Under the pieces are notes generated by a model. The model was not told where the DNA came from and did not search any database. It saw nothing but the letters and a program-made list of their open reading frames with translations. Made by a program: the position numbers and the translations under genes. A DNA stretch of 64,000 nucleotides from Clostridiaceae bacterium (GTDB taxonomy: Bacteria > Bacillota > Clostridia > Acetivibrionales > DUMC01): contig DUMC01000020.1 of assembly GCA_012840075.1 (NCBI GenBank), positions 1 through 64,000 of the forward strand, in the 5' to 3' direction. This document shows positions 1-64,000 of this stretch, piece after piece (positions within the stretch are counted from its first letter, which is position 1; every line of letters begins with the position of its first letter).

Positions 1-2
1 AT

Positions 3-98
3 AACAAAAACGGTTTACATAATACAGCTGTAAATCTTGGAAACCCTGTACCAACAACCTTTAGGACAATATTAGGTTTTCAATGTGCCGATATATGA
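3..98 (+). CDS. Possible 3' end of a gene entering from the left edge
   Basis: Frame 3 of the plus strand is open from the window edge to a TGA at 96-98 and reads like ordinary protein, ending in ILGFQCADI. The other frames of this stretch carry stops. About 31 codons are visible, too few to name a family. It may equally be chance; the convergent PII-like gene ends at 127, which suits a gene ending here. Confidence 0.3.
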   Translation, partial: NKNGLHNTAVNLGNPVPTTFRTILGFQCADI

Positions 99-126
99 AA
101 CTTTCAAATTATTTGCGTAAGTCCTG

Positions 127-492
127 TCAGTAAGATTTAAGATTATTTTTAATAATTCCTATGCCTTCGTAATATGTTACCGGTACAGTAAACAAGATCC
201 CCACATCAGGTTTGCCAAGATCGCCAACCACATTTCGTATGCACCTGATACAAGTAAATACTTTGTCATCTTCAAGAACTAAGAATATGGTTTTATTATG
301 GGGATTCCCTTCATTTAAAATGAATCTTAGCGATCCAAAAAGCGGTAAATCCTCAGTTCCTCCTGATGTAAGCGCTCTTGCCATTCCTGTACTGTCAATA
401 ATAGTTGCTCCGTTTATGCCTTCCCTTACAAAAGTCTTTAGCAATTCATTCAGTACTTCTACCTTGTTTAAAACCAGTACTAATAACTGCAT
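127..492 (-). CDS. PII-like (GlnB-superfamily) regulator, 121 aa
   Basis: This small soluble protein has the alternating beta-alpha pattern of the PII/GlnB superfamily: it opens MQLLVLVLNKVEVLNELL and later has the segments GATIIDSTGMARAL and DVGILFTVPVTYYEGIG. Such proteins are trimeric sensors that bind nucleotides or metabolites and act on a membrane or enzyme partner. The classical uridylylation T-loop is not seen, so it belongs to the divergent PII-like group rather than to true GlnB. The ORF track starts 20 codons earlier, but a GGAAAGGA ribosome site lies about 10 bases before the internal ATG at 492, which I take as the start. The gene stands alone here; a partner could lie left of the window. 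The ligand is unknown. Confidence 0.65.
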   Translation of the reverse strand: MQLLVLVLNKVEVLNELLKTFVREGINGATIIDSTGMARALTSGGTEDLPLFGSLRFILNEGNPHNKTIFLVLEDDKVFTCIRCIRNVVGDLGKPDVGILFTVPVTYYEGIGIIKNNLKSY

Positions 493-680
493 GGTAACAT
501 ATCCTTTCCGGCACTGAATTCTAATTTTAGTGCAATAAAAATTCGTTTTCAAATTAATTACAGAACCGATAGCTCTTAATTAAGCGTAAAAGTTAGCACC
601 TATTTTACATTAGTTTAGATTTCTTTGTTTTTCGTTTAATAACAGGCAAATGCTTCTATTTGCATAATATCCTTCTTGGT

Positions 681-1880
681 TTACTCTTCCAGAAGCTGCA
701 TGCAGAATAACAATGCTCTGGGTATATGGAAAGGCCCCTTCCATATATTCCCTTTTAATGTATGGGAAACCGTTCCATCCCTATGCAAATATCCAAACCA
801 TTCACCATATTCCTTATCGAGGAATCTGCTGAAAGTCCATTCATGAACCTTGTTATACCAATCCATATATTTTTGATCGTTAGTGTGTTTATAAGCAAGC
901 AGTAATGCGTAAAGGGCTTCCGTATGAGGCCACCAGAGCTTCATGTCCCATTCAAGTTGCTCTGCCTGTTTTCCTTCTACATCAACAAAAGCAAAAATAC
1001 CGCCGTATTCTTTATCCCAGCCAATATCCAGTGACCAGTCAAGTATTTGAAGAGCTTTTTTCATTATATTTTCGTCTTTTTGGTATTCTGCTTCTTTCAT
1101 AAGGAACCATGCTGCTTCTATGGAATGCCCTGGATTAACGCATCTTCCTGCAGGAGTATCCAATCTTTCTCCTTTAAGTCCTACCGTTTCCAATAGAGCT
1201 TTTTCATCAGGTTTAAGAAAATCATTTAAAATCTCATTGGTATATTTTTGTGCCATAGCTTCGTAGTCAACTTCATAATTGTCATTGCGGGCTTCCTTAT
1301 CTATCTCTCTCATGATGTAATTTACATTTAGCAATATCATCGGAACCGCCATTGCTTTTGTTGCTCTGGTTTCAGAGTAGAATTTAGGAGTTATTTTAAA
1401 CGGGTCATTTGACGGGTCTTCATAGATTGATACAAGCAACTTATATATTTCCCTGGCTTTATTTAAAGCTTCTTTATTACCGGTTGCTTTATAATATTCG
1501 GCAAGACCTATTACTGCAAAAGTTTCACTGAAAAAATAACGCCTTTTTCTGAGAGGTCTGCCATCCTGGGTAACAACAAAAAACATGCGGCCGTCGGTGT
1601 CAATACAATGCTCCAATATGAACTTATAACCTAAATAAGCTGCTTCCAGCCACTCGTCCTTTTTGCCCAGGGTATTACATAATCTTGAATAAATCCATAA
1701 ACCTCTTCCTTGAAACCATACGGATTTATCAGTACTATACACATTGCCGTTTCTTTCGAGGCAGGTTAAATATCCACCGTATTTGCGGTCAAGAGAATTT
1801 TTCAGCCAAAAGGGTATGCAATCTTCCAGTAAAGCTTTTTTATAAAATTCATAAAGTTGTTTTTTATGTAAGAAATCCAT
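681..1880 (-). CDS. N-acylglucosamine 2-epimerase (AGE family)
   Basis: The 399-residue protein covers the whole AGE (alpha/alpha)6 barrel family, whose members are about 390-410 residues. Family signatures visible are VNPGHSIEAAW near residue 250, the run EWDMKLWWPHTEALYAL near 310, and GEWFGYLHRDG followed by KGPFHIPRALLFC near the C terminus. These match GlcNAc 2-epimerases (renin-binding-protein type), which interconvert N-acetylglucosamine and N-acetylmannosamine in the cytoplasm. The histidines in the PGH and WPH motifs are the expected catalytic residues. Cellobiose 2-epimerase is the main alternative, but the C-terminal half looks more like AGE. A GAGGTGG ribosome site precedes the ATG. 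The gene is monocistronic, with an extended -10 promoter upstream. No other amino-sugar or sialic-acid catabolic gene is adjacent. Confidence 0.88.
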   Translation of the reverse strand: MDFLHKKQLYEFYKKALLEDCIPFWLKNSLDRKYGGYLTCLERNGNVYSTDKSVWFQGRGLWIYSRLCNTLGKKDEWLEAAYLGYKFILEHCIDTDGRMFFVVTQDGRPLRKRRYFFSETFAVIGLAEYYKATGNKEALNKAREIYKLLVSIYEDPSNDPFKITPKFYSETRATKAMAVPMILLNVNYIMREIDKEARNDNYEVDYEAMAQKYTNEILNDFLKPDEKALLETVGLKGERLDTPAGRCVNPGHSIEAAWFLMKEAEYQKDENIMKKALQILDWSLDIGWDKEYGGIFAFVDVEGKQAEQLEWDMKLWWPHTEALYALLLAYKHTNDQKYMDWYNKVHEWTFSRFLDKEYGEWFGYLHRDGTVSHTLKGNIWKGPFHIPRALLFCMQLLEE

Positions 1881-1920
1881 ATATTACCACCTCGTAAAAG
1901 AGAATTAAATTGTCCTCTAT

Positions 1921-1929
1921 ATTATAGCA
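1921..1929 (-). promoter_or_regulatory. Extended -10 promoter for the epimerase gene
   Basis: On the minus strand the sequence TGCTATAAT forms a TGn extended -10 element about 40 bases before the epimerase ATG. No good -35 hexamer sits 17 bases further up. Confidence 0.4.
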
Positions 1930-1993
1930 CAAAATTTAAGTGTTATTTAAATGCAAGTTATATGTCACACAAATGATTGCCGGAGATTATTTA

Positions 1994-2797
1994 TTAAAAG
2001 ACCCTGTCCACATCAACACTAAGACCTTCAAAAATAATTGATTGTGCTTTTTCACCGCTTTTATATGTGACCATTTTGTCTACCCTGTAATTTTTGAACG
2101 AATAGATAAGGATTTCTTTTGAAAATACGTTTACGATCCAGTATTCTCTTATACCACTTAATAGATAAAGACGTAGTTTTTCTATCAAATCTTTTTCCTT
2201 GGTTGAAGGGGAGAGGACTTCTACCACCAGTGAAGGTATACCCCTGTATATTCCTTCTTCATCTATATTTTCCTTGTCGCATATAACTATGATATCAGGT
2301 TGAACAACATGAATATTATCTTTGCTGTTTTCCGGCTCGTTTTTTTCTTCGCTTTCAAGTTCGCTGATAATATCGTCCGTACTCATCCTTGTTATTTCAT
2401 CACTGACTTTTTTAGTCAGAGTAACATCAAAAGGAGAATCTAACGGTTCACATTCTTTATCCCTGAACCAAAGAGTAAACTCTCCGAAAATTTCCCTTAC
2501 AGCCTTTTGATGAGCATAATTAGGAGATGCCAGGAGGTATATTTTACCGTCTATGTATTCGTAACGCAATTCACTTTTTTGGGAGATCTCAAGAAAGTCT
2601 TTGTAAGAAATTTTTCGCCCTGAGAATGCCGAAAATCTTTCAGAAGCTTCCCTGATGAAATATGTGTCGATATTGTCGGTATAAGTAGTGAGTCGTGCAA
2701 TCTTTTTGCCGTTTTTGGTAATAATTATATCTTCATATTTGCATAATTTAAGATATTTACCAAAATTATTCTGGACTTCCGTTGCAGAAACTTGCAT
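1994..2797 (-). CDS. Phd-type antitoxin domain fused to Uma2-family nuclease-like domain
   Basis: Residues 1 to about 45 (MQVSATEVQNNFGKYLKL, then ITKNGKKIARLT) look like the N-terminal DNA-binding part of a Phd/YefM antitoxin. From about residue 65 to the end the protein matches the Uma2 (DUF820) family, a PD-(D/E)XK-like fold common in cyanobacteria and some Clostridia. Visible Uma2 signatures are YEYIDGKIYLLASP, QPDIIVICDKEN, PSLVVEVLSPST and YWIVN. The Asp of PDIIV, the Glu of VVEV and a following Lys fit the nuclease core. In toxin-antitoxin loci Phd is normally a separate protein, so a fused DNA-binding head may autoregulate or target the nuclease-like part. There is no adjacent toxin gene. 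The start is supported by a GGAGGTGG ribosome site. Activity is unproven for nearly all Uma2 proteins. Confidence 0.75.
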   Translation of the reverse strand: MQVSATEVQNNFGKYLKLCKYEDIIITKNGKKIARLTTYTDNIDTYFIREASERFSAFSGRKISYKDFLEISQKSELRYEYIDGKIYLLASPNYAHQKAVREIFGEFTLWFRDKECEPLDSPFDVTLTKKVSDEITRMSTDDIISELESEEKNEPENSKDNIHVVQPDIIVICDKENIDEEGIYRGIPSLVVEVLSPSTKEKDLIEKLRLYLLSGIREYWIVNVFSKEILIYSFKNYRVDKMVTYKSGEKAQSIIFEGLSVDVDRVF

Positions 2798-3002
2798 AAA
2801 TCCACCTCCGATTTGAATAATTTCAGGTGAAACGGAATATTATGTTTTGCTATGTTGCATGATATCAATATTGATTCTTATATATTATTTTGCAAATAAT
2901 TTAACTATATAAATTAAACAATTTAGTTAAATTATAACATTAAATAGCTAAATTATCAATAAAATTCTTTCATTTTGCCTAAAACAATATATCAGGTGAT
3001 AA

Positions 3003-3773
3003 TCAAGAAATGATTAAATCATAAAAGATTTTTCCAAATAAAAGCAAAATTACAATTAAAACAAAAGGTTTGATCACTCCGGATCCTTTCTTTATGGCAA
3101 GACCTGATCCCAGCCAGTTCCCAAGTATACCGCATAAGGCTGCTGGAATTCCGACTTGAAACATCACCTTATTGCTGAAAATAAAAGTAACCAATGCAGC
3201 TACATTCGATGCTAAATTTACAATCTTAGCATTACCTGAAGCAGTTTTTAAATTAAATCCGACAATTCCGGTATATGCAAGAATTAAAAATGTACCCGTT
3301 CCCGGTCCGAAAAAACCATCATAAGCTCCTATAACGAATCCTATGATTAAAGAAAAAACAATAACTTTCCAGGATGGAAGATTAAATTCGATATCGTCTT
3401 TTCCGAAATTTTTCCTTGTTAACACAAATACTGCAATGACAGGCAAGGCTATAATAAGAAAGTATTGTAAATATTTTTCTTCTAAAGAAAGAGCAAGCCT
3501 GGCTCCGGCATAAGAACCTACGAGGGCACCTAATACGGAAGCAAAAGCGGATTTTAAATTGACATTTCCGCTTCTAATATATCTATAAGTAGATATTGCA
3601 GTACCAAAAGTAGAAGAAAATTTGTTAGTGGCAATTGCATTATGCATGGGTAATCCGGCAAATAAATATGCAGGAAGAGAAATCAGCCCTCCGCCCCCTG
3701 CAATTGAATCCAAAAAACCTGCAACAAATATAAGTGGGCAAACAGTTAAAATTACTTTTATTGTTATATCCAT
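3003..3773 (-). CDS. TSUP/TauE-SafE family membrane permease
   Basis: The protein is about 256 residues, very hydrophobic, with seven to eight predicted membrane segments in two related halves. The family signature is at the N terminus (AGFLDSIAGGGGLISLP) and a second copy starts near residue 150 (GFVIGAYDGFFGPGTGTF). These hallmarks define the TSUP family (DUF81/TauE-SafE), proposed to carry sulfur-containing anions such as sulfite or organosulfonates across the cytoplasmic membrane. Substrate cannot be read from sequence. The ORF track begins 12 codons earlier, but AGGAAAGG lies just before the ATG at 3773, so that start is preferred. It is divergent from the TAXI-TRAP operon. No sulfur-metabolism gene is next to it. 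Confidence 0.85.
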   Translation of the reverse strand: MDITIKVILTVCPLIFVAGFLDSIAGGGGLISLPAYLFAGLPMHNAIATNKFSSTFGTAISTYRYIRSGNVNLKSAFASVLGALVGSYAGARLALSLEEKYLQYFLIIALPVIAVFVLTRKNFGKDDIEFNLPSWKVIVFSLIIGFVIGAYDGFFGPGTGTFLILAYTGIVGFNLKTASGNAKIVNLASNVAALVTFIFSNKVMFQVGIPAALCGILGNWLGSGLAIKKGSGVIKPFVLIVILLLFGKIFYDLIIS

Positions 3774-3985
3774 ACTACATACCTTTCCTAATTTTAATAT
3801 AAAGTGCAAATATTAAGCCTTTTTTATTGAGGCCAGTTTACGGAGAAATTTCGGCCGCATTCTTTAATCGTTTAAATTTGATACCGATAGCAATTTTTCT
3901 CTAATTTTATCATAAAAATAAACTTCAATTCAATTAAGCAAGAAACAACAAAATAAAAAATGCAAATATAAAAGAAAAATAGTAC

Positions 3986-4014
3986 TTGCCAATGATCAAG
4001 AAATGATTTATTCT
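3986..4014 (+). promoter_or_regulatory. Sigma-A promoter of the TAXI-TRAP operon
   Basis: TTGCCA and TATTCT are separated by exactly 17 bases, placing transcription start near 4021, about 75 bases before the first gene. Confidence 0.5.
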
Positions 4015-4024
4015 AAAAATGTTA

Positions 4025-4050
4025 TACTTGTATACAATTATACAAAGTAT
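4025..4050. promoter_or_regulatory. Palindromic operator candidate at the TRAP operon start
   Basis: The perfect 10-base palindrome TTGTATACAA at 4028-4037 lies within a longer near-dyad (ATACTTGTATA, then TATACAAAGTAT). GTATAC-centred palindromes are typical of GntR-family operators. It falls just after the predicted start of transcription, where a bound repressor would block initiation. The regulator is not in the window. Confidence 0.4.
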
Positions 4051-4096
4051 GACTAAAAATTGTAAAATTGAAAAGAATTAAGAGGAGGATCTGGTT

Positions 4097-5062
4097 ATGA
4101 AAAAGATTATAGCAATCTTATTAGTAGCTGTTATGTTACTTACATTGGCTTCCTGCAGTGGTGTGGGGAGAACTACGGCTTTGAAATTGACAACAGGCGG
4201 TGTATCAGGTACATATTATCCATATGGTGGAGCAATGGCCCAAATTTTTTCCAGCAAAATGAATAATGTTAAAGTAACAGCCAATTCTTCCGGAGCATCT
4301 GCGGAAAATATTAGGCTTGTAGGAAAGGGAGGAAAGAATGACGGAGCCGATCTTGGCATAGTCCAAAATGATGTTATGGCCTATGCGTATGAAGGCGTTG
4401 AGCAATTCAGCGGAGAGAAGATCGATACATTCCGTACAATTGCAACTCTTTATCCCGAATACATACAGATTGTTGTGGCAAAAGACAGCGGAATAAATTC
4501 CATTGCTGACATGAAAGGAAAGCGCATATCCATCGGTGACGCAGGTTCAGGTGTTGAAGCAAATGCAAAACAGATTTTGGAGGCATATGGATTGACATTT
4601 GATGACATAAATGCAAGCCATCTTTCTTTCAAGGAATCCGGGCAAGCTTTACAAGATAAGCAGATAGATGGTTTCTTCTGTACGGCAGGTATACCGAATA
4701 CGGCAATCCAAGAAGTAGCCCTCCAACGTCCAATAAAAATACTCAGCATTGATGAAGATAAAGCAAAACAGTTGATTGAAAAATATCCGTTTTATGTACA
4801 AGTTACTATTCCCAAGGATATTTATAACACTGAAGAAGATGCAAAATCTCTTGCAGTCATGGCAACTTTAATATGTAATAAAGATTTAAGCGAAGATTTG
4901 GTGTATAATCTGACTAAGACACTTTTTGAAAATCAGGCTGAACTTGCAGCAGCTCATGCAAAAGGTGCAGAGCTCAGCTTAGAAAAAGCTGTTGAAGGAG
5001 TGTCAGTTCCTTTCCACCCGGGTGCTGAAAAATATTACAAAGAAAAAGGTGTTTTAAAATAG
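4097..5062 (+). CDS. TAXI-family TRAP transporter solute-binding lipoprotein
   Basis: The 321-residue protein begins with a lipoprotein signal (MKKIIAILLVAVMLLTLASC), so it should be lipid-anchored outside the membrane. The mature part matches TAXI-type TRAP binding proteins: LTTGGVSGTYYPYGGAMAQ after the signal, NSSGASAENIRLV near residue 65, DLGIVQNDVMAYAY near 85, and the GKRISIGDAGSGVE region near 145. TAXI proteins bind C4-dicarboxylates, glutamate or related organic acids and hand them to a fused permease driven by the ion gradient. The ligand is not predictable. It is the first gene of a three-gene operon with DUF1850 and the fused permease, an arrangement typical of the family. Its ribosome site is AGGAGGA. 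Confidence 0.93.
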   Translation: MKKIIAILLVAVMLLTLASCSGVGRTTALKLTTGGVSGTYYPYGGAMAQIFSSKMNNVKVTANSSGASAENIRLVGKGGKNDGADLGIVQNDVMAYAYEGVEQFSGEKIDTFRTIATLYPEYIQIVVAKDSGINSIADMKGKRISIGDAGSGVEANAKQILEAYGLTFDDINASHLSFKESGQALQDKQIDGFFCTAGIPNTAIQEVALQRPIKILSIDEDKAKQLIEKYPFYVQVTIPKDIYNTEEDAKSLAVMATLICNKDLSEDLVYNLTKTLFENQAELAAAHAKGAELSLEKAVEGVSVPFHPGAEKYYKEKGVLK

Positions 5063-5077
5063 ATCAAGAATTTAACA

Positions 5078-5692
5078 ATGAGTGTTTGTAAAACAAACAT
5101 GGAAAATTTGAAAATGAATTTTAGGTGCAGGCTTTTAAGGTCTGCACCGGTTTTAAGGTTTGCACCGACACTGATAAGATCCGAAGGTGGACTTGCGAGA
5201 AAATCCGCATTGGTACCGCTAATATTGCTGTTAATATTGCTAATAATATTATTTCCCATGTTTCCGCATTTAGTGCTTTCTCATGATAATGATATCGTAT
5301 GGTGCAAACCTATAAAAAGGGATGAAAAATTTGTAATAAGATATATTCATTCTGTGAATAAGTCTCCGGTAGAAGACAGCATTAGATGGAACGGAAAGAA
5401 GCTGATTATATGCGAAACGCTATATCAATCTTATGGAGCAGGAATTCCAAATGAACCTGAAGACAGTCAGACTTTTACCTGGACTGATAAAGGGCTTTTA
5501 CTATCAAATATAAATCTTGAAAGGTATTCTATTGATTTATTTGTTGGTACGATTGCCGATCATTATTTAATTTACAGGGACCGTGAATATCAACTTAAAA
5601 AACTGGCAGGAGAGCAAATTTTGTTGAATATTTCAGTAAAAAGATTGTCTGCATTTAATTTATTGTTTCGGAAAACGTATTTAAGTTGTTAA
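5078..5692 (+). CDS. DUF1850 membrane protein of the TAXI-TRAP operon
   Basis: The segment FVIRYIHSVNKSPVEDSI near residue 85 is the DUF1850 signature. The protein has one membrane helix (about residues 45-68, LVPLILLLILLIILFP) and a roughly 130-residue outer domain. DUF1850 genes are regularly found between the binding protein and fused permease of TAXI-TRAP operons, as here; the function is unknown, probably accessory to transport. The start is uncertain: no good ribosome site precedes the ATG at 5078, only 15 bases after the previous stop, and an internal start nearer the helix would give a more usual length. Confidence 0.75.
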   Translation: MSVCKTNMENLKMNFRCRLLRSAPVLRFAPTLIRSEGGLARKSALVPLILLLILLIILFPMFPHLVLSHDNDIVWCKPIKRDEKFVIRYIHSVNKSPVEDSIRWNGKKLIICETLYQSYGAGIPNEPEDSQTFTWTDKGLLLSNINLERYSIDLFVGTIADHYLIYRDREYQLKKLAGEQILLNISVKRLSAFNLLFRKTYLSC

Positions 5693-5769
5693 TATACTTA
5701 TGTTTATTGGTAAACGGACTAATATTTGGTTGGTAATTATATAATATACCAAGAATCGGGAGGAGTTAA

Positions 5770-7800
5770 ATGAAATTATCAAAACCTCGTAGCCAAAAAA
5801 CTTCAAAACAAAATAAAGATATGATTTCGAATATTGATATTACAGGGTTGTCGGAAGAAGAGATTGCCAGGCTGGAAGCTGAAGCAGCACTACAAAAATA
5901 TGATAAGGAATCTTCTTATCGAAATAATTTAAAAAAAGTTCCCAATACCATTGTATCAATTATACTAATATCTTTTTCCTTGTTCCAGTTAGGTACGAGT
6001 ATTCTTGGAGTTCTGCCGGCTCAACTTCAAAGGAGCTATCACTTAGCTTTTGTTATTGCGCTGGTATATTTACTTTATCCTGCGAGAAAAGGCGGAAGAA
6101 AGGATATTATACCCTGGTATGATGTAGTGCTGGCAATAATTTCAACGGGACTTATATTGTATATTCCATATAATTATAGATATTTAATGGCAAATATGGG
6201 GAATTACCGTCCTATTGAGTTCATAATAGCCGTAGCAGGAATACTTGCTGTTATGGAAGCATGCCGGAGGGTTGTAGGCATACCTATACTGGCAGTAGTT
6301 TGCGCATTTATTGCATATGCCTACTTTGGTCCTTATATGCCCGGATTTTTATGGCATGGAGGATATTCAATCACCCGTATAGCCAATTATCTTTTTTATA
6401 CAACTGAAGGCGTATTTGGTACACCCCTGGGAGTATCCGCAACTTATATTTTCTTGTTCATCCTTTTCGGTGCATTTCTTGAAAAGACCGGTGTGGGTAA
6501 ATTATTTATAGATTTATCTAATGCAATTGCAGGAAAAGCACCTGGAGGTCCTGCAAAGGTTGCGGTTATAGCGAGCGCTCTTGAAGGTACAGTATCCGGA
6601 AGTTCAGTGGCAAACACAGTTGGATCCGGCAGTTTCACAATTCCTACCATGAAAAAACTTGGTTATAAACCTGAATTTGCTGCAGCAGTAGAAGCAGCAG
6701 CTTCCACAGGTGGACAGATCATGCCGCCCATCATGGGTGCAGCAGCATTTTTGATGGCAGATATTATAGGTGTAGGTTACTCAAAGGTTGTGGTATCTGC
6801 AATTATTCCTGCTGTACTATACTTTGCAGGAGTGTTGATATCCGTCCATGTAGAAGCGAAAAAAATCGGTCTTAGGGGTATGGATGCTGCAGACATACCT
6901 AGTATAAAAACTATCATGTTAGAACGTGGACATTTGCTCTTGGCATTAGTCGTCATGATTACCGTTCTTAGCATGAACTTTTCTCCTATTTTTGCCGCAC
7001 TGGCTGCCATTGCCACTTCAATTGTTTCAAGTTCTCTAAGAAAAAATACCAGGTTAAAATTTCAAGATATTATTGATGCATTGCAAAACGGAGCACGCAG
7101 TATTTTAGGCGTAGCTATTGCATGTGCCATGGCAGGAATTATAGTGGGAGTAGTAGGTCTTACAGGTCTTGGATTAAATCTTGCAAACGGACTCGTGGAG
7201 TTGGCAGGAGGTAAGTTATTACCCATGCTGTTTTTTACGATGATTTCATCACTAATTCTTGGAATGGGAGTACCTACTACGGCAAACTACTTGATAACGT
7301 CCACCATATGCGCTCCGGCACTGCTTAAAATGGGAGTTCCTATTATGGCTGCTCACATGTTCGTGTTTTATTTTGGAATAATTGCTGATATAACTCCACC
7401 TGTTGCACTTGCAGCGATGGCAGGCTCGGCAATTGCCAAAAGCGATCCGTTTAAGACAGGAATTACGGCTACACGTATTGCAATTGCTGCTTTCATAGTT
7501 CCGTACATTTTCGCTTTAAATCCGCAGATGTTGATGATAGATGTAACCGCAATTGGGATAATACAAATATTAGTGACGTCTTTAGTAGGAATGTATGCAA
7601 TTTCCGGTGCATTGGGAGGATACTTCCTATATCATGTTTACTGGTATGAGCGCATAATTTTGATAGTTGCCGGTTTAATGCTGATTTATCCTGAACTAAT
7701 AACGGATATAGTTGGTTTAATAATAATTTCAATAATAGGGGTCTTGCAGACAACCAGAAAGAAAAGAGAATTACAAAAAGAAAAAGGAACTACAATATAA
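5770..7800 (+). CDS. TRAP transporter fused 4TM/12TM permease
   Basis: The 676-residue membrane protein joins the small (DctQ-like) and large (DctM-like) TRAP subunits, as is usual for TAXI systems. A charged cytoplasmic head of about 55 residues comes first, then roughly 16 membrane segments. DctM signatures are clear: SGSSVANTVGSGSFTIPTMK near residue 275, ASTGGQIMPPIMGAAAF near 310, GMGVPTTANYLITSTICAPA near 500, and ADITPPVALAAMAGSAIA near 540. It imports the ligand of the upstream binding protein using a sodium or proton gradient. The start has GGGAGGAG ideally spaced. No terminator is obvious after it; the next sequence is the truncated sugar-binding-protein fragment. Confidence 0.93.
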   Translation: MKLSKPRSQKTSKQNKDMISNIDITGLSEEEIARLEAEAALQKYDKESSYRNNLKKVPNTIVSIILISFSLFQLGTSILGVLPAQLQRSYHLAFVIALVYLLYPARKGGRKDIIPWYDVVLAIISTGLILYIPYNYRYLMANMGNYRPIEFIIAVAGILAVMEACRRVVGIPILAVVCAFIAYAYFGPYMPGFLWHGGYSITRIANYLFYTTEGVFGTPLGVSATYIFLFILFGAFLEKTGVGKLFIDLSNAIAGKAPGGPAKVAVIASALEGTVSGSSVANTVGSGSFTIPTMKKLGYKPEFAAAVEAAASTGGQIMPPIMGAAAFLMADIIGVGYSKVVVSAIIPAVLYFAGVLISVHVEAKKIGLRGMDAADIPSIKTIMLERGHLLLALVVMITVLSMNFSPIFAALAAIATSIVSSSLRKNTRLKFQDIIDALQNGARSILGVAIACAMAGIIVGVVGLTGLGLNLANGLVELAGGKLLPMLFFTMISSLILGMGVPTTANYLITSTICAPALLKMGVPIMAAHMFVFYFGIIADITPPVALAAMAGSAIAKSDPFKTGITATRIAIAAFIVPYIFALNPQMLMIDVTAIGIIQILVTSLVGMYAISGALGGYFLYHVYWYERIILIVAGLMLIYPELITDIVGLIIISIIGVLQTTRKKRELQKEKGTTI

Positions 7801-7861
7801 AGCATGAAAATTTGGACATAAAAAAGTCAGTAGGCTTTTATTGTATATTAACTGTATATAA

Positions 7862-8548
7862 GGTTTCATGATGCCTGAATATATTGTACGTATAGACTTT
7901 TTCAATCTGCCTGCAAGAGCAGCCGGTGAGACTGAATATACATGGGCAGTTATGGAACCGCCAAAGGGCATGGGTCCATATGCACAGAATAAACTTAGAA
8001 AAACAAACTTTGAATTTTCCGGATATCTTGTATGCAATACCGGAAAACAAGACAGGATTAATAATGCATTTAAGTTCGTCGATTGGATGTACAGCCCCGA
8101 AGGTAAGGAAATTCTCAGTTGGGGTAAAGAAGGTGTAACCTATGAGGTAGTAAACGGCAAAAAACAATTCATCATGGATGATAAAGGAACACCTCCTCGT
8201 AACCTGTATGGTATAGGAACTTACGGATTATATCAAGTTGTAGATCCTGAATCCAATGAAGCGCTTTACACTGAAGAAAATGTCAGAGAAGCAAGAAAAG
8301 CTATAAATTATTTGGAAGACAGAGCTAACCCATTACACTGGCTCCCGCTTAACGAGGCAGAAACCGAGATACAGTCTCAGCTTGGAACTACAATTAAAAC
8401 ATATGTAGATGAACAGCTTTCCAAGTTTATGCTTGACCAGAGACCTTTAAGCGAATGGGATGCATACGTTCAGGAAGTAAAAGCTTTAGGTGTGGATGAC
8501 CTTATCAAGATGTATGAAACAGCATATAACAGAATTATGAAAAAGTAA
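7862..8548 (+). pseudogene. 5'-truncated sugar ABC solute-binding protein (cluster A)
   Basis: About 226 codons match the C-terminal portion of LipO/YtcQ-like family 1 solute-binding proteins, normally around 520 residues and lipid-anchored. The remaining part aligns with the C-terminal part of the binding protein in cluster B: EYIVRIDFFN corresponds to DYLTRIDTFN, LSWGKEGVTYEVVNGKKQF to LSWGREGETYTVVNGERKF, and both end with a DLSEW/PLSEW helix region. In frame, a TAA lies directly before GGT-TTC-ATG-ATG, so homology begins abruptly near 7862. There is no signal peptide and no ribosome site. I read it as the survivor of a deletion that removed about 300 N-terminal codons and the promoter. 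It may still be transcribed by read-through from the TRAP operon, but the product could not bind sugar. Confidence 0.8.
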
Positions 8549-8646
8549 GGCTGGCAGTATTCGGATATAAGTAAATAAATAAAATAGATATAAGTAATAG
8601 GTAATATATTATTGCAGATATATGCAGATATAATATAAGATTTCGG

Positions 8647-8680
8647 TAATACCGGGGAGTTGCAATATTCCCCGGTATTA
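8647..8680 (+). promoter_or_regulatory. GC-rich intercistronic hairpin before the permeases
   Basis: A perfect 12-base inverted repeat, TAATACCGGGGA and TCCCCGGTATTA, encloses a 10-base loop and ends 23 bases before the permease start. No T-run follows, so it is probably an mRNA-stabilising or processing hairpin between the binding-protein and permease genes rather than a full terminator. Confidence 0.65.
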
Positions 8681-8703
8681 AAAGTTAGGGGGTAAATATT
8701 TGG

Positions 8704-9678
8704 ATGGAGATTGTTAAAACGAAAGGCTCAGTATCAAATTATAGTAATGGGCTACCGTCCAAAGAGAAAAAAGAAAATAAGTTTTTAAAAAAGTTCAAAA
8801 GAGGCAAGTACTTGTTTTTGTTAGTAATACCAACGGTAATATGTATGCTTTTGTTTTATTATCTTCCTATGTGGGGGATTTTAATTGCTTTTAAGCAATA
8901 TTCACCATTTAAAGGTCTTGCCGGAAGCCCATGGGTTGGTTTAAAGCATTTCCGGACTTTTTTTGAGAACCCGTTTTTTTTCAGGTATTTTAGAAATACA
9001 ATATTGCTGTCTTTTTATTCTCTGATATGGGGATTTCCTGCACCTATAATATTTGCATTGATTTTAAATGATGTTCAAAATATAAGATTTAAAAAATTAG
9101 TACAGACAGTAAGCTACATGCCTCATTTTTATTCAACTGTAGTGGTAGTGGGGCTTTTTACTATGTTCCTGTCACCTACCAGCGGACCGGTGAATAAACT
9201 TATACAGTTTTTTGGACATAAACCCATAAGTTTTTTGGCAGATGCAAAGTATTTTAGAACAATATATGTCGCTTCAGAAATATGGCAAAACTTAGGATGG
9301 GGAGCTATTATATATTTGGCAGCACTTACCAATATAGATCCACAGCTATACGAAGCTGCTATAATAGACGGAGCATCTAAATTTAAGAGGCTTATTTACG
9401 TTACTTTGCCTTGCCTGGCTCCAACCATAATAACAATGTTACTTTTAAGGCTCGGACATATCATGAATGTTGGTTTTGAAAGAGCCTACCTGCTTCAAAA
9501 ACCATCAACTTATGAAACATCGGACATAATTCAGACTTATATTTACAGAACCGGTATTGAAAGCAATAATTTTAGTTTTGCTTCGGCAGTAGGGTTATTT
9601 AATTCGGTAATTAACGTAATTTTTCTTGTAGGATGTAATAAGCTTTCACAATACCTGACTGAAACGAGTCTTTGGTAG
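8704..9678 (+). CDS. Sugar ABC transporter permease, LplB/YteP type
   Basis: The 324-residue inner-membrane protein matches the LplB/YteP group of CUT1 permeases: a charged N-terminal tail of about 35 residues, then six membrane helices starting YLFLLVIPTVICMLLFYYLPMWG. The ATPase-contact loop is near residue 220 (EAAIIDGASKFKRLIYVTLP). In this family the permeases pair with a YtcP-type partner and a shared MsmX-like ATPase encoded elsewhere, and import oligosaccharides. The next gene is that partner. The usual binding-protein gene is truncated upstream, so the pair may be orphaned or may use another binding protein. The ribosome site is AGGGGG about 10 bases before the ATG. Confidence 0.9.
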   Translation: MEIVKTKGSVSNYSNGLPSKEKKENKFLKKFKRGKYLFLLVIPTVICMLLFYYLPMWGILIAFKQYSPFKGLAGSPWVGLKHFRTFFENPFFFRYFRNTILLSFYSLIWGFPAPIIFALILNDVQNIRFKKLVQTVSYMPHFYSTVVVVGLFTMFLSPTSGPVNKLIQFFGHKPISFLADAKYFRTIYVASEIWQNLGWGAIIYLAALTNIDPQLYEAAIIDGASKFKRLIYVTLPCLAPTIITMLLLRLGHIMNVGFERAYLLQKPSTYETSDIIQTYIYRTGIESNNFSFASAVGLFNSVINVIFLVGCNKLSQYLTETSLW

Positions 9679-9694
9679 AAAGGTGATATAATTT

Positions 9695-10567
9695 ATGAGA
9701 AAATACAGATTTTCAATTTTAAAAATAATAAGTACAATTGTATTGCTTTTTGTGCTATTTGTTACTTTGTATCCGTTTGTATACATGGTTGCTGTTTCTT
9801 TTTCCGAAAATATATACGTATTAAGGAATGAAATCACATTTTACCCAAAAGGTTTTAATTTAAAAACTTACAAGAAAGTATTTGAAGATAAAAGGCTTTT
9901 ACCTGCCTATAAAAATACAATTATCTACGTAATACTTGGTACGGCTATTGCTCTTTTTGTAACTACTACAGGTGCATACGCTTTGAGTAAAAAAGAACGT
10001 TGTCCGTTTTCAGGATTAATAAATAAGATGCTTATTGTGATTATGTTTTTCAATGGAGGAATGATTCCCACATATTTGGCTATTAACTGGCTTGGAATGT
10101 ATGATACTATTTGGGCGGTGGTTTTGCCCGGAGCTTTAAATGCTTGGAATTTGATAATCATGCGGAGCTTTTTCATAAATTATCCTACTGAAATAGAAGA
10201 ATCAGGGCAAATAGACGGCCTCAACGATTTAGGAATATTGTGGTACCTTGTTCTTCCCACATCTACTGCCGTAACGGCAACTATCGGGTTGTTTTACGCT
10301 GTAGGTTTATGGAATGCATTTTTCGGTCCGTTTATATATTTGCGTGATAATTCTAAATATCCGTTACAGATTATTTTGCGGCAAATTGTTTTAAAAGGGG
10401 AAGCAATAGATTCAGAAATGATACTTTCCAGCGGTAAGGAGATTATTGCGGAAGATTCTATAAAATACGCAACTATCATAGTTTCTATAATACCGATAAT
10501 ACTGGCTTATCCTTATTTGCAGAAATATTTTGTTAAAGGCGTAATGATAGGTTCGATAAAAGGTTAG
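9695..10567 (+). CDS. Sugar ABC transporter permease, YtcP type
   Basis: The 290-residue protein has six membrane helices and the conserved YtcP/CUT1 features: IVIMFFNGGMIPTYLAINW near residue 115, the ATPase-contact loop EIEESGQIDGLNDLGILWYL near 165, and the family C terminus YLQKYFVKGVMIGSIKG. It follows the LplB-type permease by 16 bases and should form the membrane channel with it. The gene appears intact, unlike its relative in cluster B, which keeps only the last 180 codons. A strong terminator follows 29 bases after the stop. Confidence 0.9.
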   Translation: MRKYRFSILKIISTIVLLFVLFVTLYPFVYMVAVSFSENIYVLRNEITFYPKGFNLKTYKKVFEDKRLLPAYKNTIIYVILGTAIALFVTTTGAYALSKKERCPFSGLINKMLIVIMFFNGGMIPTYLAINWLGMYDTIWAVVLPGALNAWNLIIMRSFFINYPTEIEESGQIDGLNDLGILWYLVLPTSTAVTATIGLFYAVGLWNAFFGPFIYLRDNSKYPLQIILRQIVLKGEAIDSEMILSSGKEIIAEDSIKYATIIVSIIPIILAYPYLQKYFVKGVMIGSIKG

Positions 10568-10595
10568 AAAATATGAAATCTAAAGAAATTGAGAT

Positions 10596-10645
10596 AAGGC
10601 AAACAATGATTCCTGCAATATAGGAATTATTGTTTGCCTTGTGTT
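10596..10645 (+). terminator. Rho-independent terminator of sugar ABC cluster A
   Basis: A 19-base inverted repeat (AAGGCAAACAATGATTCCT and AGGAATTATTGTTTGCCTT, one G-U type mismatch) with a 7-base loop is followed by a T-rich stretch. It ends the permease transcript and, being nearly symmetric, may also stop the convergent chemoreceptor transcript. Confidence 0.85.
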
Positions 10646-10669
10646 TTTATGCTTTTTAAGCATCTTATT

Positions 10670-12130
10670 TCAGAAAACGAATTCATTTTTTTCCGTTAAT
10701 GCATTAGTCTTTTCAATTAATTCCTCAAGTACTACAATCAAATTCCGGGATAAATCTTTGGAATATGCAAGGGCTTTTTCGGCTTCTTCTTTATTATTTT
10801 CTTCTATATGCTTAATAACTATGCTGCCTGATTTATGGAAATTGTGATGCAGTTCATTAATACTTTCCCATATACTGGAAATCTCAGGGTGGGACGGTTT
10901 AACGGAATGATAAAAATGACCGAAACTGCATTTATGATCATCTAATTGCAAGGGCTGAACTTCCATTGTGTTTACCATGGACTCCAATTGAGAAAGCCAG
11001 TTTTTGTGATTTTTAATAACTGATTTAATAAATTCATTAAATTTTTCATTTGGAATGCTGTAAAATCTGTCCTTAATGATTTCACCGGTTTTCTTGGCAG
11101 CGTTATCAATTGTATCTTCTAAAGAGGATATTGCTTCGGCAAGTTCGTTTAAATCTTTGGCAGTAGTTTCCATTGCTTCCGAATAATTATACATATTTTC
11201 TGACAAATCGGTGATGTTGCTGATTGAATTTGTAAATTCTTCTAAAGATGAATTTATTTCTTCACTGACTGCATTTATGTTTTCAAGTCCGGATGCTATT
11301 CCTGCAATTGACTGATTGCTGGAATCAATTAAAGTATTCATGGTGAGCACGGAAGCATTTATGTTTTCGAGTGAAGCTACAGTTTGCTCAATACCTTGGA
11401 AGCTCTTGTTTGAATTTTCGGATACGGTATTAACTATAGTGTTTATGGACTCAAGTAAATCCTTCGTGGTATCTGATAGCTCTCTGATTTCTTCCGCAAT
11501 CACGGAAAAACCTTTTCCTGCTTCTCCTGCCCTGGCAGCTTCTATTGACGCATTAAATGCCAAAAGATTAGTCTGATCTGATATTTCATAAATCCCTTGA
11601 ACAATCTCTTTCATTTTGCTAAAAGATTCCATTAGCATTTTAAAATCATCTGCAGTTGACTTGGATTGTCTAAGAGCACTTTGTGTATCTGTTGATATTT
11701 GTTCGATAATAGAGGATGTGTTTTCAGTGCTGTTTTTTAGGGCATTTGCTTTTTGAGTAATGATACTGATAGATTCTACCAGATCGGAATTAGCTTTTGA
11801 TATTTCCGAAGCTGCATTATTGGATTTGCTTAGTAAATCATGGAGTTCATGTGAAATATTGTTTATTTTCAAACTTATATTGCTGATTCGGTTGCCGAAA
11901 TATTTCATTTTTAAGTCAAAACTGCTGACCAAGAAGGCGGAAGTAAATATATCTTCAAAGATCGACACAAGTTTTTTTCTGCCATTAGCCAAACGGCTTA
12001 TAATATGATGGAGATCCGAATGTTTTTTTAACTTTAATTTAAGATTTTTTTGCTCGTTTTCTTCATAATGAGGATCCTCAATTAATTGTGTAATAGATAT
12101 GTATTCTTTTTTCTTTGAACTATTCAGCAT
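10670..12130 (-). CDS. Soluble methyl-accepting chemotaxis protein with C-terminal CZB zinc domain
   Basis: This 486-residue chemoreceptor has no membrane segment, so it should be cytoplasmic. After about 60 variable residues comes a long coiled-coil signalling region whose tip is unmistakable ([20 protein letters not shown] near residue 190), which contacts CheA and CheW. The last 120 residues fit the CZB (chemoreceptor zinc-binding) domain: HKNWL, then [12 protein letters not shown], then [10 protein letters not shown] provide the 3-His/1-Cys zinc site. CZB domains sense zinc or oxidants such as hypochlorous acid. The ORF track starts at a GTG lying inside the ribosome site; the ATG at 12130, eight bases after GAGGTGG, is preferred. 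No other chemotaxis genes are nearby. Confidence 0.9.
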
Positions 12131-12212
12131 TTTATGTACCACCTCATATCAAGTTCATATAATTGTCCATAAAAAATAATATGTATCCCCTTAAGTTTAA
12201 TATCGGATACAT

Positions 12213-12256
12213 ATTAATAATCTTAATACTAAAACATTAATAATCTTAGTACTAAA
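12213..12256. repeat. Tandem 21-base repeat, two copies
   Basis: ATTAATAATCTTAATACTAAA at 12213-12233 recurs at 12236-12256 with one change. It lies upstream of the chemoreceptor gene, between it and the end of the rubredoxin gene. Confidence 0.75.
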
Positions 12257-12316
12257 GCAGCAATATATGTTTCATTTTTTTCGATATGTTTTTAAGAACT
12301 GCTTTTTTTTATTTAA

Positions 12317-12478
12317 TTATTCTTCTTTTTCAAACGCATCTTTTCCTACGCCGCAAAGAGGGCATACCCAGTCATCAGGAAGATCTTCGAAAGGTGTTCC
12401 CGGTGCAATCCCGTTATCAGGATCTCCTACTTCAGGATCATATACATAACCGCATGCAGTGCATACATATTTAGCCAT
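12317..12478 (-). CDS. Rubredoxin
   Basis: The 53-residue protein is the size of a classical rubredoxin and has both iron knuckles, [17 protein letters not shown] near the start and [14 protein letters not shown] near the end, giving the Cys4 site for one iron. It is a small cytoplasmic electron carrier, in anaerobes often serving oxygen- and peroxide-reducing enzymes. The ORF track adds 14 N-terminal residues, but AAAGGAGAGG sits just before the ATG at 12478, which also fits the family start. It appears to be transcribed alone. Confidence 0.97.
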
Positions 12479-12597
12479 TAGAACCTCTCCTTTCAGATTC
12501 AGGTTGTTGATTATCAACAAAAAAATCTAAAATTATTGCATGCAATAAGCAATATATTATTAATATACCATATTTTTTTTGGTATTAACAACAGATT

Positions 12598-13173
12598 TTA
12601 ACTTGAGTAGATTTTAATTTGGTAAATTACATGCTTAATTGCGGAGGAAATGAAATCAACCATTTTCATTACCAAAAACAATCGGGTGTTTTGAAGAATG
12701 AGAAAATCCATAAATCCTCCAAGATTTACAATTCCTACAACGTGAATATTGCCTACAGGCTTGAGTTCTTTTTTTAGTGCGGAACCCGGAATGATAGGTC
12801 CTTCTCCTATTGAAACATAACCTATATGCTCTGCTTTTCCCAAACATGCATCTATGGCTACAATAAAAGGATTAGAATGCCTTAGGTTAATTTCATCCAT
12901 CATTTTATCAAGATTTTTGGCATGAACGGGATTTTCGAGGGTGCCATAAACATGAACAATATTGTTTTTGATATTCATTATTTTATGACCTACCAGCGGA
13001 CCCAAACTATCTCCAGTAGACCTGTCCGTACCGATGCACAGGAAAATGATCTCCCGGTATCCTTCACTAATAGCTTTACTCAATCTGTTGTATAAAATGC
13101 TTGTAAAATCTTTAAAAGCAAAAGGACTTTGGATGTTTATAAAACGCTTTTCAACTATAGTGTTAATAAGCAT
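12598..13173 (-). CDS. yyaC: YyaC-like spore protein, GPR-endopeptidase fold
   Basis: The 191-residue protein matches the sporulation protein YyaC family, structurally related to the hydrogenase maturation protease/GPR fold. The signature IGTDRSTGDSLGPLVG is near residue 50, NPFIVAIDACLG near 100, and GPIIPGSALKKELKPVG near 125. In Bacillus the gene is expressed during sporulation; its substrate is unsettled. The presence of the gene supports an endospore former. AGGAGG precedes the ATG by a short spacer. Downstream, the rubredoxin gene is on the same strand but over 100 bases away. Confidence 0.88.
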   Translation of the reverse strand: MLINTIVEKRFINIQSPFAFKDFTSILYNRLSKAISEGYREIIFLCIGTDRSTGDSLGPLVGHKIMNIKNNIVHVYGTLENPVHAKNLDKMMDEINLRHSNPFIVAIDACLGKAEHIGYVSIGEGPIIPGSALKKELKPVGNIHVVGIVNLGGFMDFLILQNTRLFLVMKMVDFISSAIKHVIYQIKIYSS

Positions 13174-13467
13174 CCAGCCTCCTATGTTTTATTATTTGCT
13201 ATTAATATGTTTATTATTATTACCTTACAAAAATACAAATATTACAAAGGAAGCGCAGCAAAATTCGAACTTTTTGGGGTGGGAAACTTTTCGTTGGTAA
13301 ATGGTACATTTATTTTTTTATAATTTAATAAATTAAAAACACTTTATCTTTATTTATTGATATCAATACAATATTCTGTTATTATTAAAACATATAAAGA
13401 CTTTTGACCATATTATTTTGTAATGAAGAATAAGGAAAACGAGTTTTGAAAAAGGAGTTTTCGGTGA

Positions 13468-14679
13468 GTGCATCAAAAAAAGGCTAATTATTATGCTAAA
13501 GAGTATCCAAAAGATTATACTAAGGATTATGCCAAAGACCTGCTCAATACCAGGATAATAGATAAGGTAGGGCCGTATTCAAAGTATAGTGAAGTCCTTC
13601 CCGTTGAAGACATAATAAACGGTATGCTGGATTGGGTAAGGGTTATAGACAGTAACGGCATTATTATTTATGCTAATAAAGCCATGCAAGACGATTTTAA
13701 CCATCCTATTATCGGGAAGAAGTGTTATGAAGTTTTTTGTCAAAAAGAGCCTTGCGACAACTGTATATCTAGGATGGTTGCAACTGACGGGAAAATTCAT
13801 GAAAAAGAAGAACAGTTTGGTGATAGGTACTTTTCAGTTAAGAGCTCTCCGATAAAGGACAAAAATGGTGATATTATTGCTGTAGTTGAGGTCTTAAGAG
13901 ATATTACAAACGAAAAGATTCTTAATCAAAAACTAATACAACAGAACAAACAACTTAAAGATGATATTAATATAGCAAAGAAAATACAAATGAGCTTTTT
14001 ACCGACAAACCTCAAACAGAATAAGGTTAACTTCTCATTTATATATAATCCTTGTGAAGAGCTTGGAGGAGATTTTTTAGATATATTCATGATAGATGAA
14101 GATCACATGGGACTTTATATAGCAGATGTGGCGGGACACGGTATAACGGCGTCATTACTTACAGTATTTTTGCGTTCATCGTTTAATAAAACGACATTAT
14201 CACCTGCAGTTGCATTAACTGAGTTATATAACGAATTTAATGCAGTAGGTTTTGATGAAGATCTTTATATTACGGTTTTTTATGCGATTTTGGATTTTAA
14301 AAATAACGCAATTACCTATGCAAATGCCGGACATAGTACTAGTCCCATAGTATTCAACAATACAAGATTTGAAATTTTGAGGAGTGCCGGTTTGCCGATT
14401 TGCAACTGGAGTGAAAAAGCAAGTTATACAGAAAAACGTAGCAAGTTATATAAGAAGGATAGGGTGTTTTTTTGCACGGATGGAATAATCGAAGCTCGGA
14501 ACAGTAATGATGAGCAATTTGGAGAGGAGCGCCTCCTTAAAATACTTACATCGGAAAAAGAAAGTCCTGATGTTGTTCTTAACCATATAATATGTGAAGC
14601 ATGTGAATTCATGGGGAAAGAGTGCTCCAACTGTAGCTTCGATGATGATATAACCATGGTTTTGCTTGAAATAAAATGA
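13468..14679 (+). CDS. PAS domain plus SpoIIE/RsbU-type PP2C phosphatase
   Basis: The 403-residue protein has a short repetitive head ([10 protein letters not shown]), a PAS domain at about residues 45-155 ([16 protein letters not shown], then the Cys-rich [18 protein letters not shown]), a helical linker, and a PP2C-type phosphatase at about 170-403. Phosphatase motifs visible are [34 protein letters not shown] and [12 protein letters not shown], with the metal-binding Asp residues in place. Such proteins dephosphorylate anti-anti-sigma factors in partner-switching control of stress or sporulation. The Cys cluster in the PAS region could bind metal or sense redox state; that is inference. 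The GTG start follows AAGGAG by 10 bases. It lies just ahead of glnA, but a separate transcript is likely. Confidence 0.87.
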
Positions 14680-14716
14680 CTTTAATTTACCAATGGATTT
14701 TGCTGGAGGTGTAAAT

Positions 14717-16051
14717 GTGGCTAAATATACAAGAGAAGATATTATTAGAATAGTCAAAGAGGAAGATGTTAAATTTATTAGACTGCAATTTACTGATATT
14801 TTTGGGATATTAAAAAACTTGGCTATACCTGCCAGTCAACTGGAAAAAGCTCTTGATAACAAAATAATGTTTGACGGGTGTTCAATTGAGGGGTTTGTGA
14901 GGATAGAAGAATCTGATATGTATTTGCGACCTGATTTAGATACATTTGTTATTTTCCCATGGAGGCCTCAGGTGGGTAAAGTTGCCCGAATGATATGCGA
15001 TGTATACAATCCTGATGAAACACCTTTCGAAGGAGATCCAAGATATGTGCTAAAACGTATCCTTGCAAAAGCTAAAAGCATGGGCTATGATACCGTAAAT
15101 GTCGGCCCGGAATGTGAATTTTTCCTTTTTCTTACAGATAGTGATGGTAATCCTACACTTAATACCCACGATAAGGCAGGTTATTTTGACCTAGGACCCG
15201 TAGATTTAGGTGAAAATGCTCGAAGAGACATGGTAATAGCTTTAGAGGAAATGGGATTTGAAGTTGAAGCATCCCATCATGAAGGTGCTCCGGGACAACA
15301 TGAAATTGACTTTAAATATGCGGATGCACTTACTACTGCTGATGCGATACTCACCTTTAAGCTGGTTGTAAAAACAATTGCCCACAAACATGGGCTTCAT
15401 GCCTCCTTTATGCCCAAACCTATTTATGGCATAAATGGTTCGGGGATGCATATTAATATATCGATGCATAAAAGCGGAAAAAATGCATTTTACGATGAAA
15501 ATGATAAAATAGGCTTAAGTCAGGAAGCTTATTGGTTTATAGGCGGACTGGTAACTCACGCAAGGGAGATTGCTGCTCTTACAAACCCGATAGTAAACTC
15601 ATATAAGAGGCTTGTACCGGGTTACGAAGCACCCGTTTACATAGCATGGTCTGCAGGAAACAGAAGCCCTCTTATCCGCATACCGGTAGCAAGAGGAGAA
15701 AATACGAGAATTGAATTAAGATGTCCGGATCCTTCCTGTAATCCCTATCTTGCATTAGCAGGTATATTAGCGGCAGGGTTGGACGGTATAGAAAAAAAGA
15801 TAAATCCTTCAAATCCAACAAACGTGAATGTATTCAATATGACGGATGAACAAATGAAAAAAGAGGGAATAATTACCCTACCTCAAAGCTTGAGAGAAGC
15901 AATAGATGAAATGAAAAGCAGCAGTTTTGTAAGAAACGTATTAGGTGACCACATATTTGAAAAATACATTGAAGCTAAGAACAAAGAATGGGAGGATTAC
16001 CGCAAGCAAATAACGCCTTGGGAACTTAAGCAATACCTTACCAAGTATTAA
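14717..16051 (+). CDS. glnA: Type I glutamine synthetase (GSI-alpha)
   Basis: The 444-residue enzyme makes glutamine from glutamate, ammonia and ATP in the cytoplasm as a dodecamer. Family motifs are all present: GSIEGFVRI-like [16 protein letters not shown] near residue 60, GPECEFFLF near 130, the [13 protein letters not shown]-site loop near 245, and [13 protein letters not shown] near 315. The length is exactly that of Firmicute GSI-alpha. The adenylylation tyrosine region of GSI-beta is absent, and the Arg in FVRIEE matches the feedback-inhibition Arg of the Bacillus enzyme. The ORF track begins at an earlier ATG, but GGAGGTG lies between it and the GTG at 14717, making GTG the real start. 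It is followed closely by a glutamine-amidotransferase-like hydrolase. Confidence 0.96.
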
Positions 16052-16142
16052 ACGATTAAACAGGAACAAGCTTAAGAAAAACGTGAAGAGAGAATTTAAA
16101 CTGGAATTGTTTATCAATTGCAGGAGGGCCGAGGACAAAAAC

Positions 16143-16895
16143 ATGACTTCTAGGAGACCTTTAATTGGTATAACACCGTCCTATGAAGACGATATCAAAA
16201 GAATATTCTTAAGCAATTATTATGCCGAATCTGTTGATAAAGCCGGTGGTCTTCCGATAATATTGCCTTTGACGGAAGACCTCGGAGTAATCAGCCAAAT
16301 AGCAAAAACCTGTGACGGAATTTTAGTTTCCGGTGGTCCGGATATGGATGCCGTATACTATAATGAGGACAATATGCCTTACAATGGAAATATTTCACCT
16401 TTAAGAGACAAGTTGGAAGTCGCTCTTGTTAGAGAAGTATTTAAGTTAAAAAAACCTATATTAGGAATTTGCCGTGGTATGCAGGTTTTAAATGTAGCAT
16501 TGGGGGGAACTTTATATCAGGATGTTTATTCTCAGATTAAGGACAGAGATATTATAAAGCATAGACAAGAAGCTCCCAGATGGTATCCAACCCATGAAAT
16601 TTCCATAGTAAGCAATAGCATAGTATGGCATTCATTCAGCTGTGATACTATCAGGGTGAATTCTTTCCATCATCAGGCTGTTAAAGACGTAGCCCCGGGT
16701 TTTAAAGTTACATCTACAACAAATGATGGAATAATCGAGTCAATAGAATTTGAGGGTGATACATTTGTAGTAGGGGTGCAATGGCACCCTGAGAACATGT
16801 GGAAAAAAGACCCTATATATTTGCGAATATTTGAACTTTTTGTAGAGTCAATCAAAAGGAGGAGTGGTAATGCCAATCAAACTGCACCTTGGTGA
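16143..16895 (+). CDS. Gamma-glutamyl-GABA hydrolase-like class I amidotransferase (peptidase C26)
   Basis: The 250-residue protein is a stand-alone class I glutamine-amidotransferase-fold hydrolase of the PuuD/peptidase C26 type. Its nucleophile is in KPILGICRGMQVLNV (about residue 105), the catalytic His/Glu are in VGVQWHPENM near the C terminus, and NSFHHQAVKDVA is also typical. Such enzymes cleave gamma-glutamyl bonds, for example in gamma-glutamyl-GABA or gamma-glutamyl amino acids, releasing glutamate. Its place between glnA and DUF951 suits nitrogen recycling. The ORF track begins at an upstream GTG; the ATG at 16143 with GAGGA seven bases ahead gives the family length. It overlaps the next gene by 26 bases. 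Confidence 0.88.
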   Translation: MTSRRPLIGITPSYEDDIKRIFLSNYYAESVDKAGGLPIILPLTEDLGVISQIAKTCDGILVSGGPDMDAVYYNEDNMPYNGNISPLRDKLEVALVREVFKLKKPILGICRGMQVLNVALGGTLYQDVYSQIKDRDIIKHRQEAPRWYPTHEISIVSNSIVWHSFSCDTIRVNSFHHQAVKDVAPGFKVTSTTNDGIIESIEFEGDTFVVGVQWHPENMWKKDPIYLRIFELFVESIKRRSGNANQTAPW

Positions 16896-17064
16896 CATTG
16901 TTGAACTTAAAAAAGAACATCCTTGTGGAAGCAAGCAGTGGGAAATAACCCGCACAGGTGCTGATATAAGAATAAAATGCCTGGGTTGTGGACGCCAGGT
17001 TTTAATACCGAGACCAAAGTTTGAAAAGAGCATAAAAAAGATAATTAAATCTTTTGAAATTTAA
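16870..17064 (+). CDS. DUF951 small zinc-ribbon-like protein
   Basis: The 64-residue protein matches DUF951, common in Firmicutes and of unknown function. It opens MPIKLHLGDIVELKKEHPCG and has CLGCGRQV in the second half; the Cys residues suggest a metal site. The ATG at 16870 has AGGAGG ideally placed inside the end of the previous gene, so the two are translationally coupled. The first two codons of the ORF-track version are dropped. Confidence 0.85.
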   Translation: MPIKLHLGDIVELKKEHPCGSKQWEITRTGADIRIKCLGCGRQVLIPRPKFEKSIKKIIKSFEI

Positions 17065-17079
17065 AAAACCGATGCATTT

Positions 17080-17119
17080 TTTAACGTTTTTTTTGTAATA
17101 ATAAGAAAAAAACGTTAAA
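17080..17119. repeat. 14-base perfect inverted repeat before the HtrA-like gene
   Basis: TTTAACGTTTTTTT and AAAAAAACGTTAAA flank a 12-base loop. The structure ends directly against the GGGTGG ribosome site of the next gene. It could terminate the glnA operon, its own arm supplying T residues, or affect translation of the protease. Confidence 0.6.
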
Positions 17120-17132
17120 GGGTGGTTTTTGA

Positions 17133-18377
17133 GTGTTTGGCATCGGTGGCAGATACAATTACTATGAAGAAAATACAAGAAAAAACAGAAAGATAAATTC
17201 AGGGAATTTTATAACATCCCTTATCACTTCTCTGATAGTTGGAGCACTTCTTCTTATTCTTATATGGAATAATATTATACCAATACCGCCAAGAAATGAT
17301 TCTGTCAGTCCCGGGGTTGATTCCGGCCAAAAGGAAATAGATCCTGATATACCCCAAGATATAAGAGTTCCAAACCCACAACAAATCGGAGCTACTATAT
17401 CAAATCCTACCGATAATATTGTAAATGTTACTAAAAGCGTAATTGATGGAGTAGTTGGTATATCTGTATTAAGAGCTAATGTAGATTCTATATTCGATAG
17501 CAATACAACTGAAAAATGGGGCGTTGGTACAGGTGTTGTAGTGAGTTCCGATGGCTATATCCTAACAAATCATCACGTGGCAGGAGGGAAAAACAAAAAA
17601 CTTATTGTTTTCTTTTCAGATGGGACAACCATGGATGGTCAAACCCTTTGGTCTGATTCGGTATTAGATCTTGCCATAGTGAAAGTAAATGCCACAGGTC
17701 TTACTGCCATACCTCTTGGAGATGCAAGTAAGCTCCAGGTAGGAGAACTGGCAATAGCAATAGGAAATCCCTTCGGATTGCAGCTTCAAAGAACCGTCAC
17801 ATCCGGGATTATAAGTGCTCTTAACAGGACCATAAGCATTGATACGGAACAAGGAACAAATTATATGGAAGGTTTAATTCAAACAGATGCGAGTATAAAT
17901 CCTGGAAACAGCGGTGGTCCCTTATTGAATTTCCGTGGGGAAGTTGTTGGAATTAATACCGTAAAGATAGCTTCAGCCGAAGGCATTGGGTTTGCCATAC
18001 CGATAAACGTTGCTATTCCTATTATTCAAAAATTTAAAGATACAGGAACTTTCAAAGAAGCATATATGGGTATTTTTGCATATGACAGGGAAGCGATACC
18101 TTTTCTTGAACAAGATTTAAAACTTGATAATGGCATATATGTTGTGAAAGTGGATCAAGATGGTCCGGCAGCCAAATCCGGCATTAAGAAAGGCTGTATA
18201 ATTTTAGAAGTGGACGGCAAACCTGTAAACACCATGTTGGAATTGAGATGTATTATATATTCCAAGAATCCCGGAGATGTAATAAATATAACTCATATAG
18301 AAAGGGAAACAGGAAAGATTGTAACAACTCCTATAACTCTTTCAGAAAAGAAAGGGGATGGATTAATAACCAGGTAA
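17133..18377 (+). CDS. HtrA/DegP-like membrane-anchored serine protease with one PDZ domain
   Basis: The 414-residue protein has a short cytoplasmic head, one membrane helix at about residues 28-48, a Pro/Asp-rich linker, a trypsin-like protease domain at about 100-300 and one PDZ domain at about 310-400. The catalytic triad is visible: His in ILTNHHVAGG, Asp in SVLDLAIVKV, and Ser in NPGNSGGPLLN. The PDZ segment includes GPAAKSGIKKGCIILEVDG. HtrA-type proteases degrade or refold damaged exported proteins at the outer face of the membrane. The start is GTG, preceded by GGGTGG. It is separated from the glnA operon by an inverted repeat. Confidence 0.93.
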   Translation: MFGIGGRYNYYEENTRKNRKINSGNFITSLITSLIVGALLLILIWNNIIPIPPRNDSVSPGVDSGQKEIDPDIPQDIRVPNPQQIGATISNPTDNIVNVTKSVIDGVVGISVLRANVDSIFDSNTTEKWGVGTGVVVSSDGYILTNHHVAGGKNKKLIVFFSDGTTMDGQTLWSDSVLDLAIVKVNATGLTAIPLGDASKLQVGELAIAIGNPFGLQLQRTVTSGIISALNRTISIDTEQGTNYMEGLIQTDASINPGNSGGPLLNFRGEVVGINTVKIASAEGIGFAIPINVAIPIIQKFKDTGTFKEAYMGIFAYDREAIPFLEQDLKLDNGIYVVKVDQDGPAAKSGIKKGCIILEVDGKPVNTMLELRCIIYSKNPGDVINITHIERETGKIVTTPITLSEKKGDGLITR

Positions 18378-18559
18378 AAATGTTTCCTATCCGGTAAAAT
18401 GCTTCCAATCTATATATATTCCAGGTAAAAATAATTTTACTAAGCATGCTATGTATACTTTTCTGAATAGCTGGCAAGAATTAAAAATGGCAAAGTAAAA
18501 GGTAAATTTATGAAATTCGCATGAAGTAAAAAATACATAATGAAGAGAGGAATTGAATT

Positions 18560-18883
18560 ATGAAGAGTATAGGAAAAAATAACAAAGATGAAAAACAAAA
18601 TAATGCCAACGGCAAGGCAAACAGTTTTGAAACCATCATGAAAGAATACCTGCAGCAGGGACGGCAGAAGCTTATTACTGACTTAACCGGAACCAGGGAA
18701 GCAATCAGGTTGATTGCAAATGATAAAACAAGAGACTTTATGTTAGTCACGGACAGGGGTCTTAACAAAGAAGAAAGGGATTATTTAATTGAATTAATTG
18801 TATCAAGCATGTACCAAACCTTTTGTTATGGATACGGTATAGGCAAGATAGAAGGGAAGACAAATAATAGGATTTTTTTGTAA
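18560..18883 (+). CDS. Small conserved-looking protein of unknown function, 107 aa
   Basis: I do not recognise this family. The protein has a polar Asn/Lys-rich head of about 20 residues, then a mostly helical body (FETIMKEYLQQGRQKLITDL, FMLVTDRGLNKEERDYLI) and a C-terminal YGYGIGKIEGK. No membrane segment, signal or Cys cluster is seen. Coding is supported by a GAGAGGAA ribosome site nine bases before the ATG and by codon use like its neighbours. It follows the HtrA-like gene by about 180 bases on the same strand. Confidence 0.6.
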   Translation: MKSIGKNNKDEKQNNANGKANSFETIMKEYLQQGRQKLITDLTGTREAIRLIANDKTRDFMLVTDRGLNKEERDYLIELIVSSMYQTFCYGYGIGKIEGKTNNRIFL

Positions 18884-19001
18884 TATAAGTGTATGATCTT
18901 ATTAATGTGGACTATAATCTTTTATTAAAGTTCTTCCGACCTTTTGGCGAAATTCTGAAATTTTTGTAATAAAGCTCTTACTCTAACAAAATTTATAGTA
19001 T

Positions 19002-19039
19002 TAAAATTATATTATCTTTTTAAAATTATATTATCTTTT
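19002..19039. repeat. Perfect 19-base tandem duplication
   Basis: TAAAATTATATTATCTTTT occurs twice with no gap. It lies in non-coding DNA. Confidence 0.85.
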
Positions 19040-19153
19040 TTAATGCATGTAGTAGTCTGAGCAAATAGTTTTAATTTAAGATAATAGTTTAGATTTAACA
19101 TATGATTAATATAAACCCCTTTTATAAAATTCTGCGTATTTACTTACCTATTA

Positions 19154-19185
19154 ATGTAATGTTATAATAACTTATAACGTTACAT
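19154..19185. promoter_or_regulatory. Near-perfect palindrome upstream of the truncated regulator
   Basis: ATGTAATGTTATAA and TTATAACGTTACAT pair over 14 bases with one mismatch and a 4-base centre. Its size and position about 195 bases before the regulator start suit an operator. A run of T does not follow, so it is not a terminator. Confidence 0.5.
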
Positions 19186-19380
19186 GTAGTACTTATTAAT
19201 ATTTTTTTATTACAGGAATCATTATATTAAAATTTTTGTATTCGTGTTTTTTAAGAAAGAACAGAGAGATAATTAAGAGGCAGTTTTACTTTATTGCGGA
19301 AAGTATAAAAACAGCGAGAATTTTTGTTTCTTAATTGTAAGAGCCGTCTGAAAGGGGTATATACATTGCTGAGGGTGAAT

Positions 19381-19625
19381 ATGAATAAAACTTTTTGCAA
19401 AATATTACTGGCCTTCATGACAGTTATCTTTCTGTCCATGATTTCATATCTGTTTTTTTACAGGAGTGCTTATAACATTATTAAAGAAAATCTCATCAGG
19501 GAAGGCCATAAAGAATTATCCATGTTTAGCATGGAAATGGAAAGAAACATGTATGATGTATATAAACTAATCTATAACGCAAAAAATGATGAAACTCTGA
19601 AAGGTATTGATTCTAAAAAAGAAAT
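19381..19625 (+). pseudogene. N-terminal fragment of a membrane AraC-type regulator
   Basis: About 80 codons from the ATG at 19381 (with GAGGGTGA ahead) give one membrane helix, ILLAFMTVIFLSMISYLFFY, and the start of an outer sensor domain, ELSMFSMEMERNMYDVYKL. This is how large membrane AraC-type regulators begin; the intact gene at 61396-63624 has the same plan. The frame ends at 19650, running into permease sequence in another frame. The second membrane helix and AraC DNA-binding domain are missing, so the regulator is lost. The junction is near 19615-19628. Confidence 0.7.
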
Positions 19626-20161
19626 TGATTGTTTTTACAATGTTTTTTAACGGTGGAATGATTCCGACGTATCTGGTTGTGCAGAAGCTTGGTTTGATTG
19701 ATACGATATGGTCGGTGGTTCTTTCAGGAACAGTTTCAGTATGGTACCTTATGCTCATGAGAACATTTTTCCTCAGCATGCCAAAAGAATTGGAGGACTC
19801 TGGTAAAATTGACGGCCTTAATGATATTGGAATACTATGGTACATAATATTGCCTTTGTCCAAAGCATCCCTTTCCACTATTGGCTTATTCTATGCCGTA
19901 GGTATGTGGAATGCGTTTTTTACTCCTTTTATATATCTTAATTCTCCAAACTTGTTCCCTCTCCAGGTTATATTGCGTCAGATTGTTATAGCAAATGAAA
20001 TGAGAGCATCAGAACTGGTCGGAGCTGATGATACTGCTGTGCTTCCCGAAGCTATTAAATTTGCAACAATCATGGTTTCCACTCTTCCCATAATTATGGT
20101 GTACCCTTTCATACAAAAATATTTTGTAAAGGGTGTAATGGTAGGTTCAGTGAAGGGCTGA
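19620..20161 (+). pseudogene. C-terminal fragment of a YtcP-type sugar ABC permease (cluster B)
   Basis: About 180 codons match the second part of YtcP-type permeases, beginning at FTMFFNGGMIPTYLVVQKLG. They include the ATPase-contact loop KELEDSGKIDGLNDIGILWY and end YIQKYFVKGV-like FIQKYFVKGVMVGSVKG, closely paralleling the intact permease at 9695-10567. The first 100 or so residues (three membrane helices) are missing; the sequence upstream belongs to a regulator gene. A single deletion removing the rest of the regulator, any first permease gene and the 5' part of this one explains the structure. The fragment keeps an open frame but no start with a ribosome site. Confidence 0.8.
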
Positions 20162-20174
20162 TCCTAAATTGATT

Positions 20175-20198
20175 CTAAATAGTTAAACAACTATTTAG
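20175..20198 (+). promoter_or_regulatory. Intercistronic hairpin 1 of cluster B
   Basis: CTAAATAGTT and AACTATTTAG form a perfect 10-base stem with a 4-base loop just after the permease stop. Confidence 0.55.
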
Positions 20199-20228
20199 AC
20201 ATATAAAATATAAGACTATTAATTATTA

Positions 20229-20247
20229 AGTCAAAAAAATTTTGACT
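20229..20247 (+). promoter_or_regulatory. Intercistronic hairpin 2 of cluster B
   Basis: AGTCAAAA and TTTTGACT form a perfect 8-base stem with a 3-base loop between permease and binding-protein genes. The second arm is T-rich at its start, but no T-run follows. Confidence 0.5.
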
Positions 20248-20299
20248 AAAAATTTTACTAATCAACAAAACAATTTTTAAAGAAAGGATGGTTCAAATA

Positions 20300-21867
20300 A
20301 TGAAAAGATATCTGATGTTAATCTTAGTGCTTATACTAACACTAAGTATTTTAGCCGGATGCGTGCAAAGCGGAACCAATCAATCTCAACAATCTACACA
20401 ATCTGCTCAAAGCCAAAACCAACAGGATGTGGGGGTCAAATCAAATGAAAAAGCGCCTCCAACAGTATTAAGCATGATGATAGAATCCCATGCAAGCTGG
20501 CCTTACAATCCTGATTGGTATGTCTTTAAACTAATAGAAGAAGAACTGAATATCAAGTTTGATGTAACAACAGTAATCGGTGGGAATTATGATGAAAAAT
20601 GAATATTACAATTGCATCAGGGAATTTACCTGATATAATCCATGTAATGGGAAGACCGGTAAAGATTAATAAATACGGAGCAGACGGAGCTTTATTAGAT
20701 CTTCGACCTCATATTGATAAAATGCCAAACTTTAAAAAATTTCTTGAGGAAAATCCCACACGTTATCAGACATATTTAAGTGCAGACGGAAAACTGTATG
20801 CTTTTCCACCGGGCGGAGGAGCAGGTGAAACTAACAGGAGAGGTTGGTTGTATCGTAAGGACATATTTGAAAAGCATAATATTGAGATACCGACAACCAG
20901 CGAGGAATTATACCAAGTGCTTGTAAAACTGAAACAGCTGTATCCGGATAGTTATCCTTATACATGGAGAGGCGGACTTTCATCACAGATTGAAATGTTC
21001 TGCAGGTTATGGGGGTCAGGATATAACGCATATTTTGACCATGATGTGAAAGAATGGAGATATGGTCCGGTAGAAGACTATTTTAAAGAAATGGTTGTAT
21101 ATGTAAATAAGTTATATAAAGAAGGGTTAATACCACCGGATATTCTTACTTTGGATACGGGAGCTTGGTAAAATTTAGTATCAACGGGAAAGGTTTTTAT
21201 TACTACCGACTATCTTACCAGGATAGATACTTTTAACAGTACAATGAGGGAAGAAAATCCTGAGTTTACTATAGCATATATGCCTCCGATTGCATGTGGA
21301 TCATACGGACAACGCAAATTCACTTATTCAACCATTGTTTCCAACGCTTTGGCAGTAAGCTCCACAAATAAAAAACTTGATGCAACTTTCAAGTTATTCG
21401 ATTTCTATTACTCGGACAGAGGAATTGATTTATTGAGTTGGGGAAGAGAAGGTGAAACCTACACTGTTGTTAACGGCGAACGTAAATTCATAGACTGTGA
21501 ATCAATTGCCGACATCAGGAATAAGTATGGACTGACCACTTATGGAACTTATACTATATTTGATTATGATTCCCACATGAGCACATTCTCTAAAGAACTG
21601 GCTGAAGCATACATAGAAGCTCAAAAATATGATATGCCTGAAGATCCTGAGCCATCTTTTACAGAGGAAGAATATGAAGAATTTGTTCACATCGATGAAG
21701 CATTAAGAAAACATAAGGAAGAAAACTTAGCCAAGTTCATTATAGGAACCAGGGATTTAAGCGAATGGGAAGATTATGTAAAAGAAGCTATGGATTTAGG
21801 TGTTGAAAGGTACTTGGAACTCCACAATATAGCATACAAACGTACTCAAGAGTTATTAAAAAAATAA
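20300..21867 (+). pseudogene. Sugar ABC solute-binding lipoprotein broken by a frameshift and a stop (cluster B)
   Basis: Three consecutive ORFs make up one LipO/YtcQ-like binding protein of about 520 residues. The first (from ATG 20300) has a lipoprotein signal, LILTLSILAGC, and runs to NYDEK. There a short A-run has apparently lost one base: the TGA ending it overlaps the ATG of the next ORF, where the family sequence continues as NITIASGNLPDIIHVMG. The second ORF ends TLDTGAW at a TAA (21169-21171); the same frame continues without a break as NLVSTGKVFITTDYLTRID into the third. Thus there is one frameshift near 20595 and one nonsense codon at 21169. The C-terminal part aligns with the truncated cluster A binding protein. 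A functional product is unlikely. Confidence 0.85.
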
Positions 21868-21961
21868 AGATTTAGAAATGAAAAATTTAAAGAAAAATAA
21901 AGAAAAAGAAAACAAGGAATATAAAAAGAACAAAGATTGATTTATTGATAAAAGAAATGAA

Positions 21962-22028
21962 ACTTACAAAGGGATGCTCTTGAGTATAAAGGGATAGACA
22001 ACATATTATGGAGTATCTCTTTGTAAGT
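21962..22028 (+). repeat. Inverted repeat with 13-base arms
   Basis: ACTTACAAAGGGA and TCTCTTTGTAAGT pair at 12 of 13 positions around a 41-base loop. It lies between the broken binding-protein gene and the Gfo/Idh gene and may be a remnant terminator or leader structure. Confidence 0.4.
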
Positions 22029-22131
22029 TATTTACAAGTTATTTAAGCTATTTATTTAGTTGCAAGTCATTTAAGAGTAAAACCGTGTACTAAATTAAGA
22101 GTATAGAGTAAAGGATTGGGAGGAGCTTAAA

Positions 22132-23124
22132 GTGCACAAAGTAAAAATTGCCGTTGCCGGTGCCGGTATTATATCTCAACAGCATTTAAAAGCAGCAAAA
22201 GAAGTCGAGGCGGTCAAGCTTGTTGCGATTGCTGACGTGATAAGAGAAAAAACAGAAAAAGTAGCTTGTGATTATGGGATAAATGCATATACTGACTATA
22301 TAGAAATGATGGAAGTTGAAAAACCGGACGGGATTATAATTGCATTACCGCATTTCCTGCATAAGGAAGCTGCGGTAGAGGCTGCAAATAGGGGAATTAA
22401 TATTTTACTGGAAAAACCTATGGCCAATATTGTTGAAGAATGTGATGAGATAATTAATGCAGTTGAGAGAAACAGAGTAAAACTCATGATCGGACATATT
22501 GTCCATTTTTCTAAACCTATTATTAAAATAAGAGAAATAATCCAATCCAATGAACTTGGGAAATTAATAATGATAACAGATACAAGATTTAACAATTACT
22601 TTAAGCCGGAAAGACCCAGGTGGTTCCTTGATAAAAAACAAGCCGGCGGGGGAATAGTTATTAATCTTGGGGCGCATTCAATAGATGCCATACAATATAC
22701 AACATGTTGCGGCATAAAAAGTGTATTAGCAAAACTGACATATCCGGACGAATATCCGGGCATTGAAGGAAGTGCACAGATATTCCTCGAACTTGAAAAT
22801 GGGATTTCCGCTGTTATTAATCTTAACGGATATACTTCAGTTAAAAGGGATGAAAAAGAATATCATTTTGAAAGAGGTATATTAAAGGTAACCGGTGAAG
22901 GACTGTTTATAGCCAGAAAAGGGCAAAAAGAATTTGAAAATATGAACATAGTTAGAAACAAACAAAAAGACATGGTAGATCAGCTTACGGAATTTGCAGC
23001 TTCAATTCTTTCGGGAAGAGAGCCTTCAATCACCGGTCAATACGGAAAGTCCATAATTAAAGCAATAATGGGTGTTTATAAATCAAATGAAACAGGTAAA
23101 AAAATTGATCTTGCAAAACTTTAA
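22132..23124 (+). CDS. Gfo/Idh/MocA-family oxidoreductase
   Basis: The 330-residue protein has an N-terminal Rossmann fold (VAGAGIISQQHLKAAKE) that binds NAD(P), the family EKP motif in NILLEKPMANI near residue 95, and the C-terminal alpha/beta domain of Gfo/Idh/MocA dehydrogenases. These enzymes oxidise or reduce hydroxyls of sugars, inositols or sugar acids in the cytoplasm; the substrate is not predictable. Being just downstream of a decayed sugar ABC locus suggests it processed the imported sugar; that is inference. The GTG start has GGGAGGAG eight bases ahead. The chromate transporter genes follow after about 35 bases. Confidence 0.9.
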   Translation: MHKVKIAVAGAGIISQQHLKAAKEVEAVKLVAIADVIREKTEKVACDYGINAYTDYIEMMEVEKPDGIIIALPHFLHKEAAVEAANRGINILLEKPMANIVEECDEIINAVERNRVKLMIGHIVHFSKPIIKIREIIQSNELGKLIMITDTRFNNYFKPERPRWFLDKKQAGGGIVINLGAHSIDAIQYTTCCGIKSVLAKLTYPDEYPGIEGSAQIFLELENGISAVINLNGYTSVKRDEKEYHFERGILKVTGEGLFIARKGQKEFENMNIVRNKQKDMVDQLTEFAASILSGREPSITGQYGKSIIKAIMGVYKSNETGKKIDLAKL

Positions 23125-23159
23125 AAGTGTTCTGGAAAAGGAAGGAAAGGAATACATCA

Positions 23160-23747
23160 ATGCAGATGAATAAGTTCAAACAATTTTTTGAAATATTTAT
23201 AACATTTTTTAAGATAGGTTCTTTTACTTTTGGTGGTGGCTATGCCATGATACCGCTTATTGAACGTGAAGTTGTGTATAACAAGGGATGGGTAAGTACT
23301 GAAGATATAATTGATTATTTTGCAATATGTGAATCTATCCCCGGAGCAATTGCCATAAATTCGGCTGCACTTATCGGGTACAAAACTGCCGGCAGAAAAG
23401 GATCCATAGCAGCAGTTATAGGTGTGGTTCTTCCTTCTTTTATAATAATAAACATTATTGCAGCGTTTTTTACTAGGTTTCAATATAATCCAATAGTTCA
23501 AGCTGCTTTTAAAGGAATTAGATCGGCAGTAGTAGGTCTTGTAGGGAAAGCTGCTTTTAAGATTGGCAAATCTTCAATCAAAGACAAGATAGGGCTTATC
23601 ATAACAATAATAACGGTTATTCTGGTAGTCTTTTTTGACATACATGCCATACTAGCCATTATAGGAGGAGCGGCTTTTGGTCTTTTAAATCATTATATTC
23701 GTCTCCGAAATTCTTTTGCTGGTAAAACAAATGAAAATACAAAATAA
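23160..23747 (+). CDS. Chromate transporter family, short form, subunit 1
   Basis: This 195-residue membrane protein is one half-size ChrA domain. The family signature is FFKIGSFTFGGGYAMIPLIERE near the start (FGGGYAMIP), followed by CESIPGAIAINSAALIGYKTAG. About six membrane segments follow. Short ChrA proteins come as tandem gene pairs that act together as a heterodimer; the second member is the next gene. The family exports chromate or, more generally, moves anions; its role in anaerobic Clostridia is not established. The start at 23160 is set by AAGGAAAGG; the ORF track adds 11 residues. Confidence 0.9.
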   Translation: MQMNKFKQFFEIFITFFKIGSFTFGGGYAMIPLIEREVVYNKGWVSTEDIIDYFAICESIPGAIAINSAALIGYKTAGRKGSIAAVIGVVLPSFIIINIIAAFFTRFQYNPIVQAAFKGIRSAVVGLVGKAAFKIGKSSIKDKIGLIITIITVILVVFFDIHAILAIIGGAAFGLLNHYIRLRNSFAGKTNENTK

Positions 23748-23766
23748 ATAGGTAAGGGAGTTATTT

Positions 23767-24375
23767 ATGATATTTCTGAAACTTTTTATTACTTTCTTTA
23801 AAATTGGTATTTTCAGTTTCGGTGGGGGTTATGCTATGATCCCCTTTATTGAAAAAGAAATACATGCCAATGGTTGGTTAACTTCATCAGAGTTTTTAGA
23901 TATAATCGCTATTGCAGAAATGACACCAGGACCGATAGCTATAAACTCTGCAACCTTTGTAGGGTATAAAACTGCAGGATTTTTCGGAGGATTTTCGGCA
24001 ACTCTTGGAGTTTCCATGCCCTCGGTATTGCTTATTCTATTAGTATCGCAGTTTTTCTTTAAATACAGAGAGCATGCGATTAACAAAGCAATATTTTATG
24101 GGATAAGACCTGTTGTTGCGGGATTGATTTTATCTGCTGCTATTTTCGTTGCCAGAACCGCATTATTGAATATTGATATCACAAGTGATTTTATTAATAA
24201 ACTATTCTCAAACCCTATGAACGTCATTAGCATAGGCTCTTTATTTATATTGGGAGTGACTTTGGTTGTTCTTATAAAGTATAAATTACATCCCATATTG
24301 ACTGTTGTGATATCGGGAATTATCGGCGTTGTCTTATATCACGTGTTCCCGGGTTTAGGGATAGTGATAATGTAG
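23767..24375 (+). CDS. Chromate transporter family, short form, subunit 2
   Basis: The 202-residue partner repeats the ChrA plan: FFKIGIFSFGGGYAMIPFIE at the start, then AEMTPGPIAINSATFVGYKTAG, and about six membrane helices. The two genes are 19 bases apart and paralogous, so they should be co-transcribed and form one transporter. The TPGP version of the second motif here, against IPGA in the first gene, is the usual asymmetry of such pairs. The ribosome site is GGGAG. Confidence 0.9.
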   Translation: MIFLKLFITFFKIGIFSFGGGYAMIPFIEKEIHANGWLTSSEFLDIIAIAEMTPGPIAINSATFVGYKTAGFFGGFSATLGVSMPSVLLILLVSQFFFKYREHAINKAIFYGIRPVVAGLILSAAIFVARTALLNIDITSDFINKLFSNPMNVISIGSLFILGVTLVVLIKYKLHPILTVVISGIIGVVLYHVFPGLGIVIM

Positions 24376-24683
24376 TTTAATTTTAATTAATAATAATGCA
24401 GTTTAGTTTTTAATATTAAGTAAAAAAATATGTCTTAATTCCAATTTATAGTAGTGTTACTTAAATTTCGATACCTTGAAGTAAGTTGGTTTAGGAAAAA
24501 ATAAAAGCAAAATTGAGGTGAAAGTGAGGTATCAATGTGGGAAAAAACAAATATATTCTCCGGCTTATTTCCAAAATGACACTTGATGAAACGATAAAAA
24601 AGTAAAGAGACGTAAGGTAGTGTCAAAAGTTTTATGAAAACTTGAAACACAAGTTACAAATATGTAATGAGGAGGGCACAATA
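24376..24683. other. Intergenic region, no clear gene
   Basis: The 308 bases between the chromate genes and the UroD-like gene contain only short, poorly supported frames. The sequence GTGTCAAAAGTTTT near 24620 resembles ends of some insertion sequences, but no paired repeat or transposase remnant could be shown. Confidence 0.4.
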
Positions 24684-25748
24684 ATGAGAAGTTTTGATAA
24701 GAAAATGACGGAGCTCTCGTTTTACCTTGAAAATAAACGAAAGCCGAACTTTGATAATTTTTTAAAGTTGCTGAAGAGAGAAAAACCGGACCGTCCTACT
24801 TTATTTGAATTATTTCTTAATGATGATTTATATCAAATGCTTGCAAATGAAAAATATAAGGATCCAAAAGATAAGGTAAACAGGTATACGATTATAATTA
24901 AGGCATTTGCTGCAGCAGGTTACGATTATGCTACTGTATATGGCTCCGATATGAGGTTTGAATCCGGAAACCGCGGACATGAAAATGCCAAGACTGTATC
25001 TTTGAATGAAGGAGCGGTTATAACCGATTGGGAAAGCTTTAAAAATTATAAATGGCCTGACCCGGACAAATATGATTATTCTCATCTGAAGAGCTTAGAA
25101 AATGTTCTGCCTGAAGGAATGAAGCTAATGGTAATGGGTCCTGGAGGAGTTCTTGAAAATGTAATATCCCTGGTTGGTTATGAAAGGTTATGCTATATGA
25201 TTGTAGATGAGCCCGATTTAGCGGCTGCTGTGTTTAATGAAGTGGGACAACGTCTTGTCCGCTATTATGAAATTTGTGGAAAATATGACAGTGTTGGAAT
25301 GTTAATGTCTAATGACGATTGGGGCTTTAATACTCAAACTATGCTTTCTGTTGAAGATATGCGTAAATATGTATTCCCATGGCATAAAAAAATCGTAGAG
25401 GTCATTCATGCAGCAGGTAAGCCTGCCTTATTACATTCTTGCGGTAACTTAACCATGGTCATGGATGATGTTATAGATGACATGAAATATGACGCAAAAC
25501 ATTCTTTTGAAGATAATATTATGCCGGTTGAAGAAGTATATGAACGCTGGGGAAGCCGAATTGCCATACTTGGAGGTATTGATGTGGACTTTATATGCCG
25601 AAGCACTCCTGAAGAGGTTTATAATCGTGCATGCGCCATGCTTGAAAGAGTCAACAACAGGGGAGGTTATGCTCTCGGTTCCGGAAACAGCATCCCATAT
25701 TATGTACCGGTAGAAAATTATTTAGCAATGATTTCTGCTGCATGGTAA
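24684..25748 (+). CDS. Uroporphyrinogen decarboxylase/MtaA-like methyltransferase family protein
   Basis: The 354-residue protein has the UroD TIM-barrel fold. The segment GKPALLHSCGNLTMVMDD near residue 255 carries the His-x-Cys pair used by MtaA/MtbA-type corrinoid methyltransferases for zinc, and the end has RGGYALGSGNSIPYYVPVENY, typical of the group. It lacks the usual start of true heme-pathway HemE, and no heme genes are nearby. Likely roles are methyl transfer from methylated amines, aromatics or sugars; the substrate is unknown. GGAGGG before the ATG at 24684 sets the start, 14 codons inside the ORF-track version. Confidence 0.85.
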   Translation: MRSFDKKMTELSFYLENKRKPNFDNFLKLLKREKPDRPTLFELFLNDDLYQMLANEKYKDPKDKVNRYTIIIKAFAAAGYDYATVYGSDMRFESGNRGHENAKTVSLNEGAVITDWESFKNYKWPDPDKYDYSHLKSLENVLPEGMKLMVMGPGGVLENVISLVGYERLCYMIVDEPDLAAAVFNEVGQRLVRYYEICGKYDSVGMLMSNDDWGFNTQTMLSVEDMRKYVFPWHKKIVEVIHAAGKPALLHSCGNLTMVMDDVIDDMKYDAKHSFEDNIMPVEEVYERWGSRIAILGGIDVDFICRSTPEEVYNRACAMLERVNNRGGYALGSGNSIPYYVPVENYLAMISAAW

Positions 25749-25806
25749 ATAGGGTCATGCATGGTAAACAAGGTCAAATCTGAATAATTTACTTATGAGA
25801 TTATAA

Positions 25807-25851
25807 GGGGTCAGTACTCCATTTGGCAGTAAATAATTCAAGCCTGACCCC
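25807..25851. repeat. REP-like 45-base element, GGGGTCAG type
   Basis: GGGGTCAG and CTGACCCC bound a 45-base element between two convergent genes. A relative of equal length lies at 48106-48150, sharing GGTCAGGCTT at one end and TGACCCC at the other. The flank at 25751-25795 holds degenerate GGGTCA and AGGTCAAA pieces of the same kind. Confidence 0.7.
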
Positions 25852-25878
25852 ATTTACTTCTAACCTCATGTACTACGT

Positions 25879-27705
25879 TTATTCTTCAATCGCAGCTTTC
25901 TGCATGTTGATTTTCCTTATTACTTCAACAGGGAACTTTGGTTTTCTGTCATAAGTATAGAGTCCGTTTACTTCCTGCTCGATATCATAGAGCTGGGTGT
26001 AACAGAAAGCACAGATGGAAGGATTTTTGAGTAAAGTTTCTGTAAGTCCTTTGTAGCGATCTAAAAATTCTTCTACGCTTTTAGGTGCTTTTCCGTAACC
26101 CCATCCTTCAGGTTTATTGGAAGGATCCCACCAGGTTCCGCCGTATTCGCTTACGAAATATGGCTGACCTTCATATTTTTGCCTTTGAGGGAATGTTACA
26201 TACACTTCTCCTCCGCTTTTCATTGGTTCAAATTTAGCGGCGAAACTTTGAACATCTTGGTCATAATCATGTATATCAAAAATATCTGTAATTACATGGT
26301 AATTGCCGCTTGTATCTATCACAGGTCTTGTATTATCCATAGCTTTAGTAACAAGATATGTTATGCGAAGCACTTCATCATCTTGCTTAGTACCGTTTCT
26401 ATCCCAGGTTTCATTAAAAGGACACCAGCCTACAATAGAAGGATGATTGAAGTCCCTTTCCACTGCTTCCAACCATTCGGGCAAAAATACTTCAAGACCT
26501 TTTGCATTTGTTATATCGAGTCCCCAATTGCCATATTCACCCCATACTATGTATCCCAGCTTATCTGCCCAATAGAGGAATCTCGGTTCAAATACTTTTT
26601 GATGAAGCCTTGCACCGTTAAAGCCTAAAGCCATAGACAATTCTATATCTCTTTTTAGAGCTTCATCAGATGGCGCAGTATATATGCCGTCAGGATAGTA
26701 GCCCTGATCGAGTACAAGCCTTTGGAAAACAGGTTTGCCGTTTATCAGAATTGCATTCTTACCTAAAGCTATTGTTCTTAGACCAAAATAACTCTTGACA
26801 AAATCAACTTGCCTGTCTAGTTTCGTATCAACTGATTTATGGTTTTGTGATTGAGATATACATTCGGCTGCATCTTTTTCGTCGCTCAAGAGATAAAGAT
26901 GAATATCGTATAAATTAGGTACTCCGGGTTCCCAAAGGTGGATTTCGGAAAGGTGAAGAGTAGCTTGAACGTTATGTCCGGCGACTTTGGCTGTTACTGA
27001 GCCTACACTTTTCCCGGCATAAAAAGCTTCCGCTTTGAAATACAAATTTTTAGTAGGACAGTAAGTGCCGGCAATCGCAGCATTAATATGCAGGCAGGAG
27101 TTTTCGGGATCAGGAATATATTTTACAGAAGCTATGTAGTTTTCAGGAACAACTTCAAGCCATACTGTCTGCCAGATTCCTGTTGTTCTTGTATAGTCAC
27201 AATGATGGGAATAATAAAGAGCACTTTGTTTTCCCCTGGGCTGTAATCCTGAACGGTTATCATCTACTGCATATACAATTACAACATTTACTTCCCGGTT
27301 AACATAAGGTGTTATGTCAAAAGTAAAAGGCGTATATCCCCCTTTATGTTTGCCAACTGAGCATCCGTTTATCCATACTTCGGTTTCGTAATCTACAGCA
27401 CTGAAATGTATTAATATACGTTTGCTTTTATCAAACCAACTATCAGGTAAGGTAAACTCCCTTCTATACCATACAGCATTCATGAAGTCTTTGTAACCAA
27501 TACCTGAAAGACTGCTTTCAGGGCAGAAAGGAACAAGAATTTTTTGAGACAAACTTTGGGCTTTAAATAATTCTCTTTCTTTTCCGCTTTTTCCGTGGTC
27601 AATTTCAAATTCCCACCAGCCGTTTAGATTTATCCATTCGTCTCTTACGAATTGAGGACGGGGATATTCAGGTCTTGGGATATTGTTGTTGACATGGTTT
27701 GACAT
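25879..27705 (-). CDS. Glycoside hydrolase family 2 enzyme (beta-galactosidase/beta-glucuronidase type)
   Basis: The 608-residue enzyme has the GH2 plan: an N-terminal jelly-roll sugar-binding domain (about 1-190), an Ig-like domain (about 190-310) and a TIM barrel (about 320-600). The acid/base Glu is in WCPFNETWD and the nucleophile Glu in PYFVSEYGGTWW, with GFNGARLHQKVFEPRFLYWAD typical of this branch. Members release beta-linked galactose, glucuronic acid or mannose from non-reducing ends; the exact sugar is not clear. No signal peptide is present, so it acts on imported oligosaccharides. The start is backed by GGAGGTG. It diverges from an ArsR-type regulator, and its promoter carries the same palindrome as the regulator's, suggesting local repression. 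Confidence 0.92.
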   Translation of the reverse strand: MSNHVNNNIPRPEYPRPQFVRDEWINLNGWWEFEIDHGKSGKERELFKAQSLSQKILVPFCPESSLSGIGYKDFMNAVWYRREFTLPDSWFDKSKRILIHFSAVDYETEVWINGCSVGKHKGGYTPFTFDITPYVNREVNVVIVYAVDDNRSGLQPRGKQSALYYSHHCDYTRTTGIWQTVWLEVVPENYIASVKYIPDPENSCLHINAAIAGTYCPTKNLYFKAEAFYAGKSVGSVTAKVAGHNVQATLHLSEIHLWEPGVPNLYDIHLYLLSDEKDAAECISQSQNHKSVDTKLDRQVDFVKSYFGLRTIALGKNAILINGKPVFQRLVLDQGYYPDGIYTAPSDEALKRDIELSMALGFNGARLHQKVFEPRFLYWADKLGYIVWGEYGNWGLDITNAKGLEVFLPEWLEAVERDFNHPSIVGWCPFNETWDRNGTKQDDEVLRITYLVTKAMDNTRPVIDTSGNYHVITDIFDIHDYDQDVQSFAAKFEPMKSGGEVYVTFPQRQKYEGQPYFVSEYGGTWWDPSNKPEGWGYGKAPKSVEEFLDRYKGLTETLLKNPSICAFCYTQLYDIEQEVNGLYTYDRKPKFPVEVIRKINMQKAAIEE

Positions 27706-27751
27706 ATGTTTAACACCTCCATAAGAAATGATATGAAAATCAAACGAAACG

Positions 27752-27767
27752 TTAACTTAAAAGTTAA
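27752..27767. promoter_or_regulatory. Palindromic operator in the GH2 leader
   Basis: TTAACTTAAAAGTTAA is a perfect 16-base palindrome about 25 bases downstream of the -10 of the GH2 promoter. The same core recurs in the regulator promoter at 27881-27896. Confidence 0.7.
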
Positions 27768-27791
27768 TTAAATAATCAGTATTTTAATTAA

Positions 27792-27820
27792 ATTATAATA
27801 CTAATGTGCTGTTTTGACAA
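27792..27820 (-). promoter_or_regulatory. Sigma-A promoter of the GH2 gene
   Basis: Read on the minus strand, TTGTCA and TATAAT are exactly 17 bases apart, starting transcription near 27785, about 80 bases before the ATG. Confidence 0.7.
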
Positions 27821-27872
27821 TATGAATTTAGTCAAGGAACCATTCAATGCACCTTATAAAAAGCATTACCTG

Positions 27873-27901
27873 TTGAATAGTTAACTTGCAAGTTATATAA
27901 T
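27873..27901 (+). promoter_or_regulatory. Sigma-A promoter of the ArsR-type regulator gene
   Basis: TTGAAT and TATAAT are exactly 17 bases apart, with the second palindrome lying in the spacer. Confidence 0.7.
27881..27896. promoter_or_regulatory. Palindromic operator inside the regulator promoter
   Basis: TTAACTTGCAAGTTAT contains the perfect 14-base dyad TAACTTGCAAGTTA between the -35 and -10 elements. Protein bound here would exclude RNA polymerase, a standard arrangement for autorepression. Confidence 0.7.
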
Positions 27902-27977
27902 TAGGATAAAACATAAGAATAAAATAAATAGAAAATGTAGCATTAAGTAACCTTTAAGAAAATGAGAGTTGATAACC

Positions 27978-28874
27978 ATGAGAATTAGAGCGAATGCTAA
28001 ACATATGAATATTTTTCAGTGTCTTGCATCCGAAACACGTATTAAAGTTCTGGAATTGCTTTCGGAAAAACCTAGGAGCGTAGGTGAACTGGCAAAGGAA
28101 TTGGGAGTATCTTCGGCTATAATGACCCGGCATATATCAATGCTGGAAGAAGCAGGGTTAATTAACTGTACAGGGTTGCCGGGCAAACGGGGTCTTAAAA
28201 AAGAATGTTCCCTTAAGGAAACGGAAATTTTAATATCAATGAAAAAAGAGGAGCGCTCGAAGGAGTGCCATGCTATATCGATACCTGTAGGTCAGTATAT
28301 TTCTTATGAAGTACATCCTACATGTGGGCTGGCAAGTGTAAACGGATATATTGGATTTTGTGATGATCAAAGATATTTCAGCAGCCCGGAAAGGGTAAAA
28401 GCCGGGATTTTATGGTTTCAATCGGGTTTTGTAGAATATTGCATACCGGGCTATATGGTTACATCCCGTACCATACATTCAATTGAAATATCATTGGAAA
28501 TATGCTCGGAATATCCTAAATACAAAGAAGATTGGCCGTCGGACATTTATTTTTACATAAACGGAATATTTATAGGGTACTGGACCAGCCCGGGAGATTT
28601 TGGAGAAAAACGTGGTATATACACGCCCGAGTGGTGGAGAGCTACCCAGTATGGGCTGCTTAAAATAATCAAGATAACAAAAGACGGGACCTTTTTAGAT
28701 GGGATGCGTCTTTCGGGTGTTACTTTGAAAGATTTAAATATACAGAGCGGAAAGGATATTTTTTTCAAGATTTCTTCTCCTGCAGATGCTAAAAATGCGG
28801 GAGGGGTAAATATTTTTGGAAAAGGTTTTGGAAATTATGACCAAGATATCGAAGTAAGAATAGAATATGAGTAA
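27978..28874 (+). CDS. ArsR-type winged-helix regulator with a large C-terminal domain
   Basis: Residues from about 5 to 85 form an ArsR/HTH-5 winged helix: NIFQCLASETRIKVLELLSE, then SVGELAKELGVSSAIMTRHI as the helix-turn-helix. The following 200 residues are unlike metal-sensing ArsR proteins and contain many aromatic residues (GYWTSPGDFGEKRGIY, EWWRATQYG), suggesting a carbohydrate- or small-molecule-binding domain; I do not recognise it by name. No metal-site Cys pairs are seen. The gene is divergent from the GH2 enzyme and both promoters carry a TTAACTT/AAGTTAA palindrome, so it likely represses both until a sugar signal appears. The ORF track starts at a TTG three codons earlier; the ATG at 27978 is chosen, though its ribosome site is weak. 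Confidence 0.82.
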   Translation: MRIRANAKHMNIFQCLASETRIKVLELLSEKPRSVGELAKELGVSSAIMTRHISMLEEAGLINCTGLPGKRGLKKECSLKETEILISMKKEERSKECHAISIPVGQYISYEVHPTCGLASVNGYIGFCDDQRYFSSPERVKAGILWFQSGFVEYCIPGYMVTSRTIHSIEISLEICSEYPKYKEDWPSDIYFYINGIFIGYWTSPGDFGEKRGIYTPEWWRATQYGLLKIIKITKDGTFLDGMRLSGVTLKDLNIQSGKDIFFKISSPADAKNAGGVNIFGKGFGNYDQDIEVRIEYE

Positions 28875-29051
28875 TATATGATTTAGCAGGATATGGGTGG
28901 CTTGAGACAAAGGACAAGGTTGTTAGAAATAGATGGAAAATTACTTATAACTGTGTGGGAATGAGTTTACAATTGCATTGGTAAATTAAAAACTTAAAAA
29001 AACCAATAAGTATTAAATAAAAAACAGGAAAAAATTATTTTAAAAAAAGTA

Positions 29052-29080
29052 TTGACAACAAGCAAAAAATGTGGTAATAT
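29052..29080 (+). promoter_or_regulatory. Sigma-A promoter of the ilv-leu operon
   Basis: TTGACA and TAATAT with a 17-base spacer sit about 80 bases before the T-box leader structure. Confidence 0.75.
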
Positions 29081-29159
29081 TTCAGGCAATATTCTATCTC
29101 AAAGAGCAGAATTTCTGTATTGAACAGTGTAATATGACAATTACATAAAAAATTGCGGT

Positions 29160-29495
29160 TAAAAACGATGAAGGAGAAAAGATGCATTAAAGCATTTAAG
29201 AGAGTCGGTGGTTGGTGCGAACCGATATTGCTTAATGTATGTATGGCTCGCTCCGGAGTTTCACCACTGAAATTCTACAAGTATATTTACAGATGAGTAG
29301 GTGGTGACGGTGACCCCGTTATAATCAGAGAATCCTTAATTTAGTATAATTGTGGATTCTCACTGAGGATATGTTACAGGCACGCTTGATGATAACCTTA
29401 AAGTACTTGGCAACATATCGAAGTAGGGTGGTACCACGTTGGATGTGTAGCTCCTTCGTCCCTGCATTTGGCAGTGATGAAGGAGCTTTAATTTT
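29160..29495 (+). ncRNA. T-box leader (probably tRNA-Ile responsive)
   Basis: This leader has the conserved T-box order: AACGATGAAGGAGAAAAG, AGAGAG, GGTTGGTGCGAACC, CTCCGGAG, then GAA followed by ATT at 29272-29274 as the probable specifier codon, the T-box AGGGTGGTACCACG at 29425-29438, and a terminator. Uncharged tRNA pairing with the specifier and T-box favours antitermination and operon expression. ATT means isoleucine, which fits an operon ending in citramalate synthase. The specifier call rests on its position after CTGAA; the base after it is C rather than the more usual purine, so it is the least certain part. Confidence 0.92.
29449..29495 (+). terminator. T-box controlled terminator
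   Basis: AGCTCCTTC and GAAGGAGCT form the stem, followed by TTAATTTT. Its 5' arm lies just after the T-box sequence, so antiterminator and terminator are mutually exclusive. Confidence 0.88.
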
Positions 29496-29823
29496 ATATA
29501 GATGTCAGGATCCTGGATAAATAAATTGAATAAATAAACTGAATGATTAATTTAAGAATTATAAAATAGAAGTTTATTGAATTCTGATTGGTTTTATCTG
29601 AAATTATCTTTGAAATTTGTTTAGTTTTACCGTTGTATCTTTGAATTATATATTGCTGCAAATGTATTAAAATAATTACAAATGAATTGCAGAATTAAGA
29701 TAAAAAATAAACAATAGCTGTATACTTGTATATAACAAAATTTAACAATAGTATATATGATTTTGGATAGATTACTTGCAAGACAGAAATAGTAAGTAGG
29801 TGATCAGCTTGAAGGAGAATATT
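29496..29823. other. AT-rich leader between T-box and ilvB
   Basis: About 330 bases separate the terminator from the ilvB start. No open frame with a ribosome site, and no further RNA motif, is recognised. Confidence 0.5.
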
Positions 29824-31518
29824 TTGAGACTAACAGGCGCTCAGGCAATGGTTAAAATATTGGAAATAGAAAATGTAAGTCATATATTTGGTTATCCTGG
29901 GGCAGCTATTTGTCCTTTTTATGATGCACTGGCTGATTCTCAAATAAAGCATATACTTACAAGGCATGAGCAAGGTGCAGCTCATGCAGCCAACGGATAT
30001 GCCCGTGCTACCGGGAAAACGGGTGTGTGTGTTGCTACTTCAGGACCTGGGGCAACCAACCTAATTACAGGCATTGCTACTGCATATATGGACTCTATTC
30101 CCATAGTTGCCATAACAGGTCAGGTTCCAACCAATCAAATAGGTAAGGATGTCTTTCAGGAAGCTGATATAACAGGTGCAACAGCACCTTTTTGCAAACA
30201 TAATTATCTGGTGAAAGATGTTAAGGAACTACCGAGAATCATGAAAGAGGCTTTTCATATTGCTTCTACGGGAAGACCGGGACCGGTGGTTATAGATGTG
30301 CCTGTGGACGTACAGAATGCGCAGTTGGATTTTTTGTATCCGGAAACAATTGATATTAGAGGATATAAACCGACTTATAAAGGTCACCCTTTGCAAATAC
30401 GGAAAATAGCGGATGCAATCAAAGAATCAAAAGCACCTGTTATTTGTGCAGGCGGAGGAGTAATAAGCTCAAATGCCGGCGAAGAATTGACGGAACTGAT
30501 AGAAAAGTGCAGAATCCCTGTTGTTACAACACTAATGGGCATAGGAGCCGTACCTGCAAAACACGAATTGAACCTCGGAATGCTTGGTTCTCATGGTAAT
30601 TATGTTGCTAATTATGCAATCCACAATGCAGATCTGGTTATAATCATGGGAGCCAGAGTCGGGGACAGGGCTATGGCCGCAGCAAACAAGATTGCCAAGA
30701 AAGCTAAGATAATTCACATAGATATAGATCCTGCAGAAATCGGTAAGAACATTGATGTTGTTATTCCCGTTGTAGGGGATGTAAAGATGATCCTGCAAGA
30801 TCTGCTTCAACTTGTTGAAAAAGGTGATGTTGAAGAGTGGAACAGAGTAATTGGGGATAAGTTAGCAGAATTTAGGAAAAAACAGCATTCGGATGTTTTT
30901 TCGAAAGACAATGCAGAAGATAATGGGAAAGATAATGCGGATAATGCAGCAAGTAGCAGGACCGACCGGGAAAATGCAGTAAAACCGTCGTACTTTTTAA
31001 AGATGCTTTCCGATATGATGGACGGTGAAACCATTGTAACTACGGAAGTGGGACAGAATCAAATATGGGCAGCTAATTACCTTTCTATCAACAAACCCGG
31101 AAAGTTTATAACTTCAGGCGGAATGGGAACGATGGGTTATGGCTTGCCTGCTGCTGTAGGAGCAAAGGTGGGGCGTCCTGAAAATAAAGTCATTGTAATC
31201 AGCGGAGATGGAAGTTTTCAGATGACCATGCAGGAACTTGGAACAATAAAGCAAAATAAGCTGGGTGTGAAGATTGTAATATTTAACAACTCAAGGCTTG
31301 GAATGGTACGAGAGCTTCAGAAAAAGAAATATTGCAATCGTTATTTCCAGACTTTTCTTGATAATCCCGATTTCGTAAAGCTGGCAGATGCTTATGGTAT
31401 TAAAGGTGAGAGAATTTCCGGCAATTTGGAAGTTGAAGGAGCGATAAAGAGAATGCTCCATGATGACGAACCTTATTTATTGGAATGCGTTGTTGATCCG
31501 GAAGAACCTACACTTTGA
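29824..31518 (+). CDS. ilvB: Acetolactate synthase large subunit
   Basis: The roughly 564-residue enzyme condenses pyruvate with pyruvate or 2-oxobutyrate, the first common step to valine, leucine and isoleucine. It has the thiamine-diphosphate enzyme plan: catalytic Glu in RHEQGAAHAANGYARATGK, the GPGATNLITGIATAYMDSIP run, and the cofactor motif GDGSFQMTMQELGT with the closing FNNSRLGMV. Between the middle and C-terminal domains is an unusual polar insertion (DNAEDNGKDNADNAASSRTD). The ORF track starts at a GTG, but GAAGGAG lies six bases before an in-frame TTG at 29824, giving the usual start RLTGAQAMVKILE. It heads the ilv-leu operon behind a T-box leader. Confidence 0.96.
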   Translation: MRLTGAQAMVKILEIENVSHIFGYPGAAICPFYDALADSQIKHILTRHEQGAAHAANGYARATGKTGVCVATSGPGATNLITGIATAYMDSIPIVAITGQVPTNQIGKDVFQEADITGATAPFCKHNYLVKDVKELPRIMKEAFHIASTGRPGPVVIDVPVDVQNAQLDFLYPETIDIRGYKPTYKGHPLQIRKIADAIKESKAPVICAGGGVISSNAGEELTELIEKCRIPVVTTLMGIGAVPAKHELNLGMLGSHGNYVANYAIHNADLVIIMGARVGDRAMAAANKIAKKAKIIHIDIDPAEIGKNIDVVIPVVGDVKMILQDLLQLVEKGDVEEWNRVIGDKLAEFRKKQHSDVFSKDNAEDNGKDNADNAASSRTDRENAVKPSYFLKMLSDMMDGETIVTTEVGQNQIWAANYLSINKPGKFITSGGMGTMGYGLPAAVGAKVGRPENKVIVISGDGSFQMTMQELGTIKQNKLGVKIVIFNNSRLGMVRELQKKKYCNRYFQTFLDNPDFVKLADAYGIKGERISGNLEVEGAIKRMLHDDEPYLLECVVDPEEPTL

Positions 31519-31749
31519 GTATAGTTTGAGTTTGATTTTATGCATAAACCTTTATTCAAATATTCTTTTTACGATGTTTTTGAATATAATCCGCTATTAA
31601 AGACAAAAACGCTGCCTTATAGATACAAAACAATAAAAAATAAAATTCAAAATAATATGAAACAATAACAAAAACAAACTAAAATGATGTAAATTAAAAT
31701 TTAAGTCAAAAAAAAAGAAAGTATGCTGAGAATGGTAGGTGAAAGTTGT

Positions 31750-32262
31750 ATGCCAAAACATATTTTGTCTGTACTGGTAGAAAATCATCCGGGAGTACTC
31801 TCCAGAGTAGCCGGTTTATTCAGCAGAAGGGGATTTAATATTGACAGCCTGGCTGTCGGTGTTACGGAAAATCCCGACATTTCCAGGATGACTATTGTAG
31901 TTGACGGAGATGACCATATAGTTGAACAGGTTAGCAAACAGCTAAACAAACTTATAGACGTAATCAGAGTTAAAAGGCTGGATCCCGCAGAAACCGTAAG
32001 CAGGGAGCTGGCTTTGATAAAGGTAAACGCAACTGCTGCTACAAGGTCCGAAATTATTCAAATAGTGGAGATATTTAGGGACAAAATCGTGGATGTATCA
32101 AAAAATACTCTTACAATAGAGGCATGTGGAGATGCCGATAAACTTAAGGCATTGGAAAATATGCTACAACAGTTTGGTATTAAGGAAATTGTAAGAACAG
32201 GGTTCATATCAATTGAAAGAGGCAGCAAGCATATTAAGGCAAAAAATAATAACGAAGATTAG
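31750..32262 (+). CDS. ilvN: Acetolactate synthase small (regulatory) subunit
   Basis: The 170-residue regulatory subunit has an N-terminal ACT domain (HILSVLVENHPGVLSRVAGLFSRRGFNIDSL) and the conserved C-terminal half (LALIKVNATAATRSEIIQIV). It activates the large subunit and confers feedback inhibition by valine or other branched amino acids. The start at 31750 has TAGGTGAAAG ahead and fits the family; the ORF track adds nine residues. It lies about 230 bases after ilvB, a wider gap than usual in such operons, with no terminator recognised between them. Confidence 0.95.
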   Translation: MPKHILSVLVENHPGVLSRVAGLFSRRGFNIDSLAVGVTENPDISRMTIVVDGDDHIVEQVSKQLNKLIDVIRVKRLDPAETVSRELALIKVNATAATRSEIIQIVEIFRDKIVDVSKNTLTIEACGDADKLKALENMLQQFGIKEIVRTGFISIERGSKHIKAKNNNED

Positions 32263-32321
32263 AATAAACGGTAAAAATGAATGATAATGATAGATGATGC
32301 GGAATAAGCAAAATAAATTAA

Positions 32322-33335
<1,014 letters not shown>

Positions 33336-33431
33336 ATTAAACACACTCAGGAATCTATCAAGAACTATTTACCATATAAGTGTTAATTTAAGGGTATTAT
33401 ACTGAAAACGTGAAAAGAATGGGGGTTATGT

Positions 33432-34985
33432 ATGTCAACATTAATTAGAATATTTGATACTACTTTAAGAGACGGTGAGCAAACACCCGGAGTTAATCTG
33501 AATGTATATGAAAAGCTGGAAATTGCGAAACAACTTGAAAGATTAGGTGTGGATGTGATTGAAGCAGGTTTTGCCATAGCCTCTCCAGGGGATTTTGAAG
33601 CTATTAAAGAGGTGGCTAAAAATATTAAGAATGCAACTGTAGCAAGCCTTGCCAGGGCTCTTGAAAAGGATATAGATAGGGCTTGGGAAGCCGTACAATA
33701 TGCGGAAAGCCCATGTATACACACATTTATTGCCACATCCGATATTCATATGAAATATAAATTGAGAATGACGGAAGAACAGGTTTTAGAACGTGCCGTG
33801 GCTATGGTTAAGTATGCAAAAAAATATTGTCCAAATGTTGAATTTTCTGCAGAGGATGCCAGCAGGAGCAGGTTGGAGTTTTTGTATAAAATATTTGAAG
33901 AAGTGATAAAAGCAGGTGCTACCGTTATAAATATACCTGATACAGTAGGTTATTCAACTCCGGAAGAGTTTGGCAGTCTGATAAGAAACATAAAAAACAA
34001 TGTGAGCAATATAGATAAAGTTATACTAAGTGTTCACTGCCACAATGATCTTGGTTTGGCCGTTGCAAATTCTTTGGCTGCAATCCAAAACGGTGCTACC
34101 CAGGTGGAGACAACTATTAACGGTTTGGGAGAAAGAGCCGGAAATGCAGCAATGGAAGAAATAGTAATGGCCATGAACACAAGGAAGGACTTCTACGGAT
34201 TCACCAATAACATAGATACGACCCAAATATACAGAACCAGCAGGCTTGTTTCCACCCTTACAGGAATAGCCGTACAGCCAAACAAAGCAATAGTAGGAGC
34301 AAATGCTTTTGCACATGAATCCGGAATACATCAGCATGGAGTATTGGCTGAAAAAAGCACTTATGAAATTATGAGCCCAGAATCTATCGGTCTTAAACAA
34401 AACAGGATGGTTCTCGGAAAACTTTCAGGTCGTCATGCTTTTGAAGAAAAACTCCGTGAGATGGGATACAATCTTACGGAAGAACAGATTAAAATCACAT
34501 TCCAAAAATTTAAAGAACTTGCTGACAGGAAGAAAGAAATTTCAGACAGCGATATTGAAGCATTAGTTAGTGAAAAAGTTGCAAAAGTTCCTGAAGTATT
34601 CGTTCTTGAATCTTTCCAGATAAGCAGTGGAAATAAGCTGGTTGCCACTTCCACTGTTAGCGTAAGAAGAAACGGAACTGTTAAAACTGAAGCCGCAACA
34701 GGAGAAGGACCGGTAGATGCTGCTTTTAATGCGTTAGATAGGGCAGTAGGGATTTCATTGAAATTGGAGGATTACAGTTTGAGAGCCGTTACCGGCGGTA
34801 AAGATGCACTGGGAGAAGTAACCGTGAGAGTGTCAAAAAACGGAAAGTCATTCACAGGCAGGGGTGTGAGCACTGACATAATTGAATCCAGTATAAGAGC
34901 ATATCTTGATGCAATAAACAGAGTGCTTAGCGAACTTGGAGAAGAAATCATAGGTGATTCGAACTCAAAGGCTGATGCAATATAA
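33432..34985 (+). CDS. leuA: 2-isopropylmalate synthase
   Basis: The 517-residue enzyme condenses acetyl-CoA with 2-oxoisovalerate, the first committed step to leucine. The TIM-barrel begins [18 protein letters not shown] with the metal-binding Asp, and the second signature is [18 protein letters not shown] followed by [10 protein letters not shown]. After about residue 380 comes the regulatory domain that gives leucine feedback inhibition ([15 protein letters not shown]). Homocitrate synthase is unlikely given length and operon. The start has GGGGG seven bases ahead. leuB, leuC and leuD are not in the window. Confidence 0.95.
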
Positions 34986-35124
34986 TATGTAAAATTCGAC
35001 TTGACAAATCTGATATGTAAAAATTAGTGGGGTGCATTTAACAAATATTTCTTCACGTAAATTAAGTGCACCTAAAATTAGAACATTAGTTGATGATGAG
35101 GAAGTTTTGGGTTTAAAATACAGA

Positions 35125-35181
35125 TATGTGAGGTATATACAAGGAAGTTTATATGTAAGGTATGTAAGGTATACACAAAGG
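35125..35181 (+). repeat. Imperfect direct repeats upstream of cimA
   Basis: TATGTGAGGTATATACAAGG (35125-35144) recurs as TATGTAAGGTATACACAAAGG (35161-35181), with a 9-base partial copy TATGTAAGG at 35152. They lie between leuA and the preferred cimA start. Confidence 0.65.
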
Positions 35182-35244
35182 TTAAAAGTAGGTATTATGG
35201 GAAATGACGGTTATAAAAATATGGCGTGGAAAGTGGGTGAGATT

Positions 35245-36861
35245 GTGAAGGAAATAAAAATATATGACTCAACTTTAAGGGATGGTGCTCAAGCCCAGGG
35301 CATTTCTTTTACCGTAGAAGATAAGTTGAAGATTACCGAAGCGGTCGATAGGCTTGGTATCAGCTATATTGAAGCCGGTAATCCCGGTTCCAACCCAAAG
35401 GATCTTGAGTTTTTCCAACGGGTGAAAAAGCTTAAATTGAAAAATGTAAAAGTAGTTGCCTTTGGGAGTACCCGCCGTACGAATATTAAGGTAGAAGATG
35501 ATGCTAATGTGAAATCTCTTTTGACCGCTGATACCGAGGCTGTTGCAATATTTGGAAAGAGCTGGGATTTTCATGTGTATGAAGTGCTAAGGACTACATT
35601 GGATGAAAATCTCAGAATGATATATGACACTGTGGAATTTTTTACAAAGCTTGGAAAAGAAGTTATCTTTGATGCGGAGCATTTTTTTGACGGGTATAAA
35701 GCAAATCCGGAATATGCGATGAAGACCATTTATACGGCTATTGAAGCCGGTGCCTCTACTGTTTGCCTTTGTGATACTAACGGTGGAACTTTTCCAAATG
35801 AAATATCTGAGATAACATCCTATGTAGTAAAAAATGTTAGAGTGCCTGTAGGAATTCATTGCCATAATGACAACGGTATGGCAGTAGCTAATTCTATATT
35901 GGCAGTGCAAGCCGGGGCAACACAGGTACAGGGAACAATAAACGGGATTGGAGAAAGATGCGGAAATGCAAATCTATGTACTATAATTCCGAATCTGCAA
36001 ATAAAAGCAAATTATAAATGCATTCCGGATGAATGTATGAAAAGCCTTACTTCAATAGCCAGATATATCAGTGAAATTGCAAATGTAATTCATAACGAGA
36101 AGGATCCGTATGTAGGGGGAAGTGCCTTTGCACATAAAGGCGGAATGCATATAGATGCCGTATTTAAAAATCCTATTTCTTTTGAGCACATAAATCCCGA
36201 GCTGGTTGGAAACAAGCGTGTGATATTGATGTCCGAAGTAGCCGGAAGAAGTACTATTTTGAAAAAAATCCATGAGGTGGATCCCACCATCGGAAAAGAT
36301 TCTCCGGAAGCCAAAAAGATTATCGACAGATTAAAGGAGCTTGAACATGAAGGATACCAATACGAAGGTGCGGAAAGCTCTTTTGAACTTGTAATCAGAA
36401 AGATACTGGGTAAATACCAGCCTTTCTTTAATCTGAATCAATTTAAAGTTATAGTAGGAGAACCGACAATTGGTGAATTTAATTCTTCTGCAATGATAAA
36501 AATAAGAGTGGGAGATCAGGTAGAAATTACTGCCGCAGAAGGATGCGGACCTGTCAATGCTCTTGACAACGCTTTAAGAAAAGCACTTGAAAGATTTTAT
36601 CCGGAAATTAAGCAAATGAAACTGACCGACTACAAGGTCAGGGTTCTGGATTCAGAAGCAGCCACGGCGGCAAAAGTAAGGGTACTGATAGAATCCACTG
36701 ATGGAAAAGACATGTGGACTACAATCGGCGTATCTACCGACATAATAGAAGCAAGCTGGAAGGCTCTGGTAGATTCCGTTGAATATAAACTTATTAAAGA
36801 TAAGAACGGAAATAATAATATTAAAAACCATGTTAATGAAAATGCCGAAAACAAACATTAA
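35245..36861 (+). CDS. cimA: (R)-citramalate synthase
   Basis: The 538-residue enzyme joins pyruvate and acetyl-CoA to citramalate, opening the threonine-independent route to 2-oxobutyrate and isoleucine. It is a LeuA homologue but of the citramalate type: [20 protein letters not shown] in place of the LeuA GEQTPGV start, then [30 protein letters not shown] and [13 protein letters not shown] regulatory domain fills the last 150 residues ([16 protein letters not shown]). The ORF track adds 71 residues that are repetitive and unlike the family; the GTG at 35245, after GGGTGAG, gives the expected N terminus. Its place behind leuA under an isoleucine-type T-box fits the function. A terminator follows 55 bases after the stop. 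Confidence 0.93.
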
Positions 36862-37219
36862 TAAAGAACAATCGAAAATCTGTGATATGTAATAAAATAA
36901 CGGTTACAGCAAATTAAAGGTACACTTAATTGTGGCAATTTGAGTGTACCTTTTTTATTAAAAACTTATATAGACTTGTAATGAAGCGGATTCATGTGAT
37001 CTTTATTATATTTTTACGAACTCTGCAACTTTATATGGTGAAATACACTTTATTATGCTATTATCATTATGTAAGATTATATAATTAATAAATATATAAT
37101 AATATGTAGTTCAAAAAATTTTTAGTTTTTATTACTAACAAGATGGAAACATTTAGAAAGGATAATATATAAATACTTAAAAATAGAAACACTTTTAGAA
37201 AGAAGAGGAATACTAGTGT
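36862..37219. other. Intergenic region with operon terminator
   Basis: After the terminator at 36916-36957 the remaining 260 bases are AT-rich with no recognised gene or clear promoter. Confidence 0.5.
36916..36957 (+). terminator. Terminator of the ilv-leu-cimA operon
   Basis: AAAGGTACACT and AGTGTACCTTT form an 11-base stem, followed by TTTT; the loop is 16 bases. Confidence 0.85.
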
Positions 37220-37480
37220 ATGAAACTTACCGGCACTCTTATAATAGGTACAAAAACAATAAAAAAGATAACCGTTGAGAAAGATGACCCCGATATGTCC
37301 TTCCATGACATCCTTGAAGAGTGTTTTATTGATTTATGTAAGGGATTGGATATACCCGTACCTATATGGATGAAAAAGAATACAACTGAATTTTCTGCTT
37401 TTCGAAGGACATTCTTTACTAACGAACAATTTACGGAAAAGGTGAATTTTGATAGACTTGAGATTAGGATGCATAGATGA
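37220..37480 (+). CDS. Small protein of unknown function, 86 aa
   Basis: I do not recognise a family. The protein opens MKLTGTLIIGTKTIKKITVE, probably a beta-hairpin, followed by an acidic stretch and a helical segment (FHDILEECFIDLCKGL). It has two Cys but no clear metal motif, no signal and no membrane helix. An AGAAGAGGAA ribosome site supports translation, and the SDR gene starts 15 bases after its stop, so the two are likely co-transcribed and may share a pathway. Confidence 0.6.
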   Translation: MKLTGTLIIGTKTIKKITVEKDDPDMSFHDILEECFIDLCKGLDIPVPIWMKKNTTEFSAFRRTFFTNEQFTEKVNFDRLEIRMHR

Positions 37481-37495
37481 GGAGAGGTGGAAAGT

Positions 37496-38281
37496 GTGAA
37501 TAATAAACGTATGTTTGATTTAACCGGCAAGGTTGCAATAGTTACGGGAACCAGCAGGGGGCTGGGTCAATATTTTGGGAGGGCCCTGGCAAGAGCGGGG
37601 GCGGATCTTGTTATTACAAGCAGGAACATATCCTCTCTCGATAAGTTCAAGGAAGAAATCGAATCAATGGGAAGGAAAGCATTGCCTGTAGAACTTGATG
37701 TTCGCGACTATGACAGCATCCAGAGGATGGTAGAAAAAGCTTATGAAGAATACGAAAAGATTGATATTCTCGTTAATAATGCAGGCTGTAATATTAGAAA
37801 ACCGGCTTTGGATATAACCTGGGATGACTGGAATACTGTGTTGGATACGAACTTGCGTGGTGCCTTCTTTGTTGCACAGGCAGTAGCCAGAAAAATGATA
37901 CCAAGACTTTACGGCCGAATAATAAATATCGGATCCGTTACCAGCGTATTTGGCTATGCAGGTATCACTCCCTACTGTGCCAGCAGGGGAGGAGTAAAGC
38001 AGATGACCATGAGCCTTGCTGATGAGTGGGGGCGTTACGGTATTACGGTAAACTGCCTCGCACCTGGTTGGTTTAAAACAGAACAGAATAAAGTCCTGTA
38101 CGAAAACAAAAAATGGGTGGAATACATATGCGACAGAATTCCTTTGAAACGACCCGGACAACCTGACGACCTTGACGGAGCAATTGTTTTCCTGGCATCC
38201 GATGAAAGCAAATACATTACAGGTCAAATCATCCTTGTAGACGGAGGTATAACCACGGGAGCTACCAAAGCAACAGTATGA
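37496..38281 (+). CDS. Short-chain dehydrogenase/reductase with Arg in place of the catalytic Lys
   Basis: The 261-residue protein is a classical SDR: the cofactor loop is VTGTSRGLGQYFG, the fold motif ILVNNAGCNIR, and the catalytic Ser is in NIGSVTSVFG. The active-site Tyr is in PYCASRGGVKQM, where the YxxxK motif reads Y-C-A-S-R, so the catalytic Lys is Arg. The codon is AGG and the rest of the motif is intact. The C-terminal motif TGQIILVDGGITTG is normal. It resembles gluconate 5-dehydrogenase and 2-deoxygluconate dehydrogenase types, acting on sugar acids. The start is taken at the second GTG (37496) after GGAGAGGTGG. Activity may be lowered or altered by the substitution. Confidence 0.88.
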   Translation: MNNKRMFDLTGKVAIVTGTSRGLGQYFGRALARAGADLVITSRNISSLDKFKEEIESMGRKALPVELDVRDYDSIQRMVEKAYEEYEKIDILVNNAGCNIRKPALDITWDDWNTVLDTNLRGAFFVAQAVARKMIPRLYGRIINIGSVTSVFGYAGITPYCASRGGVKQMTMSLADEWGRYGITVNCLAPGWFKTEQNKVLYENKKWVEYICDRIPLKRPGQPDDLDGAIVFLASDESKYITGQIILVDGGITTGATKATV

Positions 38282-38337
38282 AGAAATATCTTATGCATGC
38301 TCGAAAAGAGATGGCTTCAGGCTTAAATTATTTATGG

Positions 38338-38880
38338 TTAATATTTATTGAAACTGTAGACCTCTTCTAAAGGTCTTCTTACCTTTTTACGTATCTCGGT
38401 GTTTTCTGGATATCCAAGAGAAATTAATAAACCAATCTTTTTATTTTTGGGTATATTGAGGAGTTCTTTTATGGGTTGTTCATTGAACCAACCCAATATG
38501 CATGTTCCAAGACCTAATTCTGCAGCTTGAAGACAAATGTGCTCAGCTGCTATGCCAAGGTCGATATGCGCATAATCCATATCCTTTATCTTGCTTCCTA
38601 AAGCTGCGGAGATATTTGGTTTTTCCATAACTAAAACAAGGATTACAGGTGCGGTATGCACAAATTTGTTAAACTGCACAACACTTCCATAAGTTTCACG
38701 AGCAACTTTTTCTTTTAATTCTGGATCATTCACAATAACTACTCTCCACGGTTGTGAATTGCATGCTGAAGGTGCAAGCCTGGCAGCTTCGATACATTGT
38801 ATAATTTTTTCAGGTTCTACAGGTTTGTTGGAATATTTTCTTACGCTTTGCCTTATTTTAACTAATTCCGCAAAATCCAT
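38338..38880 (-). CDS. Nitroreductase-family flavoprotein
   Basis: The 180-residue protein is a compact nitroreductase-fold enzyme that binds FMN and uses NAD(P)H. Visible motifs are KIRQSVRKYSNKPVE, APSACNSQPWRVVIVND for FMN and substrate contacts, and GIAAEHICLQAAELGLGTC with a C-terminal GYPENTEIRKKVRRPLEEV. The natural substrate is unknown; related enzymes reduce quinones, nitro compounds or flavins. GGTGGGGTGATC lies before the ATG. It is convergent with the SDR gene and transcribed alone. Confidence 0.92.
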   Translation of the reverse strand: MDFAELVKIRQSVRKYSNKPVEPEKIIQCIEAARLAPSACNSQPWRVVIVNDPELKEKVARETYGSVVQFNKFVHTAPVILVLVMEKPNISAALGSKIKDMDYAHIDLGIAAEHICLQAAELGLGTCILGWFNEQPIKELLNIPKNKKIGLLISLGYPENTEIRKKVRRPLEEVYSFNKY

Positions 38881-38910
38881 ATGATCACCCCACCGCTATA
38901 TAATTTGAGA

Positions 38911-39005
38911 CGGGAACGGGGACTTTGCTTTACTATTAATTTATGAATGATGGCAGATCAAAAACAAATAATCGGCATGAAGCAAAGAATCGAAAAACCG
39001 TCCCC
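38911..39005. repeat. Imperfect inverted-repeat element with GGGGAC ends
   Basis: CGGGAACGGGGACTTTGCTT at 38911-38930 is mirrored by AAGCAAAG (38980-38987) and ACCGTCCCC (38997-39005). The GGGGACGGT ends resemble the GGGACGGTTCTTG tandem units at 46303-46370, so both may belong to one REP-like family. Confidence 0.5.
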
Positions 39006-39064
39006 ATAATAAAATACCTCTTGTTAAATCTCTACATAAAATCACTGCAATAAAATCACCAAAA

Positions 39065-40303
39065 TCAGTCAATTTTTACGGTCCAAATAGAATTAAGTCC
39101 TAACTCCTTTGCTGCTACATATCTTTTGTAACCATCAACCAAAAGATTTGAATCTCCTCTTATGACAACAGGTTTATCAAATTTCCCATGCTTTTTGTAA
39201 TATTCTATTGTTTCTGCCAGCTTTTCCGGTCTTGGTCTTGTTCTGGCAAATGCAGCAGGTACTTTAATATCGGCTAAGGGGGTTTCACCTTCAATTCCTG
39301 TCGGTATTTTGGACTTACCTTTCTTAGCCTTAACTCTTTTGTTACTCCGGCTGTCACTGCTTGGCAATTTAACTTTTTTGATTTTAAATAGTCTGGCTTC
39401 TACAAACTCTTCACGGGACATGTCTGTTATAACTGCAGGAATTTTTTCAATATCGAGAATTTTTGCAGCAAAGTATCTGGCAGCGCCGGTGACAAGACTA
39501 TACTTGCCTCCCTCAATAGGTCTGACGGCAACCGGGATTTTGATGCTACCGTTTGATAAAATTTCTTTTAAATTAATACCAAATGTAAAATTCTGTACAT
39601 TCAGGTGAATATCTTCTGTAAGTACTATATCCTTTACGTTTATTTCGGTGACTTCTTCGGGCTTGTACCATGGAAGTCTTACAGTTATATATTCATCCTT
39701 TATCTTAGCTCCGGTTGTAAGGTTAAATGAAACTGGTACTGATTTAATATTTAAATCTTTAGCTAACAAGTAAATTTCATAACCGCTTACCAATGTCATA
39801 GTGTCTCTTTTCACAACTATAGGCTTATTAAAAGTCCCGTGTTTTTTAAAGTATTTAAAAGCTTTTACTTTAGCAGTCTTAGGTTCATTGATCTTTTCAG
39901 GTATTATTATTGATGTAATGGGAACCAAAGCTTCAGTACCGTCAGGAAGCTCTCCGGGGAATTTGAAAGAACCTGGAGAATTTTCATCTTCCACAAGCCC
40001 GTTTACGGCTTTAATGTCAATACATTGCACCGTCAAAAACGGTAATCCTTTTGAGGTTACATTTACAGTAGGTATACCGTTGATCATGTAGTATGTAGTT
40101 TTATTAACTTCCTTAGAAACCTTCTTCCATAGATTTTTTCCAATAATAACTTTACAGTATAATGAAGAAGCGGAAGAAACATGTTTGTTTGATGATGGTT
40201 GGTTTGTCGATATTCTAAAAAGTAATACAACGTCACCGGATTCAGTTGCTTTTGGTGTTTGCTCCGGAATACCTTTTACCGTGATCATTGAATTTGCCAT
40301 CAT
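39065..40303 (-). CDS. Protein with SSB-like OB-fold head and three ParB-like modules
   Basis: This roughly 412-residue protein has an unusual build. Residues to about 105 look like a single-strand-binding OB fold (ITVKGIPEQTPKATESGDVV, then LYCKVIIGKNLWKKVSKEV and a PFLTVQCIDIKAV closing strand). Then come three ParB N-terminal-like modules, each ending in the G-x-x-R/Y-x-x-A pattern: VSGYEIYLLAKDLNIKSVPV, VTGAARYFAAKILDIEKIPA and VDGYKRYVAAKELGLNSIW. A basic linker (SNKRVKAKKGKSK) separates modules two and three. No HTH such as chromosomal ParB carries is seen. The combination suggests nucleic-acid binding; the ParB fold in other proteins binds CTP or acts as a nuclease or kinase. The function is unknown. 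AGGAG precedes the clustered ATGs; 40303 gives the best spacing. Monocistronic. Confidence 0.75.
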   Translation of the reverse strand: MMANSMITVKGIPEQTPKATESGDVVLLFRISTNQPSSNKHVSSASSLYCKVIIGKNLWKKVSKEVNKTTYYMINGIPTVNVTSKGLPFLTVQCIDIKAVNGLVEDENSPGSFKFPGELPDGTEALVPITSIIIPEKINEPKTAKVKAFKYFKKHGTFNKPIVVKRDTMTLVSGYEIYLLAKDLNIKSVPVSFNLTTGAKIKDEYITVRLPWYKPEEVTEINVKDIVLTEDIHLNVQNFTFGINLKEILSNGSIKIPVAVRPIEGGKYSLVTGAARYFAAKILDIEKIPAVITDMSREEFVEARLFKIKKVKLPSSDSRSNKRVKAKKGKSKIPTGIEGETPLADIKVPAAFARTRPRPEKLAETIEYYKKHGKFDKPVVIRGDSNLLVDGYKRYVAAKELGLNSIWTVKID

Positions 40304-40588
40304 ATTCATCTGCTCCTAAAAATTTATTTTATTGTTTATTTTTATTATTAACCAAGGTTACCTTGATTATAAAACGTATTTTTTCTCACATATTATATAT
40401 TACACAATTTTATTTAACTTTACAAATATAAAAATTTTTGTTTGGATATATTTATGAAGATCCACCAGAATAGCCTTTACATTTATTTACAAAATTCAAT
40501 GAAAATATAGTAAACACTTTTTTCATAATAAAAAATAATAAGAATTATGAATAAAGAATTACAATTCTATAAGACAGGTGTAGCATTA

Positions 40589-41716
40589 ATGGGCTTAGAA
40601 TTGATTAACTTGGAAAGCGTGCTGTTAAAACATTATGAGCTTTATCCTGAAATGCAAATTCAGGATATGGTTAAGCTGATATATCAAAATGAATTCGGGT
40701 GAGGACACCTAATCAAGGATAAAGAAGACAGCTTAAAGAAGCTGAAGGAAGAGTACTGTTCTCTAGGGGAGTATCATCTATTTAATCAATTATTTGTTGA
40801 TATAGGCAATAATTTATGCAGATTAGATCTTAAAGTGCTTAAAAGATTGATGGATGGAAACATCTGTTGCATTGACCTGGCAACGATAAATACCTTTTTT
40901 GTAAACACATCCAATTCATTTTCCGGTAGCATTCAAAGGTTTGAAGAAAAACTTGAAATATTAAAGCAGTGCTGTAAGAGGAAAATGCTTCCTTATCCTG
41001 AAACTGAGGTTGAAGATTATCTCAAGGAATATAAAGAAAGGGGATATCCTCCTGTAAGCCACAGCGAAGTGTACCGCTTAACCTATTCACCTTCTTACAG
41101 GATTGTTGATGCCAGGTATCAGGATTTTTTTGAAATTTTCTGCAGGATTGATGCTTTGATGAAATCGAAAGATAGAGTAATTGTGGCCATAGATGGAAAC
41201 TGTGCTTCGGGAAAAAGTACATTGGCTGCTTTTGTCGCTGATGTATATAATGATTGCAATATTTTTCATATGGATGACTTCTTTTTAACACCTGAGCTAA
41301 GAACGGAAGAGAGAATGAAGGAAGTCGGAGGCAACGTGGATTATGTGCGTTTTAAAGAAGAAGTGATAGAAGGGTTAAAGAGCGGCAAAGAGTTTTGCTA
41401 TTGCCGGTACGACTGCCAACGGGAAACTTTTCATGAACCGATAAAAGTGGTTCCCAAAAAACTTAATATAATAGAAGGCAGTTACAGCATGCATCCTACT
41501 CTGAGAGAAAACTACGACCTGAAAATATTCCTCCATCTGGAACCGGAAGAACAAAGCAGAAGAATTTTAGAAAGGAACGGACCCAAAATGCACAGAATTT
41601 TTATTAATTTATGGATACCATTGGAAAACAGGTATTTTTCAGAAATGAAGATTAAGGAACAGTGTGATTTGGTATATAATATGTATCCATTGTCTACACT
41701 CCATACGCATAGCTAG
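40589..41716 (+). pseudogene. Uridine-kinase-like (P-loop) protein gene with an in-frame TGA
   Basis: From an ATG at 40589, with ACAGGTG eight bases ahead, one frame runs to 41716 and is broken only by TGA at 40700-40702 (codon 38, between NEFG and GHLIKDK). The codons on both sides read as one protein, so the ORF-track version starting at GTG 40835 is incomplete. The C-terminal half, from about codon 190, is a P-loop kinase of the uridine kinase/phosphoribulokinase group: VVAIDGNCASGKSTLAAF for the P-loop, FHMDDFFLTPEL for the substrate loop, and a FLHLEPEEQSRRIL lid region. The N-terminal 180 residues are a helical extension. Nonsense mutation is the simplest reading; selenocysteine is discussed under findings. 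Confidence 0.7.
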
Positions 41717-42247
41717 CTTATCTTTGAAAGTTAACTTCAGTTGAATTTAAAATAAACTTAAGTCAATTTGGAGGTGTTATAATAACTCCACTTATACCTT
41801 CATACGAGTATTTCGTGAGTATTTTTTCATATAAAATAAATACACTCGGACAAACGGATAATTTAAGTATTTTGCATAATAAGTACAATAATATTATAAT
41901 TATAACTAAAGTTATAACTAAAAAAGATGCCTAGACAATAAAATGTGAAAAAATATAATTATAAATTAAATAATATGATTATGAATTAGACAAGTGTAAT
42001 GCTATAATTATTATAAGAATCAATAGACAGCAATTAGATTTGCAGCCTCAAAATTGCTAAATGATTGATTTTAGTATTAATTAACTGTTTAATTAGTATT
42101 AATAACTGTTTAATTTTATATTAAAATTAAAGCCATAAGGCATTTTATATTAAATCTAAATATATACAATAACAAAAAGATTATAAGTATAATAGCGAAT
42201 TAAGTATAAAATAAGTATAAAAAAGATAAGAATGAGAGGTACTTTTT
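41717..42247. other. Long AT-rich intergenic region before purL
   Basis: These 531 bases contain no supported gene. They hold a small hairpin (GGAGGTGTTATAATAACTCC, with an embedded TGTTATAAT extended -10 at 41775-41783) and near-repeats such as TAACTGTTTAATT (two copies near 42080-42115). No purine riboswitch or PurR box could be recognised, although purL control would be expected here. Confidence 0.45.
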
Positions 42248-45200
42248 ATGCAAAGCCGTGTTAGAAGAATATTTGTAGAGAAGAAAAAAGGGTTTGATAT
42301 AGAAGGTCAAGGACTTTATAACGACTTAAAATATAACCTTGGTATCAAGGGACTTACTAATGTAAGGATTGTAAACAGATATGACTTGGAAGGTGTTTCA
42401 GATGAAGAATATGATCTTTCCAGAAATACAATATTTGCAGAACTGCCGGTTGATATAGCATATGACGAGGTTTATCCCCTAAAAGAGGGAGAGAGGGTAT
42501 TTGCAATTGAGTATCTTCCGGGACAATACGACCAGAGGGCGGATTTTGCATCCCAGTGCATACAGATGCTTACAAGAGGGGAAAGACCTATATGCAGAAC
42601 AGCAAAGCTTATTGTATTGGAAGGTGAAATTTCCGATGAGGAGTTTGAAAGAATAAAAAATTATTGTATAAATCCTATAGAAACAAGGGAAGCTTCATTA
42701 GAAAAACCTTTAACATTAGAAACTGAACTTGTTGCGCCGGAAGATATTAAAACCGTCGATGGGTTTATTTCAATGAGTGATGATGAACTAAAGACCCTGC
42801 TGGAAGAGATGGGGCTTGCTATGTCCTTTGAAGACCTTATTGTCTGCAGGGATTATTTTAGAAATACTGAGAAAAGAGATCCTACAATTACGGAAATCAG
42901 GATGATTGACACATACTGGTCCGACCATTGCAGGCACACCACTTTTCTTACGGAGATAGATGAAATTAAAATCGGAGACAGTGATTACGATTATTTGCAA
43001 ATTTGTAGCGTGAAAGATAATGCAGATGAGTTAAATCAAGATAAAAATAATGAATTAAATGAAATAAGCTTAGCTCAGCCTATAAGAGAAGCTCTTGAAG
43101 CTTACCTGAAATCAAGGAAATTCATATATGAGGATGCCGGCAAAGAAAAACCTGTTTCTCTTATGGATATAGGAACTATAGTGGCAAAAGAGTTAAAAAA
43201 GAAAAAAATATTGGATAACTTAGATGAATCTGATGAAATTAATGCTTGTAGCATCGTAGTTAAAGCTGATGTAAACGGTAGGGAAGAAGAATGGCTTGTA
43301 ATGTTTAAAAATGAAACCCATAATCATCCTACGGAAATTGAACCTTTTGGCGGAGCTGCTACATGTTTGGGAGGAGCTATAAGGGATCCCTTGTCAGGCA
43401 GATCATATGTTTACCAAGCCATGAGAATTACGGGAAGCGGAGATCCTAGAACTCCCATTGAGAATACTCTTCCGGGAAAGCTTCCGCAAAGGAAAATAAC
43501 AACAGGTGCGGCAGCAGGATACAGTTCTTACGGAAACCAGGTAGGAGTTGCAACAGGGCAGGTTGTGGAAATCTACGATGAAGATTATGTAGCTAAAAGA
43601 ATGGAACTAGGAGCTGTTATAGGAGCTGCTCCAAAGAACAATGTAATACGTGAAAAACCTGCACCAGATGATGTGGTTATACTACTTGGGGGCAGAACCG
43701 GAAGAGATGGCATTGGCGGAGCTACGGGTTCTTCAAAAGAGCACAGCGAAGAATCTTTAATATCATGTGGTGCGGAAGTTCAAAAAGGAAATCCGCCTAC
43801 AGAAAGGAGTATCCAGAGATTATTCAGAAATCCCGATGTCAGCACAATGATTAAAAAGTGTAATGATTTTGGAGCGGGTGGAGTAACCGTTGCAATAGGC
43901 GAACTGGCAGATGGCCTTGATATAAATCTTGATGCAATACCAAAGAAATATGAAGGGTTAGACGGTACTGAACTTGCCCTCTCAGAATCACAGGAAAGAA
44001 TGGCAGTTGTGGTATCTCCGGAGAACATTAAAAAGTTTATTGCTGCTGCTAACGAAGAAAACCTGGAGGCTACTCCTGTGGCAGTAGTAACGGAAAGTCC
44101 AGAATTGAAGCTTAGATGGAGAGGAAAAGTAATTGCCAGACTTAAGAGAGAGTTTCTAAACAGCAGCGGGGCTAAAAGAAGGAGTTCAGCATATATTACA
44201 TTACCTGATCCGGATAAAAACTTTTTCAAAAATTATTATTGTGAAATATTAAAACAAGACGATAAACAAAAAACAAATATTACAAAAAGTGCATCTTATA
44301 CTGCTGACGATGCCATAAAATCAGCATGGCTTAACAATCTTAGAAGACTTAACGTATGCAGCCAGAAAGGCCTTGTGGAAATGTTCGACAGCACAATAGG
44401 TGCAGGGACCGTATTATTACCTTTTGGAGGCAAATACCAGTTGACTCCTTCCGAAGGAATGGTTGCCAAATTACCTGTATTAGATGGAGACACATCTACC
44501 GGTACAATCATGACCTTTGGATATAACCCGAAACTTGCTAAATGGAGTCCTTTTCACGGGGCAGTATATGCCATAATTGAGGCTGTTACTAAGGTAGTAG
44601 CAATAGGTGGAGATTATAAGTCAATTAGACTCAGCCTGCAAGAATATTTTGAAAGACTAGGCAAAGATCCGAAAAGATGGGGAAAACCTGTTGCTGCTTT
44701 ATTAGGAGCATATTACGCTCAGAAAAAGCTGGAACTGGCTGCTATCGGTGGTAAAGACAGTATGTCAGGTACATTTTCATATAAAAACGAAAAAGGCGAA
44801 ACAATAGAACTCAATGTACCTCCAACAGTGGTAGCTTTTGCGGTAAGTCCTGTCAACGTTAATTATGTAGTATCTTCAGAGTTTAAGGAACCCGGAAGTA
44901 CGGTTGTTATGCTTCCTCTAAACAGAGACGAAAATGAGATGCCTGATTTTGAACAGTTAAAAGATAATTATATCAGGGTTCATGAACTGATTAAAAGCGG
45001 AAAAATCCTGGCTTCTTTTACGGTAAAGACGGGAGGAATCGCAGAAGCAATAAGCAAAATGTGTTTTGGAAATATGTTGGGATTTGTATTCAATAAGCCG
45101 TTAACTATTGAAGAGCTCTTAAGACCCGATTACGGAACCATAATCTTGGAAATACCGGGATGTGAAAAGCCTGAAGAACTGTTTAATGACTTAAAGTATG

Positions 45201-46297
45201 TCGTATTAGGACAAACTCAGGAAAAACCTGAGATTAGTGTGAATAATATAGCGATAAGCCTTGATGAAGCTTTGGATAATTGGAAGGAACCACTTGAAAA
45301 AATCTTTCCTACAAAGGTAACAGTTGCTGATGCAGAAGCTGCAAGTGATGTTTTTGGTGCGAATGTAGGTTCTAAAGGTAAGAACTTTTCTCAAGATCTC
45401 GGTTTTGGTAAAGAAGACTTAAATGTTAAAATTGACAAAAATGCTGTTAATAAAGCTATAGCTAACAGAAAAAAAGTAAGCAAAGGAATAAAAATAGCAA
45501 GACCAAGAGTATTTATACCTGTGTTCCCGGGAACAAACTGCGAGTATGATACCAAAAAGGCATTTGAAAGAGCAGGTGCAATTGTTGATATATTTCCAAT
45601 ACGCAATCTTACTTCCAAGGATATAGAAGAATCCATAGAAATAATGGTTGATAAAATCAACAACTCACAGATAATCGTTATACCCGGTGGTTTCAGCGGA
45701 GGAGATGAACCGGGCGGTTCAGGAAAGTTTATTGCAACAGCATTTAGGAATCCACAGATTAAAGATGCCGTTACCCGTTTCTTAAAGGAAAGGGACGGCC
45801 TCATGTTGGGAATATGCAATGGATTCCAGGCACTGGTAAAACTGGGATTAGTTCCTTACGGGGAAATAAGGGACATGGATGAAAACAGCCCGACTCTTAC
45901 CTTTAACACAATAGGCCGCCATGTATCCCGCATGGTTAATACGAAAGTAGTTTCAACACTTTCACCTTGGCTGTCCAATGTAAAAGTCGGTGATATACAG
46001 ACAATCGCGATTTCACACGGAGAAGGAAGATTTGTAGCATCCAAGGAAGACCTTGAATGGATGCAGAAAAACGGACAAATTGCAACTCAGTATGTTGACT
46101 TTGAAGGTAACCCCACTTATGACATCAGATATAACCCGAACGGTTCAATCATGGCTGTTGAGGGAATAACCAGCCCCGACGGAAGAGTCTTCGGTAAAAT
46201 GGGACACTCGGAAAGAATCGGCACAAACGTAGCCAAAAACGTCCCAGGAGAAAAAGACCAAAAACTTTTCGAAGCGGGAGTAAGCTATTTTGGATAG
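42248..46297 (+). CDS. purL: Phosphoribosylformylglycinamidine synthase, single-chain form
   Basis: The 1349-residue enzyme converts FGAR to FGAM with glutamine and ATP, the fourth step of purine synthesis. It is the long single-chain type, with FGAM synthase domains first and a glutaminase domain at the end. Visible motifs include YWSDHCRHTTF near residue 225, FKNETHNHPTEIEPFGGAAT near 355, the DFGAGGVTVAIGELADG region, and IGGKDSMSGTF. The glutaminase part starts at RVFIPVFPGTNCEYDT, with nucleophile Cys in LMLGICNGFQALVK and a closing GHSERIGTN. It is longer than most clostridial relatives because of polar inserts such as NADELNQDKNNELNE. AGAGGT precedes the ATG. No other pur gene is adjacent. 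Confidence 0.96.
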   Translation: MQSRVRRIFVEKKKGFDIEGQGLYNDLKYNLGIKGLTNVRIVNRYDLEGVSDEEYDLSRNTIFAELPVDIAYDEVYPLKEGERVFAIEYLPGQYDQRADFASQCIQMLTRGERPICRTAKLIVLEGEISDEEFERIKNYCINPIETREASLEKPLTLETELVAPEDIKTVDGFISMSDDELKTLLEEMGLAMSFEDLIVCRDYFRNTEKRDPTITEIRMIDTYWSDHCRHTTFLTEIDEIKIGDSDYDYLQICSVKDNADELNQDKNNELNEISLAQPIREALEAYLKSRKFIYEDAGKEKPVSLMDIGTIVAKELKKKKILDNLDESDEINACSIVVKADVNGREEEWLVMFKNETHNHPTEIEPFGGAATCLGGAIRDPLSGRSYVYQAMRITGSGDPRTPIENTLPGKLPQRKITTGAAAGYSSYGNQVGVATGQVVEIYDEDYVAKRMELGAVIGAAPKNNVIREKPAPDDVVILLGGRTGRDGIGGATGSSKEHSEESLISCGAEVQKGNPPTERSIQRLFRNPDVSTMIKKCNDFGAGGVTVAIGELADGLDINLDAIPKKYEGLDGTELALSESQERMAVVVSPENIKKFIAAANEENLEATPVAVVTESPELKLRWRGKVIARLKREFLNSSGAKRRSSAYITLPDPDKNFFKNYYCEILKQDDKQKTNITKSASYTADDAIKSAWLNNLRRLNVCSQKGLVEMFDSTIGAGTVLLPFGGKYQLTPSEGMVAKLPVLDGDTSTGTIMTFGYNPKLAKWSPFHGAVYAIIEAVTKVVAIGGDYKSIRLSLQEYFERLGKDPKRWGKPVAALLGAYYAQKKLELAAIGGKDSMSGTFSYKNEKGETIELNVPPTVVAFAVSPVNVNYVVSSEFKEPGSTVVMLPLNRDENEMPDFEQLKDNYIRVHELIKSGKILASFTVKTGGIAEAISKMCFGNMLGFVFNKPLTIEELLRPDYGTIILEIPGCEKPEELFNDLKYVVLGQTQEKPEISVNNIAISLDEALDNWKEPLEKIFPTKVTVADAEAASDVFGANVGSKGKNFSQDLGFGKEDLNVKIDKNAVNKAIANRKKVSKGIKIARPRVFIPVFPGTNCEYDTKKAFERAGAIVDIFPIRNLTSKDIEESIEIMVDKINNSQIIVIPGGFSGGDEPGGSGKFIATAFRNPQIKDAVTRFLKERDGLMLGICNGFQALVKLGLVPYGEIRDMDENSPTLTFNTIGRHVSRMVNTKVVSTLSPWLSNVKVGDIQTIAISHGEGRFVASKEDLEWMQKNGQIATQYVDFEGNPTYDIRYNPNGSIMAVEGITSPDGRVFGKMGHSERIGTNVAKNVPGEKDQKLFEAGVSYFG

Positions 46298-46302
46298 ACA
46301 TA

Positions 46303-46370
46303 GACAGGGGGACGGTTCTTGTTGAGACAGAGGGACGGTTCTTGTGAGACAGAGGGACGGTTCTTGTGTC
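46303..46370. repeat. Three tandem units of a GGGACGGTTCTTG repeat
   Basis: Units of 22-23 bases, each GACAG(A/G)GGGACGGTTCTTGT plus two or three bases, lie head to tail right after purL. Short GGGACGG elements of this kind occur in many clostridial genomes as REP-like DNA. Confidence 0.8.
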
Positions 46371-46483
46371 TAACATCAAAACTAACATTAAAGCACAAGG
46401 CCGTCTCTCATACTTACCGTGTCCTCTCTCTCGTTTACCACCTTTAGCCTTGCACTTAGCTAAGAGAAAGAAGGTATGTTTTC

Positions 46484-48106
46484 ATGCTTGATTACCTAAT
46501 TAAAAATGCAAAAATAGTTGATGGCACAGGAAACGCACCATACATTGGTCATGTTGGGATAAAAGATGATGTTATTAGCTTTATAACGGACAGAGAAGAG
46601 GAAAATTCTTCCTACCCAGCTGCTTGTACTGTTATAGATGCCAGAGGTAAGTACCTTACTCCAGGGTTTATTGATATTCACAGGCATTGTGACTTGAAAG
46701 TCCTAGAGCCTGACTTTGGAATTCTTGAGCTAAAGCAGGGAATAACAACAACTATAGGTGGAAATTGCGGTATATCTGCTGCACCTTCTTCCAAAAAACA
46801 TTTTCAAGAATTGAATAATTATGTGGAACCTTTGCTAGGAAGAAACAAAAGCAATTATATATTTGAAACTTACGGTCAATACATTTCTAAGATCAAGAAC
46901 GTAAAAAAGAATAGCCTTAAGCTTAATTATGGAGGGCTTGTCGGAAACGGGACCGTAAGAATTGCTGTTAAAGGTTTTGACCACACACCTTTAAGACCGG
47001 ATGAAATGAATAGAGTTAAGGTATATGTAGAAGAAGCTCTTTCGTCCGGTGCAAAGGGTCTTTCAATGGGGCTTATGTATGCTCCCGAAAACTATTATAC
47101 ATTTGATGAGCTTGTCCAAATAGCTGAAGTTTTACATAAATATAATGGATTACTTACGGTACATTTAAGGGGAGAAGGAAGAAGTCTGGTATCATCAATA
47201 CACGAGGTTATAAAACTTGCAGAAAAAGCAGAAATACCGCTTCATATAAGCCATTTTAAAGCAGCCGGGAGATCAAATTGGAAAGAACAATTAACCCGAG
47301 CGATAGATATTATCAATGAATACAGAGCAAAAGGAATGGATATTACATGCGATGTTTACCCCTATAATGCAGGATCAACGTCATTATATACATTGTTACC
47401 GCCGTCACTTCTCGCCGGAGGAATGGAAGCGATGGTAGCCCAACTAAAAGAAAAATCGGTACGCCAAAAGCTGAGAAGGGATTTGGCGACGGAGCACGCT
47501 AAGTGGGACAATCTTTTGTATAAATTAGGCTGGGAGAATGTTGTAATCAGCTCAGTCAACAAGGAAGAAAACAGGGGATTCACAGGCAAAAATATAAAGG
47601 AGATTTCGGAAATGACACACAAGGATGAAATTGACTGCATATGCGATTTATTGGTCTCAGAAGCAGGAAAAGTCGGAATGGTGATATTTCACATGTCGGA
47701 GGAAGATGTTCAAACCGTTCTTCAATTGGATTACTCTATGATAATTTCGGATTCCCTTTATCCTGATACAGGCTTGCCCCATCCGAGGCTCTACGGAACT
47801 TTCCCGAGAGTATTAGAAAAATATATTAAAGAAAAAAAGATGCTTCCTATAGAAAAAGCAGTAAAAAAGATGACATTTATGCCTGCACAACGTATGAGCA
47901 TAGAGGACAGAGGATTAATCAAGGTGGGATATAAGGCTGACCTATTGTTGTTTGAACTGGAGAAAATAAGGGAAACAAGTACATATATAAATCCTATAAA
48001 CTTTGGAGAAGGGTTTGATCATGTATTTGTAAACGGCAAAATAGCAGTGAAAAACAATGAAGTAACCGGCGTTGGTTTTGGCAAGGTTTTGATGGGAGAT
48101 GATTAG
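46484..48106 (+). CDS. D-aminoacylase / N-acyl-D-amino-acid deacylase family amidohydrolase
   Basis: The 540-residue protein is an amidohydrolase-superfamily enzyme of the D-aminoacylase type. The metal-binding start is TPGFIDIHRHCDLKVLEPD, followed by KQGITTTIGGNCGISAAP; further His ligands are in LTVHLRGEG and PLHISHFKAAGRSNW. The end has the usual PAQRMSIEDRGLIKVGYKADLL. It hydrolyses N-acyl-D-amino acids or related amides in the cytoplasm. It is followed by a RidA-like gene, an arrangement consistent with amino-acid degradation in which RidA removes reactive imines. AGAAAGAAGG is a distant ribosome site, so the start is fairly but not fully certain. Confidence 0.88.
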   Translation: MLDYLIKNAKIVDGTGNAPYIGHVGIKDDVISFITDREEENSSYPAACTVIDARGKYLTPGFIDIHRHCDLKVLEPDFGILELKQGITTTIGGNCGISAAPSSKKHFQELNNYVEPLLGRNKSNYIFETYGQYISKIKNVKKNSLKLNYGGLVGNGTVRIAVKGFDHTPLRPDEMNRVKVYVEEALSSGAKGLSMGLMYAPENYYTFDELVQIAEVLHKYNGLLTVHLRGEGRSLVSSIHEVIKLAEKAEIPLHISHFKAAGRSNWKEQLTRAIDIINEYRAKGMDITCDVYPYNAGSTSLYTLLPPSLLAGGMEAMVAQLKEKSVRQKLRRDLATEHAKWDNLLYKLGWENVVISSVNKEENRGFTGKNIKEISEMTHKDEIDCICDLLVSEAGKVGMVIFHMSEEDVQTVLQLDYSMIISDSLYPDTGLPHPRLYGTFPRVLEKYIKEKKMLPIEKAVKKMTFMPAQRMSIEDRGLIKVGYKADLLLFELEKIRETSTYINPINFGEGFDHVFVNGKIAVKNNEVTGVGFGKVLMGDD

Positions 48107-48150
48107 GTCAGGCTTTGAGTGTTGAAAGTAATGGTATCAAACTTGACCCC
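48106..48150. repeat. REP-like 45-base element, second copy
   Basis: GGTCAGGCTTTGA and TCAAACTTGACCCC form imperfect ends of a 45-base element starting at the last base of the D-aminoacylase stop codon. It is related to the element at 25807-25851 read on the opposite strand. Confidence 0.65.
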
Positions 48151-48250
48151 ATAAATTTCAACAAAAAAGCAAATAATTAAAGCATGAGTCTATAAATTTA
48201 AATTCATATAAATTCAATCAAACATTAAAAGAAAGGGATGTGAAGATTAC

Positions 48251-48715
48251 ATGTGCGTATATGAAAGATTAAAGGAATTAGGAATTACTCTTCCAAAAGC
48301 ACCTACCCCAATGGGCGTATATTATCCGGCTAAAGAATTTGGGGAAAAGTTTATTTATATATCCGGACAAGGGCCGAATGTAGACGGAAAGCCAATCTTT
48401 ACAGGAAAATTGGGGAAGGAATTAACTTTAGAGCAAGGGCAGAAAGCTGCCTATATTTGCATGCTGAATATATTGGGAGTTCTCCATGAAAAGATAGGAG
48501 ATCTAAACAAGGTTAAAAGTGCAGTTAAAGTTTTAGGATTTGTTGCATGTTCAAATGATTTTTATGATCATCCGAAGGTAATAAATGCAGGTTCGCAGCT
48601 TCTTGTGGATGTATTCGGCGAAGAGATAGGAAAAGCTGCAAGATCTGCAATTGGCACAAATGCACTGCCAGGCAATATTCCTGTTGAGATAGAAGCACTA
48701 TTTGAGTTAAAATAG
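48251..48715 (+). CDS. RidA/YjgF-like protein, long subfamily
   Basis: The 154-residue protein belongs to the RidA/YER057c/UK114 superfamily, in the subgroup of about 150 residues rather than the 125-residue classical RidA. Motifs are YYPAKEFGEKFIYISGQGP near residue 25 and ARSAIGTNALPGNIPVEIEA at the end; the Arg in the latter corresponds to the ligand-carboxylate Arg of RidA. Classical RidA hydrolyses reactive enamines and imines; this subgroup is less studied. It follows the D-aminoacylase gene by about 145 bases, separated by a REP-like element, and may act on the same pathway. GAAAGGGA lies before the ATG. Confidence 0.88.
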   Translation: MCVYERLKELGITLPKAPTPMGVYYPAKEFGEKFIYISGQGPNVDGKPIFTGKLGKELTLEQGQKAAYICMLNILGVLHEKIGDLNKVKSAVKVLGFVACSNDFYDHPKVINAGSQLLVDVFGEEIGKAARSAIGTNALPGNIPVEIEALFELK

Positions 48716-48796
48716 AATTGTATTAAAATAAAATAGATAACGAGGTTTGCTGTTACTATGGATTGTATCCGAAAAAAGCTGGCGGAGTATATATAA

Positions 48797-49990
48797 GTGA
48801 ACAATATAGAATATGCTAAACATGAAGAATCAAAAGTTGAATTACATTCAATACAACAACTTATATTGAAAATTGTTATAGTATTTGAATGTTTGGCATT
48901 GTGTTTTATTGTTGCTGCCTTAATATATATTTTACTACCAGGGAAGGAGCTTCCTGCTAGCAGTCAAGAATTTAGTGCTGAAGAATACATCTACCCGGAA
49001 GTGATAGAGCAGGGTCCAAAATTTAATGAAGAGCAGGTAGAAAACCGGTTGAGGAAAGAAGAAACACAAGCAAGTAGTACGGTAAAGCAGGAGAAGGAAA
49101 ATGACAAGCCATTTAAGGAAACGGAAGAAGATAAGCAAGGAATTGGGGAGCAAAAGGTAGCAGGAGCTTTTTATCCTGGAAACGATTCAGGAACAGATAC
49201 AGATTTCGATTCTAAATCAAGTATTACTTCTAAAGGAAATAATAAGTCTTCTGAAACAGGTGACGAACCTGGACTGGATTCGGATGAACCTGGATTGGAT
49301 TCAGATTATGAACCAAAATCAAATGCCGGATCAAAATCAGATATTAATCTTGAGTCAAAATCAGATATTGATCTTGATCTTGATAAACCGATGATTGCAT
49401 TAACTTTTGACGATGGACCTCATAAGGCAGTTACAAATCGGATTCTTGACATATTGGAACAACACAATGCGAAGGCTACCTTTTTTGTGTTAGGTCTGCA
49501 AGTTGAGACCCATGCAGAGACCTTGCAAAGGATACATTCCCTAGGGTGTCAGATAGGAAATCATTCATACAATCACAAATATTTACATTCTCTTTCGTCT
49601 GAAGAAATACTTAAGGAGATAGAAGATACTAATAGTCTCATAAGAGAAATAATAGGTATAGAAGCAAGCATTGTGCGACCTCCTTACGGAGCACCAAATG
49701 ATTACCTGAAGGAAGTAATTCCTCATCCGTTAGTGCTGTGGTCAGTTGATCCTAAAGACTGGAACAACTTTGATAAGGAGGCAATTATAAATGAGGTTTT
49801 AGGTAAAGTAAAAGACGGTGATATCGTAATTTTGCATGATACCTATCCTACAACTGCTGACGCATGCGAAATAATAATTCCAAAACTCATAGAAGAAGGA
49901 TACCAGTTAGTAACAGTGGAGGAACTGATGAGAGCCAGGAACATCACCATGATGCCCGGTAATGCTTATTATAACGCACGGAGAAAATAA
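48797..49990 (+). CDS. Membrane-anchored polysaccharide deacetylase (NodB domain)
   Basis: The 397-residue protein has an N-terminal membrane helix (about residues 25-50), a long acidic, repetitive linker (about 55-200, with EPGLDSD twice and KSDI twice) and a NodB deacetylase domain to the end. Catalytic motifs are present: LTFDDGPH with the metal Asp, IGNHSYNHKYL with the two metal His, RPPYGAPND, LWSVDPKDW and ILHDTYPTTADA. Enzymes of this kind remove acetyl groups from GlcNAc or MurNAc of peptidoglycan or other wall glycans, outside the cell. The next gene is an L,D-transpeptidase, so the two may modify the wall together. The start is GTG with GGCGGAG upstream. Confidence 0.92.
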   Translation: MNNIEYAKHEESKVELHSIQQLILKIVIVFECLALCFIVAALIYILLPGKELPASSQEFSAEEYIYPEVIEQGPKFNEEQVENRLRKEETQASSTVKQEKENDKPFKETEEDKQGIGEQKVAGAFYPGNDSGTDTDFDSKSSITSKGNNKSSETGDEPGLDSDEPGLDSDYEPKSNAGSKSDINLESKSDIDLDLDKPMIALTFDDGPHKAVTNRILDILEQHNAKATFFVLGLQVETHAETLQRIHSLGCQIGNHSYNHKYLHSLSSEEILKEIEDTNSLIREIIGIEASIVRPPYGAPNDYLKEVIPHPLVLWSVDPKDWNNFDKEAIINEVLGKVKDGDIVILHDTYPTTADACEIIIPKLIEEGYQLVTVEELMRARNITMMPGNAYYNARRK

Positions 49991-49991
49991 G

Positions 49992-50051
49992 TAAGATAAC
50001 AATATGAGGTAAGTAAGTTAACAATATAAGTGAGTAATTAACAATATAATT
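49992..50051. repeat. Three imperfect copies of a TAAG(A/T)TAACAATAT motif
   Basis: TAAGATAACAATATGAG, TAAGTTAACAATATAAG and TAATTAACAATATAA follow one another directly after the deacetylase stop. Confidence 0.65.
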
Positions 50052-50179
50052 ATAATTGAGTATCCTAGTATCCTATATTCGACGGCCTATAATATAACTT
50101 AGTATCCAACATAAATGACTTCTTCTATATTTATTCACACCTTCATATATTTTTTATAAGAATATAGAGGTGTTTTATT

Positions 50180-50893
50180 TTGGTAAAAAGAAAGGTAATA
50201 GTAACCTCATTATTTGTATTGTTCTTGTTGTGCATTAATCAAATAATAATAGATTACAGAGAAGAAGCTAAGCGTGAAGCTGTCCTGGTTGATCAGATCA
50301 GTGCCGTAAGAAAGCCTGAATATGTAATTTTCATTGAGATAGAGGATAAAACTCTCTATCTTCTGGAAGATGGAGTATGTATAAAAAAGTATCCCGTTGC
50401 TACCGGGAAGTCAGACACACCTTCACCCATCGGTCATTGGAAGATAATTTCTAAAGATACCTGGGGAGAAGGATTCGGAGGCAGATGGATGGGGCTTAAC
50501 GTGCCCTGGGGAACTTATGGAATACATGGAACCACAAGACCGGAATCCATTGGCCACGCAGCAAGCCAAGGTTGCATTAGAATGTTTAATGATGATATAA
50601 GAGAACTTTACAATATAGTACCTCACGGAACAAGAGTTATAATCGTAAACGGACCTTTCGGTCCGTTTGGCACAGGTTTCAAACCTTTGGAACCCGGCGA
50701 CAGAGGCGCAGATGTAATGGAAATACAAAAAAGGCTCAAAGCCCTTGGCTATTTTAAAGGCTGGGTTTCAGGCATATATAATGAAGATTTGAAATACGCA
50801 GTCCATCAATTCCAAAAGGATAATGGACTGCCTGTAAGCAATACAATCACCAGGAAGTGCTGGGAGAAAATGGGGTTCAGGGAGTTCGAATAA
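50180..50893 (+). CDS. L,D-transpeptidase (YkuD) with peptidoglycan-binding domain
   Basis: The 237-residue protein has an N-terminal membrane or signal segment (VIVTSLFVLFLLCINQIII), a YkuD catalytic domain at about residues 45-160 and a C-terminal peptidoglycan-binding repeat (DRGADVMEIQKRLKALGYF). The catalytic motif is GIHGTTRPESIGHAASQGCI, with the Cys nucleophile followed by RMFNDDI. L,D-transpeptidases make 3-3 cross-links in peptidoglycan and in spore formers often act on spore or stressed cell walls. The start is TTG, well spaced after AGAGGTG. It lies in line with a polysaccharide deacetylase gene. Confidence 0.93.
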   Translation: MVKRKVIVTSLFVLFLLCINQIIIDYREEAKREAVLVDQISAVRKPEYVIFIEIEDKTLYLLEDGVCIKKYPVATGKSDTPSPIGHWKIISKDTWGEGFGGRWMGLNVPWGTYGIHGTTRPESIGHAASQGCIRMFNDDIRELYNIVPHGTRVIIVNGPFGPFGTGFKPLEPGDRGADVMEIQKRLKALGYFKGWVSGIYNEDLKYAVHQFQKDNGLPVSNTITRKCWEKMGFREFE

Positions 50894-50983
50894 AAATATT
50901 GACATTAATGGATTTCGGCTTATGCTTTTCTACATATACTTTCTACATATACTTGGACATGCTGAGGAAAAAGGAGGAAGATC

Positions 50984-51970
50984 ATGAAAATAAAAGTAGT
51001 TCGCAAGGAACATATCTTTGAACCAGGAAAGTATTTCATGCAGTGCCATGCATCCACACTAATAAGATTTAAAAACAGGGATATACTTTCAGCATGGTTT
51101 GGTGGAACACACGAAGGTCATAAAGATGTGGCAATTTGGTGTTCAATGAGAAAAGAAGGCAAATGGGGCGAACCGGTTAAAGTAGCTGATGAAGAAGGAG
51201 TACCATGCTGGAATCCTGTTTTATTCAAAGATGAAAAAGACAAAGTTTATTTATTCTATAAGGTAGGACCGAATCCCAGGACCTGGTATACAAAACTGAT
51301 TGTATCCGAAGATATGGGTAATTCTTGGTCATCACCCAAGGAATTAGTAGACGGCGACATTGGTGGAAGAGGTCCTGTTAAAAACAAGATAATAACGCTT
51401 TCAAACGGAACATGGCTTGCACCTGCTTCTATAGAAACTGATACCTCTTGGGACGCTTTTGTTGATATTTCAAAAGACCATGGAAGAACATGGATAAAAA
51501 GCTCGATGGTGCCCTTAAATCATGACAACCTCCAAGGAAAGGGAGTAATCCAACCAACCCTTTGGGAATCTAAACCCGGAAAAGTACATATGTTATTAAG
51601 AAGCACTGAAGGATTCATATACAGAAGCGATTCAAATGATTATGGTTCGACATGGTGTGAAGCATATCCAACCAACCTCCCGAATAACAATAGTGGTATT
51701 GACCTCGTTAAAATGAAAGACGACAGATTAGTTTTGGTGTATAATCCGGTAAGCGGAAATTGGGCAGTAAGGACACCTATTGCATGCAGTATTTCATCAG
51801 ATAATGGCAGCACCTGGAGTGAAAATTTTATACTTGACCATAATGAAAATCCAATTGACAGAACAGACGGCGAATTTTCCTATCCTGCAGTAATTGCCGA
51901 GGGAAATCATATTTATATAACATACACCTGGAAGAGACAAACTATAGCTTACTGGGAACTGGAAGTATAA
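50984..51970 (+). CDS. BNR/Asp-box six-bladed propeller, predicted sialidase-like protein
   Basis: The 328-residue protein has four Asp-boxes of the form S-x-D-x-G-x-T/S-W: SEDMGNSW, SKDHGRTW, SNDYGSTW and SSDNGSTW, marking a six-bladed beta-propeller. It matches the predicted neuraminidase group. An Arg-rich start such as IFEPGKYFMQCHASTLIRF is usual there. True sialidases cleave terminal sialic acid, but many members of this group act on plant or bacterial glycans, and no secretion signal is seen, so activity is uncertain. AGGAGG is ideally placed. It stands between wall enzymes and a zinc-ribbon protein; a link to the GlcNAc epimerase at 681 is conceivable but unsupported. Confidence 0.82.
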   Translation: MKIKVVRKEHIFEPGKYFMQCHASTLIRFKNRDILSAWFGGTHEGHKDVAIWCSMRKEGKWGEPVKVADEEGVPCWNPVLFKDEKDKVYLFYKVGPNPRTWYTKLIVSEDMGNSWSSPKELVDGDIGGRGPVKNKIITLSNGTWLAPASIETDTSWDAFVDISKDHGRTWIKSSMVPLNHDNLQGKGVIQPTLWESKPGKVHMLLRSTEGFIYRSDSNDYGSTWCEAYPTNLPNNNSGIDLVKMKDDRLVLVYNPVSGNWAVRTPIACSISSDNGSTWSENFILDHNENPIDRTDGEFSYPAVIAEGNHIYITYTWKRQTIAYWELEV

Positions 51971-51979
51971 AATGTGTAT

Positions 51980-52012
51980 AAATGTATATAAAATGTTAAA
52001 TGTATATAAAAT
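51980..52012. repeat. Direct repeat of a 15-base unit
   Basis: AAATGTATATAAAAT occurs at 51980-51994 and 51998-52012, followed by the near-copy ATATGTATAAAATG. It lies directly after the sialidase-like stop. Confidence 0.75.
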
Positions 52013-52177
52013 ATGTATAAAATGCGGACAGGCATGTATTTACTTATCATGTAGATTAAGCGGAGTTTTTAAAACTATATTATTATTTTTTTTATAATAA
52101 GAGAATAACTCTTTGGTTAAAATATAATAAGCTACATACTTTTTCAAAAACTAGCTTTAAACAAAGGAGTGAAATCG

Positions 52178-52825
52178 GTGAACTTTTTGGACAATATCAG
52201 CAAAAATATTAGTAAAAGAGTAACCGAAGTTGCACAGGTTGCAGCTAAAAAATCAAGTGAAGTGGTGGAAATTACTAAGCTCAATATGAGCATTAATGCC
52301 GAAGAAGACAAAATACAAAAACTTTACGAGGAAATAGGAAAAATAATATATGATTGTTTTAAGTCACAGGAAGATGTTCCTGAAGAAATAAAAGAGTTTT
52401 GTGCAGAGATTCAGGAAAGTGAAAACAATATAAAAAAATATAAGAAAAGAATTTTAGAATTGAAAAGCTTAAAATTATGTCCTAACTGTGGCGCAGAATT
52501 GGAAGGTGATGAAAACTTTTGTCCCCAGTGCGGGGCGAGACAGAAAAAATCAAATGCAAAAGATTCAAACACAAAAGATTCAGATTCAAAAGACTTGAAT
52601 TCTAAAGATTCGAATGAGAAAAATTCAAATGGGAAAAATGAAAAGAGTAGCATGGAAGATAAAAAGGCTGATAAATACAGAAAGATTGAGTATGATTTTC
52701 CTGACGACGAGGATGAAACCAGCGGTCTTTCAATTGATATGACGAAAAGTAGTAAATACACAAACGAAGAAGAGGAAGACAATAGCTCTTCAGATGATGA
52801 CCAAGATTTAAGTACTTACAATTAA
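52178..52825 (+). CDS. Zinc-ribbon protein with coiled coil and repetitive acidic tail
   Basis: The protein of about 215 residues has a helical, probably coiled-coil N-terminal half (to about residue 105), a double-knuckle zinc ribbon (LCPNCGAELEGDENFCPQCG) and a low-complexity tail in which DSN/DSD/KDS units repeat (KDSNTKDSDSKDLNSKDSN). The ending is acidic and Ser-rich. No enzyme domain is present. Such zinc-ribbon proteins occur widely in Clostridia without a defined role. The GTG at 52178, nine bases after AAAGGAG, is preferred to the GTG three codons upstream. A terminator-like structure follows. Confidence 0.75.
   Translation: MNFLDNISKNISKRVTEVAQVAAKKSSEVVEITKLNMSINAEEDKIQKLYEEIGKIIYDCFKSQEDVPEEIKEFCAEIQESENNIKKYKKRILELKSLKLCPNCGAELEGDENFCPQCGARQKKSNAKDSNTKDSDSKDLNSKDSNEKNSNGKNEKSSMEDKKADKYRKIEYDFPDDEDETSGLSIDMTKSSKYTNEEEEDNSSSDDDQDLSTYN
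52548..52640 (+). repeat. Coding repeat of AAAGATTCAAA-like units
   Basis: Units such as AAAGATTCAAAC, AAAGATTCAGATTC and AAAGATTCGAATG repeat inside the zinc-ribbon gene, encoding the K-D-S-N tail. Confidence 0.65.
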
Positions 52826-52880
52826 ATACCTCACTACTAAAATACGTCGTAATCGCAATACTCAATCTAATATGAATTCA

Positions 52881-52914
52881 GTAGGGGCTTACAATACCCC
52901 ACTTATATTTTTTT
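52881..52914 (+). terminator. Probable terminator after the zinc-ribbon gene
   Basis: GTAGGGG and CCCCAC pair around CTTACAATA, followed by TTATATTTTTTT. The short GC stem and T-run fit intrinsic termination. Confidence 0.6.
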
Positions 52915-53062
52915 GCCTGAATTTTCTTACTTATTTTTTGCCCAAGCTCATCTACTTGCTTCTAAATTGTAAAATTTATCAAACCCTATTGAAGAAACTT
53001 GAAAATAAAGTTAAAATTACAATTGTATAATATGTAATCGTATGCAGAGGAGATTTTGACCG

Positions 53063-54241
53063 ATGTCAGTCACAGCTAAGGATGTTGCAAAACTGGCTGG
53101 TGTTTCTACAGCAACAGTTTCAAGGGTTATAAACAATGATCCCCGGATAAGTGAAAACACCAGGGCAAGAGTTATGAAATGTATTAACGAACTTAATTAT
53201 AAGGTCAATAATATTGCTAGAAGCCTGAAGACAAATAGAACATATACAATAGGTTTCATAGCCCCTGAAATTTCAAATGAATTTTTTATGAATGTAGCCA
53301 GGGGGGTGGAGGATGAAGCCAGAAAATACGGATATAGCATTATAATATGTAATTCCAATGAAAGCATAGAAGAAGAGGAAAACAGAATAAAGTTGTTATG
53401 CGAAAAATGTGTTGACGGCATTATCATAATACCGACATCAAATGAAGGTAAACACTTTAACTACTTGAAAAAGCAAAATATACCCGTAGTACTGGCTGAC
53501 AGACTTGTTGAAAACTTTCAGAGTGATGCTGTTCTTGTTGATAATATAAATGGTACATATTCGGCAATTGAATATCTCATTAATAATGGTTATAGAAGAA
53601 TAGGTTTTATCAGCGGCGATTTAAAGCTAACTTCGGCTATAGAACGGTACGAAGGATACAGAAGGGCTTTGAAAGATTATTGTATTCCGTATGATAGCAG
53701 TATCGTGAAATTTGGTGATTTTCATGTAGAGTGCGGATATAGATTAATGAAAGAATTATATGAGGCAGAAAATACGCCTCCTGTAGTTTTTATCTCCAAT
53801 TATTTCATGCATATAGGAGCTACAAAGTACCTTTTGGAAGTAAATATGAGAAGAAATCAAATAAATTACCGTAATTGCAATGATTATCATAATAATGATG
53901 AAGAGAATAATGAGATGCGTAGTGAAAATAATGAGAAAGATATTATGATTGCAAGTTTTGATGATATGGAATTATCTGCTCTGCTTGGATTTTGCAAATT
54001 AAGAGTGGCTCAGCCGGTTACTGAAATCGGAAGGCAAGCAGCCAGGCTCCTTTTAAATAGAATCGAGCAAAAAAGACAGGAGAGCAGTGAGAATAGTACG
54101 AACAATACTAACAATGCGAACAATGGAAACAATGCAACCAATAACAAGCTAGGACATAAAGATGCAAAAATTAATAATTTAATTTCGACGCTGCCAAAAC
54201 AAAAAATTATAAGATTGAAAACATCTCTTGTCTTTACATGA
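53063..54241 (+). CDS. LacI-family transcriptional regulator
   Basis: The 392-residue repressor begins with the LacI helix-turn-helix (TAKDVAKLAGVSTATVSRVI) and hinge (NIARSLKTNRTYTIGFIAPE), followed by a periplasmic-binding-protein-like sensor domain. It is longer than most LacI proteins because of two Asn-rich stretches: NYRNCNDYHNNDEENNEM near residue 275 and STNNTNNANNGNNATNN near 355. The body around them is normal (IMIASFDDMELSAL, RVAQPVTEIGRQAARLLLNR). It lies 111 bases ahead of the fucose-isomerase-like gene on the same strand and probably controls it in response to a sugar. AGAGGAG precedes the ATG. Confidence 0.93.
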   Translation: MSVTAKDVAKLAGVSTATVSRVINNDPRISENTRARVMKCINELNYKVNNIARSLKTNRTYTIGFIAPEISNEFFMNVARGVEDEARKYGYSIIICNSNESIEEEENRIKLLCEKCVDGIIIIPTSNEGKHFNYLKKQNIPVVLADRLVENFQSDAVLVDNINGTYSAIEYLINNGYRRIGFISGDLKLTSAIERYEGYRRALKDYCIPYDSSIVKFGDFHVECGYRLMKELYEAENTPPVVFISNYFMHIGATKYLLEVNMRRNQINYRNCNDYHNNDEENNEMRSENNEKDIMIASFDDMELSALLGFCKLRVAQPVTEIGRQAARLLLNRIEQKRQESSENSTNNTNNANNGNNATNNKLGHKDAKINNLISTLPKQKIIRLKTSLVFT

Positions 54242-54281
54242 CTATAAAGCAAAGCATTATTATGATATAATAGCAAAAATT

Positions 54282-54317
54282 TGCACTCGCATTTATGTTT
54301 TTATGCAATCGAGTGCA
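54282..54317 (+). promoter_or_regulatory. Inverted repeat in the leader of the isomerase gene
   Basis: TGCACTCG and CGAGTGCA form a perfect 8-base dyad with a 20-base spacer, between lacI and the isomerase gene. It may be an RNA hairpin or a split operator. A GATATAATAG -10-like sequence lies just upstream (54264). Confidence 0.4.
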
Positions 54318-54352
54318 TAAAATAAACATAAAATAAAAAGGAGGTTATTTAT

Positions 54353-56173
54353 ATGGCAAATCCACAAAGTATTAAGGTAAATGCACCTGTGATAAGGCTA
54401 AAAGGTTCACTTCCAAAGGTAGGTATTCGCCCTGTAATTGACGGCAGAAGAAGAGGCGTGAGAGAATTACTTGAAGATCAGACAATGAACATGGCAAAAG
54501 CAGCAGCCGAATTGATTACAAATAATTTAAGGCACCCAAATGGAATGCCCGTTGAATGTGTCATTGCTGATACAACTATAGGTGGGGTTGCAGAAGCCGC
54601 TGCATGTGCAGAGAAATTTGCTCGGGAAGGAGTAGGTGTTTCTTTAACCGTAACTCCGTGCTGGTGCTACGGGTCTGAAACTATGGATATGGATCCGTTT
54701 ATACCTAAAGCTATTTGGGGATTTAACGGTACGGAACGCCCAGGTGCGGTATATTTGGCTGCTGTACTAGCTGCTCATAATCAAAAAGGCTTACCTGCAT
54801 TCAGCATATACGGAAGACATGTTCAAGATGCAAACGACACAACCATCCCGGAAGATGTTAAGGAAAAAATCTTAAGGTTCGTAAAAGCAGGTCTTGCTGT
54901 AGCAGAAATGAGAGGTAAATCATATCTAGCCGTAGGTTCGGTTTCGATGGGTATTGCAGGATCCATGGTAAACCCGGACTTTTTTGAAAGCTACTTAGGT
55001 ATGAGAACGGAATTTGTGGACATGTCGGAGATTATCCGCAGAGTTGAAGAAGAAATATATGACAAAGAAGAATATGAAAGAGCAATCAAGTGGGTAAAAG
55101 AAAACTGCATTGAAGGACCTGACAACAATGACCCAAGCGTACAGCATTCCAGAAAGCGCAAAGACGAAACTTGGGAAATGTGCGTAAAAATGATGATGAT
55201 CATGAGAGATTTAATGGTTGGAAATCCCAGACTTGCAGAATTAGGTTTTGAAGAAGAAGCTAACGGACATAATGCAATTGCTGCAGGATTCCAAGGGCAA
55301 AGACAATGGACCGACCATTTCCCCAACGGAGATTTCATGGAAGCTATGTTAAATTCATCTTTTGACTGGAACGGAATTAGAGAACCTTTCATAGTTGCAA
55401 CGGAAAATGATAGTTTAAATGCTGCTGCAATGTTGTTCGGCCACCTGCTGTCCAATACTGCCCAGGTATTTGCGGATGTAAGAACCTACTGGAGTCCTGA
55501 AGCCATAGAAAGAGTCACCGGTTATAAACCCAAAGGTTTAGCGGAAAACGGACTTATCCATTTAATAAACTCAGGAGCCGCTGCATTGGATGGTACCGGT
55601 GAGCAGATGAAAGACGGTAAACCTGTCATGAAACCTTTCTGGGAAATAACACCTGAAGAAGCTGCAAAATGTTTGGATGCAACATTATGGAGACCTGCAA
55701 GCCTTGGATATTTCAGAGGAGGAGGTTTTTCATCTGATTTTCTTTCAAAAGGTGGCATGCCAATAACCTTATCAAGATTGAACCTTATTAAAGGATTAGG
55801 TCCTGTTCTACAAATCGCAGAAGGTTATACCGTAGATCTGCCTCCTGAAGTACATGATATCCTTGATAAACGTACGGATCCAACATGGCCTACTACATGG
55901 TTTGCTCCTATACTTACAGGTAAAGGTGCCTTTAAAGATGTCTATTCGGTAATGGCCAACTGGGGTGCTAATCATGGCGCTTTCAGCTATGGACATATTG
56001 GAGCAGACCTTATTACTTTGGCTTCAATGCTTAGAATCCCTGTATCAATGCACAATGTTCCTGAGGAAAAGATTTTCAGACCAAGCGCATGGTCTGCTTT
56101 TGGCACATATGATCTTGAAGGTGCAGATTACAGAGCATGTGCTAACTTTGGGCCGCTATACGGCAAAAAGTAA
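54353..56173 (+). CDS. fucI: L-fucose isomerase-like enzyme
   Basis: The 606-residue protein matches L-fucose isomerases (about 590-600 residues) along its whole length. Visible features are [20 protein letters not shown] at the start, [32 protein letters not shown], the active-site region [20 protein letters not shown], then [18 protein letters not shown] supplying metal ligands, and [19 protein letters not shown]. It isomerises L-fucose to L-fuculose using manganese; D-arabinose is a usual alternative substrate. No fucK or fucA is adjacent, so the exact sugar is uncertain. AAGGAGG precedes the ATG. The upstream LacI-type regulator is its likely controller, and a terminator follows. Confidence 0.93.
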
Positions 56174-56358
56174 TTGTTAGAAAAAGTAGAAAAAGGGTAG
56201 GAACTACCGAATTAAGACGCCTGTGGAGTTAGAAGGTAACGAGGACAAAGAAGCAGGAAATTCTGTTGGTGACAACAGAAGCACGTGACTGTGACTTTAG
56301 TTATGTGAGGTTCACATTGATAGAAAACTAATAAAGCAAAAGCAATAACCGGATAATG

Positions 56359-56405
56359 AATGGGTGCATAAAACGAGTGCATAGAATATGCACCCATTAT
56401 TTTTT
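56359..56405 (+). terminator. Terminator downstream of fucI
   Basis: AATGGGTGCATA and TATGCACCCATT form a perfect 12-base stem with a 16-base loop, followed by ATTTTTTG. Confidence 0.88.
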
Positions 56406-56760
56406 GTGCATCCATTTTATATTTAGTAGTAATGTCACATTTTATATCTAAGTAGTTCTGTCTTATTTATATTTTGCATTTAATACCATGTTTATATTTT
56501 GTATTTAATATTATTTATAGTATTATCATACACTGCACAAAATTGTAATAAATCGTAATACAAATTTAATCTTATTTTAACATGAAAACCACTATAACCT
56601 TCGCCTCCAAAACGAAATAATATAAGTGGTTGTTATAATGTACTCTACAAGCTTATTTGCAGCTATATGCAAAGAAACGGCAGAAAGCACAGAAATGGTA
56701 TAATGATACGTATATACCAGATTAAGTATTAAATGTTAAAAACTGTACAAAGAATAATAG

Positions 56761-56769
56761 TGTTATAAT
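56761..56769 (+). promoter_or_regulatory. Candidate extended -10 promoter of sigI
   Basis: TGTTATAAT, a TGn extended -10, lies about 40 bases before the sigI ATG. No clear -35 is present. A SigI-type autoregulatory promoter could not be assigned with confidence. Confidence 0.35.
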
Positions 56770-56810
56770 ATGCTATATTTATAATAATTTCATTAATTTT
56801 GGAGTTTGAT

Positions 56811-57524
56811 ATGAAATCTACTTCTATCAATGATAGAGTGCAAAACATAAAAAACAATAATGAAGATATTAACGTTTTTATAGAGGAATATAAGCCTTTT
56901 ATAGCCTCTTGTGCCGTAAAGGTTTGTGGAAGGTATTTGAAATATGGGGAGGATGACGAACTCAGTATTGCATTAATAGCTTTTGTTGAAAGTATAAATG
57001 CATATGATGCTTCTAAAGGCAATTTCCTCACTTTTGCCCAGAATGTTATCAGAAGGAGAATTATAGATTATTACAGAAAAGAGAAGAAGCACATAGATGT
57101 TATTTCATTAAATGAGATTTATTCTGAGAATGAAGATGATTTTGAGCTGGATTTTAGCGTAAAAAAAGCAATAGAAGAGCAGCAACTTGCTGATTTGAGT
57201 GAATTCAGAAAGCTAGAAATTGAAGAATTCAAACGTGAACTAGAGGAGTGGAACATTAGCTTATACGACCTTGTAAAAAGCTCTCCAAAACATAAGTCCA
57301 CTCATGAGTTTTGTTCTAAAGTAATAAAATATATTATTTCAAATCCTCAGATGGTAGAATTTATTATGACAAAGAAATATATTCCTGTATCAGATTTATC
57401 GAAGTCTTTAAAATTATCCCCTAAAAAAATAGACAGATTTCGAAAATATATAATAGCAATGATAATAATTGCAACAAAAGAATATCAATATTTGAAAGAA
57501 TACATAAAAAAATATATTGATTAA
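56811..57524 (+). CDS. sigI: RNA polymerase sigma factor SigI
   Basis: The 237-residue protein matches the SigI group of sigma factors. The N-terminal region has FIEEYKPFIASCAVKVCGRY and the sigma region 2 core SIALIAFVESINAYDASKGN followed by FLTFAQNVIRRRIIDYYRKE; the C-terminal half (YIPVSDLSKSLKLSPKKIDR) is the SigI-specific DNA-binding part. In cellulolytic Clostridia, SigI paralogues switch on genes for polysaccharide degradation when released by membrane RsgI anti-sigma factors; in Bacillus SigI responds to heat. The next gene encodes an RsgI. The ATG at 56811, six bases after GGAG, is preferred to the TTG of the ORF track. Confidence 0.93.
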   Translation: MKSTSINDRVQNIKNNNEDINVFIEEYKPFIASCAVKVCGRYLKYGEDDELSIALIAFVESINAYDASKGNFLTFAQNVIRRRIIDYYRKEKKHIDVISLNEIYSENEDDFELDFSVKKAIEEQQLADLSEFRKLEIEEFKRELEEWNISLYDLVKSSPKHKSTHEFCSKVIKYIISNPQMVEFIMTKKYIPVSDLSKSLKLSPKKIDRFRKYIIAMIIIATKEYQYLKEYIKKYID

Positions 57525-57697
57525 CTTATATAAAGCTATTATAGTTTTATTAAATATACGAGAAATTTTTATAGATTAGATGGTTTACAGAAATACTTCA
57601 TGAAGAAATATCATATAAAGAATATTTACTTCAAGTAAATAGGAGATAAAGGTAATCATGGGAGTGTGTAGGGGGTTTTAAACGATGGGGTGGTTAA

Positions 57698-59347
57698 ATG
57701 AAAGCTATAGTGATGGAAGTAAACGATAAAAATGCAATAATCATGAAAAGTAATGGGGAATTCGTCAAAATAAGAACAAATAAACAATTAAAGGTAGGGG
57801 ATGAAATAGACAGCAGCTTATTCGATAAGCGTATTGTATTTTCAAACGTTTTTAATATCTCAAAAGTAATGATTATGAGGATTACTTCTGTTGCTGCAGC
57901 TTTAGTCTTAATATTTGGGATGGCATATGGTGCATATAGTTATAATATGCCTTATTCCTACATTAGCATAGATATTAATCCTAGTATTGAGATAATTGCC
58001 AATAGATTCGATAGGATAATAGCCTTGGAAGGTATTGATGATGATGGTAAAGTAATTGCCGGTTTAAGCACTTATAAGCATGTACTGATTAACGAAGGAA
58101 TACAGAATATTATTAATAGTGCAGTCCAAGAAGGGTATATTAATAAGGAAAAAAATAACACGGTGTTTATGACTTTGTCATCAAAGAATCAAAATAAAAT
58201 AGACCAACTTGATAAAATTCTTGAAACAGCTGTTTCAGAACAAATACAATCATCAGGAGTCAATGCTGAACTTTATATAGAAAAAGTTTCTGTCGAAAAG
58301 CATATGGAAGCTGAGAAATTAGGTGTCTCTCCAGGTAAGCTGGTACTAATTGAAAAGCTTAAAGAAAAAGAACCGGAAACTGAAATCCAAAACTACGCTG
58401 AAGCAACTGTACAAGAAATAATGCATAATATGGAGAATAGCACAAAGGAAGAGATTCTCAAGAATAGAATGAAAAAAGGCGCTGATTCTTCTGAAGAGAA
58501 AAATACACAAGATAAAAATACGAAAGATAAAAATAATCATAATAGTATGAAGGACAGTAAGAGCGAAGCTAAAAATAATAAAAATGAATCCAAAGGCAAC
58601 AAAAGAGGAGCTAACAATAAAGAAGATATTAAGAAAGAAGCTAATAATAAAAATAAAGCTAATAATAAAAATGAAATTGAAATCAAAATTAGGGAAGTTA
58701 ACACACATAAAAGCGAGTTCGACAACAATAAGAATAAAGTTGTGAACGATAAAATTATAAATATGTTCAATAATATTACAGACAAGAATAAGGAAATAAA
58801 AGAAATTAACAGCACTGATAAAAATGCAGTTGATGAAAAGAGTAAGAGCAAGAAGGATAAAATAGAAAAAAGTAATAATGATAGCAAAAAAGACATTAAC
58901 GAATATAAAAACAAAGAATATAATAACAAAAAAGATGATAAAGATTCAAAAGAAAACAAAAATAATAAAAATAATAAAGTGAAGGAAAAAAGCAAGGAGG
59001 AGAATGATAAACTCTCTGGCAGCAAGTCTTATATAAACTCAGAAAAGAATACACCCAATAATGTTGTTAGCATTAATAAAGCTAATAATGCCAATAAGGA
59101 CGAGAGCAAGTTAAAAAGTAGTGCTAATGCTAATAAAGAAAAGAACAATATAAAAAAAGAACAGAATAAGACTAAAAGCCAGGATGAAGCCAGTAATAAT
59201 AATAAAACGAAAAATCGGGAGGAAACTAAAGAAACTAAACAGAATGATAAGGTTAAACAAAAGAATGATGCTAAAAAGCAGAGTAACACTATAAACAGGA
59301 GCAAATCAATAACTAATTTTAGCAGACAGATTAATTTTAAGTTTTAA
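57698..59347 (+). CDS. rsgI: Anti-sigma factor RsgI with a low-complexity C-terminal tail
   Basis: The 549-residue protein has the RsgI anti-sigma domain at about residues 1-55 (AIVMEVNDKNAIIMKSNGEF), one membrane helix at about 65-85 (SVAAALVLIFGMAYGAYSY) and the conserved outer segment starting YSYISIDINPSIEIIANRFD. From about residue 240 to the end there are some 300 residues of Lys/Asn/Glu/Ser-rich low complexity with no recognised carbohydrate-binding, PA14 or glycosidase domain such as RsgI proteins of cellulosome-forming species carry. It should hold SigI at the membrane and release it on a signal, probably by proteolysis. It lies 173 bases after sigI. The antisense ORFs over its tail are shadows. 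Confidence 0.9.
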   Translation: MKAIVMEVNDKNAIIMKSNGEFVKIRTNKQLKVGDEIDSSLFDKRIVFSNVFNISKVMIMRITSVAAALVLIFGMAYGAYSYNMPYSYISIDINPSIEIIANRFDRIIALEGIDDDGKVIAGLSTYKHVLINEGIQNIINSAVQEGYINKEKNNTVFMTLSSKNQNKIDQLDKILETAVSEQIQSSGVNAELYIEKVSVEKHMEAEKLGVSPGKLVLIEKLKEKEPETEIQNYAEATVQEIMHNMENSTKEEILKNRMKKGADSSEEKNTQDKNTKDKNNHNSMKDSKSEAKNNKNESKGNKRGANNKEDIKKEANNKNKANNKNEIEIKIREVNTHKSEFDNNKNKVVNDKIINMFNNITDKNKEIKEINSTDKNAVDEKSKSKKDKIEKSNNDSKKDINEYKNKEYNNKKDDKDSKENKNNKNNKVKEKSKEENDKLSGSKSYINSEKNTPNNVVSINKANNANKDESKLKSSANANKEKNNIKKEQNKTKSQDEASNNNKTKNREETKETKQNDKVKQKNDAKKQSNTINRSKSITNFSRQINFKF

Positions 59348-59367
59348 GTAATAAAAATTTGAATCAG

Positions 59368-59450
59368 AAGGTATAGGTTTTCAATATTTATAATTGCAAT
59401 TAATATTGAATAATTGATATTTTAATGTTGAATCCCTATACCTTTTGGCC
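59368..59450 (+). terminator. Branched terminator after rsgI
   Basis: AAGGTATAGG and CCTATACCTT (10 of 10) enclose about 57 bases that themselves contain the hairpin CAATATT/AATATTG; TTTT follows the outer stem. It is convergent with the next gene and may serve both strands. Confidence 0.65.
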
Positions 59451-59554
59451 AATGAACCAATTGTTTAGTATCTGGTAAAAGTCTGGTAAATATCTGGCAA
59501 AACTCCGGTAAAAAAAGCTAAAACTCTTATAAAATATAAAAACTCAGGTTGCAG

Positions 59555-60328
59555 TTAAATTTCCATGGTCGTGCCGTCTTCGGCTATGAAAACCCTGTCT
59601 CCTAAAATCTTTTTAGCGTTTGACAACTCATATGCTGCATCTTTCAAAATATGTCTGCCGTTATGAATGAATCCCAATGTTTTGACATTTTTGTTATTAT
59701 TCTTAATATAATTGCAGACATCCTCCGGTTTAAAATGCCCTGTTTCCATCAGCAAGAGGTCGCAATCATCGATAAGAGGGTCAATATCATCAATTGCTCC
59801 CAAATCTCCGGAAAAAACAATGCTTCGTCCTTCTGCCTCTATACGAAATGAAAAGGACATCCACTGCCCATCATCAGGCACTCCAAGATGGGTGTTATGT
59901 AAGGCCTTTACGCATAAACCGTTTTCATTATAGATTATGCCGTCAGATATACCTTTTCTGTTTATAGAAAAGGTGGTCTTAAATCCACCTTCGGTTTGGC
60001 TGAGGAGTTGCATAATTCCATTCCAGGTCTTCTCGTTTGCCAAGAACACATCAATGTTCTTACCGGCCATTTTGCCGGTTAATGTGTCAAGTTTGCGTAT
60101 ATTCCAAAGAAGGTTTCCCAGACCGCCTACATGATCCATATGAGAATGACTGATAAAAATACTGCGAACAGACATTAAGTCAAGCCCCATGAGATGTGCG
60201 GTATAAGAACATCCTTCTCCTGCATCAAACCAATATAGTTGACCATCATTTTCAACAGCAAAGGAAACATGTTTCCTACCAGGCATAGGTTCTGTACCGG
60301 CACAGGTACCAAAAAAATGTATCTTCAT
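59555..60328 (-). CDS. Metallo-beta-lactamase-fold hydrolase, RNase Z-like
   Basis: The 257-residue protein is an MBL-fold hydrolase. Its start, MKIHFFGTCAGTEPMPGRK, resembles the RNase Z/ElaC branch, and the metal motif is IFISHSHMDHVGGLGNL. Further ligands are in the Asp of VFSGDLGAIDD and the His of GFIHNGRHI. It is shorter than RNase Z and lacks its exosite arm, so tRNA processing is unlikely; a small-molecule phosphodiester or lactone substrate is more plausible. The second ATG (60328), 10 bases after AGGAG, is chosen; the first gives two extra residues. It diverges from another MBL-fold gene. Confidence 0.85.
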   Translation of the reverse strand: MKIHFFGTCAGTEPMPGRKHVSFAVENDGQLYWFDAGEGCSYTAHLMGLDLMSVRSIFISHSHMDHVGGLGNLLWNIRKLDTLTGKMAGKNIDVFLANEKTWNGIMQLLSQTEGGFKTTFSINRKGISDGIIYNENGLCVKALHNTHLGVPDDGQWMSFSFRIEAEGRSIVFSGDLGAIDDIDPLIDDCDLLLMETGHFKPEDVCNYIKNNNKNVKTLGFIHNGRHILKDAAYELSNAKKILGDRVFIAEDGTTMEI

Positions 60329-60491
60329 TATCATTTCACTCCTATTCTTTTCTTATCCTGGATTGTCATTGAAAGAATTATGGTTTTATTTACATTCATT
60401 TATCTATTATAACAATAACTTGTTATATGCTGTATATATAAAATACAACTTTTACTTAATAAAGTCTATAGTATAAAAACTCAAATTTTGA

Positions 60492-60497
60492 TATAAT
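60492..60497 (+). promoter_or_regulatory. Candidate -10 of the rightward MBL gene
   Basis: TATAAT preceded by TGA gives a TGn extended -10 about 30 bases before the ATG; no matching -35 is seen. Confidence 0.4.
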
Positions 60498-60528
60498 ATA
60501 GCCATCCATTAAAAGGAGGCTTGTTTTC

Positions 60529-61386
60529 ATGCGTGAAGAATGGAAATCGGCAACTATTGATAATTATCGAAAGTCATATAATCGCCAATGGATTAAGATG
60601 TTTGAACAAATTCATTCAAGTAAGTATGATCATCATATGTGGTTACTTGGCCCATCCAGCTATGTATTCTCGACTAATGGAAAGCGCTGGGGTATGGACA
60701 TTCAGTTTAGAATGCCATGGATTGCCGAGATCGTTGGTGATCGGCTGATAGATGACCTGTCAAAGCTTGATTTTATTATACTTACTCACGAACACAGCGA
60801 TCATTTGGATTATAGACTATTATCCATGTTGCGAGATGCACCTATAAGGTGGCTGATTCCTGCTTTCTTTAACCGTGAAAAACTTCTGGCAACAGGATTG
60901 TCCCTTCATCGCATTACTTGGGTAGAACCTGGTAAGGTATATGATGTGGACAAATTGTCTATAACAACATTTAACAGCCTTCACTTCCGTCCAAACGGCC
61001 AAGGTGTGCCGGAAATTGGATATATGGTAGATACGGGACATCTACATCTTTTGTTTCCTGTGGATGTGCGAGAATACAATGCATCGAAAATGCCAAGATT
61101 TGATCAAGTTGATTGCTTGTTTACTCATGTCTGGCTTGGAGGAGGTAATGCGCTTAACTTACCATGCGAGCCATTCTTGACTGATCTCTGTGATTTCTGT
61201 ATAGCACTGAACCCAAAACGTGTGTATCTCACCCATCTATACGAAATTGGACGTCCTATTGAAGAAATGTGGACATATACTCATGCAGGACTTGTGACTG
61301 ACGGCTTACTTGCACGTAATCCGGACCTTGACATTGTTGTGCCGAGAATCGGAAATACGTACTCTCTATTTCCACAAGACACATAA
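60529..61386 (+). CDS. Metallo-beta-lactamase-fold hydrolase
   Basis: The 285-residue protein has the MBL metal motif in FIILTHEHSDHLDYRLL near residue 85, a further ligand region LLFPVDVREYNASK, and a His-containing loop (LFTHVWLGGGNAL). The first 60 residues carry an unusual Trp/Tyr-rich start (YDHHMWLLGPSSYVFSTNGK). It resembles the UlaG-like metal-dependent hydrolase branch, whose members open sugar lactones, but the match is not specific. It converges on the AraC-type regulator gene. AAAAGGAGG is a strong ribosome site. Confidence 0.85.
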   Translation: MREEWKSATIDNYRKSYNRQWIKMFEQIHSSKYDHHMWLLGPSSYVFSTNGKRWGMDIQFRMPWIAEIVGDRLIDDLSKLDFIILTHEHSDHLDYRLLSMLRDAPIRWLIPAFFNREKLLATGLSLHRITWVEPGKVYDVDKLSITTFNSLHFRPNGQGVPEIGYMVDTGHLHLLFPVDVREYNASKMPRFDQVDCLFTHVWLGGGNALNLPCEPFLTDLCDFCIALNPKRVYLTHLYEIGRPIEEMWTYTHAGLVTDGLLARNPDLDIVVPRIGNTYSLFPQDT

Positions 61387-61395
61387 CTGTTTTTG

Positions 61396-63624
61396 TCATG
61401 GATAATTATTAATATTGAAGTTGTTAGCTGTTACTTTAGTGCTGGGAGACATATTGAAATTTCGCTTAAATGCTTTATAGAAAGCGTTATATGAGGAGTA
61501 TCCACACATTTTTGCAACTTCACGTAAAGGCACTTTCTTTTCGGATATCAATTGCTTGGCATATTCCATACGCAGATGCTCCAGGTATTCAAAGAAACTC
61601 TTTCCGGTTATATTTTGCACGTATTTTTGCAGTGCATGTTCAGTTATGGAAAATCGTTCAATTACAAGCTTTGCATACATATCAGGATTTGTAAAATTAT
61701 CTTTTATAAATTGTATAACCTCCTTTCCAAGCCGTTCACTAGTCAATTGCTGCTGCTCTGTAATATACTTGCATAATTTGTCAATACAAATAAGCAGTTT
61801 TTCGAATAGTTCATGTACATTAACCTGGGTGTTGTATGCTACTTGTGAGATTTCTGCTCCACCATTGTATTTAAACTCATTACATACAAATAAAATACCA
61901 TATTGGTAAGTGTAATAGATACATCTAATGTATTCTTCAGCAAATCCCGGTGTTTGCTCAATAAAGGCCAGTGTTTTGTTTATCATGTTTTTCGCGCTTT
62001 GAGCTTGAGCACAACGTAAAAGTTCACAGAAGAGATTGAGATCTATGCTATCCATTATCTCATAATATAAATTGCGGCTTTGTTCTAAATCGTCAGCAAC
62101 AAGCAATTGATTAGGTTTAGCTTCGCACATGGTTCTAAGTAGATTTAGGGATTGTCTATGTGCACTTGCAAGATTCTCGATTTCTGAAAAACATGAACTT
62201 ACCGCTGCATTGCAGGTAAATTGCGTCATGGTTTGAAGTTTTCTCTGCAAATCGGAAAGTTGTGTTTTAATTTGAGTGATATTCCTTTCATCATTACAAG
62301 GCCAAATCAATACAATCAAGTTATCCATAATATGCTGAATTCCACCTTTAGGCAAAAATTCATCTACAACGGATTGCCATAAAATTTGATGTTTTGAGAG
62401 TTCTGACAGGCTTAACTGGGATTTAATATCCAAACGCAATGTGATAACACGATACTGTAAAGGAAACTCCGGGAAATATTCTTTTGCACTATGATATGTT
62501 CGATCGCTGTATATCTGGCCATTAAGCAGGCAACCTATCATATATGAACGTAAAAGAGCACTTTGATGTTCCAACTTTGCTTTATAAGTTTTAAAGGCAA
62601 AATCGGTTTGCTGAAGAAAGTGTTGTATATAATCATAATCGGTTTTAAATTGATTGGGAGATTGATCGTTTATACTGTGGATAACACTTAAACCGGTAGT
62701 TAATCTTACCAGTGTATTTAAGGGTTTAAAACTTCTCCATGAATACATTAAAGAAAGAATAATTCCTACAAATATATAGGATAATGAGAATATCAAGATA
62801 AGTATACGTAATGGGCTTAACCCTTGTGAAAAGAGTGTTTTATCGATACCAACAATAGCAGTTAGCCCATAGTCTTTACTCGTGTAACTTATTGTAGTAT
62901 ATTCATGTGCCGGATCACCTCCTATATTAAGCAAAACATTGCCATTGCTGTCAGTAAGGCACAATGTGAAAGAAGTCATAATATCCGGAGGTATAAGCAT
63001 TTGTGTTATATAGTCTTTATTCAGTGTTGCATAGAGGATGTAATCATTTCTGTTTGTATTAATAAGAAGACGTTGTACAAAAGTGATTGCCTCATACGAC
63101 TTATTATTTTGGATAATTGAATTAGATCCTTTATAAGTATAATTCCCAGAAAAATCTGTGATATAGGAGAACCAATCATTATAAGAGTTATAACCATCGT
63201 AGATTAAAAACTTTCCATATAACTGATCAGGGAAAGTATAGCAATTTCCTGAGCTTGTAAGAATAATTCCATTTCGTAAAATTACTCCGGCGTTGATTTG
63301 GCTTCCCATATATAAAAACATATCGGAAACAAGCTTACTTGCTTTGCTAAGCATGTAAATTTTGTGACTGGAAAGAGGAAGCTCTGAATTACCAAGTATT
63401 GTGAAAGAAGAATCGCTAAACAAAGCAAAACCTGTGGCAGAAATATTTTTTAACTCATTTTCAAGAGAGAGCATACCTTTCTGAAGCATTTCTTCATTTA
63501 ATCTCAATGAATTCCGGGTATACAGCGATAATGATAAACCGTAAAATGGTATGATAAGAAGAGCTAAACATGCAAAAAAAGATATATATACCAAAAATAA
63601 ACGTCTTAATGCTCGATTCCCCAT
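61396..63624 (-). CDS. Membrane sensor transcription factor with AraC-type DNA-binding domain
   Basis: The 742-residue regulator has a membrane helix at the start (LFLVYISFFACLALLIIPFYG), an outer sensor region of about 250 residues, a second helix near 290 (ILILIFSLSYIFVGIILSLMY), a cytoplasmic middle region and an AraC HTH at the C terminus (FSITEHALQKYVQNITGKSF and VPLREVAKMCGYSSYNAFYK). Such one-component membrane regulators are typically next to sugar ABC transporters of the LplB/YtcP type and activate them on sensing sugar outside. The next gene rightward, divergent, begins at 63979. The ATG at 63624, after GGGAGC, is preferred; the 25 extra residues in the ORF track lack a ribosome site. 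The fragment at 19381 is a truncated relative. Confidence 0.9.
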   Translation of the reverse strand: MGNRALRRLFLVYISFFACLALLIIPFYGLSLSLYTRNSLRLNEEMLQKGMLSLENELKNISATGFALFSDSSFTILGNSELPLSSHKIYMLSKASKLVSDMFLYMGSQINAGVILRNGIILTSSGNCYTFPDQLYGKFLIYDGYNSYNDWFSYITDFSGNYTYKGSNSIIQNNKSYEAITFVQRLLINTNRNDYILYATLNKDYITQMLIPPDIMTSFTLCLTDSNGNVLLNIGGDPAHEYTTISYTSKDYGLTAIVGIDKTLFSQGLSPLRILILIFSLSYIFVGIILSLMYSWRSFKPLNTLVRLTTGLSVIHSINDQSPNQFKTDYDYIQHFLQQTDFAFKTYKAKLEHQSALLRSYMIGCLLNGQIYSDRTYHSAKEYFPEFPLQYRVITLRLDIKSQLSLSELSKHQILWQSVVDEFLPKGGIQHIMDNLIVLIWPCNDERNITQIKTQLSDLQRKLQTMTQFTCNAAVSSCFSEIENLASAHRQSLNLLRTMCEAKPNQLLVADDLEQSRNLYYEIMDSIDLNLFCELLRCAQAQSAKNMINKTLAFIEQTPGFAEEYIRCIYYTYQYGILFVCNEFKYNGGAEISQVAYNTQVNVHELFEKLLICIDKLCKYITEQQQLTSERLGKEVIQFIKDNFTNPDMYAKLVIERFSITEHALQKYVQNITGKSFFEYLEHLRMEYAKQLISEKKVPLREVAKMCGYSSYNAFYKAFKRNFNMSPSTKVTANNFNINNYP

Positions 63625-63816
63625 TATAACCAGCTCCCGGATAATAAAATGACTGATATAATGAAACAGTGAATATTCATCTGGAATTTGAAAATTCATA
63701 TTACATGTTCTATTGCACTGCTACATAATAACTAATCTGCATAACAAATGATACAAAACGACAGAGCATTTGTCAAGCTTATGAGTAATATTCAATGTGA
63801 AGCTGAAAATTCAAAC

Positions 63817-63846
63817 ATCACTTTAGTGATATTATTAGTGATATTA
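63817..63846. promoter_or_regulatory. Palindrome overlapping two tandem 12-base repeats
   Basis: ATCACTTTAGTGAT (63817-63830) is a perfect dyad. TTAGTGATATTA occurs at 63823-63834 and again at 63835-63846. Repeated half-sites upstream of a promoter are typical of AraC-family activator binding. Confidence 0.55.
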
Positions 63847-63868
63847 AATGTTTTTTGTTTTTTTCAAA

Positions 63869-63897
63869 TTGCTAACAGAAACTAAATATTCTATTAT
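63869..63897 (+). promoter_or_regulatory. Sigma-A promoter of the gene at the right edge
   Basis: TTGCTA and TATTAT with a 17-base spacer; start predicted near 63904. Confidence 0.6.
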
Positions 63898-63901
63898 AAA
63901 G

Positions 63902-63917
63902 TTACCTCATGAGGTAA
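63902..63917. promoter_or_regulatory. Perfect 16-base palindrome at the transcription start
   Basis: TTACCTCATGAGGTAA is fully symmetric and covers the predicted start of the rightward transcript, a position suited to a repressor. Confidence 0.6.
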
Positions 63918-63978
63918 GGATGTAAAGAAAAAGTATAAAACTAAATACATACGGATTTAATTAATAGGAGGAAGGAAT

Positions 63979-64000
63979 ATGGCAAGAAATAAAAAACTAA
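63979..64000 (+). CDS. Start of a gene cut by the window end
   Basis: An AGGAGGAAGGAAT ribosome site precedes an ATG at 63979; seven codons (MARNKKL) are visible. Context next to a membrane AraC-type regulator suggests a sugar ABC component, but the visible part is too short to tell. Confidence 0.6.

Follow-up and report, generated by a model that had tools for sequence, protein, structure and literature searches.

The closest described systems are the orphan ParB-CTPase-fold fusions (Kaljevic et al. 2025, PMC12704722), in which the ParB/sulfiredoxin (ParB/Srx) fold occurs outside parAB and is joined to another domain. The survey of these fusions, of December 2025, used Pfam partners; the long "single-domain" proteins probably hide domains that are not in Pfam (PMC12704722). 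In ParB-fold fusions, the arginine of the GxxR motif is needed for NTP binding, and Box III is missing from many orphan ParB proteins (PMC12704722). Among the 28 ParB-fold proteins tested, 17 did not bind NTP, and PadC is listed among the members of the fold that need not act as switches (PMC12704722). Several proteins with the ParB/Srx fold, namely Osa, a ParB-methylase, and Srx, nick DNA non-specifically (reviewed in PMC5512222).

The 414-aa protein described here shares with the orphan fusions the ParB/Srx fold outside parAB, a fused domain, GxxR in some of its modules, and the lack of Box III. It differs from them in having three modules per chain and a head that is not in Pfam. The main text of PMC12704722 mentions no OB/SSB head and no tandem modules, and a literature search for an OB/SSB-ParB fusion returned none. 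The sequence-only reading of this DNA knew no name for the architecture, and indeed it is not named in any family model or paper found. The protein combines known parts in a new way and belongs to the orphan ParB-fold fusions; it does not constitute a new kind of system. It represents one of the hidden-domain cases, with a predicted OB head and tandem modules, one of which lacks the arginine of the P motif.

The gene and its domain architecture

The window, that is, the whole analysed stretch of 64,000 nucleotides, contains the complete gene at positions 39065..40309 of the minus strand. It encodes 414 aa from the first ATG, and the orthologue in the sister genome G002 is 65% identical. ATG codons 1, 3, and 4 (positions 40309, 40303, and 40300) are candidate starts. 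The Shine-Dalgarno sequence AGGAG (40313..40317, minus strand) is located 3 nt before the first ATG and 9 nt before the ATG of the third codon, the latter being better spaced, whereas the relatives start at the fourth-codon ATG (M-A-x-x-x-I). The open reading frame reported by the sequence-only reading is real; however, the end given for it, 40303, is the third codon, and the first ATG is at 40309. The gene is under purifying selection. In comparison with the G002 orthologue, dN/dS is about 0.13 for the whole gene, 0.067 for module 3, 0.13 for module 1, and 0.31 for the head; these values are rough, since dS of this pair is saturated or near saturation. The strongest purifying selection within the protein is thus found in module 3.

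The evidence supports an OB-type head followed by three ParB/Srx modules, and no HTH was found in the 414-aa protein. All parts are encoded on the minus strand. The head (residues 4-112, positions 39974..40300) has a predicted OB fold with the SSB topology β1-β2-β3-α-β4-β5. Module 1 (residues 119-202, 39704..39955) and module 2 (residues 210-312, 39374..39682) are followed by a basic, variable linker (residues 313-337, 39299..39373), which is gapped in G002 and is the least constrained part of the protein. Module 3 (residues 338-414, 39068..39298) stops just past the core. A Pfam search of the protein revealed ParB_N alone, with an E-value of 2.4e-13, in two stretches, the best of which (250-307) lies in module 2.

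The internal repeats were evaluated by Smith-Waterman alignment with 2000 shuffles. The Z-score was 22.7 for modules 1 and 3, 5.9 for modules 2 and 3, and 3.9 for modules 1 and 2, while the head matched none of the three modules. Judging by these alignments, modules 1 and 3 are clear copies of one subtype (A), and module 2 is a more distant representative of another (B). The two subtypes are related to each other (hhalign E 4.5e-12) and to a canonical clostridial ParB (3e-5 for subtype A and 3e-9 for subtype B). Membership of the ParB/Srx superfamily requires the α-β-β-α-β core and the conserved glycine of the P motif, with a ParB_N profile match or the fold; these features are present, module 3 being well modelled, module 2 recognised through Pfam, and module 1 through repeat homology. 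Searches of the phylum with subtype A returned mainly ordinary ParB and ParB-methylase proteins, and those with subtype B mostly ParB/Noc-sized proteins (270-330 aa); such hits support the fold, not the architecture.

The AlphaFold2 model of the window protein was built on a three-row alignment and has low confidence (mean pLDDT 55). The pLDDT values are 74-92 in module 3, about 55-85 in the core of module 2, and mostly 25-60 in the head and module 1. The strand order in the model is β-β-β-α-β-β in the head and α-β-β-α-β in every module. The two-module relative from Mahella was modelled better (68.5, with the head mostly at 73-83), and the topology of its head is the same. A Foldseek search against the PDB returned ParB, Noc, KorB, SbnI, Srx, and PadC for the modules; for the head, SSB and SsbB were found, as well as PriB (window-protein model) and Rim1 (Mahella model), the E-values of the SSB, PriB, and Rim1 matches being 2e-4 to 1e-3. 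The fold of module 1, whose pLDDT is low, is assigned because of its homology to module 3. An OB head and three ParB-like folds without an HTH, as proposed from the sequence, were thus borne out by Pfam, hhalign, the repeat tests, Foldseek, and two structure models, of low and moderate confidence, which both contain the OB strand order and the ParB/Srx cores.

As for the term "SSB-like" applied earlier to the N terminus, it is appropriate for the predicted fold but not for the sequence. The head has no match among PDB chains, no Pfam SSB match, and an hhalign probability of 0.1 with the SSB family; therefore, the head is an OB domain by predicted fold. In comparison with bacterial SSB and PriB, the protein has the predicted OB topology and the Foldseek matches, whereas sequence similarity and the acidic C-terminal tail are lacking (the chain ends with ...NSIWTVKID). 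An SSB paralogue was ruled out on sequence by the same hhalign value. Separately, a 235-aa protein with two tandem SSB-type OB domains was noted (L099 / L102, G000:C85:24786-25382), and similar double-SSB proteins are present in G110, G012, and G197.

ParB motifs and the arginine of GxxR

The sequence-only reading had all three repeats closing with a G-x-x-R/Y-x-x-A pattern. Modules 2 (G275-AAR278) and 3 (G393-YKR396) do have the arginine, but module 1 does not (G176-YEI179), and the pattern common to all three is G-x-x-x-Y-x-x-A-K. In the sister genome, module 1 reads GYAN instead of GYEI, while GAAR and GYKR are the same. The C-terminal A module of the Mahella protein keeps the arginine (GFRR), and its B module has lost it (GLKN). 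The A module of Priestia carries GYRR in Priestia megaterium and SYSR in P. filamentosa. According to the alignment, Box III (ENxQR) is absent from all modules, and Box I of ParB is not recognisable. Thus, of the Boxes I, II (GERR), and III of a canonical ParB CTPase, only GxxR can be found, in modules 2 and 3, and the same two modules, without module 1, show the retained GxxR of orphan ParB-fold fusions.

With the proteins of PMC12704722 as an analogy, modules in which GxxR is present are better interpreted as nucleotide-binding units, module 1 being a degenerate copy. The multivalent nucleic-acid-binding factor suggested earlier stays a proposal, and it is for the head that we infer strand binding. 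Alternatively, the protein could be a structural scaffold, with the OB head on the strand and the ParB/Srx modules serving as protein–protein interfaces only, with no nucleotide involved. The state of Boxes I and III, the arginine losses in module 1 and Mahella module B, and the Foldseek match to PadC would all be consistent with it; however, modules 2 and 3 retain the arginine in both species, and no other part of the protein is as constrained as module 3. We find a pure scaffold unlikely.

Several known identities were rejected. Module 2 is homologous to the N-terminal core of ParB and Noc (Spo0J family), but the protein has no HTH, dimerisation domain, or Box III. For the HTH and the C-terminal dimerisation domain of a ParB/Noc clamp, there is neither a Pfam match nor room in the sequence, and the protein scores far below the cut-off of the TIGR00180 and Noc models. 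Moreover, the host encodes ParB and Noc in genes of their own (assigned from sequence), and it also has SSB genes. A canonical ParB, Noc, or partition protein was rejected on the absence of the HTH and Box III and the presence of both ParB and Noc in the host, and nothing suggests a ParABS role for the 414-aa protein. The serine kinase SerK/SbnI was rejected with 38 and 21 bits against the curated cut-offs of 380 and 350, and an anti-phage defence protein because no PADLOC model matches the window protein.

Relatives and genomic context

The full-length three-module form was found in the window genome and in one of the two other genomes of its family, the sister genome mentioned above, the two representing related clostridial species; elsewhere in the order, no full-length protein was detected in the 58 genomes searched. 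A two-module form is encoded in all three Mahella genomes searched (L033, L034, L038), each time on the chromosome and directly before gltX, and no comparable form was found among 391 sampled genomes of the class. The G592 class search, which lacked a positive control, likewise gave no match. This 322-aa protein has a head homologous to that of the window protein (hhalign E 7.7e-7), followed by subtype B and then subtype A. Unlike the window protein, it lacks module 1 and the arginine of the B module, and it precedes gltX.

In the window, the gene is located between a nitroreductase gene and a P-loop kinase-like gene, and ilvB, ilvN, ilvC, leuA-type genes, an SDR gene, and purL are nearby (the names were assigned from Pfam domains). 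The genes around the locus differ among G000, G002, and Mahella, so no pathway can be read from the genome context. An rpsF-ssb-rpsR operon is located near the G002 copy; this was considered a coincidence, since a gene on the opposite strand separates the two and the window shows no such link. Positions 40835-41716 (plus strand) of the window encode a 293-aa, uridine-kinase-like protein with a GxxxxGKS P-loop and no Pfam match at 1e-5.

One-module OB-ParB proteins with subtype A were matched in 172 plasmid records, 171 of them from Priestia and one from Mesobacillus; the latter, when checked, was a lone module of about 100 aa without a head. In 16 of the 16 P. megaterium/aryabhattai plasmids present in both hit lists, from which the distances were read by hand, the OB-ParB gene is directly behind rep on the same strand, with a gap of about 110-314 bp. 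In P. filamentosa, it is not behind rep. In the Priestia rep_cluster_385 plasmids (L021, L082, L085-L087), the pair of rep and OB-ParB genes is conserved, and the second gene is annotated as "plasmid stabilization protein" or hypothetical. The Priestia protein (phrog_36163; e.g., WP_078082472) is similar to the window protein in having an N-terminal domain of SSB size and, after it, a subtype-A module, the module regions being about 35% identical; it differs in having one module, a long charged linker, a plasmid location behind rep, and a head whose homology is not significant. The phrog_36163 profile matches the whole window protein with an E-value of 1.9e-21 and gives no match with the head alone. 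The Priestia head aligns collinearly with the window and Mahella heads at an hhalign E of 0.007 in a single comparison (shuffled controls 0.11-0.56). Judging by these scores, the relationship of the modules is secure, whereas that of the heads is plausible, not proven, and the link to rep may therefore not transfer to the window protein. Scans of viral contigs with five queries found no relative.

The Priestia proteins raise the question of a plasmid maintenance factor that was domesticated, i.e., derived from a plasmid-replicon OB-ParB gene and kept on the chromosome, either as an accessory to replication or as a remnant. The position of the OB and subtype-A proteins behind rep and the phrog_36163 match to the whole protein would agree with this origin. 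However, the behaviour of the head in the same comparisons implies that the signal is mostly that of the module, and in all three Mahella genomes the two-module form occupies a fixed chromosomal place before gltX. Such an origin appears quite improbable to us.

Other partners of the modules and the proposed role

Subtype B is located behind RNase H in G012, G110, G197, and G092, although the RNase H domain of G092 is assigned by sequence resemblance and is not called by Pfam. In Psychrobacillus phage Perkons, the partner of subtype A is a zinc ribbon; in G104, it is a DUF5839-like domain (a weak match). As the module recurs on RNase H, a helicase, and OB proteins of plasmids, it may be a reusable add-on for enzymes that work on single strands or RNA:DNA hybrids. 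The absence of a link to a plasmid or phage, stated earlier from the sequence, is correct for the window locus with its metabolic neighbours, but not for the module family, which includes the Priestia rep operon, phage Perkons, and a Tn7-type locus.

These partners also bear on whether the modules might be NTP-regulated nicking nucleases, which the OB head would aim at single strands in order to process replication or repair intermediates or attack invading ssDNA. The nicking activity of Osa, the ParB-methylase, and Srx (PMC5512222) and the fusions to RNase H and SF1 helicase speak in its favour. On the other hand, the alignment of the three modules shows no evident cluster of acidic, metal-binding residues, no PADLOC model matches, and the gene stands alone among metabolic genes, which makes a nicking enzyme rather unlikely.

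We tentatively favour, as plausible though uncertain, an accessory single-strand-binding protein with a nucleotide-binding C-terminal ParB/Srx module, a degenerate module 1, and a role in replication, repair, or transposition. The OB head would bind single-stranded nucleic acid, most likely ssDNA; module 3, and possibly module 2 too, would bind nucleotide through GxxR, and nucleotide binding would alter the strand grip, self-assembly, or partner contacts of the protein. Module 1 may serve as structure or interface. The protein would act at replication, repair, or transposition intermediates and not in ParABS segregation; both the nucleotide binding and the pathway are what we infer. This reading is preferred because of the OB topology in two models with the SSB, PriB, and Rim1 matches, and the Pfam, hhalign, and Foldseek ties of the modules to ParB/Srx. 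It is also preferred because both three-module proteins keep GxxR in module 3, as do the Mahella and Priestia megaterium proteins in their C-terminal module, because the partners of the module (RNase H, SF1 helicase, zinc ribbon) act on strands or hybrids, because a short OB-ParB relative is directly behind rep, and because ParB, Noc, and SSB are encoded separately in the host and the gene is under purifying selection. The 17 of 28 tested ParB-fold proteins that do not bind NTP (PMC12704722), the unrecognisable Boxes I and III, and the low mean pLDDT of the window model count against it.

A nucleotide-switched single-strand-binding protein can also be considered, in which NTP in the tandem ParB/Srx modules, one a pseudo-module and two active, would open or close the OB hold on ssDNA. 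This seems somewhat unlikely; if true, ssDNA coverage would here be regulated in a new manner, by an NTP-switched OB protein and without a P-loop ATPase.

Some of the fusion loci have features of their own. In G197 (L041:543-9758, G197:C57), a 287-aa RNase H and subtype-B fusion follows the Tn7-type genes tnsA, tnsB, tniB/tnsC, tnsD, and tnsD on the same strand. In G092 (L042:12383-16122, G092:C27), a protein of 867 aa, which combines a rep-like N terminus with a RecD-like SF1 helicase domain, is encoded directly upstream of the fusion of RNase H-like and ParB-like domains; apparently, this locus is a mobile element. G259 (L043:13060-16668, G259:C40) encodes a 1202-aa SF1 helicase (AAA_11/AAA_12) with a subtype-A module at its end; it resembles the PADLOC model MkoA (8.8e-119) and may be a defence protein. 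Finally, a conserved ORF of about 180 aa (M(R/K)(E/D)AFDNTLQE...) is found ahead of the RNase H-ParB fusion in two genomes (L040:8224-9740 and L003:158-1815).
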